Assembly (NCBI GenBank): GCA_030148305.1
Contig: JASBTS010000060.1
Span: 1 to 36,762 of the forward strand
Reading direction: 5' to 3'
Length of the DNA stretch: 36,762 bases
Origin: Allomuricauda sp.
GTDB lineage: Bacteria; Bacteroidota; Bacteroidia; Flavobacteriales; Flavobacteriaceae
Position numbers and translations under genes: made by a program. The first letter of the stretch is position 1; the number at the start of each line of letters is the position of its first letter. Positions 1-36,762 of this stretch are shown here, in pieces. The notes beneath the pieces were generated by a model that saw nothing but the letters and a program-made list of their open reading frames with translations, was not told the DNA's origin and ran no database searches.

Positions 1-46
1 AACTGTTTTACAAGGGAGAACAAATCTAACATTGTATCTATTGACC
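1..46. repeat. degenerate remnant of an intergenic repeat
   Basis: No gene is visible in positions 1-82. Positions 22-33 (AAATCTAACATT), followed by a TTGAC-like end, resemble the tail of the repeat at 25747-25798. This looks like a decayed copy of the intergenic family described at 13856-14056. The similarity is short, so the call is tentative. Confidence 0.3.
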
Positions 47-82
47 TTCCTTTACTCTTAAAACTTGAATTTTTTGGTTAGT

Positions 83-766
83 ATGCGGATAGTTTTGGCT
101 GTATTTCTATGCTGTGTGATCAAGGTCAGCGCACAGACCTACGAGATTGGTGTGTTTGCCGGAGGTGCCAACATGGTGGGCGATGTGGGAAGGACCAACT
201 ACATTTTACCTTCGGGTCCGGCCTTTGGCGGCATCTTTAAATGGAACAAGGGAAAACGGTATGCTTGGAGGGGCAGTGTGCTCTATGGGCAATTTACCGC
301 AGATGATACCAAATCCAGCATGCAATCCCGTCAACAACGCGCCTATGTGGTGGATAATTCGGTTTTGGAATTCTCCGCAGGACTCGAAATCAACTTCGTG
401 GAATACAACCTTCACAAGCTCGGTCCGGCCTTTACACCCTATCTGTACACGGGTTTTACCTATTTTAGGTACGATTTTAATTATTTTGATGCCCTTCAAG
501 TGCAGGATATTAACCAAAAAGACGGTAGTTTTGCAATTCCAATGACGGTTGGGGCAAAATACCGGTTAAGTCAGTTCCTTATCCTTGGGGCCGAAATTGG
601 GGCCAGATATACTTTGACGGACAATTTGGACGCAAGTAATCCCAAAGGTTCCAATTATGAGCAGTTCAGGTTTGGGAACATATTGAGCAATGACTGGTAT
701 GTGTTCACAGGGTTTACATTGACGTATACCTTTGGACGCAAGCCCTGCCAGGATTGTTTTCAATAA
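83..766 (+). CDS. porG: PorG-like outer-membrane beta-barrel (DUF6089), type IX secretion
   Basis: The 227-residue protein starts with a signal peptide ending at about residue 18 (VSAQ) and continues as alternating beta strands rich in Gly, Tyr and Phe, as expected for a small outer-membrane barrel. Its opening (YEIGVFAGGANMVGDVG) and its position directly before uppS and bamA match the flavobacterial DUF6089/PorG family, a component of the type IX secretion machinery. ATG 83 was chosen over a TTG at 65 because it places the signal peptide at the N-terminus. The C-terminus carries a Cys-x-x-Cys pair (CQDC). The uppS start follows the stop by 3 bp, so the two genes are probably cotranscribed. 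Family assignment is by recalled sequence features and synteny; the T9SS role is inferred from family knowledge. Confidence 0.85.
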   Translation: MRIVLAVFLCCVIKVSAQTYEIGVFAGGANMVGDVGRTNYILPSGPAFGGIFKWNKGKRYAWRGSVLYGQFTADDTKSSMQSRQQRAYVVDNSVLEFSAGLEINFVEYNLHKLGPAFTPYLYTGFTYFRYDFNYFDALQVQDINQKDGSFAIPMTVGAKYRLSQFLILGAEIGARYTLTDNLDASNPKGSNYEQFRFGNILSNDWYVFTGFTLTYTFGRKPCQDCFQ

Positions 767-769
767 ATA

Positions 770-1510
770 ATGCATACGCTAGAGGACCTAAACAAGGATA
801 AGCTTCCAAGACACATGGCCATTATCATGGACGGTAATGGTAGATGGGCCAAAGAACGGGGCAAGCTTCGCGTGTTCGGCCATGAAAATGGGGCCGAGGC
901 GGTAAAGCGCACCGTGGAATCCTGTGTTAAGCTCGGGATACAATATCTTACCCTCTATGCTTTTTCCACAGAAAATTGGAACCGACCCAAAATTGAAGTG
1001 GACACTTTGATGAAGCTCCTTGTGACCGCACTGAAGAAGGAGCTCAAAAATCTTAAAAAGAACAACATAAGGTTAAAGGCCATTGGTAGGATGGAAACCC
1101 TGCCCGAAAAGGTCCATAAAGAACTTTCGGAAGTCATTTCCAAAACTGCAAATAATACGGGCATGACCGTTACCCTAGCATTGAGCTATGGCTCTCGGGA
1201 AGAGATTACATCAGCCATGAGGGAGATTGCGGTCAAAGTTAAAAATAACATAATTTCGCCCGAAAATATTGACGAACAAGTTATAAATACACATCTTTAC
1301 GCGCACTTTCTGCCTGATGTTGACCTACTTATACGCACCAGTGGCGAATGTAGGATCAGTAATTTTTTACTCTGGCAAATTGCATACGCCGAATTATATT
1401 TTATTGATGTATTTTGGCCCGATTTTAACGAGCAGCATTTGGTAGAGGCCATATTAAGTTACCAAAATAGAGAACGACGATTTGGAAAAACTAGCGAACA
1501 ACTTAACTAA
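770..1510 (+). CDS. uppS: isoprenyl transferase (undecaprenyl diphosphate synthase)
   Basis: This cis-prenyltransferase makes undecaprenyl diphosphate from farnesyl diphosphate and isopentenyl diphosphate, giving the lipid carrier for peptidoglycan and surface glycans. The signature HMAIIMDGNGRWA holds the catalytic Asp at residue 21. The later blocks FSTENWNRP and RTSGECRISNFLLWQ are the substrate-binding and C-terminal family motifs. The length of 246 residues is normal. It starts 3 bp after porG and its last 29 bp overlap the start of bamA, so the three genes form a tight operon. A Cys occupies the usual Gln position in RTSGEQR, a minor variant. Confidence 0.97.
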   Translation: MHTLEDLNKDKLPRHMAIIMDGNGRWAKERGKLRVFGHENGAEAVKRTVESCVKLGIQYLTLYAFSTENWNRPKIEVDTLMKLLVTALKKELKNLKKNNIRLKAIGRMETLPEKVHKELSEVISKTANNTGMTVTLALSYGSREEITSAMREIAVKVKNNIISPENIDEQVINTHLYAHFLPDVDLLIRTSGECRISNFLLWQIAYAELYFIDVFWPDFNEQHLVEAILSYQNRERRFGKTSEQLN

Positions 1511-4160
1511 AGGTATTGATAACCTGATACCGGTTTATCTCAGAATTTTTCTTTCCGCAGCATTTTTACTCTTGTCCGGGGCAGGATTTGCCCAAGAGAC
1601 CAACTTTGAGGATGGTAAGGAATATATTTTGGGCGGATTGACCGTCACCGGATTGCAAAGTTATAACGAGCAAACGGTAAAGACCTATACCGGTTTAAGG
1701 GTAGGGCAACCTATAAAAGTGCCCGGGGATGAGATCAGTGCCGTGATCAAAAAGTTGTGGAGCCTGGAACTCTTCAGCAATGTGGAGATGTATTACACCA
1801 AGATCGAAGGCAACCAAATTTATTTGGAACTCCATATTCTGGAACGTCCTACCTTGAACAATGTTACTGTTTATGGTATCAAAAAGCGAAAGGTAGAGGA
1901 CATCATCAACGATACCGACCTTAAAAAGGGAAAGAAGATCACCGAAAGTTTGATTGCCAACACCAAAAACTACCTTCAGAACAAGTATAAAAAGCAAGGT
2001 TACCTTAATGCCAAAGTGAGCATTGCTACGGCAGCCGATACCTCTGGCACCAATGTGCAGAACATGGTGGTCAATGTGAATAAAGGAGATAAGGTCAAAA
2101 TCAGAAAAATCACCTTTGAGGGGAATGATCAGTTGACGAGCAAAAGATTGCGTAAGGCGCTGAAGAATACCAAGAAGAAAAAACTGTTCCGTTTCTGGAA
2201 AAAATCAAAATATATTGCCGCTGATTTTGATGAAGATCTTTCCAATTTGGTGGATACCTATGCCGAAAGAGGTTATAGGGATGCCAGGGTGCTTTCGGAT
2301 ACTTTCGTTAAAGTGGATGAGCACAACATAGACCTGACCATTAAAGTGGAAGAAGGGGATAAATATTACTTTGGAAATATTGATTTTGTAGGTAACTCTG
2401 TGTATACCGATAGGCAATTGAGCCAAGTTTTGGGTATCAAAAAAGGAGATACCTATAATGGGGTTTTGTTGAAGGAACGTGTGGCGGACGACTCCAAGCC
2501 GGATGCTATTGACCTAACCAACCTATACCAGAACAACGGTTATCTGTTCTCCAGCATCAATCCGGTTGAGGTTTCTGCGGTCAACGACACCATCGATTTT
2601 GAGATCAGGATCATTGAGGGCAAGGAAACCTATTTGGACCACGTTACCGTAAAAGGAAATGACAAGACTAATGACCACGTAATTTTTAGGGAATTAAGAA
2701 CACGTCCCGGCCAAAAATATAGCAAGGAAAATATTGTAAGGACCATTAGGGAATTGGGTCAGTTGGGCTTCTTTGACGCCGAACAGATCGTGCCCAACAT
2801 TGAAAACCCTAACCCTAACGAAGGAACCGTAGATATTGAATACAGCTTGGTAGAATCTGGTTCCAGCCAGATAGAACTACAAGGTGGTTTCGGTGGTGGA
2901 GGTTTCATTGGTACTTTGGGACTTTCCTTTAGCAACTTCTCCCTAAAAAATATTTTCAATGGTGAAGCCTATAAACCAGTGCCAATGGGTGATGGGCAGA
3001 CCTTTGCCCTTCGTCTACAGGCCAGTAGAACCTTTAGGGTCTATAGTTTGAATTTCTCCGAACCATGGTTGGGTGGTAAAAAACCGGTAAGATTCAATCT
3101 CTCCCTTTCTAGGACCCAACAATTTGGTACCGGATATACGGAAAGCGGAAGGTTGGATGTGGATAAGTCTCGAGGATTTGCCATTACCGGGGTTTCTGCA
3201 GGTTTAGCGAAAAGGGTACAGTGGCCGGATGACTTCTTTACCATTTCCCATGCAGCAAGTTATCAGTTGTATGATTTCAACAACTATAACAGTGGTCTGT
3301 TCAATTTCGGTAATGGTAGCTCCAACTCTTTGAGCTATACCCTTGGTATTTCAAGGAGCTCACAAGGTCCGAGCAGGATTTTCCCAATGTCAGGCTCCAA
3401 TTTTGAACTAACGGCTAAATTCACCCCACCATATTCCTTGTTCAGTTCAAAGGACTACAAACAATTGAAAGAGGATATCGATTCTACTACTGAAAGATTG
3501 AATGAACTGCGGATTATAGATAGGAATACAGAAGAAGATTTGGAATACCAACAATTGGGCAATAATTTGGAGAGTATGGAAGAAGAGCGCTTCAAGTTGT
3601 TGGAATATTACAAGATCAAATTCAAGGGTGACTGGTATACCACTTTGGTGGACAAGTTGGTGTTACGTACCAATGCCGAGTTCGGTTTCTTGGGAGCTTA
3701 TAATCACGATATTGGTGATGTTCCTTTTGAGCGTTTTTATGTAGGAGGTGATGGACTTGGAAACTTTACATTGGACGGTAGGGACGTGATCCAGTTGCGG
3801 GGATATCAAAACCAATCATTGACGCCTTATGTGACGAATGCCATTACAGGTAGACTTCAGCAAGACGGAGGAACCATCTATAATAAGTTCTCCATGGAAC
3901 TTCGATATCCGTTGACATTAAAGCCTTCAGCTTCCATATATGCACTATCATTTTTGGAAGCAGGAAATGCCTTCAACAATTTTAATGACTATAATCCGTT
4001 TGAATTAAAAAGATCTGCCGGAGTGGGGCTACGTATTTTTATGCCGGCATTCGGACTCTTGGGAATTGATTTTGGTTATGGTTTCGATAGCGATGCCAGA
4101 CCAGGATCTACCGGACCAAGTGGATGGCAAACGCACTTCATCATCGGGCAGCAGTTTTAA
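1482..4160 (+). CDS. bamA: outer-membrane protein assembly factor BamA
   Basis: BamA inserts beta-barrel proteins into the outer membrane. The 892-residue protein has a signal peptide, several POTRA domains over roughly residues 45-440, and an Omp85 barrel ending in the classical C-terminal Phe (IIGQQF). A charged, coiled-coil-like insertion lies inside the barrel at about residues 655-710. The first in-frame ATG is codon 103, inside the POTRA region, so a non-ATG start is required. TTG at 1482 is the only start that gives a complete signal peptide, and it lies within the last 29 bp of uppS, which suggests translational coupling. It is followed after 98 bp by two ompH-like chaperone genes, a natural functional pairing. 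Confidence 0.96.
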   Translation: MEKLANNLTKGIDNLIPVYLRIFLSAAFLLLSGAGFAQETNFEDGKEYILGGLTVTGLQSYNEQTVKTYTGLRVGQPIKVPGDEISAVIKKLWSLELFSNVEMYYTKIEGNQIYLELHILERPTLNNVTVYGIKKRKVEDIINDTDLKKGKKITESLIANTKNYLQNKYKKQGYLNAKVSIATAADTSGTNVQNMVVNVNKGDKVKIRKITFEGNDQLTSKRLRKALKNTKKKKLFRFWKKSKYIAADFDEDLSNLVDTYAERGYRDARVLSDTFVKVDEHNIDLTIKVEEGDKYYFGNIDFVGNSVYTDRQLSQVLGIKKGDTYNGVLLKERVADDSKPDAIDLTNLYQNNGYLFSSINPVEVSAVNDTIDFEIRIIEGKETYLDHVTVKGNDKTNDHVIFRELRTRPGQKYSKENIVRTIRELGQLGFFDAEQIVPNIENPNPNEGTVDIEYSLVESGSSQIELQGGFGGGGFIGTLGLSFSNFSLKNIFNGEAYKPVPMGDGQTFALRLQASRTFRVYSLNFSEPWLGGKKPVRFNLSLSRTQQFGTGYTESGRLDVDKSRGFAITGVSAGLAKRVQWPDDFFTISHAASYQLYDFNNYNSGLFNFGNGSSNSLSYTLGISRSSQGPSRIFPMSGSNFELTAKFTPPYSLFSSKDYKQLKEDIDSTTERLNELRIIDRNTEEDLEYQQLGNNLESMEEERFKLLEYYKIKFKGDWYTTLVDKLVLRTNAEFGFLGAYNHDIGDVPFERFYVGGDGLGNFTLDGRDVIQLRGYQNQSLTPYVTNAITGRLQQDGGTIYNKFSMELRYPLTLKPSASIYALSFLEAGNAFNNFNDYNPFELKRSAGVGLRIFMPAFGLLGIDFGYGFDSDARPGSTGPSGWQTHFIIGQQF

Positions 4161-4181
4161 TCAAAGGAAAATAGTGTCTTG

Positions 4182-4214
4182 ATCATTTATAAATGATTCA
4201 TTTTAAATAAATGA
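4182..4214. promoter_or_regulatory. stacked inverted repeats (possible activator site) upstream of ompH
   Basis: ATCATTTATAAATGAT (4182-4197) is a perfect 16-bp palindrome. It is followed directly by a second dyad, TCATTTT at 4198-4204 and TAAATGA at 4208-4214. There are therefore four TCATTTA-type half sites within 33 bp, immediately upstream of a sigma-54-like promoter. This could be an enhancer-binding or repressor site. The region is too AT-rich, and lacks the T tract, to be a convincing terminator. Confidence 0.5.
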
Positions 4215-4220
4215 TTTATT

Positions 4221-4237
4221 TTGGCACGATATTTTCT
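4221..4237 (+). promoter_or_regulatory. candidate sigma-54 (-24/-12) promoter for ompH
   Basis: TTGGCACGATATTTTCT matches the sigma-54 consensus YTGGCACGRNNNTTGCW at every defined position except the G of the -12 element, which is T here. It lies 21 bp before the ATG at 4259, predicting a leader of about 10 nt. The fit is by eye; presence of rpoN in the genome cannot be checked from this window. Confidence 0.55.
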
Positions 4238-4258
4238 ATGTAAAATGCGGAATCAAAG

Positions 4259-5098
4259 ATGAATACGAAAGTTCTTTTGTCATTAGTGGTTTTGATGTCG
4301 TCCCTTTATGGGTTTTCCCAAACTTCAAGAGGGGTGCGCATAGGATATGTGGATATGGAATATATCCTGGAGAATGTGGAGGAGTACAGGGACGCAACGG
4401 AACAACTGAACATAAAGGCCCTTAAGTGGAAACAGGAGATAGAGCTCAAACAAAGTTCCATCGATCAAATGAAAAAAGATCTGATGGCCGAAAAAGTGCT
4501 CTTGACGGATGAACTCATCGCTGAACGCGAAGAGGAAATCCAGATTTTGGAAAAGGAAATGTTGGATTACCAACAGGACCGTTTCGGGCCACAAGGGGAT
4601 TTGGTATTGCAGAAACAGCTTTTGGTACAACCGATCCAAGACCAAGTTTTCAACGAGGTACAAAAAATCGGTGCCAATAAAAGATACGATTTTATTTTTG
4701 ATAAATCGGCAGATGTTGTAATGTTGTACTCCGAAAAACGGCACGATATCAGTGACTTGGTTTTAAGGGAAATAGCACGGACCAGAAAGGTAAGTGCCTC
4801 CAATAAAAAGCAAGACCAGAAAAATCGTTTGGAGCAGTTCAAGGCCGATGAGGAAGAAGCCGATGAGGAGATAAGCGAAGCGCTTTTGGACAGACAGGCC
4901 CGGACCGATTCCATTCAGCAGGCCAACGCCAAGGCGGCAGAGGACAAAAGGACGGAACAGTTGAAGCTGAGGGAGGAACGTAAAAAGGCCTACGAGGCAA
5001 GAAGACAAAAATTATTGGAAGAACGCGAGGCAAAACGCCAAGCCAAAATAGAAGACCGGAGCAAACCGGAACAGGAAAAGGATTCAGTACAGAACTAA
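4259..5098 (+). CDS. OmpH/Skp-family periplasmic chaperone with long charged tail
   Basis: The 279-residue protein has a signal peptide ending near residue 21 and then an OmpH/Skp-type fold: a short beta start (RIGYVDMEYILENV), long amphipathic helices and a hydrophobic closing segment (YDFIFDKSADVVMLYS). Family members bind unfolded outer-membrane proteins in the periplasm and deliver them to the Bam complex, consistent with bamA directly upstream. From about residue 180 it carries a tail very rich in Glu, Lys and Arg, probably coiled coil, which short Skp proteins (about 160 residues) and the paralogue downstream lack. The preceding sigma-54-like element suggests it can be expressed separately from bamA. 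Confidence 0.9.
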   Translation: MNTKVLLSLVVLMSSLYGFSQTSRGVRIGYVDMEYILENVEEYRDATEQLNIKALKWKQEIELKQSSIDQMKKDLMAEKVLLTDELIAEREEEIQILEKEMLDYQQDRFGPQGDLVLQKQLLVQPIQDQVFNEVQKIGANKRYDFIFDKSADVVMLYSEKRHDISDLVLREIARTRKVSASNKKQDQKNRLEQFKADEEEADEEISEALLDRQARTDSIQQANAKAAEDKRTEQLKLREERKKAYEARRQKLLEEREAKRQAKIEDRSKPEQEKDSVQN

Positions 5099-5132
5099 AT
5101 ATTGAAACACTAAATTTAAAAATCAAAATAAG

Positions 5133-5140
5133 TAACTTTG
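5133..5140 (+). promoter_or_regulatory. -7-type promoter element abutting the second ompH gene
   Basis: TAACTTTG matches the Bacteroidota -7 consensus TAnnTTTG exactly and ends 6 bp before the ATG at 5147. No good -33 TTTG lies at the usual distance, so this is a weak promoter call. If used, the transcript would start at or beside the start codon. Confidence 0.3.
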
Positions 5141-5146
5141 AGAATC

Positions 5147-5656
5147 ATGAAAAATGTTAAAAGGATTGCGGTAGCCCTAATATTGTTTGTGGCGGCTACG
5201 GGTTTTGTAAATGCACAGAGTAAGATTGCCCATATCAACGTACAGCAACTGTTGACTGAAATGCCAGAGATGAAAGCTGCACAGGCCGAATTGAAAAAAT
5301 TGCAGGAAACCTATACAGCGGACATCCAAGGTTCTATGACAGAACTTCAAAACAAATACAACCAATACTCCAACGAGGCCACTTCCAAAACAGAGGAAGA
5401 AAACCAAAAAAGGGCCCAGGAGCTTCAAGGTTTTGAAAAAAATATAGACGATGCCAGAAATGCTGCCATGCAAGCCATGCAACAAAAGCAACAAGAATTG
5501 TTTGCTCCAATTTCTGACAAAGCCAAAGCTGCCATTGAAAAAGTAGCTGCTGCCCAAGGGTATGAGTATGTGATCGATGCCAGTCCAGGTTTGAGCTTGA
5601 TCGTTGCCAAAGGAAAAGATCTTTTGCCTGCCGTTAAGAAAGAATTGGGATTCTAA
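5147..5656 (+). CDS. OmpH/Skp-family periplasmic chaperone
   Basis: The 169-residue protein has a cleavable signal peptide (ends near FVNAQ) followed by a compact OmpH/Skp domain with the expected start (KIAHINVQQLLTEMP), a Gln- and Lys-rich helical hairpin, and the closing YEYVIDASPG region. Its length is that of a canonical Skp. It is the second of two tandem paralogues after bamA and lacks the charged tail of the first. ATG 5147 was preferred to TTG 5138 because the TTG lies inside a promoter-like element. A rho-independent terminator follows. Confidence 0.92.
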   Translation: MKNVKRIAVALILFVAATGFVNAQSKIAHINVQQLLTEMPEMKAAQAELKKLQETYTADIQGSMTELQNKYNQYSNEATSKTEEENQKRAQELQGFEKNIDDARNAAMQAMQQKQQELFAPISDKAKAAIEKVAAAQGYEYVIDASPGLSLIVAKGKDLLPAVKKELGF

Positions 5657-5682
5657 AAACTTCCCTTCTACAAAATATAGAG

Positions 5683-5714
5683 AACCGCTCTTCTTAGGAT
5701 GAAGCGGTTTTTTT
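5683..5714 (+). terminator. rho-independent terminator after the ompH pair
   Basis: AACCGCT (5683-5689) pairs with AGCGGTT (5703-5709) around a 13-nt loop, and the stem runs into a T tract at 5708-5714. Confidence 0.85.
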
Positions 5715-5743
5715 GTGCCATAAAACTTTTGTAGCTATTTTTA
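5713..5743 (+). promoter_or_regulatory. candidate murI promoter
   Basis: A TTG at 5713-5715, at the end of the terminator T tract, is followed after 20 bp by TATTTTTA (5736-5743). The latter has one mismatch to the Bacteroidota -7 box TAnnTTTG. The box ends only 3 bp before the ATG of murI, so the predicted mRNA would be leaderless. Confidence 0.4.
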
Positions 5744-5746
5744 AGT

Positions 5747-6526
5747 ATGCAAACACCCATCGGCATTTTTGATTCAGGGGTAGGGGGAACCTCCATTTGG
5801 AAAGAAGTGGTCAAAATGCTTCCCCATGAAAGCACATTATACCTTGCCGATAGTGCCAATGCCCCATATGGCGAAAAGTCCAAGGAAGAGATTCTCAATC
5901 TTAGCATCAAGAATACAGAACTCCTTTTGGAAAAAGGATCAAAGATCATTGTGGTGGCCTGCAATACGGCAACCACAAACGCCATTGATTACCTCCGGGA
6001 AAATTTTCCTGTACCCTTCATAGGGATAGAACCTGCCATAAAACCTGCGGCATTTCATACCAGGACTAAAAAAGTGGGCGTTTTGGCCACAAAAGGGACC
6101 TTGTCCAGTAGTTTGTTCCATAATACATCAAAACTCTTCGCTGAAGGCATTACCGTGTTGGAACAGGAAGGAAAAGGACTGGTAGAATTGATTGAGGCCA
6201 ACCAAGTGTATTCCCATAAAATGCAGGAGCTTTTAACCACCTTTTTACAACCTATGTTGGACCAACAAATCGATTGCCTGGTGCTGGGATGTACCCATTA
6301 TCCCTATTTGATTCCCGTGTTGAAAGAAATGTTACCAGAAAACATCACCATCATCGATTCTGGGGAAGCAGTTGCCAGACAGACCAAGACCATATTGGAA
6401 CAAAATGGGTTATTGGCACCGAAAACGAATCGCCCAAAACATATGTTGTACACCAACAAGAATGTGGATATCCTGAAAAGTTTTGTAGATGGTCCTGACT
6501 GCGAGGTTTCATACCTCGATTTTTGA
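5747..6526 (+). CDS. murI: glutamate racemase
   Basis: MurI converts L- to D-glutamate for peptidoglycan in the cytoplasm. The 259-residue protein has the family opening IGIFDSGVGG and both catalytic cysteines, in VACNTATTNA (Cys72) and LGCTHYPYL (Cys182). The length is typical. It follows the ompH genes but is separated from them by a terminator and has its own candidate promoter. It converges with folA, with 3 bp between the two stop codons. Confidence 0.97.
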   Translation: MQTPIGIFDSGVGGTSIWKEVVKMLPHESTLYLADSANAPYGEKSKEEILNLSIKNTELLLEKGSKIIVVACNTATTNAIDYLRENFPVPFIGIEPAIKPAAFHTRTKKVGVLATKGTLSSSLFHNTSKLFAEGITVLEQEGKGLVELIEANQVYSHKMQELLTTFLQPMLDQQIDCLVLGCTHYPYLIPVLKEMLPENITIIDSGEAVARQTKTILEQNGLLAPKTNRPKHMLYTNKNVDILKSFVDGPDCEVSYLDF

Positions 6527-6529
6527 GCC

Positions 6530-7021
6530 CTATTTGCGTTTATAGGTCAGATAGGTAAAACTATATGGGTGCCGATCATCCTTCGGATGAAACTCTTCAT
6601 TTATCAGCTCCCAATTCGTTTCATCAATTTCAGGGAAAAAAGCATCAGCCTCAAAAGTGGCATGAACACGGGTAAGTTCAATGTCGGTAGCCCTATCCAT
6701 GGATTGCCTGTAAATTTCACCACCACCTATAATAAAAGCGGTTTCTCCATCCTGGACCAAATCAATCGCTTTGGCAAGGGAATGTACTAGGGTACAAGGA
6801 AATTTAGGTTGATAATCCTTGTCTCGCGTTATGGCGATATGTTCCCGGTTCGGCAGAGGCTTTGGAAAGCTTTCCAACGTTTTTCGGCCCATAATGATCT
6901 TATGTCCCGTGGTAATTGTTTTGAATCGTTTAAAATCGTCAGGAAGGTGCCATACGAGATCGTTGTCCTTGCCCAGGGCGTTGTTCTCCGCGGCGGCGGC
7001 AATAACGATCAATCGCTTCAT
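6530..7021 (-). CDS. folA: dihydrofolate reductase
   Basis: DHFR reduces dihydrofolate to tetrahydrofolate with NADPH, regenerating the cofactor used by thymidylate synthase (thyA lies about 6 kb away in this window). The 163-residue protein has the family features: IAAAAENNALGKDNDLVWHLPDD near the N-terminus, with an acidic residue after WHLP, then GHKIIMGRKTLESF, and the NADPH-binding FIIGGGEIY. Its ATG overlaps the stop codon of the upstream 2TM gene as ATGA, so the two are an operon. Confidence 0.97.
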   Translation of the reverse strand: MKRLIVIAAAAENNALGKDNDLVWHLPDDFKRFKTITTGHKIIMGRKTLESFPKPLPNREHIAITRDKDYQPKFPCTLVHSLAKAIDLVQDGETAFIIGGGEIYRQSMDRATDIELTRVHATFEADAFFPEIDETNWELINEEFHPKDDRHPYSFTYLTYKRK

Positions 7022-7410
7022 TGATCTTTTTTTTTATTGATGTTGGAAAGGGGAAACTCCGTTTCGATTTCTTTTTGGATCTCTGCAATGCGTTTCTTTT
7101 GCAAGGCCACCAATTTTTCGCGTTGGCGGCGTTCCCAGTCCTGTCCCATGAACTTGTGGGTCACAAAAACGTTAAAGGCGTGGATCACGAACAAAAAGGC
7201 CCAAAAGGTGATGGCCCAAACAAACCAATTGTAAGATTCGCCATATTTTAGGATCTTGTTGATCAGGACCAAAAAAACACTTCCGATCAAAAAAACCACG
7301 AAGTGGGAGAACAACCGTTTCTTTTGTTTGATGCGTTTATGGGCATTCTCCAAAAGCTCGTGCTGCTCAAGGTCCAATTCAGGTGCTTTCTTTTTACCAA
7401 ATGACAACAT
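7018..7410 (-). CDS. 2TM domain membrane protein
   Basis: The 130-residue protein has a charged N-terminus (LSFGKKK), two hydrophobic segments (about residues 33-52 and 61-83) separated by a short polar loop, and a basic amphipathic C-terminal helix. This matches the small 2TM-domain family common in flavobacteria, whose function is unknown. ATG at 7410 was chosen because the longer form from 7470 would run into the divergent aminotransferase start and adds no recognisable sequence. It is translationally coupled to folA by a 4-bp overlap. Confidence 0.8.
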   Translation of the reverse strand: MLSFGKKKAPELDLEQHELLENAHKRIKQKKRLFSHFVVFLIGSVFLVLINKILKYGESYNWFVWAITFWAFLFVIHAFNVFVTHKFMGQDWERRQREKLVALQKKRIAEIQKEIETEFPLSNINKKKDQ

Positions 7411-7464
7411 GGAATGGCTATCTTTAGCAACAAATATAATTGAATTGTATCCAAATACCCGGTA

Positions 7465-8556
7465 ATGCAAAAACTCAGAAAAAAATTCCCAGTTTTAAAC
7501 CAATGTATCTATGCGAACACGGCCTCGGCCGGACTTTTAAGTGAAGATTTGATGGAATGGCGGCAAGGCCATGACCTCGATTATCTGATCGGTGGAAGCG
7601 AGATGAAGAACAAGGGTTTTGCACACATGCCGGAAATCAAAAAAACGGTCGGGAAATTTTTTCACTGTAAACCTGAGAATGTTTCTTTGGTGCCCAATTT
7701 TAGTTTGGGGTTCAATCTGTTATTGGAAGGTCTTTCCAAAGACAAAACCGTTTTGTTGCTGAACAACGATTATCCTTCATTGAACTGGCCCTTCGAAGCC
7801 CGAAATTTTAAGCGGGAGTATGTGGATATTGATGAGCACATGGAAGAACAGATCCATGAAAAGCTGAAAACAGGGAAATTTGATATCCTCGCCTTGAGTT
7901 TGGTGCAATGGGTGAACGGGGTGAAAGTGGACCTTGACTTTTTAAAACAAGTGAAAAAGGATTTTCCGAATGTGATGGTCATTGCTGATGGAACCCAGTT
8001 CTGTGGTATGGAACCGTTCAACTTCGAGGAATCTGGGATTGATATATTGGGTGCCAGTGCCTATAAATGGTTATTGGCGGGGTATGGGAATGGTTTTTTT
8101 CTGGTGAAGGATGAGATCAAAGACCAATTTGAACTAAAGGGCATCGGCAACGGTTCCGTGAACAACGATGCCTCCCAACGCAACAGCATCTCTTTTTGCA
8201 AGTTCTTGGAGCCAGGTCATTTGGACTCCTTCAACTTTGGTAGTCTGGAATTTGCCCTCAAGTTTTTGGACGAGATAGGGCAGGATAATGTTCAGGCCCA
8301 ACTTCAAAAGTTATCCAAAAAGGCTATGACGTCATTCTCTGAACTTGGACTGCTTCAACCCTTTGTGAACCAAAGAAAACAGCATAGTACCATCTTTAGC
8401 ATCAAGGGAGACGAGAAGCTCTTCAATAAACTTTGGGAACAGAACATAGTGGCTTCCTTGCGAGGCGGGGGAGTGCGTTTGAGCTTCCATTTTTACAATA
8501 CAGAAGAGGAAGTAGATGTCATCGCAACACTTCTAAAACGTTGGATGTCAAAATAA
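7465..8556 (+). CDS. aminotransferase class V-fold PLP-dependent enzyme
   Basis: The 363-residue protein has the fold-type I layout of cysteine desulfurase-like enzymes: an N-terminal YANTASAGLL segment, a PLP-ring Asp in VIADGTQFCG (Asp175) and the Schiff-base Lys in GASAYKWLLAGYGNG (Lys201). The substrate is not evident. It lacks an obvious active-site Cys loop before the C-terminus, so a true cysteine desulfurase is unlikely; kynureninase-like or other lyase or aminotransferase activity remains open. It is divergent from the 2TM/folA operon, with about 54 bp between start codons. Confidence 0.88.
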   Translation: MQKLRKKFPVLNQCIYANTASAGLLSEDLMEWRQGHDLDYLIGGSEMKNKGFAHMPEIKKTVGKFFHCKPENVSLVPNFSLGFNLLLEGLSKDKTVLLLNNDYPSLNWPFEARNFKREYVDIDEHMEEQIHEKLKTGKFDILALSLVQWVNGVKVDLDFLKQVKKDFPNVMVIADGTQFCGMEPFNFEESGIDILGASAYKWLLAGYGNGFFLVKDEIKDQFELKGIGNGSVNNDASQRNSISFCKFLEPGHLDSFNFGSLEFALKFLDEIGQDNVQAQLQKLSKKAMTSFSELGLLQPFVNQRKQHSTIFSIKGDEKLFNKLWEQNIVASLRGGGVRLSFHFYNTEEEVDVIATLLKRWMSK

Positions 8557-8613
8557 TAATTGGTAAAATTCCTCAAGTTAAATTATCAAAAGTAACCCGA
8601 TTGTAAGGAACAT

Positions 8614-8630
8614 TTTATCAAAATGATAAA
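8614..8630. promoter_or_regulatory. inverted repeat upstream of the glycogen-binding protein
   Basis: TTTATCAAAATGATAAA is a perfect dyad with 7-bp arms and a 3-bp centre. Further TGATAA-like words lie nearby, and a second small dyad (AATTCC/GGAATT, 8666-8685) lies closer to the gene. This is a possible operator, but AT-rich dyads of this size can arise by chance. Confidence 0.3.
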
Positions 8631-8700
8631 TCGGTGATAACTAATTGTAAATAAGCAGTTTTATGAATTCCTTTGTCATGGAATTAAAATTTTTGGTACC

Positions 8701-8997
8701 ATGGCAATTAAGAAACAATACCTAAAAAGCAAGCCTGTTTGCAAAGTCACTTTCAGTGTTCCTGCAGATGAGGCGGAGACCGTTGCAGTAGTCGGCGATT
8801 TCAACAAATGGAATCCCAAGGGCAGCGGATTGAAAAAGTTGAAGGATGGAACCTTCAAGGGAACTTTTGAACTTCCTGTTGAGAACTCATATGAGTTCAG
8901 ATATTTGATCGATGGCAATTACTCCAACGATGCCGAGGCTGATCGTTTCCAATGGAACGAGTATGCTGGCACAGAAAATGCCGTATTGGAAGTATAA
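8701..8997 (+). CDS. stand-alone glycogen-binding (CBM48/isoamylase N-terminal-like) domain protein
   Basis: The 98-residue protein is a single early-set beta-sandwich related to CBM48 and AMPK glycogen-binding domains. The typical words are VAVVGDFNKWNP (the family's GDFNxW motif), the Trp/Lys carbohydrate-contact area, and YEFRYLIDGNYSNDAEAD with NEYAGTENAV near the end. There is no signal peptide and no catalytic domain, so it is likely a cytoplasmic glycan-binding or regulatory protein. It is followed by a terminator and stands alone as a transcription unit. Confidence 0.9.
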   Translation: MAIKKQYLKSKPVCKVTFSVPADEAETVAVVGDFNKWNPKGSGLKKLKDGTFKGTFELPVENSYEFRYLIDGNYSNDAEADRFQWNEYAGTENAVLEV

Positions 8998-9023
8998 CAT
9001 TCTAGAAAATGTAATTTTAATGT

Positions 9024-9060
9024 ACCGTCATCGGTTTCCCCAAGCTGATGGCGGTTTTTT
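9024..9060 (+). terminator. rho-independent terminator
   Basis: ACCGTCATC (9024-9032) pairs with GATGGCGGT (9047-9055) with one G-T wobble, followed by a T tract to 9060. Confidence 0.85.
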
Positions 9061-9075
9061 ATTGGTATTTATACC

Positions 9076-9166
9076 CGTCACTCTGAACTTGGTTCAGGGT
9101 CTCATCACCTTCAGTTTTTGCGATGCTGAAACAATCACCATGGCTATCGGGACAGCATGATCTGAC
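9076..9166. repeat. intergenic repeat of the CTGAACTTG type
   Basis: This gene-free stretch holds the dyad CTGAACTTGGTTCAG (9083-9097), then GATGCTGAAACAA, then a TATCGGGA word. These words recur in the etfA/etfB spacer (17857-17930) and are typical of dispersed intergenic repeats in flavobacterial genomes. The copy appears rearranged internally. Confidence 0.5.
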
Positions 9167-9195
9167 CCCATTTTTTCCTTCAAATAAACATTTTT

Positions 9196-10029
9196 TTATT
9201 CAGGGGTTTCGTTCAGGTACTTTAACCCTTCATAAAGTGCAGGTAGTGGCACCGATCTGTGGTCCTCGGCTTCAAAATAATCCGTTTTTACCTGTAACTT
9301 TTCACCCCAGCGATTTTGCATTAGGGCAATAAATCGGTCGTGTCTTTTTTTGTTCCGCTCGTAATTGGCTTCTCCTTGGTTGGCCGTGGCCCAATATAAT
9401 TTTTTGTTGATGGAGGTCAGTGTCATGGAGGCCATCCTATTTTCCATGGTGGTTTCATCCCACCAAATACTGGGATCAATGGCCAAATAGGCATCAAAAA
9501 CGCTGTTGGGGTCCAAATAGGCATTTACGGTCAACAAACCCCCAAGGGAGTGCCCGATCAAGGTACGGTGTGGGGCTGCACGATAATGGTTCTCCACATA
9601 AGGAATCAATTCGTTTTCTATAAAGTTCAGGAATTTTTTGCCCCCGCCCATGGTGTTGGCACGCTTGGTCTGCAACTTGGTGATGGTGAAATCCCGCTCT
9701 CGATCCACATTTTCGATGGCCACCACAATGGTTTCCGGCATCAGATAGTTACGGTTGGTACGGGAACCCATAAAATGGACAATGGCCGAGGTAGTTTTAA
9801 AGTGGACATACCCGTCCAATAAAATTATAATGGGATACAGCTGGTCCATTTTCGAAGGGTCGTTGTAAGAGTCGGGAAGACTGACCAAAATAGACCTTTC
9901 CTCATTGAGGATGGTGGAGGGTACGGAAATGGAATGCCCCAGTTCTATGGTATTCCTGTCTTGACCCACAACCATTTGTCTGCTGAAAAGGAGAAGGAAA
10001 AACAGCGGGATAAGGAATTTTTTCTTCAA
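9196..10029 (-). CDS. secreted alpha/beta-hydrolase esterase (esterase D/IroE type)
   Basis: The 277-residue protein has a signal peptide (ends near VVGQ) and an esterase D-like hydrolase domain. The nucleophile elbow LIGHSLGGLL gives Ser161, and the C-terminal EAEDHRSVP gives His257; the acid is probably in the AIDPSIWWDE region. It is likely a periplasmic or surface ester hydrolase of unknown substrate, similar in layout to the siderophore esterase IroE and acyl esterases. Only a TTG start gives a full signal peptide; the upstream frame has a stop before any ATG. The gene lies 13 bp after the DUF2007 gene. Confidence 0.85.
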   Translation of the reverse strand: MKKKFLIPLFFLLLFSRQMVVGQDRNTIELGHSISVPSTILNEERSILVSLPDSYNDPSKMDQLYPIIILLDGYVHFKTTSAIVHFMGSRTNRNYLMPETIVVAIENVDRERDFTITKLQTKRANTMGGGKKFLNFIENELIPYVENHYRAAPHRTLIGHSLGGLLTVNAYLDPNSVFDAYLAIDPSIWWDETTMENRMASMTLTSINKKLYWATANQGEANYERNKKRHDRFIALMQNRWGEKLQVKTDYFEAEDHRSVPLPALYEGLKYLNETPE

Positions 10030-10042
10030 GAGAACTCTTGGT

Positions 10043-10258
10043 TTAAGGAGTATGTTCTATTTCCGTCATAATTTCCCTCACTTTCTCCATATCCTCTTCG
10101 GCAACTTGAAGTTCCGTAACAAAGGTGGCCATGTGGCTCATAATCTGTGAGGTGTGTTCGTTGCGCAAAAAACATTGGATGCCTTCAGCTTCCAATCTGC
10201 TCTTCAAGGGGAGCAAATCGGTTTCATAATGCGAACTTTTAATGGTGACCCAACTCAT
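10043..10258 (-). CDS. DUF2007 putative signal-transducing protein
   Basis: The 71-residue protein has the ferredoxin-like/GlnB-like DUF2007 layout (VTIKSSHYETDLLPLKSRLEAEGIQCFLRNE). Members are small, cytosolic and of unproven function. ATG 10258 was chosen over a TTG at 10267. It precedes the esterase gene by 13 bp on the same strand and may be cotranscribed with it, although a functional link is not apparent. Confidence 0.8.
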   Translation of the reverse strand: MSWVTIKSSHYETDLLPLKSRLEAEGIQCFLRNEHTSQIMSHMATFVTELQVAEEDMEKVREIMTEIEHTP

Positions 10259-10388
10259 AATGTACAATTTTTACGGCTTTTATTGCCCAAATTCTTATGT
10301 ATTAAAGATAGTTGATATTAGGATGTGGCACAAGGATTTACTTGCAATCGGTTCCAAGGTCTTGGTATTGGAATGGGGAAACGGAACG

Positions 10389-10739
10389 CTACTTCCTTAA
10401 AATTTTTTCCATGGCCTTTCCTTTGGCCAGTTCGTCCACTAGTTTGTCCAGATACCGGATTTTTTTCATGAGTCCCTCCTCCATATCTTCTACCCGATAC
10501 CCACAGATCACCCCGGTTATTTTGGAAACATTGGGGTTCAATTGGGGTGCTTCCCCAAAGAAGGTTTCAAAATCCGTGCGGTTGTCGATGATCTGTTGCA
10601 AGGCTTTTTGGTCGTAGCCAGTCAACCATTGGATGATGGTATCCACCTCCTCCTTGGTGCGACCTTTTTTTTCCGCTTTGGTGATATAATGCGGATATAC
10701 GCTGGCAACTGCGGTGGTAAAGATTCTGTGTTTGTCCAT
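10389..10739 (-). CDS. DUF2200 family protein
   Basis: The 116-residue cytosolic protein matches the DUF2200 family by its opening ([30 protein letters not shown]) and by WLTGYDQ followed by [11 protein letters not shown] near the C-terminus. No biochemical role is established. ATG 10739 is preferred over an earlier in-frame start at 10766 because it begins the conserved region. The 130 bp between this gene and DUF2007 hold no clear signal. Confidence 0.8.
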
Positions 10740-10774
10740 GGTGGTTGGTTTAGGATAAGGAACCAAAGAGCAAT

Positions 10775-11269
10775 TTAAGTGTTTTTCTCTTTCAGAAATT
10801 TGATGATGAGGCCCAATTGCCCCAAATGGTACACATCATGGTGCAACATCCCATTGATGAGAAAACTGTAGGGGTAATCGCCTTTAAAGTCGGTATCGTA
10901 ATAGGTTTCGGAAAGAAATGCATCTTCCTTGTCTTTAAGCAAAGTGATGAGTTCTGTTAGGGTGTCATCGTACTCCTTTTGGATCTGCTCCCAGCCTTTT
11001 TGTTTTAGGATGTTGTTGGGTAACCAATTTTCCGGACAATCGTCCGTTTTGCTGCCTTTACCCGTTTTGATTTTTAACAAGGCCTCTCTTCTCCAAAAAG
11101 TGAGGTGCGAAATGGTCTCGGCAATACTGTGGAGGCCTTCCAAAGGCCTTTCAAACACAAGGTTTTCATCCACATCGGCTAGCTTGCTGGCAAAGGAACT
11201 GCCCACCCAAGGGTAACCGTCTTGGATTTCCTCAAATTGTGCGATGGTGTATTGGATGATGGAGTTCAT
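10775..11269 (-). CDS. DinB-like four-helix protein
   Basis: The 164-residue protein has the DinB/YfiT-like pattern of a metal-binding four-helix bundle: His in [16 protein letters not shown] and a second cluster [13 protein letters not shown] near the C-terminus, which together form the usual His triad. Relatives include thiol-transfer enzymes and DNA-damage-inducible proteins; the substrate here is unknown. It lies directly before DUF2200 on the same strand and is divergent from the small gene at 11359. Confidence 0.85.
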
Positions 11270-11308
11270 GGATTTGTTTTATTAGCTGAAGTTAAAAAAA
11301 TAAATACA

Positions 11309-11326
11309 GTCATAATTGATTATGAC
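11309..11326. promoter_or_regulatory. 18-bp palindrome between divergent genes
   Basis: GTCATAATTGATTATGAC has perfect 8-bp arms around a 2-bp centre. It lies 40 bp before the DinB-like start and 33 bp before the small plus-strand gene, just upstream of the latter's -7-like box. It is a good candidate operator for one or both genes. Confidence 0.5.
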
Positions 11327-11347
11327 GGTTTATCCAATTGGGGATTT

Positions 11348-11355
11348 TACATTTG
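11348..11355 (+). promoter_or_regulatory. -7 promoter element of the small gene
   Basis: TACATTTG is an exact match to the Bacteroidota -7 box TAnnTTTG. It ends 3 bp before the ATG at 11359, implying a leaderless or nearly leaderless mRNA. The -33 match upstream (GTTTA, spacer about 16 bp) is poor. Confidence 0.4.
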
Positions 11356-11358
11356 GGC

Positions 11359-11553
11359 ATGACCCAAAAGGAGACAAAATTGTTGGACTTGTTTGAAGAT
11401 GCCTATGGTTCCCCTGCCGAACTGGCCGATGTATTAGACTTGGGCATGGAAATGCTTTTTTATGTGGAGGAAGGTGCTTTTTCCCAAAGGGAATTGCAAC
11501 AAGTGGCTACCGCATTGCGCAAGATTAATGGGGTTTTGAGGGGAAAGTCTTGA
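11359..11553 (+). CDS. small acidic protein of unknown function
   Basis: The 64-residue product is acidic and helical (TKLLDLFEDAYGSPAELADVLDLGMEMLF) with no signal peptide or Cys pair. I do not recognise a family. Support for a real gene comes from a consensus -7 promoter box just before ATG 11359, a palindrome upstream, the lack of any other gene on either strand here, and the snug fit against the convergent DUF2971 gene, with 7 bp between the stops. An earlier TTG at 11338 lies upstream of the promoter box and was not used. Confidence 0.6.
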   Translation: MTQKETKLLDLFEDAYGSPAELADVLDLGMEMLFYVEEGAFSQRELQQVATALRKINGVLRGKS

Positions 11554-11560
11554 GCTCATA

Positions 11561-12310
11561 TTACATCAAAGGCTCATACGGTATGGGTCTTAGTTTTAAT
11601 GTTAAAGGGTCAACTACCATCTGTTCATATCTTGGCTTGTGACCAATGTTATTGAAAAATGAAATAGTTTTCAATTGGTCAAATTCTAATGATTTATATC
11701 CAAAAACGACTTTGGATATAAATTTGGGGTCAAAAGGAACATCCAGGTTTTTTCCATCATTAGCAATTTTTAAATCCTTTAGATTTTTAGAGTGACGGAT
11801 GTCAAAAACAAGGCGTACTTCTTCCTCATAGTTCCAAATGTTGCTTTTGTTTGTTACCACAAACATGCCCAATTCTCCTCCTCTCATTTTCCTTATATTT
11901 CTTTTTTCAAGTAGGTTTTCAGGGTAAACAACTTCCGAAGGACTCCCGCAATAGTCATGTTTTGAGAAATCTATTTCAAAACAGACTTGCGTATGAGATT
12001 TTCCATAATGTGCCCACATCAAATAGGACTTTTCAGTAGTATAGGTTTTTGAAAAGCAACAGATATATGTTGATGAAAAGGCTTTTTCAAATGCAATCTT
12101 TGTAGCATGTTGAATAAGCTTATATCCTTTTTTAGATAAGCTTTCCCAATCCAAATTCATCAAAAATGGACTATTATCTAAAGGGTCATTGAATTGGTCT
12201 GCCCTTGAAAACCTTAGTCTTTGGTTTTCAATTGTACTATAAAGGCCGTCAAAGGAAATAAATCGATATGATTTATCTCGATATGTGTTAAAAAGGGAAT
12301 CATCCGACAT
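11561..12310 (-). CDS. DUF2971 domain protein
   Basis: The 249-residue cytosolic protein has the DUF2971 signature: YRFISFDGLYSTIENQRLRFSRADQFNDPLD near the N-terminus, then ICCFSKTY, SYLMWAHYGKSHTQVCFEI and a YEEEVRLVF block. The family is widespread, sporadic and of unknown function, and often sits in variable genomic regions. The gene is visibly AT-richer than the genes on both sides, which suggests acquisition by transfer. No partner gene typical of a defence system is adjacent except the small gene that converges on it. Confidence 0.82.
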   Translation of the reverse strand: MSDDSLFNTYRDKSYRFISFDGLYSTIENQRLRFSRADQFNDPLDNSPFLMNLDWESLSKKGYKLIQHATKIAFEKAFSSTYICCFSKTYTTEKSYLMWAHYGKSHTQVCFEIDFSKHDYCGSPSEVVYPENLLEKRNIRKMRGGELGMFVVTNKSNIWNYEEEVRLVFDIRHSKNLKDLKIANDGKNLDVPFDPKFISKVVFGYKSLEFDQLKTISFFNNIGHKPRYEQMVVDPLTLKLRPIPYEPLM

Positions 12311-12342
12311 GCTTGTCCCATATTTTCAGAGAAAAAAGATAA

Positions 12343-12999
12343 TCAATTTTTTAAAAGCCTTCTATCAAACCCATCAAAATGGGTGATGATGGGGAGGTCA
12401 AAATCGGCATAATCCGAGTTGGTGGAGTTTACGATGACCACATGACCCACTTGGCAATTGAGGGCTGCCTGAACTCCGGAGTGGGAGTCCTCAAAAATAA
12501 TAGAACCGGCCTTGCCCACGCCCAATCGTTCTATGGCCCTGTCAAATAAGTCGGGGTGAGGTTTTCCCTTTACGGTGCCATCGTTGTACACAATATGCTC
12601 CTCGGCAAAATAGTCCAACAGGTTAAATTGGTCTATAAAAAAGTCGACATTCGATTTTCCGGAAGCCGTGGCAATGGCCATGGGAATCTGGTTCACCTTT
12701 AAATAATCCAAAAGGTCCAGCGCACCGGGTGCCAGTTCCATTTTGTGTTTCAGACATTCGTTGCGGTACAGCACTTCTTTTTCTTCGGAATACTGATGCA
12801 CTTCCTCATCGCTAAAAGGGCGTTTAAAGAGAATTTCAAGCGTATCCTTCCCATTGCGGCCATGGATGTAATCCCTTTTTTGCTGTTCGGTCAGGAAAAT
12901 ATGGTGTGCAGCCAAATACGCGTCCCAAGATTTTTCCTGGTATTCGGAATCCCAAAAAAGTGTACCGTTAAAGTCAAAGATTACCCCGCCTTTTTGCAT
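12343..12999 (-). CDS. HAD-superfamily hydrolase, beta-phosphoglucomutase-like
   Basis: The 218-residue protein is a HAD subfamily IA enzyme. Motif I is GVIFDFNGTLFWD, motif II is AIATASGKS, motif III is the Lys in KGKPHPDLF, and motif IV is IIFEDSHSGVQAA. The first Asp nucleophile is present, but the position of the general-acid Asp in DxD is Asn (DFNGT). This variant is known in some HAD proteins and may alter activity. ATG 12999 starts 15 bp after the thyA stop, so the two genes are probably cotranscribed. The substrate is likely a small sugar or nucleotide phosphate but is not determinable here. Confidence 0.9.
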   Translation of the reverse strand: MQKGGVIFDFNGTLFWDSEYQEKSWDAYLAAHHIFLTEQQKRDYIHGRNGKDTLEILFKRPFSDEEVHQYSEEKEVLYRNECLKHKMELAPGALDLLDYLKVNQIPMAIATASGKSNVDFFIDQFNLLDYFAEEHIVYNDGTVKGKPHPDLFDRAIERLGVGKAGSIIFEDSHSGVQAALNCQVGHVVIVNSTNSDYADFDLPIITHFDGFDRRLLKN

Positions 13000-13014
13000 A
13001 TGCTCCAATCAAAT

Positions 13015-13839
13015 TTACACCGCAACCACCCCTTTAATATGCGGATGCGGGTCGTAATTCATAAGTTCAAAATCATCAGAGGTAAAGGCAAAGATGTCCT
13101 TTACTTCGGGGTTGATCTTCATGGTGGGCAAGGGACGAGGGTCGCGACTCAATTGCAGCTCCACTTGCTCCAAATGGTTGTTGTAAATATGGGCATCACC
13201 AAAGGTGTGGATAAAATCTCCGGGTTGGTAGCCGCATACTTGGGCCATCATTAAGGTGAACAAAGCATAAGAGGCGATGTTGAACGGTACGCCCAAAAAG
13301 ATATCGGCACTGCGTTGGTACAATTGGCAAGACAGTTTCCCATCGGCCACATAAAACTGGAAAAAGGCATGGCAGGGTGGGAGGGCGGCCTTTCCGTTGG
13401 CCACATTTTCCGCAAAGGATACCGAAGTGTCGGGTAACACGCTAGGGTTCCAGGCAGAGACCAACATACGGCGACTGTTGGGATTGTTCTTCAAGGTGTC
13501 CACCACTTCTTGGATTTGGTCAATTTCCTCACTGTTCCAATTGCGCCATTGGTGTCCATACACGGGACCGAGGTCTCCGTTTTCATCGGCCCATTCGTTC
13601 CAAATACGTACCCCGTTCTCTTGCAGGTATTGGACATTGGTGTCCCCTTTCAAAAACCACAACAGTTCATATATAATGGACTTCAAATGCAGTTTTTTGG
13701 TAGTCACCATGGGAAATCCTTCCGAAAGGTCGAACCGCATTTGATAACCAAAAACGCTCAAGGTTCCGGTTCCGGTGCGGTCCCCTTTTTGGTTCCCGTG
13801 TTCCAATACATGTTTGAGGAGGTCGTGGTACTGTTTCAT
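13015..13839 (-). CDS. thyA: thymidylate synthase
   Basis: ThyA methylates dUMP to dTMP using methylene-tetrahydrofolate. The 274-residue protein has the phosphate-binding [13 protein letters not shown], the catalytic Cys156 in [30 protein letters not shown], and the terminal [19 protein letters not shown]. The length is about 10 residues above E. coli ThyA because of a short insertion just before the catalytic Cys. It heads a minus-strand pair with the HAD hydrolase; an intergenic repeat element begins only 17 bp upstream of the start codon. Confidence 0.97.
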
Positions 13840-13855
13840 GCGTAATATAGTTAGT

Positions 13856-13948
13856 TGTCATTTCGAGTGATTTTCCGCTAACGGAAAATTGTATCGAGAA
13901 ATCAGTTTTCGATACAAAATCCTTTTAGGATTTCACTCAAGCTGACCA
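13856..13948. repeat. cloverleaf-forming intergenic repeat element
   Basis: Three perfect hairpins stand shoulder to shoulder: ATTTTCCG/CGGAAAAT (13870-13889), TTGTATCGA/TCGATACAA (13889-13917) and AAATCCT/AGGATTT (13917-13933). They are enclosed by an outer stem GAGTGA (13865-13870)/TCACTC (13933-13938), which extends imperfectly outward through GTCA/TGAC. The left end TGTCATTTCGA is shared with the next element and with the copy at 25747. This looks like a small palindromic mobile-type repeat rather than a gene. Confidence 0.7.
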
Positions 13949-13968
13949 GCTGTTATGGTTGTCTTAAA

Positions 13969-14056
13969 TGTCATTTCGAACGAATGTAATGAGGAGAAAT
14001 CTAAACATCTCGACAGTCCCTTCGACTACGCTCAGGGTACTCAGCTCGATGTGACA
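13969..14056. repeat. intergenic repeat with TGTCA...TGACA ends
   Basis: The element begins TGTCATTTCGAAC and ends CTCGATGTGACA, imperfect terminal inverted repeats that agree in 9 of 11 positions. The interior GAGAAATCTAAACATCTCGAC and the CCTTCGACTACGCTCAGGG stretch are typical of dispersed repeats in flavobacteria. No coding potential is seen. Positions 14057-14140 hold nothing recognisable. Confidence 0.6.
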
Positions 14057-14146
14057 AAAAATCAATCCGTCTAAAATACTTCAAGAATGAAATATTAGAA
14101 ACAGTCTACAAGTGGACTTATGAAAATTTTATTAACGGGTGTGGTT

Positions 14147-14250
14147 GGGTTAAGGGTGAAAGGTGCTGGGTTAAATGGTATAGGGTGAAGGGTATGAAGT
14201 TAAGGGGAAAAGACATTGGGTAAAGGGTTAATGGTTAATGATGGTTGGAC
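14147..14250 (+). repeat. degenerate 35-36 bp G-rich tandem repeat
   Basis: GGGTTAAGGG (14147), GGGTGAAGGG (14183) and GGGTAAAGGG (14218) recur with periods of 36 and 35 bp, each followed by related TTAA/GG-rich filler. Eight or more G runs lie on one strand, so G-quadruplex formation is possible. The array runs into the 3' end of the four-helix-bundle gene. A similar motif in opposite orientation (TTAACCCTTCACC, 14670-14682) lies on the other side of that gene. Confidence 0.6.
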
Positions 14251-14597
14251 TTATTGTATTTTATTAGGGATGCAATCTTTTTTTGTAGCCGTTGGATGTT
14301 TTTGATGATTGATGATGTTTCTTCTGAAGGAAGTAAGTTCAAATCTTGGCAAAGAATGAGATGGGTCTCTAATTCGAAGGCCGAGCCTAAACTGATTTGC
14401 AAAAATCGAACAAAGTCTTTTTGGGAATACTTGCTGCACCCTTCAGCAATATTGGCTGGAATGGACACTGAACACCTGTTCATTTGGGATACAAGGCCAT
14501 ACTTTTCAGAATCAGGCAAACACTTGGTAATGGTGTAGATTTTTTTTACCAGTACCCTGGCATCTTTCCAAACTTCCAATTCTCGAAAATTTCGCAT
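14235..14597 (-). CDS. four-helix-bundle protein (S23/IVS family)
   Basis: The 120-residue protein matches the S23-type four-helix-bundle family by its opening (FRELEVWKDARVLVKKIY), YGLVSQMNRCSVSIPANIAEG and the SLGSAFELETHLILC segment. Relatives occur in intervening sequences of 23S rRNA genes and as Avd accessory proteins of diversity-generating retroelements, but also as isolated genes in Bacteroidota. No rRNA, reverse transcriptase or variable repeat is present in this window, so the role here is unknown. The gene is bounded by inversely oriented G-rich repeats. Confidence 0.88.
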   Translation of the reverse strand: MRNFRELEVWKDARVLVKKIYTITKCLPDSEKYGLVSQMNRCSVSIPANIAEGCSKYSQKDFVRFLQISLGSAFELETHLILCQDLNLLPSEETSSIIKNIQRLQKKIASLIKYNKSNHH

Positions 14598-14690
14598 AAT
14601 ACAATTGCGTTTAATTATCGAGGTTGATATGTTTTATATGAATTGGTCAATAGGACCTTGACCTTTAATTTAACCCTTCACCATTTTACG

Positions 14691-16139
14691 TTACCCCAAA
14701 ATCATCCCAGCAATGGTAGCGGAAAGTAAGGAAGCCAAAGAACCACCCAAAACGGCCTTCATGCCGAATTCGGATAAGTTCTTGCGCTGACCGGGGGCCA
14801 AAGACCCGATACCCCCAATTTGGATACCGATAGAGGCAAAGTTGGCAAAGCCACAAAGCATATAGGTAGCCATGATCACAGATTTATTGTATGAGAAGTG
14901 GACTCCACTGGCCACATTTTTAAGGTCGGCCAGTTGAATGTATCCTATAAATTCACTGGCAGCAAGCTTTATACCGAGCAATTGGCCCATGAGCATTACA
15001 TCTTCATTCGCTACCCCGATAAGCCACATGAGTGGAGCGAAGACGGTTCCCAAAATAGCTTCAAGGGAAAAACTTTCATACGGGGAATTGGCGGCAATCC
15101 AACCGTTGAATGTGGTGATGTCGCCAATCCAGCCCAAAATACCATTGATCATGGCAATAAAGGCCACAAAGACCAATAGCATGGCGCCTACGTTAAGGGC
15201 CAATTTCAGACCTTCGGTGGTGCCGTTGGCAATGGCATCCAAAATATTGGTTCCAATTTTTTCGGCGGACACCTTAACATCGGTGTTTACCGCTTCGGTC
15301 TGGGGATATAATATTTTTGAAATAACGATGGCACCAGGTGCAGCCATAACAGAGGCGGCCAAGAGGTGTTTGGCGAAAACCAATCGAAGTACGGGGTCAT
15401 CACCTCCCAAAAACCCGATATAGGCTGCCAATACGGCACCGGCAACGGTGGCCATTCCACCGACCATCACCAAAAGGATTTCTGACCGGTTCATTTTTTC
15501 CAGATAGGCCTTGATCAATAGCGGGGCTTCCGTTTGGCCCAAAAAGATGTTTCCGGCAACGGATAGGCTCTCAGCCCCTGAAATGCCCAAACTTTTGGAC
15601 AGTAACCACGCCATTCCCTTTACTACCCATTGGATCACGCCCAAATAGTAGAGTACAGAGGTTAAAGCGGAAAAAAATATGATGGTGGGCAGTACTTGAA
15701 AGGCAAAGATGTACCCAAAGGTATCCATGTCCACTACAAGGCCTTCAAACAAGAATTGGCTACCTGCCCTTGTGAATTCTAAAATGCTCACAAATACGGC
15801 CCCTACTTTTTCAAAAGCATATTGCACCACAGGGACTTTTAGTACACCAATGGCAATCAAAACTTGCAAAGAAAGTCCAATTCCAACCGTTTTCCAGTTG
15901 ATGGCCTTTCGGTTATTGCTGAATAAAAATGATATCAAGATCAATACAGCCATACCCAATGCCCCACGCAAAAGAGTGGTTAAGGTAAAACCTTGGTTGG
16001 CAATGATTTCTGGTGATGCCTGAGTAACTAAGTTTGCGGTTGTGGCAACAGTTAAGGAATCGGTTGGCACTGTATTTTGCCCTAGGGCGATGGAACAAAT
16101 GAACAGAAGAATCAGGAAACTCTTGGTCTTTTTCGCCAT
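14691..16139 (-). CDS. concentrative nucleoside transporter (CNT/NupC family)
   Basis: This inner-membrane carrier imports nucleosides with H+ or Na+. The 482-residue protein has an N-terminal signal-like segment (ending near ALGQ) and a polar linker before the first core membrane helix, then the CNT core with GNIFLGQTEAPLLIKAYL, GGMATVAGAVLAAY, GVANEDVMLMGQLLG and CGFANFASIGIQIGG. The extra N-terminal segment makes it longer than E. coli NupC (400 residues). It starts 8 bp after the bifunctional-nuclease gene, so the two are cotranscribed; nucleoside salvage fits a nearby nuclease. Confidence 0.95.
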   Translation of the reverse strand: MAKKTKSFLILLFICSIALGQNTVPTDSLTVATTANLVTQASPEIIANQGFTLTTLLRGALGMAVLILISFLFSNNRKAINWKTVGIGLSLQVLIAIGVLKVPVVQYAFEKVGAVFVSILEFTRAGSQFLFEGLVVDMDTFGYIFAFQVLPTIIFFSALTSVLYYLGVIQWVVKGMAWLLSKSLGISGAESLSVAGNIFLGQTEAPLLIKAYLEKMNRSEILLVMVGGMATVAGAVLAAYIGFLGGDDPVLRLVFAKHLLAASVMAAPGAIVISKILYPQTEAVNTDVKVSAEKIGTNILDAIANGTTEGLKLALNVGAMLLVFVAFIAMINGILGWIGDITTFNGWIAANSPYESFSLEAILGTVFAPLMWLIGVANEDVMLMGQLLGIKLAASEFIGYIQLADLKNVASGVHFSYNKSVIMATYMLCGFANFASIGIQIGGIGSLAPGQRKNLSEFGMKAVLGGSLASLLSATIAGMILG

Positions 16140-16147
16140 GTACTCGT

Positions 16148-16780
16148 TTATTTTCGCTTGGAAATTTCGTCCCTTAACTTGGCAGCTTTTTCGTAGTCTT
16201 CATTGGCCACTGCCTGGTCCAATTCTTTATGGAGTTCTTCTAGGGACATTTCACGGTAGCCATGGGACCCGGCGCCGGATTCAATTTCTACGGTTTCGCC
16301 TTCTTGCAGGATTTCATCCACCACAATGTGGTCGTCCTCGTCTTCTTTTTCTTCTTCTTTGGATGAGAATTTCAAGAAGATACCGGCTTTGTCCAAAATG
16401 GTCTTGTATGTAAAGATGGGTGCATCAAACCGAAGGGCCAATGCAATGGCATCACTGGTTCGGGCATCGATGATTTCTTCCACTTTATCGCGTTCGCAGA
16501 TAATGCTGGAATAGAAAACGCCATCCACCAATTTGTGGATGATGACCTGCTTCACCACAATTTCAAACCTGTCCGCAAAATTTTTGAAAAGGTCGTGGGT
16601 CAAAGGTCTTGGAGGTCTAATGTCCTTTTCAAGGGCAATGGCAATGGATTGAGCCTCAAATGCCCCAATGACAATGGGAAGTTTTCGGTCTCCGTCCACT
16701 TCATTTAAAATAAGGGCATATGCACCGTTCTGCGTTTGACTGTATGATATTCCCTTTATTTTTAACCGTACTAAACTCAT
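16148..16780 (-). CDS. bifunctional nuclease (BFN/DUF151) with C-terminal UVR motif
   Basis: The 210-residue protein has an N-terminal BFN/DUF151 domain, about residues 5-135 (LPIVIGAFEAQSIAIALE, RPLTHDLFKN, DARTSDAIALALRF), then an acidic linker, then a UvrB/UvrC-type motif at about residues 177-208 (LEELHKELDQAVANEDYEKA). Plant BFN homologues cleave RNA and DNA; bacterial members are little studied. Just upstream is AGGAGG (16786-16791), 5 nt before the ATG, a very strong Shine-Dalgarno sequence of a kind rare in this phylum. nupC follows after 8 bp. Confidence 0.92.
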   Translation of the reverse strand: MSLVRLKIKGISYSQTQNGAYALILNEVDGDRKLPIVIGAFEAQSIAIALEKDIRPPRPLTHDLFKNFADRFEIVVKQVIIHKLVDGVFYSSIICERDKVEEIIDARTSDAIALALRFDAPIFTYKTILDKAGIFLKFSSKEEEKEDEDDHIVVDEILQEGETVEIESGAGSHGYREMSLEELHKELDQAVANEDYEKAAKLRDEISKRK

Positions 16781-16785
16781 AATCT

Positions 16786-16791
16786 CCTCCT
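16786..16791 (-). promoter_or_regulatory. strong Shine-Dalgarno sequence of the BFN gene
   Basis: On the minus strand AGGAGG is followed by AGATT and then ATG. No other start in this window has a comparable site. Flavobacterial ribosomes normally hide the anti-SD sequence, so such a site may mark special translational control. Confidence 0.75.
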
Positions 16792-16796
16792 AAAGC

Positions 16797-16841
16797 AAAA
16801 AAGCTGTCCAAATAAGTGGCTTTACCAGTTATCTGAACAGC
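16797..16841 (-). terminator. terminator or attenuator hairpin between etfA and BFN
   Basis: On the minus strand GCTGTTCA (16841-16834) pairs with TGGACAGC (16810-16803) with one wobble. The loop can form an inner ACTGG/CCACT stem, and the structure is followed by six T (16802-16797). It ends 17 nt before the BFN start codon, leaving no room for a promoter in between. Confidence 0.65.
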
Positions 16842-16868
16842 CCCTTGCAATGGGCAAATTAACAAAAT

Positions 16869-17837
16869 TTAAGCGTTTTGGGCTTTAAATTCCTTTAATT
16901 TTTCGATGAGTTTGGGCACTACCTCAAAGGCATCCCCAACAATTCCGTAATCAGCGGCCTTAAAGAAAGGAGCCTCGGGGTCGTTGTTGATGACCACTTT
17001 TACTTTGGAGGCACTTACTCCGGCCAAATGTTGAATGGCTCCAGAGATTCCCACGGCAATGTATAGATTACTAGCTACAGGCTTCCCTGTTTGCCCTACG
17101 TGCTCTCCATGAGGACGCCAGCCCAAATCGGAAACCGGTTTGGAACAGGCCGTAGCGGCACCCAAAACTTGGGCCAATTCTTCGATCATCCCCCAATTTT
17201 CAGGTCCCTTCAACCCGCGACCACCGGACACCACGATATCGGCATCGGCAATGGTCACTTTTCCGGAAACTCTATCCACTTCAACAGATTTAACAGCAAA
17301 GTCGCCATCGGTCAATGAAGGATTAAAATCTTCCACACCCGCCGAAACATTATTTTCCACAACTCCGTATGCATTATTTGATACCCCGATTACTTTTACA
17401 TCGGAGACGATTTCAGTATGGGCAAAGCCCTTGTTGCTGAAAGCCGTTCTTTTTACCACAAATGGGGAAGTGCTATCTGGCGCGGCTACCACATTTGGAA
17501 CATAGCCTGCATCGATTTTGGTGGCAAGTATCGGTGCCAAAAATTTGGTGTCTGAACTGGAGCTTAAAACAATGACTTTGGCTCCTTCCGCTTTAGCAGC
17601 TTGTGCCAAAGCATCGGCATAGGCCTTTGCATTGAAGGTGTCCAGTTTATCATTGGTGATTTTCAAAACTTTGGAAACCCCATAGGTGCCCAAGGTTGCA
17701 TCGTCCTGTGCATTGAACGTTACAGCCGTAATGGTGGTACCCAAATCTTGGGCCACCTTGTAGGCGTAAGAAGCCACTTCAAAGGCATTCTTTTTAAACT
17801 TTCCCTTAAGGGATTCGGTATATACTAGTACTGACAT
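16869..17837 (-). CDS. etfA: electron transfer flavoprotein subunit alpha
   Basis: EtfA, with EtfB, carries electrons from acyl-CoA dehydrogenases to the quinone pool. The 322-residue protein has the C-terminal FAD-binding region with VSGGRGLKGPENWGM, GWRPHGEHVGQTGK, YIAVGISGAIQHLAG and NNDPEAPFFKAADYGIVGD. The length is normal. It lies 108 bp downstream of etfB on the same strand, and the spacer holds two hairpin repeats that could modulate the EtfB:EtfA ratio or protect the mRNA. Confidence 0.97.
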   Translation of the reverse strand: MSVLVYTESLKGKFKKNAFEVASYAYKVAQDLGTTITAVTFNAQDDATLGTYGVSKVLKITNDKLDTFNAKAYADALAQAAKAEGAKVIVLSSSSDTKFLAPILATKIDAGYVPNVVAAPDSTSPFVVKRTAFSNKGFAHTEIVSDVKVIGVSNNAYGVVENNVSAGVEDFNPSLTDGDFAVKSVEVDRVSGKVTIADADIVVSGGRGLKGPENWGMIEELAQVLGAATACSKPVSDLGWRPHGEHVGQTGKPVASNLYIAVGISGAIQHLAGVSASKVKVVINNDPEAPFFKAADYGIVGDAFEVVPKLIEKLKEFKAQNA

Positions 17838-17856
17838 AAAAATTTCTTTAAATTTT

Positions 17857-17930
17857 TTCCTGAACTTGATTCAGGAACTTTATGACTTTATATGGATTCC
17901 GAAATAATCCCGATAAATATCGGGACGGAA
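17857..17930. repeat. paired hairpin repeats in the etfB-etfA spacer
   Basis: TTCCTGAA/TTCAGGAA (17857-17877, 5-bp centre) is followed by CCCGATA/TATCGGG (17909-17924), nested in ATTCCG/CGGAAT. The words CTGAACTTG and TATCGGGA also occur in the repeat at 9076-9166, so this is a dispersed intergenic repeat sitting inside an operon. No T tract follows either stem. Confidence 0.6.
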
Positions 17931-17945
17931 TGATTTGGCTAGGCC

Positions 17946-18692
17946 TTAAATCACTTTAGCTTCGTTGTGCAATAGATCTACCAGTTCCCCAACATTATCA
18001 GGTCTCACCAATTTAACGGCTCCTTTTGGTGCGGGTTTATCGAATTTTTCATCCTTGGTCAACTGTGGTGCATCTACGGGCTCCAATACATTCAACGCTT
18101 TTTGTCTGGCCATCATGATGCCACGCATATTGGGAATGCGTAGATCACTTTCTTCTACCAACCCTTTTTGTCCACCGATCACTAAAGGCAATGAAGTGCT
18201 CAGTTTTTCCTTTCCTCCATCAATCTCTCGCAAAGCGGTAGCTTGGGTTCCGTCAATTTCCAAACCGATACAGGTATTTACAAAGTTCATGTCCAATAGA
18301 GTGGCCAACATTCCGGGTACCATACCACCATTATAGTCTATGGATTCCCTACCGGCAATGACTAGGTCGTAACCGCCATTTTTGACCACTTCGGCCAATT
18401 GTTTGGCTACGAAAAAACCATCCTTGGGCTCGGCATTTACCCTGATTGCCTCATCGGCCCCAATGGCAAGTGCCTTTCTGATGGTGGGTTCTGTTTGGGC
18501 CCCTCCAACGGTTGCCACATGCACGGTTGCACCTTGTTTTTCCTTGAACCACATGGCACGGGTCAATCCGAACTCATCGTTGGGATTAATCACAAATTGA
18601 ACCCCGTTTGTATCAAACTTGGTGTCGCCTTCCGTAAAATTGATTTTGGAAGTAGTATCCGGTACGTTGCTTATGCAAACTAAAATCTTCAT
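17946..18692 (-). CDS. etfB: electron transfer flavoprotein subunit beta
   Basis: The 248-residue protein is the AMP-binding beta subunit of ETF. It has the family start MKILVCISNVPDTTSKI, the central YDLVIAGRESIDYNGGMVPGML (AMP/FAD region) and the recognition-loop segment RIPNMRGIMMARQKALNV with its conserved Leu replaced in the usual bacterial manner. It heads the etfBA unit. Upstream are a perfect -7 box on the minus strand and a 28-bp palindrome that would cover the -33 region. Confidence 0.97.
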   Translation of the reverse strand: MKILVCISNVPDTTSKINFTEGDTKFDTNGVQFVINPNDEFGLTRAMWFKEKQGATVHVATVGGAQTEPTIRKALAIGADEAIRVNAEPKDGFFVAKQLAEVVKNGGYDLVIAGRESIDYNGGMVPGMLATLLDMNFVNTCIGLEIDGTQATALREIDGGKEKLSTSLPLVIGGQKGLVEESDLRIPNMRGIMMARQKALNVLEPVDAPQLTKDEKFDKPAPKGAVKLVRPDNVGELVDLLHNEAKVI

Positions 18693-18714
18693 ATATACTT
18701 AAGGTTTATCTTGT

Positions 18715-18722
18715 CAAATATA
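18715..18722 (-). promoter_or_regulatory. etfB promoter, -7 element
   Basis: On the minus strand TATATTTG matches TAnnTTTG exactly, 22 bp before the etfB ATG. The -33 position falls inside the adjacent 28-bp palindrome and lacks a clear TTTG. Confidence 0.55.
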
Positions 18723-18735
18723 GCCAATAATAATT

Positions 18736-18763
18736 AAATTTATTATGCATGCATAATAAATTT
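18736..18763. promoter_or_regulatory. 28-bp perfect palindrome (candidate operator) between etfB and pdhB
   Basis: The half site AAATTTATTATGCA (18736-18749) is followed without a spacer by its exact reverse complement (18750-18763). The core is TTATGCATGCATAA. It lies 13 bp upstream of the etfB -7 box, where a bound protein would block the promoter, and about 30 bp upstream of the pdhB promoter. It has no T tract and lies between divergent genes, so it is not a terminator. Confidence 0.75.
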
Positions 18764-18792
18764 TGTTCTTTTTTTTGATGAAGGGTCAGGCA

Positions 18793-18819
18793 TTGTTCGG
18801 TGAGTTTTTGCTATTTTTG
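18793..18819 (+). promoter_or_regulatory. candidate pdhB promoter
   Basis: TTG (18793-18795) is followed after 16 bp by TATTTTTG (18812-18819), an exact -7 match. The spacer is slightly short. The predicted leader is about 40 nt. Confidence 0.5.
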
Positions 18820-18863
18820 CTTGCGTTTTTAAGCACGCCAATTCAATTTATTAGCTCGATTTA

Positions 18864-19841
18864 ATGAAAACACTACAGTTTAGGGAAGCCATTGCGGAGG
18901 CCATGTCCGAAGAAATGAGAAGGGATGATTCCATTTATTTGATGGGTGAGGAGGTAGCCGAGTACAACGGTGCCTATAAAGCTTCAAAAGGAATGTTGGA
19001 TGAATTTGGACCGGAAAGGGTTTTGGATACACCTATTTCCGAGTTGGGCTTTGCCGGTGTAGGCGTAGGTTCTACCATGAACGGCAACAGACCTATCATA
19101 GAATTCATGACCTTCAACTTCTCCTTGGTAGGAATTGACCAGATCATCAACAACGCGGCAAAGATTCGTCAGATGTCTGCCGGACAGTTCAACTGCCCTA
19201 TCGTTTTTAGGGGTCCGACCGCTTCTGCAGGTCAGTTGGCCGCTACACACTCGCAGGCTTTTGAAAGTTGGTATGCCAATTGTCCAGGGCTTAAGGTAGT
19301 GGTTCCATCAAACCCTGCCGATGCCAAAGGACTATTGAAAAGCGCTATTCGCGATAACGACCCCGTAATTTTTATGGAGTCCGAGCAAATGTATGGTGAC
19401 AAAGGTGAGGTGCCAGAAGGCGAGTACACCATTCCATTGGGAGTTGCCGACATTAAGCGTGAAGGTAGCGATGTGACCATTGTTTCCTTTGGAAAAATCA
19501 TCAAAGAAGCCTACAAGGCCGCCGAAGAGTTGGAAAAGGAAGGTATCAGCTGCGAGATCATCGATTTGCGTACCGTTCGTCCAATGGATATCAATGCCAT
19601 CATCACTTCCGTTAAGAAAACCAATAGAATGGTGATTTTGGAAGAAGCGTGGCCATTTGGTAACGTGGCAACCGAAATTATCTACCACGTTCAGGACAAA
19701 GCATTCGATTATTTGGATGCCCCAATCGTAAAATTGAACACCGCCGACACTCCTGCGCCCTATTCGCCAGTACTTTTGGCGGAATGGTTGCCTAACCACG
19801 AAGATGTGATCAAGGCTGTTAAGAAAGTGTTATATAAGTAA
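18864..19841 (+). CDS. pdhB: pyruvate dehydrogenase E1 component, beta subunit
   Basis: The 325-residue protein is the beta chain of the thiamine-diphosphate E1 enzyme that decarboxylates pyruvate. It shows MGEEVAEYNGAYKASKGM, DTPISELGFAGVGVG (with the ThDP-activating Glu), the FRGPTASAGQLAATHSQ loop and the C-terminal EEAWPFGNVATEI. The alpha chain and E2 are not in the window, as is usual in flavobacteria where they lie elsewhere. It is divergent from etfB and followed by a strong terminator. The choice of pyruvate over branched-chain keto acids rests on family resemblance and is very likely. Confidence 0.93.
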   Translation: MKTLQFREAIAEAMSEEMRRDDSIYLMGEEVAEYNGAYKASKGMLDEFGPERVLDTPISELGFAGVGVGSTMNGNRPIIEFMTFNFSLVGIDQIINNAAKIRQMSAGQFNCPIVFRGPTASAGQLAATHSQAFESWYANCPGLKVVVPSNPADAKGLLKSAIRDNDPVIFMESEQMYGDKGEVPEGEYTIPLGVADIKREGSDVTIVSFGKIIKEAYKAAEELEKEGISCEIIDLRTVRPMDINAIITSVKKTNRMVILEEAWPFGNVATEIIYHVQDKAFDYLDAPIVKLNTADTPAPYSPVLLAEWLPNHEDVIKAVKKVLYK

Positions 19842-19866
19842 GAATAACCCATTTCTAGGGTATATT

Positions 19867-19899
19867 AGCCCCGCCAGCGCTGTTGGCGGGGCTTTTTTT
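19867..19899 (+). terminator. strong rho-independent terminator after pdhB
   Basis: AGCCCCGCCA (19867-19876) pairs perfectly with TGGCGGGGCT (19884-19893) over a 7-nt loop, followed by seven T. Confidence 0.95.
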
Positions 19900-20000
19900 A
19901 GGGAACAGTTTTTGATAAGAAAATACTTTGAACCAAATTTGACCTAAGTTAATCAAAGGAAAGCCTTTGTAGTCTTTCTTTGTGTCCCATAAATCCGAAC

Positions 20001-22496
20001 ATGAAAAGAATCCTGACCGTTTTTTTCTTTCTATCCATTATACTTGTATCCGCACAAACCAAAATAGAAGGTATCGTGTTGGATGAATATGGAGCACCGA
20101 TTTCCTTCGCCAATATCATTTTTAAAAATTCCTCCGAAGGAACCATCACCAATGATAATGGCCGCTTTTATTTTGAATCGGACAATACCTATGATGCCAT
20201 CAAAGTTTCTTTTATCGGGTATGAGACCAAGGAAATAGAACTTACCCAAAAAGTGAACTACGGTCTTGAGATTGTTTTGGCCGAATCCACTGAGGAATTA
20301 AAAGAGGTGGTGGTATATACGGGAAAGCAATCCAAAAAAAACAATCCTGCCATTGACATCCTCAGAAAAATTTGGGCGAAGGAAAGGCAGAACGGGGTTA
20401 GGATGTTCAAGCAATACCAATTCGATAAGTACGAGAAAATTGAGTTTGACCTTAATACTATAGACAGTGCCTTGATCAAAAGCAAGCTGTTCAAAGGGCT
20501 GGAGTTTATGTTCGAGGATTTGGATACATCCCGAATTACAGGAAAGACCTATTTGCCCATTTTCTTGAACGAGACGTTCTCCAAAGTGTATGGGGACAAT
20601 GTCATCGATAAGGAAAAAGAGGATGTGTTGGGGAACAAAAACTCTGGGTTTAGTGGTAACCAGGCCATCGCTGCATTTGTGGAAGACCTCTATTCCGACT
20701 ATGACATCTATGACAATTACTTGAAGTTTTTCGACAAAAGTTTTACCAGTCCATTGTCCAAAACAGGTATTGATGTATACAACTACGTGCTTTCCGATAG
20801 TACGTTCATAGACAATAAATGGTGTTACAACATCATCTATTATCCACGTAGGAAAAACGAGCTCACCTTTAAAGGGGACTTTTGGGTGAACGATACCACT
20901 TTTGCGATCAAGAAGATCAACATGCAGGTCACCAAGAGTGCCAACATCAACTGGGTAAAGGAAATTTATATTGAACAGGAATTTGATGTGGTCAGCGATT
21001 CCGTATTTCTATTGAAGCGGGATTACATGTTGAGTGACTTTAGTTTTTCCAAAAAAGAGGAGTCTAGGGGAGTGTACGGTAAGCGTACCACGGTTTTCGA
21101 TAACTATGTTTTTGATACCAACCGTTCCGAAGATTTTTACAAGGCAGTTTCGGATCCTTATGATCCACGGGTATTTACCCAGGACAGCATTTTTTGGAAG
21201 AACGCGCGACTGGAGAACCTGAACGCAGACGAATCGGGTATCTTCAAATTGTTGGATACCCTGAAGACCGTTCCCAAGTTCCGAACCTACTATGACATTG
21301 TCAGTATTTTGGGTTCTGGGTATGTGGAAATCGATAAGTGGAACATCGATATTGGCGATATCTACAGCACCTTTGGATATAACGATGCCGAAGGAATTCG
21401 ATTACGTGGAGGGGCCCGAACCTATTTTGGGCAGAATGATACGTGGCGATTGGAAGGCTATATGGCCTATGGTTTTGATGACAGGAAGTTCAAGCATGGT
21501 TTTTCGGGCAAGTTTTTACTGGATCGGAAGAATAGACTCATCCTATCCGGGGGTAATCGAAGGGATATTGAGCAATTGGGACTAAGTTTGACCAGCACCA
21601 CTGACGTCATGGGAAGGAGCATTGCCTCATCATCCTTGGTGACCGTAGGCTCCAATAACCGGTTGACCAATATTAACCTTTCCACTTTTAATGTGGAAAT
21701 GGAACCAGTAAAAAACTTCAGGATAAGTGTGGGTAGTTCGTTCCGTACCCTGAGTTCGGCCTTGCCCGATGCTTTCAGTCTGGATTATGTGGATCCCACT
21801 TCTCCAACAGGCATTTCTTCGGAAGTAAAACAATTTGATCTCAATACCACCTTGATCTACACGCCAGGTAAAAAAACCATTGGTTATGGGGTGGAGCGTG
21901 TTAATGTGAATGATAACTACAGCACCTTGGTTCTGAATTACACCAAAGGAGTAAGTGGTTTTTTGGAAAGTGATTTCGATTATGAAAAGATCCAGTTCTC
22001 CTATCGTCAACCTTGGCAGATTGGTGGATTGGGAAGGTTGACCAGCAGTGTGGAGCTCGGTAAGACCTTTGGGGCAGTTCCTTTGGGACTGTTGAGTGTG
22101 GTGCCAGGTAACCAGACCCTTTTCTCTTTGTACAATGCGTTTCCAAACCTTGATTTTTATGAGTTTGTGACCGACACCTATGCTACGGTCCATTTGGAAC
22201 ATAACTTTAATGGACGTTTGTTTTCCAGGATACCATTCTTGCGAAAGTTCAACTTACGTGAAATTGTGGGCCTACGTGGAGCATGGGGTCAACTTTCGGA
22301 TGAAAATATTGCTTTGAGTGCACCAACCAACATTCCATTGTCCGCACCCGAGGATCAGATCTACTGGGAATACTCTTTCGGGGTGGGGAATATCTTCAAA
22401 ATTCTGCGGATCGACTTCAATTTTAGGGGTAATTATCTCAATAATCCAGATGCAAGACCATTTGGCATTACAGGAACCTTCGGATTTAATTTTTAA
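20001..22496 (+). CDS. DUF5686 outer-membrane protein with carboxypeptidase-regulatory-like N-domain
   Basis: The 831-residue protein has a signal peptide (ends near LVSAQ) and a CarboxypepD_reg-like/CNA-B beta-sandwich at about residues 20-95 (IEGIVLDEYGAPISFANI, VSFIGYETKEIEL). A long DUF5686 region follows and ends in Phe (TFGFNF), the usual outer-membrane barrel signature. Alternating strands in the second half fit a barrel. Such proteins resemble plugless relatives of TonB-dependent receptors; no substrate is known. ATG 20001 was used rather than TTG 19980 because it gives a standard signal peptide. It is conserved next to pdhB in flavobacteria as far as I recall. Confidence 0.87.
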   Translation: MKRILTVFFFLSIILVSAQTKIEGIVLDEYGAPISFANIIFKNSSEGTITNDNGRFYFESDNTYDAIKVSFIGYETKEIELTQKVNYGLEIVLAESTEELKEVVVYTGKQSKKNNPAIDILRKIWAKERQNGVRMFKQYQFDKYEKIEFDLNTIDSALIKSKLFKGLEFMFEDLDTSRITGKTYLPIFLNETFSKVYGDNVIDKEKEDVLGNKNSGFSGNQAIAAFVEDLYSDYDIYDNYLKFFDKSFTSPLSKTGIDVYNYVLSDSTFIDNKWCYNIIYYPRRKNELTFKGDFWVNDTTFAIKKINMQVTKSANINWVKEIYIEQEFDVVSDSVFLLKRDYMLSDFSFSKKEESRGVYGKRTTVFDNYVFDTNRSEDFYKAVSDPYDPRVFTQDSIFWKNARLENLNADESGIFKLLDTLKTVPKFRTYYDIVSILGSGYVEIDKWNIDIGDIYSTFGYNDAEGIRLRGGARTYFGQNDTWRLEGYMAYGFDDRKFKHGFSGKFLLDRKNRLILSGGNRRDIEQLGLSLTSTTDVMGRSIASSSLVTVGSNNRLTNINLSTFNVEMEPVKNFRISVGSSFRTLSSALPDAFSLDYVDPTSPTGISSEVKQFDLNTTLIYTPGKKTIGYGVERVNVNDNYSTLVLNYTKGVSGFLESDFDYEKIQFSYRQPWQIGGLGRLTSSVELGKTFGAVPLGLLSVVPGNQTLFSLYNAFPNLDFYEFVTDTYATVHLEHNFNGRLFSRIPFLRKFNLREIVGLRGAWGQLSDENIALSAPTNIPLSAPEDQIYWEYSFGVGNIFKILRIDFNFRGNYLNNPDARPFGITGTFGFNF

Positions 22497-22543
22497 TTAA
22501 TACGAATAAGGCAATTTATGCGCCCTAATCCAGTTGTACTGGT

Positions 22544-22551
22544 TATTTTTG
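22544..22551 (+). promoter_or_regulatory. ppa promoter, -7 element
   Basis: TATTTTTG matches TAnnTTTG exactly, 19 bp before the ppa start. The -33 region has no clear TTTG. Confidence 0.45.
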
Positions 22552-22570
22552 CAATAAATAAATCTCTGAA

Positions 22571-23098
22571 ATGTCTAAAAAACCACAAGTTACCTTTGAT
22601 GTGCTCATAGAAATCCCAAAAGGTAGTAGAAATAAGTACGAATACGACTTCACCCTTCACAAGATCCGTTTTGATAGAACATTGTTTTCGTCCATGATGT
22701 ATCCTGGCGATTACGGTTTTGTTCCGGAAACCTTGGCTTTGGACAAAGATCCGCTGGATGTATTGGTATTGGCCACAGAGCCCAGTTATCCAATGGTGGT
22801 GATGGAAGTCAAACCGGTAGGTGTTTTCCATATGACCGATGAAAAAGGCCCTGATGAAAAATTGATCTGCGTTCCGGTATCCGATCCCATATGGAGCCAG
22901 AGGGAAGATATCAGCGAGCTGAACCCACACAGATTGAAGGAAATTGAACACTTTTTCCAAGTGTACAAGGATTTGGAAGAAAAGAAAGTAGATACCGGTG
23001 GTTGGGGCGATGTGAACGAAGCCATTAAAATTTACCACGAATGTGTACAACGCTATGAAGAAAGCGAACACAAAAAGAAACGCACCTACACCATATAG
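22571..23098 (+). CDS. ppa: inorganic pyrophosphatase, family I
   Basis: This soluble cytosolic enzyme hydrolyses pyrophosphate to phosphate. The 175-residue protein has the family I signature with three metal-binding aspartates, DKDPLD (Asp58, Asp60, Asp63), preceded by MMYPGDYGFVPETLA and EIPKGSRNKYEYD. The length is standard for bacteria. It is followed by a terminator and then by the membrane pyrophosphatase gene, so the cell keeps both a heat-releasing and an energy-conserving pyrophosphatase side by side. Confidence 0.97.
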   Translation: MSKKPQVTFDVLIEIPKGSRNKYEYDFTLHKIRFDRTLFSSMMYPGDYGFVPETLALDKDPLDVLVLATEPSYPMVVMEVKPVGVFHMTDEKGPDEKLICVPVSDPIWSQREDISELNPHRLKEIEHFFQVYKDLEEKKVDTGGWGDVNEAIKIYHECVQRYEESEHKKKRTYTI

Positions 23099-23112
23099 GT
23101 AATAATAACTTT

Positions 23113-23152
23113 AAAAAAATGCGCTTTTCATTATTAAAAGCGCATTTTTTTT
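23113..23152 (+). terminator. rho-independent terminator after ppa
   Basis: AAATGCGCTTTT (23117-23128) pairs perfectly with AAAAGCGCATTT (23136-23147) over a 7-nt loop. A-rich upstream and T-rich downstream flanks may let it work in both directions. Confidence 0.93.
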
Positions 23153-23209
23153 ATTACTTCGTATTTTACTACATTAGCTGCCATTAAAAAATACTAAACA
23201 ACTCAATCT

Positions 23210-25594
23210 ATGGATTTAATAGTTAAGTTTTTGCCCGTTTTTGGTATCCTGGGCCTATTGTACGTGTTCTTTAAAAACGTATGGATCTCCAAGCAGGAAG
23301 TTGGGGATGAAAAAATGGCAAGGATTGCCAAGAACATTGCCGATGGGGCAATGTCCTTCCTAAAGGCAGAATACAAAATACTCAGCATTTTTGTGGTGGC
23401 CGTGGCCGTGTTGCTTTTCCTTAAGGGAAGCAATGAGGAAGGCTCCAATGGAATGGTGGCCGTTTCCTTTGTGGTAGGTGCCATTTGTTCCGCACTGGCC
23501 GGATTTATTGGAATGAAGGTGGCCACAAAGGCCAACGTGAGAACCACGAATGCTGCTAGGACCTCTTTGGGCAAAGCCCTTGAAGTGGCCTTTGCCGGTG
23601 GAGCCGTAATGGGACTTGGTGTTGTGGGCCTAGGTGTTTTGGGGTTGAGTACCTTATTCTTGTTGTATAGGGAAATGTGGCCAGGTGCAGATAATCTGTC
23701 CATGGTCTTAAACGTACTTACAGGATTCTCCATGGGGGCATCCTCAATAGCATTGTTTGCACGCGTTGGTGGTGGTATTTATACCAAAGCTGCCGATGTT
23801 GGAGCGGATTTGGTAGGAAAAGTGGAAGCAGGAATACCAGAAGACCACCCTTTGAACCCTGCTACCATTGCAGATAATGTGGGTGACAATGTGGGTGATG
23901 TGGCCGGTATGGGAGCGGATCTGTTCGAATCGTATGTGGGCTCCATTATTGGTACAATGGTTTTGGGGGCGTTTATCATAACCCCTGATTTTGAAGGACT
24001 GGGAGCTGTTTACCTTCCATTGGTATTGGCTGCCGTTGGTATTGTAATGTCCATCATTGGAACCTTCTTTGTGAAAGTTAAGGATGGCGGGAATCCCCAG
24101 ACAGCCTTGAACATTGGCGAGTTTGGTTCAGCCATTTTAATGGTAATAGTTTCTTATTTTATAATCAACGCTATGATTCCAGAAACCGTTGAAGGGTTAC
24201 CATACGGAGCAATGGGAATTTTTTGGGCTACCATAGCAGGTCTTGTTGCCGGCTTGGGTGTTGGTAAAATAACGGAATATTATACAGGTACCGGAACCAA
24301 ACCGGTGAGCTCGATCGTACGTCAATCTGAAACCGGGGCCGCAACAAACATTATTGCAGGTCTTGGGGTAGGAATGATGTCGACCATGGTCCCTATCTTA
24401 TTGATAGCGATCGCTATTTTGGTTTCGCATCATTTTGCGGGCCTATACGGAATTGCTATCGCAGCCGTTGGAATGTTGGCCAATACAGGTATCCAACTGG
24501 CCGTTGATGCTTATGGACCTATCTCCGATAATGCCGGGGGAATTGCGGAAATGGCAGAACTACCACATGAAGTCCGTGAACGTACCGATAAATTGGATGC
24601 AGTTGGTAACACTACTGCTGCCATTGGTAAAGGTTTTGCCATAGCTTCGGCCGCTTTGACCGCTTTGGCGTTATTTGCTGCATTTATGCAGGTTGCGCAT
24701 GTCTCTACCATTGATGTTTCAAAACCAAAGGTAATGGCAGGCCTTTTGATCGGGGGAATGTTGCCCTTTGTGTTTTCGGCCCTTTCCATGAATGCGGTAG
24801 GGCGTGCTGCAATGGCCATGATAGAAGAAGTTCGAAGACAATTTAAGGATATTCCACAACTCAATGCTGCTTTGGCCGTAATGCGTAAGTATGATTCAGA
24901 CATGTCCAAGGCAACTACTGAGGACAGGGCTATTTTTGACGCGGCCGATGGCCATGCCGATTATCAGAAATGTGTGGCTATTTCTACCAAAGCCTCGATC
25001 AAGGAAATGGTCTTGCCCGGATTATTGGCAATAGCGGTGCCCGTTGCCGTTGGTTTTATAGGACGTGCAGAGATGCTTGGGGGTCTCTTGGCCGGAGTAA
25101 CCACTTGCGGGGTATTGATGGCCATATTCCAATCCAATGCCGGTGGAGCATGGGACAATGCAAAGAAAATGATTGAGGCTGATGGACGAAAAGGAACCGA
25201 TGCCCATAAGGCCGCAGTTGTTGGGGACACCGTTGGGGATCCTTTTAAGGATACTTCTGGTCCATCATTGAATATTTTACTTAAATTGATGTCCGTTGTG
25301 GCTTTGGTGATCGCTCCAAGTTTGGTGAGCCTTTCTTCTGATGATATGGCAATGGTAAAAGAGGAAGTTTCCGTTACCATTTCTTCTGACGATATGAAGG
25401 AAACCAAAGAAGTTGAAAAGCAAATCCGAGTGGAGGTAAGCAATACAGAAGAAGGAGCTTATAAAGCGATGGTGACCTCAAGTACCACGATCAACGGTGA
25501 AACTGTTGAGGAAGTGGAAGAGTTCACTGCAAACTCCAAGGAAGAACTTGAAAAAAAGATTGAAGAATACAAGAGTGCTAGGGCAAAGAATTAG
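23210..25594 (+). CDS. hppA: membrane-bound ion-translocating pyrophosphatase
   Basis: This integral membrane pump couples pyrophosphate hydrolysis to H+ and/or Na+ export. The 794-residue protein has about 16 membrane helices and the family motifs [40 protein letters not shown] and, late, [21 protein letters not shown]. Ala in [10 protein letters not shown], where K+-independent enzymes have Lys, indicates the K+-dependent class, which includes Na+ pumps. After the last helix (about residue 708) there is an unusual hydrophilic tail of about 86 residues, rich in Glu, Ser, Thr and Lys. It is preceded by the soluble ppa gene and closed by a terminator. Confidence 0.95.
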
Positions 25595-25616
25595 CTCTCG
25601 CTTTAAAGTAAAGCTG

Positions 25617-25646
25617 AAAAAACCACGCCTTGGCGTGGTTTTTTTA
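25617..25646 (+). terminator. rho-independent terminator after hppA
   Basis: AACCACGCC (25621-25629) pairs with GGCGTGGTT (25632-25640) over a tight loop, flanked by A and T runs. Confidence 0.93.
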
Positions 25647-25690
25647 TTCTTCAATTTTGGGTATAGATTTCTCAATCGTCTTTGCAATCC

Positions 25691-25798
25691 TCATTTCGAA
25701 ATGACCTTTCTGCCAAGTTTCATTTCACAAAGTTTCTTCCAACACTTGTCATTTCGAACCGACCTTGGGAGTGTGAGAAATCTAACATTCTCAATGAC
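25691..25798. repeat. intergenic repeats of the TGTCATTTCGA family
   Basis: TCATTTCGAAATGA (25691-25704) is a perfect 14-bp palindrome. A second unit starts TGTCATTTCGAAC at 25747, contains GAGAAATCTAACATTCTCA, and ends TGACTA at 25800. Start and interior match the elements at 13856-14056. The end overlaps the stop codon of the TonB-like gene, so the repeat supplies that gene's 3' end. Confidence 0.6.
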
Positions 25799-26511
25799 TA
25801 ATTCAATTTAAAGGTAATCGGAATAGCATAAGGAACCTTTACTGGCGTACCTCGCTGTTTCCCAGGGGTCATTTTAGGTAGCTTAGAAATAATACGACCG
25901 GCCTCCTTTTCCAAGCTTTCATGTGGGCCACGTAGTTTCACATCGCCTATGCTGCCATCTTTCTGTACGGTAAAAACAACACTTACCCTGCCTTGTAAAC
26001 CCATTTCTTGTGCCAATTCAGGATAACGGATGGTCTTGTTGATGTGTTTGAGCATCATTTCCTGAAAACAGGCTTTTTTTGCCTTTTCATCGGGTTCATT
26101 TTCACAACCTGGGAAAACAGGTGCATTTTCAATGGTAATGAACGGCACCATATCTGGAATGTCATCATCTGCAACCTCAATGTCTTCAACATCTACTATT
26201 TCAGTATCTTGATTGGTATCTTCTGCTTCAATAACAGATTCTTCAATCTTTTCTTCGTCATCGGCTATCTTGATTTCCGGTGGGGTTTGGATTTTAGGTT
26301 TCGGAAGTTCCATTTTTTGAATGGTAATAGGTACTTCCTCTGGTGGCAGTAAATGGGGGTCATTTAGTCCAATGTCCCATTCGGATATTTTGTCGTAGCT
26401 TTTCCATTCTAACGCCATATAGGCGAGTAGGAGAACACAGGTCATCCCTATGGAAAAATAGAGTTTACTGTTCCTTTTCAGGTCTAATTGCGGATTTTTC
26501 TTTGGTTCCAT
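25798..26511 (-). CDS. TonB-like energy transducer
   Basis: The 237-residue protein has one N-terminal membrane helix (about residues 19-37), a periplasmic Pro/Glu/Asp-rich spacer with proline pairs (LPPEEVP, KPKIQTPPE), and a C-terminal TonB domain at about residues 150-237 (GLQGRVSVVFTVQKDGSIGDV, ending in VPYAIPITFKLN). It carries the Bacteroidota-type PVFPGCE segment before the domain. It probably transmits proton-motive energy to outer-membrane receptors, but no exbB, exbD or receptor gene is nearby. ATG 26511 was chosen over a GTG at 26532. Confidence 0.9.
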   Translation of the reverse strand: MEPKKNPQLDLKRNSKLYFSIGMTCVLLLAYMALEWKSYDKISEWDIGLNDPHLLPPEEVPITIQKMELPKPKIQTPPEIKIADDEEKIEESVIEAEDTNQDTEIVDVEDIEVADDDIPDMVPFITIENAPVFPGCENEPDEKAKKACFQEMMLKHINKTIRYPELAQEMGLQGRVSVVFTVQKDGSIGDVKLRGPHESLEKEAGRIISKLPKMTPGKQRGTPVKVPYAIPITFKLN

Positions 26512-26649
26512 GATTTTCAAATTTTTGGCCACAAGGGCGTAGTTAATAGTTATGGATATAATCTGAATCCTAAACTAGTTTGAAAATCAACCTATTAAAA
26601 GTAGCAATGAGGGAATGGATGGTTTGGGTGAGGGAACTGGATTTTTATT

Positions 26650-27927
26650 TTAATCCACTATGGCTTGATAAACCAAAGACCGCAATTTTCCATGGTCGTC
26701 AATGTCACCTGAAGGAATCAATTGGGTGAAATAAACCACGGTTAATTCTTCTTTCGGATCTACCCAATACGTTGAATGATAAGCACCTCCCCAACCATAT
26801 TCGCCGACAGTTCCGGGAGTGCCTCTATCCCCTAAATCTTCAACAACGGAAAAGCCTAGGCCAAACCCGGTTCCACCAACCCAAGGGAATGATGCATCAC
26901 CCAAATGGTTTACCGTCATCAGTTCAACGGTTTTTGGAGATAAAATACGCTTTCCATTATAAATCCCTCCGTTAAGCATCATTTGAAGGAATTTGGTATA
27001 GTCCAGTGATGTGCTCAAAAGGCCAGCCCCGCCTGAAAAGCTTTTTCGGGGTCCATCCACATAAGCCCCTTGACCCACCATTCCACCTTGTTCTGGAGCG
27101 CGTTCCAATCCATTGTCTTTGGGGGAATACACAACAGCCAAACGATCCTTTTTTTCTTTTGGCAAATAAAAATGGGTGTCGGCCATTCCCAATGGCCCGA
27201 TAATGTTCTCCTGTAAAAAAATATCCAATGGTTTGCCTGATATTACTTCGATCAGTGCACCCAGTATATCGGTGTTGTAGCCATACACGAATTGTTCCCC
27301 TGGTTGCGATTCGAAAGGTAGTCCGGCCATTCTCGTAACGGTTGCCAAAATAGGTTCTTCCCGATCGGCAAAATACCATCCTTGAATTTTGGCTTTTTTC
27401 CATTGGTCTGCGGCAATTCCTTCGCCATAAGAAACACCAGAAGTATGGGTCAATAAATCTCTAATAGTTATGGGCCTATTGCTTTTTACCACCTCATAAG
27501 TGCCATCTTCCTTGGTCACGGCTACCTTGGTTTCCATAAAGGCTGGGATATATTTGCCAACAGGATCCGAAATCAAAAGTTTCCCTTGTTCTTGAAGGAT
27601 CATGATGCCAACACTTACAATGGCCTTGGTCTGCGAGGCAATTCTAAAGATGGAACTATCCGTCATGGGAATTTCACGCGCAATATCGTTTTTGCCAAAG
27701 GATTCAAAATAGGCTATTTTTCCTTTACGGGAGACAAGTATAACTGCACCTGGTAGTTTGTCATGATCAATATAATCTTGAAAGGTGCGGGTCATGACCT
27801 GCAGTCGTTCCGATGACATTCCCACCTCTTCGGGTGCAACTTTTACCAGTTCTTGGGCATGCGCATTGAAATATAAAAATAAGCTGAGGAGAATAGTGGA
27901 ACATTTGAGAAGTCGATCAATTTTCAT
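26650..27927 (-). CDS. beta-lactamase-family serine hydrolase (class C/esterase VIII-like)
   Basis: The 425-residue exported protein has a signal peptide (ends near NAHAQ) and a class C beta-lactamase-type fold. The nucleophile motif is SQTK (Ser98, Lys101). The second-motif Tyr lies in FVYGYNTDILGALIE (about residues 215-218), and the third motif appears as WGGAYHSTYW. This pattern fits family VIII esterases and D-Ala-type peptidases more than true resistance enzymes. The substrate is unknown. It lies between the TonB-like gene and a deoxynucleoside kinase, on the same strand but with sizeable spacers. Confidence 0.9.
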   Translation of the reverse strand: MKIDRLLKCSTILLSLFLYFNAHAQELVKVAPEEVGMSSERLQVMTRTFQDYIDHDKLPGAVILVSRKGKIAYFESFGKNDIAREIPMTDSSIFRIASQTKAIVSVGIMILQEQGKLLISDPVGKYIPAFMETKVAVTKEDGTYEVVKSNRPITIRDLLTHTSGVSYGEGIAADQWKKAKIQGWYFADREEPILATVTRMAGLPFESQPGEQFVYGYNTDILGALIEVISGKPLDIFLQENIIGPLGMADTHFYLPKEKKDRLAVVYSPKDNGLERAPEQGGMVGQGAYVDGPRKSFSGGAGLLSTSLDYTKFLQMMLNGGIYNGKRILSPKTVELMTVNHLGDASFPWVGGTGFGLGFSVVEDLGDRGTPGTVGEYGWGGAYHSTYWVDPKEELTVVYFTQLIPSGDIDDHGKLRSLVYQAIVD

Positions 27928-27997
27928 CGGAATAAATTTTGATTAAGATACAAATGTTTGGTAACCCAAGCTATATTGGATGTAATGAAAGATTGTT

Positions 27998-28612
27998 TTA
28001 AAACAACCCATGGATCTCCGCATCAATGCGGTTGATCACCACCCCAAGATCTTCGGGTTCAGCCACAAAATCGAGATTGTCCACATCAAAAATGAGCAAT
28101 TTCCCTTTTTCATAAGTATTGGCCCAAGCCTCGTAACGTTCGTTCAATCGGCTGAGGTAATCAATGGAAATTGAATTTTCATAGTCCCTACCGCGCTTGT
28201 GGATTTGGTTAACCAAATTGGGAATGGAACTGCGTAGATAGATCAATAGATCAGGTGGTTGCACTAAACTCTCCATCAATTCGAAAAGACTGCGATAGTT
28301 CTCGTAATCGCGGTTGGTCATCAGTCCCATGGCGTGAAGGTTGGGGGCAAAAATGTGGGCATCCTCGTAAATGGTACGGTCTTGGATCACATTTTTACCG
28401 GTCTCCCTGATTCGTAGGATCTGGCGGTATCTACTGTTCAAAAAGTAGATCTGCAGGTTAAAGCTCCATCGCTCCATTTGGGTGTAAAAGTCGTCCAAAT
28501 ACGGATTGTCCACTACGTCCTCAAAATGGGCTTCCCACTTGTAATGTTTTGCAAGTAAGTTGGTTAACGTGGTCTTTCCGGCGCCAATGTTGCCTGCTAC
28601 CGCAATATGCAT
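27998..28612 (-). CDS. deoxynucleoside kinase
   Basis: The 204-residue protein phosphorylates deoxynucleosides for salvage. It has the P-loop GNIGAGKTTL at residues 7-16, the QDRTIYEDAHIFA motif (equivalent to the DRS/ERS block) and the LID region LVNQIHKRGRDYE. ATG 28612 puts the P-loop in its usual N-terminal position; an upstream in-frame extension to 28675 adds no conserved sequence. It is divergent from metK across about 300 bp that hold the metK promoter and a SAM-II riboswitch. Confidence 0.93.
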   Translation of the reverse strand: MHIAVAGNIGAGKTTLTNLLAKHYKWEAHFEDVVDNPYLDDFYTQMERWSFNLQIYFLNSRYRQILRIRETGKNVIQDRTIYEDAHIFAPNLHAMGLMTNRDYENYRSLFELMESLVQPPDLLIYLRSSIPNLVNQIHKRGRDYENSISIDYLSRLNERYEAWANTYEKGKLLIFDVDNLDFVAEPEDLGVVINRIDAEIHGLF

Positions 28613-28742
28613 AGGGTGATTGTGTTTTATTGGTGTTTGTTGATTAGGGAAAATTCTAATCGCCGCAATATACAAAGTATATCTACTTGACGAAAAAAAA
28701 CTGGTTGAAATGGTGATAGTTCATAACGGTACAAAACAAAGT

Positions 28743-28772
28743 TTTGAAATATGTTTCAAATATGTACTTTTG
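28743..28772 (+). promoter_or_regulatory. metK promoter overlapping an inverted repeat
   Basis: TTTG (28743-28746) and TACTTTTG (28765-28772) are separated by 18 bp, an exact Bacteroidota -33/-7 pair. The start would fall near 28779, just before the riboswitch. TTTGAAATATGTTTCAAA (28743-28760), a dyad with 7-bp arms, covers the -33 box and may be an operator. Confidence 0.75.
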
Positions 28773-28781
28773 CTCATCGAA

Positions 28782-28829
28782 CGAGGAAAGATTTGACTGA
28801 TTGCAACCTCTAAAAAATGCTAAAGCAGT
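28782..28829 (+). ncRNA. SAM-II riboswitch in the metK leader
   Basis: The conserved SAM-II core is present: GATTTGACTGATTGCAA (28790-28806), then a short A-rich linker, then TGCTAAAGCAGT. P1 forms from GAGG (28783-28786) and CCTC (28807-28810). The pseudoknot helix includes ACTG (28796-28799) and CAGT (28826-28829). The loop closely follows the known env-87 metX aptamer. Downstream are the hairpins CTGAA/TTCAG (28836-28850) and CATCTCATATGAGATG (28852-28867), about 50 nt before the ATG; no U tract is visible, so the mode of control is unclear. Confidence 0.85.
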
Positions 28830-28916
28830 TTTGTTCTGAATGCACTTCAGGCATCTCATATGAGATGTAAAACGCCTTAGAGCCTTTCCGTTAGAGCTTT
28901 CCCATAAAGTAGTACA

Positions 28917-30170
28917 ATGCCATATTTATTTACATCAGAATCTGTTAGTGAAGGACACCCGGATAAGATTGCAGATCAAATCAGTGATGCCCTTTTGGAT
29001 AATTTTTTAGCCTTTGACCCCGAGAGCAAAGTGGCCTGCGAAACTTTGGTAACGACCGGACAAGTGGTGCTGGCAGGTGAGGTTAAGAGCCATACCTATG
29101 TAGACTTGCAAAGTATTGCCCGAGAAGTGATCAATAAAATCGGTTACACCAAAGGGGAATATAAGTTCAGCGGGGATTCCTGTGGGGTAATCTCCTTGAT
29201 CCACGAACAATCACAGGACATTAACCAAGGGGTAGATCGCGGTAGTAAGGAAGAGCAAGGAGCCGGTGACCAAGGGATGATGTTCGGTTATGCCACCAAG
29301 GAAACGGCCAATTACATGCCGTTGGCTTTGGATATATCGCACAAGATTTTGCAAGTGCTTGCCGATATGCGCAGGGAAGGGGATAGAATTTCCTATTTGA
29401 GACCCGATGCCAAGTCCCAGGTAACCATCGAATATTCCGATGATAACGTGCCTCAGCGTATTGATACCATTGTGGTTTCTACCCAGCATGATGATTTTGC
29501 GGATGATGAGGTAATGTTGACCCAGATCAAGAAGGATATCATCAACATTCTCATTCCAGAGGTGAAAAGTCTTTTGCCAGAGGATATCCAGAAACTCTTC
29601 AACGACAAAATCAAATACCATATTAACCCAACAGGTAAGTTTGTGATCGGGGGTCCACATGGCGATACCGGATTGACCGGTAGGAAGATTATTGTGGATA
29701 CCTATGGTGGCAAGGGTGCCCATGGGGGTGGTGCCTTTAGTGGAAAAGACCCGAGCAAGGTGGACCGAAGTGCCGCTTATGCCGCACGCCATATGGCAAA
29801 GAACCTTGTAGCTGCGGGCGTGGCCGATGAAATTTTGGTACAGGTCAGTTATGCCATCGGCGTGGTAGAGCCCACTTCTATTTTTGTGGAAACCTATGGT
29901 TCATCCAACGTAAAGTTAAACGATGGCGAGATTGCCAAAAAAGCTGCGGAGCTTTTTGATATGCGACCTTTTGCTATTGAGGAGCGTCTTAAGCTTAGAA
30001 ACCCTATCTATTTGGAAACTGCTGCTTATGGTCATTTGGGCAAGGAACCCCAAACGTTGACCAAGGTATTCGAATCTCCCTACAACGGAAGAATCGAAAA
30101 AGAAGTGGAGCTGTTCACTTGGGAAAAACTGGATATGGTGGACAAAGTGAAAGCTACGTTTGGCCTTTAA
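28917..30170 (+). CDS. metK: S-adenosylmethionine synthetase
   Basis: MetK makes S-adenosylmethionine from ATP and methionine. The 417-residue protein begins with [22 protein letters not shown] (ATP-binding His and the Mg Asp) and contains [33 protein letters not shown] and [19 protein letters not shown], the standard signatures. Length is slightly above that of E. coli MetK (384) owing to a loop insertion in the middle region. It is preceded by a promoter and a SAM-II riboswitch, so feedback by its own product is expected, and a strong terminator follows. Confidence 0.98.
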
Positions 30171-30195
30171 AAATTTAACATCAGTTATAAAATAG

Positions 30196-30226
30196 AAAAA
30201 GAGCCTTGATCAAGGCTCCTTTTTTT
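30196..30226 (+). terminator. rho-independent terminator after metK
   Basis: GAGCCTTGATCAAGGCTC (30201-30218) is a perfect palindrome, with A residues upstream and a T tract at 30220-30226. Confidence 0.93.
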
Positions 30227-30277
30227 ATTGTCGTACCCAGCTAACTTTAGTAGCTTTAAAGCTCAAAATTGGAAAAG

Positions 30278-32212
30278 ATGAAAAAAGCATTCAAAATCCT
30301 AATCTTAAGTATTGGTGTATTGCTCGTAGTGGTGAGCTGCAAGAAAAAGGGAACGGTGGAAATGGGACCCACCACCAATTATGTTGCCGAACATTACACG
30401 AAAAAGGAAGTGGATATTGTCATGCGGGATGGGGTAAAACTCCATACCACCATCTACTCGCCAAAGGATACGTCCAAAAAATATCCAATTTTGATGCAGC
30501 GTACACCATACAGTTCACAACCTTATGGCGAAGATAATTTTCGACCCAAAATTGGTCCCAATGAAATTTTGATGAAAGAAGGGAACATTATTGTATACCA
30601 AGATGTACGTGGTCGTTGGCTCAGTGAAGGACATTACGAAAATATGAGGGCCTACATCCCCAATAAAACGTCCAATGATCAAGTCGATGAAAGTTCCGAT
30701 ACGTATGATACCATTGATTGGTTGGTAAACAATGTGGAAAACAATAATGGAAATGTTGGGGTTTGGGGTATTTCGTATCCCGGTTTTTATGCCACTTACG
30801 CCACTATAGATGCGCACCCAGCTTTGAAGGCAGCATCGCCACAGGCGTGTATCGGCGATTTCTTTTTCGATGATTTCCACCACAACGGGGCCTATTTATT
30901 GAGCTATTTTAGGGCGACTTCCTTGTTCGGAACGCCAAGGCCCAATGGCGACCAACCCATTGATACAGCTTGGTACACCTTGCCAAGTCTTCCAACCGAG
31001 GACCAATACCAGTTCTTTTTGGATGCAGGTCCCTTGAAGAACTTGGACCACTTTTTTGAATACGAAACCGCCGATACGCCCACCATGCGACCAGAAGGGG
31101 TTACCGATGATTATTTTTGGAACGAATTGAAGGACCATCCCAATTATGATGCAATGTGGCAGAGTAAGGGCCTTATCCAACATTTGAAGGATGTGAAGAG
31201 CAGCGTGGCTACCATGATTGTAGGAGGTTGGTTTGATGCGGAAGATCTTTCCGGGCCGTTGGAAACCTATAAAAACATTGAAAAATACAACGAGGGCAAC
31301 TACAATACTATGGTTTTTGGTCCATGGGATCATGGAGGCTGGGCTCGTACTGTAGACAGAAATGTGGTAGGCAACTACTATTTCGGGGATTCCATTTCGT
31401 TGTTTTTCCAGAAAGACATTGAAACCAAGTTCTTCAATCACTTTTTAAAAGGAGATGGAAGTCCAAATTCAGGACTTCCGGAAGCCTATGTTTTTGATAC
31501 GGGAAGAAAGGAATGGAAGCAATATGATACTTGGCCGCCAGCCAATGCATCCAAACAGACCATGTACCTTTCCGAAGATCAGGAATTGACTTCGGAACCA
31601 AAATCTACCACTGGGATTCAGTTCATCAGCGACATTAAAAAACCGGTGCCGTATTCCGAAGACATCAAAACCGTTTTCACCCCAAGAAAATATATGACGG
31701 ACGACCAGCGTTTTGCGGCCCGCCGGTCCGACGTATTGGTTTTTGAAACAGAACCTTTGACGGAAGATTTGACCTTGGCTGGGGATATTTTGGCCAATTT
31801 GAAGGTGGCCACCACAGGTACCGCGGCCGACTGGATCGTAAAGGTCATCGATGTACACCCATCAGATGCGGAGACCAATGAAGAAATGCAGGATCACTTG
31901 AAGATGAGCAACTATCATTTAATGGTGCGTAGTGAAGTGATGCGTGGTCGGTTCCGAAACAGTTTCTCCGATCCGGAGCCTTTTGTGCCCAATCAAAAGA
32001 CCGAGGTGGATATCAAACTTCAGGATGTGTTCCATACCTTCAAAAAGGGGCACAGGTTACAGGTTCAGGTGCAGAGTACTTGGTTCCCGCTCATCGATTT
32101 GAACCCACAGACCTATGTGGACAATATCTTTAACGCGGACGAGTCCGATTTCAAAACACAGACGCATACCGTTTTCACAGATTCGAACATTGAGTTTACG
32201 GTGCTGAAATAG
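30278..32212 (+). CDS. CocE/NonD family hydrolase, lipoprotein
   Basis: The 644-residue protein has a lipoprotein signal with the modified Cys at residue 21 (LLVVVSCKKK), so it is likely membrane-anchored. It belongs to the CocE/NonD (X-Pro dipeptidyl-peptidase/alpha-amino-acid ester hydrolase) family: the nucleophile Ser166 in GVWGISYPGFYA, Asp in GGWFDAEDLSGP, His in GPWDHGGW, then a C-terminal jelly-roll domain. It probably cleaves acyl-amino-acid esters or dipeptides. ATG 30278 is preferred to TTG 30269. A candidate promoter (TTG at 30228, 20-bp spacer, TAGCTTTA at 30251) precedes it. Its stop codon lies in the loop of a terminator hairpin. Confidence 0.93.
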   Translation: MKKAFKILILSIGVLLVVVSCKKKGTVEMGPTTNYVAEHYTKKEVDIVMRDGVKLHTTIYSPKDTSKKYPILMQRTPYSSQPYGEDNFRPKIGPNEILMKEGNIIVYQDVRGRWLSEGHYENMRAYIPNKTSNDQVDESSDTYDTIDWLVNNVENNNGNVGVWGISYPGFYATYATIDAHPALKAASPQACIGDFFFDDFHHNGAYLLSYFRATSLFGTPRPNGDQPIDTAWYTLPSLPTEDQYQFFLDAGPLKNLDHFFEYETADTPTMRPEGVTDDYFWNELKDHPNYDAMWQSKGLIQHLKDVKSSVATMIVGGWFDAEDLSGPLETYKNIEKYNEGNYNTMVFGPWDHGGWARTVDRNVVGNYYFGDSISLFFQKDIETKFFNHFLKGDGSPNSGLPEAYVFDTGRKEWKQYDTWPPANASKQTMYLSEDQELTSEPKSTTGIQFISDIKKPVPYSEDIKTVFTPRKYMTDDQRFAARRSDVLVFETEPLTEDLTLAGDILANLKVATTGTAADWIVKVIDVHPSDAETNEEMQDHLKMSNYHLMVRSEVMRGRFRNSFSDPEPFVPNQKTEVDIKLQDVFHTFKKGHRLQVQVQSTWFPLIDLNPQTYVDNIFNADESDFKTQTHTVFTDSNIEFTVLK

Positions 32213-32225
32213 TCAGCACCTTTTG
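32200..32225 (+). terminator. terminator overlapping the CocE stop codon
   Basis: GGTGCTGA (32200-32207) pairs perfectly with TCAGCACC (32213-32220). The 5-nt loop contains the TAG stop (32210-32212), and TTTTG follows. Confidence 0.8.
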
Positions 32226-32296
32226 TTCTAAGGAACCAAAGGGACTTCTTTGATGAAAATTTTCCAAAAGATTAGGAAAATCCATCTTTCCATCAG

Positions 32297-32304
32297 TATC
32301 TTTG
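32297..32304 (+). promoter_or_regulatory. -7 promoter element upstream of the SAM-I riboswitch
   Basis: TATCTTTG matches TAnnTTTG exactly, about 30 bp before the aptamer. A clear -33 TTTG is missing (only TTA at about 22 bp). Confidence 0.5.
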
Positions 32305-32333
32305 TCCCTCGAAGTTCAAACACGTATTGAAAA

Positions 32334-32436
32334 GTTATCAAGAAAGGTGGAGGGAATAGACCCGGTGAAGCCTTAGCAACCCTTGACGTCCAATGTCATG
32401 AAGGTGCTACATTCTATCCCATTGGGAATAGATAAC
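32334..32436 (+). ncRNA. SAM-I (S-box) riboswitch
   Basis: P1 is GTTATC (32334-32339)/GATAAC (32431-32436). The S-box core follows: AAGGTGGAGGGA, GACCCGGTGAAGCC, TTAGCAACC, the P3 stem GAC/GTC, AAGGTGCTA, and a P4 hairpin TATCCC/GGGAATA. Downstream, 32456-32470 is complementary to the aptamer's 5' strand and can act as the switching strand. A weak GGTAG/CTGCC hairpin (32443-32455) lies between, and the dyad TGACCCATTGGGTCA (32491-32505) precedes the start codon. The 304-bp gene-free stretch from 32213 therefore holds a terminator, promoter and riboswitch. Confidence 0.95.
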
Positions 32437-32516
32437 GCAACAGGTAGTTTCTGCCCCACTTTCTTATAACCATAATTATTTATTAAATCTTGACCCATTG
32501 GGTCACACATTGCATT

Positions 32517-35500
32517 ATGGATATAAGGCATTTGGCCATAGAAAATTTTAAAACGATCAATGGATCGATACAGGACCTACAATTATCCTATCAGTTGTTC
32601 GGGCAGCCCCTTCATTCGGCGCCCATTGTTCTGGTGAACCATGCCCTTACCGGTAATTCCAATGTTGCTGGGGAACAAGGCTGGTGGTCCGATTTGATCG
32701 GGGAAGGAAAATGTATCAATACCGATCAATACACCATTTTGGCTTTCAACATTCCTGGGAACGGTTATGATGGCTTCGTGATCGAAAACTATAAGGATTT
32801 TGTTGCAGGCGATATCGCCAAGATCTTTCTTTTGGGATTGGACCGATTGGAAATTCCTAAATTGTACGCCATCATCGGAGGTTCTTTGGGTGGCGGGATC
32901 GCTTGGGAAATGACTGCTTTGAATCCCAATATTACCGAACATTTGGTAGCCGTGGCATCGGACTGGAAATCTACGGACTGGCTCATTGCCAACTGCCAGA
33001 TCCAGGAACAATTCTTGGTCAATTCCAAACAACCGGTGCATGATGCCCGTATGCACGCCATGTTGTGTTACCGCACACCGGAATCGTTCAAGGAACGGTT
33101 CAAGCGGAGCACCAATGAGGAGCTTCAGGTGTTCAACGTGGAGAGTTGGTTAATGCACCATGGCAAGAAATTGCAGGAGCGCTTTCAATTATCGGCCTAT
33201 AAGCTGATGAACCAATTGTTGAAGACCATCGACATTACCCGTAACGGGGACGATGCCTTCAAGGTCTTGCAGGAAAGTGATACCAAGATCCATATCATCG
33301 GGGTCAATTCCGACCTCTTTTTCACTGCGGAAGAAAACCGTGAGACCTTCAAACGTCTGGCTAGGGCCAATGCCAATGTCACCTATGGCGAAGTACAGTC
33401 ACTCCACGGCCACGACGCCTTTTTGATGGAGTTTGAGCAGTTGGAAAAACTGTTGGAGACCGTTTTCCAGAAGAATGGAAAAACGGAACGCATCAAAGTG
33501 TTGAAGTTTGGTGGAAAATCCCTTGCCAATGGCGAAGGCATTGAAAGGGTGTTGAAGATCATTACCAAAAGGGCCAAAGCCAATGAACATTTTGCCGTGG
33601 TGGTTTCCGCTCGCGGAAAAGCCACGGACGAACTGGAAATTTTGTTGGAGAAAGCGGCAGGGGGAGAAGATTTCAAGGAAGACTTGGAAGCTTTCGCCAT
33701 CTATCAAAAAAATGATTTTAAAGGGGTTGATATAGGGGATGAACTCAAGACCATAGAACGTATCCTAAATGGGGTTTCCTTGACAGGTGATTACAGCCTG
33801 AAGACTAAAGATGAAATCCTATCCTTCGGGGAATTGATCTCTGCCAAAGTAGTAACATCACTTTTGAACCAATCCGGTTTGAAGGCGGAACGGTTCGATT
33901 CCCGTAAATTGATCAAGACGGACGATACTTTTAGCAATGCTGAGGTAGATCAAGGGGCATCCAAAGAAAATGTGATTCGCTATTTTCATCAATTAAAGGC
34001 CGATACCATTGCAGTGGTCACCGGTTTTATCGGATCTACAAGTGATGGGGCCACTACCACTTTGGGTAGAAACGGGAGCAACTATTCCGCAGCCCTTTTG
34101 GCCAACTTTTTGGATGCCGGGGAATTGATCAACTATACCCATGTGGATGGCATTTTTACGGCCAATCCCGAGTTGGTGAAGGATGCCAAATTGATTGATG
34201 TGATCTCCTATAGCGAGGCGAACGAGTTGGCCAATTTTGGGGCCAATATCTTGCATGCGAAGACCATCATCCCATTGATCGAGAAAAATATCCCGTTGCG
34301 TATCTGTAATACTTTCAATGATGATAATGAAGGCACCTTAATTGGCCCCAAAACGGATAATGGGGGAATCAAATCCCTTTCGGTGTTGGACAATATGGCA
34401 CTCATCAACCTAGAAGGAAGAGGGCTTTTGGGCAAAGTTGGGGTAGATATGCGGATTTTTAGGGCTTTGGGCCAAAACGACATCAGCGTGGGCATCATTT
34501 CACAGGGATCGTCCGAAAGAGGTATCGGTTTGGTAGTGGATGCTTCCAAAGCGGACAAGGCCAAAAAATTGTTGGACCTCGAATTTGAAACGGATTATTC
34601 GTCCCAGGACATCAACCAGATTACGGTAGTGAAAGATGTTTCCGTTATTTCCATTGTGGGAATGGATCTGAGCAGTTTCCATAAACCTTTCAATGCCTTG
34701 GCCAAAAACCAGGTAGTTCCGTTACTTTTCAACAATACTGTAACCGGAAAGAATGTGAGTATGGTGGTGCGTAAATCCGACTTGACGAAAGCGGTGAATG
34801 TGGTGCACGGGCAGATTTTCGGTATTGCAAAACGCATCAATTTGGCTCTGTTCGGACATGGAAATGTGGGTGGCACCTTGATTGATCAGATCTTGGGCTC
34901 TGAAAAAAGTATTGAGGCGCGAAAAGGTATTGATCTTCGGGTTTTTGCCGTGGCCAATTCCCGAAAGGTATTGTTGGATGCATCAGGGATTGGGACCGAC
35001 TGGAAAGAACGTTTGGAAAAAGAGGGCAAACCCTACCAGATTGCTGACATCATTTCATTCGCCAAACAACATCATTTGGAAAACCTCATTGCTGTGGACA
35101 ATACGGCCAGTAGTGCCTTTGTGGAAAATTATGAACCGTTCATCAAGCATGGGTTTGATTTGGTATCCTCCAATAAAATTGCAAATACACTGAGTTTTGA
35201 GCGATACAAATCCATCCGAAAGTCATTGGATGCCAATCAAAAACAGTATTTGTACGAAACCAATGTTGGGGCCGGTCTTCCCTTGATCGATACCATTAAG
35301 TTGCTACACCTTTCCGGGGAGAACATTACCCGGATCAAAGGGGTGTTCTCTGGATCGTTAAGTTATATTTTCAATACTTTTTCGGAAAAAGAGGCCCAAT
35401 TTTCGGACATTGTAAAGGAAGCGATGGCCAAAGGATACACCGAGCCCGACCCACGGGAGGACCTTTCAGGGAATGATGTGGGTAGAAAACTCTTGATCTT

Positions 35501-35906
35501 GGCCAGGGAGCTGGACCTGCAAAATGAGTTTTCCGATATCCAGATCCAGAACCTGATTCCAGAAGAGTTACAGACTCTGGATTTTGAGGATTTCAAAGGA
35601 CGAATTGGGGAAATGGATTCAGTCTATGCCGATGTAAAGGGGCAACAAAAAGAAGGCCATGTGCTGCGATATGTTGGGGATTTACATGGCGATTTGCAAC
35701 AAGACAAAGGAATATTGGAAGTGAAATTGGTATCGGTTCCCAAAGAAAGTGCTTTGGGACAAGTGAAAGGTTCCGATTCCATTATCGAAATTTATACAGA
35801 ATCCTATGGTGAGAATCCTTTGGTAATCCAAGGTGCTGGAGCAGGTGCCGCGGTGACTGCCAGAGGCGTATTTGGTGATATATTAAGAATAGCAGAGAAG
35901 ATATGA
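32517..35906 (+). CDS. metX-thrA: MetX-like acyltransferase / aspartokinase / homoserine dehydrogenase fusion
   Basis: The 1129-residue protein joins three enzymes of the aspartate-to-methionine path. Residues 1-320 are an alpha/beta-hydrolase of the homoserine O-acetyltransferase type, with VNHALTGNS, nucleophile Ser123 (GGSLGGG), Asp266 (VNSDLFF) and His299 (LHGHDAFLME). Residues 326-620 are aspartokinase (KFGGKSLA, TTLGRNGSNYSAALLA, THVDGIFTANP); 625-765 look like regulatory ACT domains. From 774 it is homoserine dehydrogenase (LALFGHGNVGG, SSNKIANT, GVFSGSLSYIFN). ATG 32517 was chosen over TTG 32490, which would place the start inside an inverted repeat. The aspartokinase motif reads KFGGKS instead of the common KFGGTS. 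A SAM-I riboswitch precedes it and metZ overlaps its stop as ATGA. Confidence 0.95.
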   Translation: MDIRHLAIENFKTINGSIQDLQLSYQLFGQPLHSAPIVLVNHALTGNSNVAGEQGWWSDLIGEGKCINTDQYTILAFNIPGNGYDGFVIENYKDFVAGDIAKIFLLGLDRLEIPKLYAIIGGSLGGGIAWEMTALNPNITEHLVAVASDWKSTDWLIANCQIQEQFLVNSKQPVHDARMHAMLCYRTPESFKERFKRSTNEELQVFNVESWLMHHGKKLQERFQLSAYKLMNQLLKTIDITRNGDDAFKVLQESDTKIHIIGVNSDLFFTAEENRETFKRLARANANVTYGEVQSLHGHDAFLMEFEQLEKLLETVFQKNGKTERIKVLKFGGKSLANGEGIERVLKIITKRAKANEHFAVVVSARGKATDELEILLEKAAGGEDFKEDLEAFAIYQKNDFKGVDIGDELKTIERILNGVSLTGDYSLKTKDEILSFGELISAKVVTSLLNQSGLKAERFDSRKLIKTDDTFSNAEVDQGASKENVIRYFHQLKADTIAVVTGFIGSTSDGATTTLGRNGSNYSAALLANFLDAGELINYTHVDGIFTANPELVKDAKLIDVISYSEANELANFGANILHAKTIIPLIEKNIPLRICNTFNDDNEGTLIGPKTDNGGIKSLSVLDNMALINLEGRGLLGKVGVDMRIFRALGQNDISVGIISQGSSERGIGLVVDASKADKAKKLLDLEFETDYSSQDINQITVVKDVSVISIVGMDLSSFHKPFNALAKNQVVPLLFNNTVTGKNVSMVVRKSDLTKAVNVVHGQIFGIAKRINLALFGHGNVGGTLIDQILGSEKSIEARKGIDLRVFAVANSRKVLLDASGIGTDWKERLEKEGKPYQIADIISFAKQHHLENLIAVDNTASSAFVENYEPFIKHGFDLVSSNKIANTLSFERYKSIRKSLDANQKQYLYETNVGAGLPLIDTIKLLHLSGENITRIKGVFSGSLSYIFNTFSEKEAQFSDIVKEAMAKGYTEPDPREDLSGNDVGRKLLILARELDLQNEFSDIQIQNLIPEELQTLDFEDFKGRIGEMDSVYADVKGQQKEGHVLRYVGDLHGDLQQDKGILEVKLVSVPKESALGQVKGSDSIIEIYTESYGENPLVIQGAGAGAAVTARGVFGDILRIAEKI

Positions 35907-36762
35907 GTAACAACAGAAAGCAGTTTGAAACAGAAGCGATTCGCACGCAAATGGAGCGTAGCCAATATTTGGAGCATTCCAGTCCTATTTACCTAACTTC
36001 CAGTTTTGTATTTGAGGATGCCGAGGATATGAGGTCTTCGTTCGCGGAAGAAAAGGAAAGGAACATTTATTCCAGGTACTCCAACCCCAACTCCTCAGAA
36101 TTTATAGATAAGGTATGCAAAATGGAAGGAGCGGAAAGCGGTTTTGCCTTTGCATCGGGCATGGCAGCGGTGTATTCTACCTTGGCGTCCTTGTTGAACA
36201 CGGGTGACCATGTGATTTCATCGAGCAGCATTTTTGGATCCACACATACCTTGTTCACGCAGTTTTTTCCCAAATGGAACATCACCACTAGCTTTTTTGA
36301 TGCCAATGATTTGGCCAGTATAGAGAATCTGATCCAACCGAACTCCAAGATTCTTTATGCAGAATCCCCCACGAACCCCGGGGTGGATGTGTTGGACCTT
36401 GAGGTGTTGGGAAGTATTGCCAAAAAACATGGGCTCATTTTTATTGTGGACAATTGTTTTGCTTCTCCCTATCTGCAACAACCCATTAAATTCGGGGCCG
36501 ATTTGGTCATCCATTCCGGTACCAAATTGATGGATGGGCAAGGAAGGGTGCTGGCAGGCATTACTGTGGGGAGCAATGAGCTGATGGACAAAGTGTACCG
36601 TTTCTCAAGAATCACTGGACCGGCCCTTTCACCCTTCAATGCATGGGTATTGTCCAGAAGTTTGGAGACCTTGGCCATTCGTGTGGACAGGCATTGCTCC
36701 AACGCTTTGCAATTGGCAACTTTTTTGGAAAATCATCCACAAATAGCATGGGTAAAATACCC
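35903..36762 (+). CDS. metZ: MetZ-like O-acyl-homoserine sulfhydrylase, C-terminus cut by the window end
   Basis: The visible 286 residues are a Cys/Met-metabolism PLP enzyme that would turn O-acetyl- or O-succinyl-homoserine plus sulfide into homocysteine. Seen are EAIRTQMERSQYLEHSSPIYLTSSF, YSRYSNPN, AFASGMAAVYSTLASLL, YAESPTNPGVDVLDL, VDNCFASPYLQQP and the PLP-Lys region HSGTKLMDGQGRVLAG. The DGQGRVLAG form is typical of MetZ rather than of cystathionine gamma-synthase or lyase. The start codon overlaps the fusion gene's stop by 4 bp, so the two are translationally coupled and share the SAM-I riboswitch. The gene is intact as far as it goes. Confidence 0.93.
   Translation, partial: MSNNRKQFETEAIRTQMERSQYLEHSSPIYLTSSFVFEDAEDMRSSFAEEKERNIYSRYSNPNSSEFIDKVCKMEGAESGFAFASGMAAVYSTLASLLNTGDHVISSSSIFGSTHTLFTQFFPKWNITTSFFDANDLASIENLIQPNSKILYAESPTNPGVDVLDLEVLGSIAKKHGLIFIVDNCFASPYLQQPIKFGADLVIHSGTKLMDGQGRVLAGITVGSNELMDKVYRFSRITGPALSPFNAWVLSRSLETLAIRVDRHCSNALQLATFLENHPQIAWVKY

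Follow-up and report, generated by a model that had tools for sequence, protein, structure and literature searches.

A 28-bp perfect palindrome (positions 18736–18763, no strand assigned) in the analysed stretch of Allomuricauda sp. DNA (the window, 36,762 nt) is very probably, judging from the sequence comparisons reported here, an operator bound by a MarR repressor that controls its own gene along with fatty-acid metabolism and would block the promoter of the adjacent etfB gene. The left arm (18736–18749, AAATTTATTATGCA) is joined without a spacer to a right arm (18750–18763, TGCATAATAAATTT) that is its exact reverse complement. Both arms were verified in the sequence, and the perfect spacerless repeat described in an earlier sequence-only reading is therefore real. 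Within it lies a conserved 14-bp core, TTATGCATGCATAA (18743–18756, no strand assigned), defined by comparison with the rest of the genome and with relatives, where the family-wide consensus is YTATGCRYGCATAR. The palindrome is the longest of its spacerless kind in the window, the runner-up measuring 18 bp. In 100 windows simulated with a first-order Markov model, the longest palindrome per window was 12–22 bp, which bears out the earlier judgement that a length of 28 bp is unlikely by chance. A chance origin of the palindrome is ruled out by these simulated windows and by the excess of copies in the genome. Separately, an 18-bp palindrome, GAGCCTTGATCAAGGCTC, is found at window positions 30201–30218, directly past an ORF end at 30170, and is perhaps a terminator.

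The palindrome separates two divergent genes. The proposed target, etfB (electron transfer flavoprotein subunit beta, 17946–18692, minus strand), has etfA (subunit alpha, 16869–17837, minus strand) downstream of it; the top NCBIfam matches for both are ETF subunits, yet these matches fall below the curated cut-offs. The neighbour on the plus strand, pdhB (pyruvate dehydrogenase E1 beta, 18864–19841), scores above its NCBIfam cut-off. As the sequence-only reading had it, a perfect −7 box for etfB is present on the minus strand (TATATTTG, 18722–18715), 20 bp past the core and 30 bp before the ATG at 18692. The −7 box is placed at −12 to −5 in PMC9723704, and the core would thus be at about −33 to −46, counting from a start site inferred from the consensus, so that the overlap with the −33 region of etfB claimed earlier holds. 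The conservation at etfB in relatives that was to be expected of an operator is also found: etfB was detected in 59/60 family genomes, and a YTATGCRYGCATAR site precedes it in 30/30 loci read (the best-scoring 30 of the 59).

The earlier proposal that one regulator controls both etfB and pdhB stands in part. The site does lie on the predicted etfB promoter, but the predicted pdhB −7 box (TATTTTTG, 18812–18819, plus strand) starts 55 bp beyond the core in the window and 54–55 bp past it in 3/3 same-genus loci tested, which makes pdhB no more than a possible target. The two genes are divergent neighbours in 30/30 family loci read, so shared control is conceivable. In three further genomes (G025, G027 and G286), the site precedes etfB and pdhB is absent among the ORFs listed beside the site.

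The window corresponds to contig C211 in a draft genome of 3.1 Mb (80% complete), and the further genomic copies predicted for an operator were found in this genome. The core occurs five times exactly, where a first-order model of the window predicts 0.02 exact copies, and once more with one mismatch. Genes at the copies were named by BLAST, Pfam and NCBIfam. Besides the exact copy in the etfB/pdhB intergenic palindrome, there are exact copies 37 bp upstream of the start codon of marR, which is directly followed by fadB (3-hydroxyacyl-CoA dehydrogenase/enoyl-CoA hydratase) (C55), 49 bp upstream of a ketoacyl-ACP synthase III-type (KAS III) gene (C73), before a GDSL-type gene (C196), and between a 4HBT thioesterase gene and a nitronate-monooxygenase-family (NMO) gene (C52). 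The copy with one mismatch precedes the gene for a TonB-dependent receptor that follows glmS (C176). The GDSL assignment comes from a full-length relative in G009 that matches GDSL-lipase profiles, with no Pfam match to the 308 residues present on C196. Nine of the 15 places found in this genome were two-mismatch matches, and these were left out as targets because a control pattern also matched at 10 places with that setting.

Allowing up to one mismatch, sites were found in 31/39 genomes searched. All 24 same-genus genomes, including the source genome, contained 3–8 sites each, and the reversed control pattern matched in 3 of these 24. Twenty regions taken from three same-genus genomes had 17 sites at the identical six gene sets and 3 elsewhere. 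In G017 and G018, one-mismatch sites that separate rpsT-like from proS-like genes showed no visible link to fats, nor did a further one in G018, and all of them were excluded from the target count. The gap between the rpsT-like and proS-like genes contains an identical 34-base stretch with TTATGCTTGCATAA in two same-genus genomes (L069 at 3992, L075 at 3982), and this inverted repeat is probably unrelated to the regulon.

The marR gene on C55 encodes the candidate regulator. Its product matches PF01047 at 40.5 bits, above the curated cut-off of 24.6, and is 97% identical to a protein of Muricauda sp. M10. The AlphaFold model (pLDDT 92) displays the MarR fold with N- and C-terminal dimerisation helices. 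Fold searches with this model gave many tied MarR rows, of which the best was DNA-bound MepR (Z 16.5, r.m.s.d. 1.6, 135 aligned); the SlyA–DNA match had Z 15.9 and r.m.s.d. 2.2 (140 aligned). A sequence profile search of the PDB returned generic MarR proteins, including CouR, with no FabT-named chain to E 0.001, a result that is compatible with a relation to FabT. Of the TetR- or MarR-type regulator suggested in the sequence-only reading, a MarR candidate beside fadB and with its own site has been found, and it probably binds the palindrome.

The palindromic site is present at the promoter of marR itself in all 80 named-genome loci, which are the top-scoring 80 among 577 or more MarR-profile matches. 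Within 350 bp upstream of marR, these loci have the core exactly in 72, with one mismatch in 6 and with two mismatches in 2, and control tiles from the same loci had 4–6 mismatches in 822/843 cases. The distance from the site to the matched stretch, whose first codon is codon 2, is 37–46 bp. We also picked, from the listed marR matches, 20 marR-positive family genomes that lack an exact core, and all 20 have a copy before marR, with one mismatch in 14 and two in 6; four of these inexact copies are 64–126 bp away and the others 34–41 bp. The operon order in G018 is marR–fadB–thiolase–acyl-CoA dehydrogenase, where the last two genes were named by translation and by the Pfam match of a G286 relative. 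Of 19 marR loci belonging to other families in the order and class, 16 have fadB behind marR, and their mismatches to YTATGCRYGCATAR are at most one in 13, two in 1 and three in 2, while the three loci without fadB have 4–5. In two genomes of one other genus, two putative operators stand exactly 29 bp apart just before marR (G169:C1:1617810 and 1617839; G419:C6:78423 and 78452), a tandem arrangement that possibly allows cooperative binding.

The distance from the core to the start of the −7 box is 20–21 bp at etfB, 10 bp at marR and 17 bp at the NMO gene (4/4 same-genus loci each). These positions are inside the expected footprint of RNA polymerase and suggest repression. We infer that a MarR homodimer, encoded elsewhere in the genome by the C55 gene, binds the palindrome and, when fatty acids are absent, would cover the −33 region of etfB and block RNA polymerase; at its own promoter, the dimer would lie over the spacer between the −33 and −7 elements. 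Once fatty acids are imported and activated, long-chain acyl-CoA (a guess) would release MarR. The result would be joint production of fadB (with fadA and fadE, which are behind fadB in a same-genus genome), of etfBA, the electron acceptor of β-oxidation, and of genes for lipid uptake or processing. The choice of acyl-CoA as ligand is a guess by analogy, based on the targets and on the CoA-thioester-responsive MarR proteins described in PMC5487221. In published transcriptomes of Flavobacterium psychrophilum, β-oxidation genes rise strongly in fish mucus and plasma (PMC9723704), as would fit a repressor, of whatever identity, being released by fatty acids.

Not every target can be explained by simple occlusion. 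The −7 box of the GDSL gene is farther away, starting 40 bp past the core (4/4 loci), the site of the thioesterase gene is 14 bp before the ATG (4/4 loci), and no TANNTTTG −7 box was found at KAS III (3 loci) or at the TonB receptor (4 loci); other modes of action are possible at these four genes. Activators commonly bind upstream of the core promoter, which is where the core would sit at the GDSL gene (roughly −53 to −66) and in front of pdhB (roughly −68 to −81). Activation is also known for some MarR proteins (PMC5487221). We nevertheless regard a regulator that is mainly an activator, or that combines activation with repression, as unlikely compared with a plain repressor, because the cores at marR, etfB and NMO are close enough to their −7 boxes to fall within the polymerase footprint.

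Site and candidate regulator occur together across genomes. The consensus was found in 272/282 marR-positive and 3/17 marR-negative genomes of the family (Fisher p = 3e-15) and in 38/46 and 10/201, respectively, of a phylum sample in which marR-positive was defined as E<=1e-12 (Fisher p = 1.5e-27), and the exact core in 140/282 and 1/17 of the family genomes (Fisher p 3e-4), all of these p values being overstated because related genomes lack independence. The phylum contrast tracks the tree, and for the class minus the order it is 9/16 versus 3/15. The reversed control pattern matched in 33/299 family genomes and 23/247 phylum-sample genomes, and there was no consensus match in 10/282 marR-positive family genomes.

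Co-occurrence would equally be expected if marR were just one conserved target and the palindrome were the operator of a different widespread regulator (e.g. of the TetR type). The three marR-negative family genomes with sites are in keeping with this, since their 6 sites are all at fatty-acid or regulon-type genes, namely at the TonB receptor, etfB/pdhB and a fabH-like gene in G176 (99% complete), at fabH-like and FabK-like genes in G053 (84% complete), and at acpP–fabF in G246. No marR was found in these three genomes even at E<=1, which could be due to assembly gaps, loss, or another regulator. Three observations make a different regulator improbable. The marR site varies very little in sequence and distance across the 80 named loci, the palindrome tracks the marR–fadB pair in other families, and the consensus in marR-negative genomes is either rare (3/17) or near the control rate (10/201, compared with 23/247 overall for the control). 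Also at odds with the MarR reading, two genomes, G430 and G538, have 4 and 8 sites, respectively, and a marR homologue with neither an adjoining site nor fadB. Among 6 of their sites that were read, one stands 9 bp ahead of an acyl-CoA dehydrogenase gene and one precedes a 4Fe-4S protein gene; others adjoin genes with no connection to fats, ilvD among them.

The perfect symmetry across 28 bp would also speak for a hairpin or cruciform, be it a terminator, a structured RNA or a cross extruded from the DNA. Such a reading is very hard to reconcile with the position of the palindrome between divergent genes and upstream of the −7 box predicted for etfB, with the weak covariation of its arms (a clear pairing excess at 1 of 14 positions, 21 observed and 16.0 expected, in 27 distinct sites from the 80 marR loci), and with conservation of the sequence itself (TATGC..GCATA) beyond mere complementarity.

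An autoregulated MarR repressor would have several counterparts, as MarR-type metabolic regulators with palindromic operators are well known as a kind, and FadR, PsrA and FabT are fatty-acid regulators of other bacteria with a role comparable to the one proposed here. FabT uses acyl-ACP as corepressor, and FadR, of the GntR family, is released by long-chain acyl-CoA. FabT, a MarR-family protein of Streptococcus, represses fatty-acid synthesis (PMC5487221), and it likewise joins a MarR fold to fatty-acid gene targets. The palindrome also precedes fabH or acpP–fabF in some genera, resembling the targets of FabT. The conserved core of the targets here, however, is β-oxidation and etfBA, whereas FabT represses synthesis, and the similarity is at the level of the fold (6jbx, FabT–DNA: Z 14.6, r.m.s.d. 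2.7, 140 aligned, 17% identity, tied with many MarR proteins). CouR and FerC are MarR repressors of catabolic operons for which the substrate's CoA thioester is the releasing ligand (PMC5487221), and our model matches CouR (5cyv) with Z 14.7 and r.m.s.d. 3.1 (140 aligned, 20% identity). Their substrates are aromatic (aryl-CoA), whereas those here would be fatty and the ligand is predicted. Escherichia coli FadR is alike in role, as it represses the fad system and also acts on a synthesis pathway (PMC3460868), but it is from another protein family than the regulator described here, which is a MarR by Pfam and by fold. Among the titles and abstract openings listed from the searched literature, subscription papers and preprints aside, there was no description of the site, regulator or regulon, and no paper had the core 14-mer as text.

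Flavobacteria are important degraders of algal matter at sea, and their switch for fat breakdown seems little studied, with no described regulator in the searched literature. Site and regulator recur across flavobacteria and some relatives, and we tentatively suggest that this MarR could be a general regulator of fatty-acid homeostasis in a large part of Bacteroidia, though the balance is slightly against so broad a role. If it were so, MarR would link β-oxidation and ETF to synthesis (through fabH, acpP–fabF and FabK-like genes in some genera), and the TonB receptor beside glmS, the 500-residue GDSL-type protein and the KAS III beside gcvP would be parts of a flavobacterial route for lipid uptake and processing; MarR may also repress some promoters and activate others. 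With a named candidate regulator, a sharply defined operator consensus and few targets, the proposal is directly testable in laboratory strains, and it offers a functional lead, in lipid uptake or processing, for the conserved TonB receptor and other genes without an assigned role.

The targets in relatives agree with the fatty-acid regulon first proposed from the window, with sites recurring at fadB, etfB and lipid-related genes. Ten other genera, chosen for having several exact sites, have 48 sites that fit TTATGCNNGCATAA, and 39 of these were examined. Thirty-three adjoin members of the regulon or one of the fadB, fabH and FabK-like genes, and 6 are elsewhere. The 33 comprise sites at marR (4), etfB (4), the TonB receptor after glmS (7), the thioesterase/NMO genes (4), the GDSL-type gene (4), the KAS III gene beside gcvP (3), fadB (1), fabH (3) and FabK-like genes (3). 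By coordinates, 6 of the remaining 9 sit just before marR. Of the three fabH assignments, two were compared with NCBIfam and both pass the cut-offs, and the FabK-like genes match NCBIfam below cut-off. G286 has separate sites for fadB, etfB and marR. In five genomes from other families, 7/9 sites are at fatty-acid or regulon genes, the exceptions being L050 and L054. The targets in these families are etfB (G025 and G027), marR–fadB (G029), a FabK-like gene (G033), acpP–fabF and a KAS III gene (both G025), and an outer-membrane protein gene (G024) whose product is FadL-like, below the Pfam cut-off.

Two further arrangements were seen among the relatives. In G283 (L157 1501, 1598), two exact sites 97 bp apart have a FabK-like gene on one side and, on the other, a divergently oriented ORF of 167 residues that has no Pfam match. 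In two genera (L308 1501 and L174 1501), a site is found 31–34 bp before an outer-membrane protein gene beside ribosomal-protein-type genes, and for L308 only, Pfam identifies a carboxypeptidase-regulatory-like domain in this outer-membrane protein.
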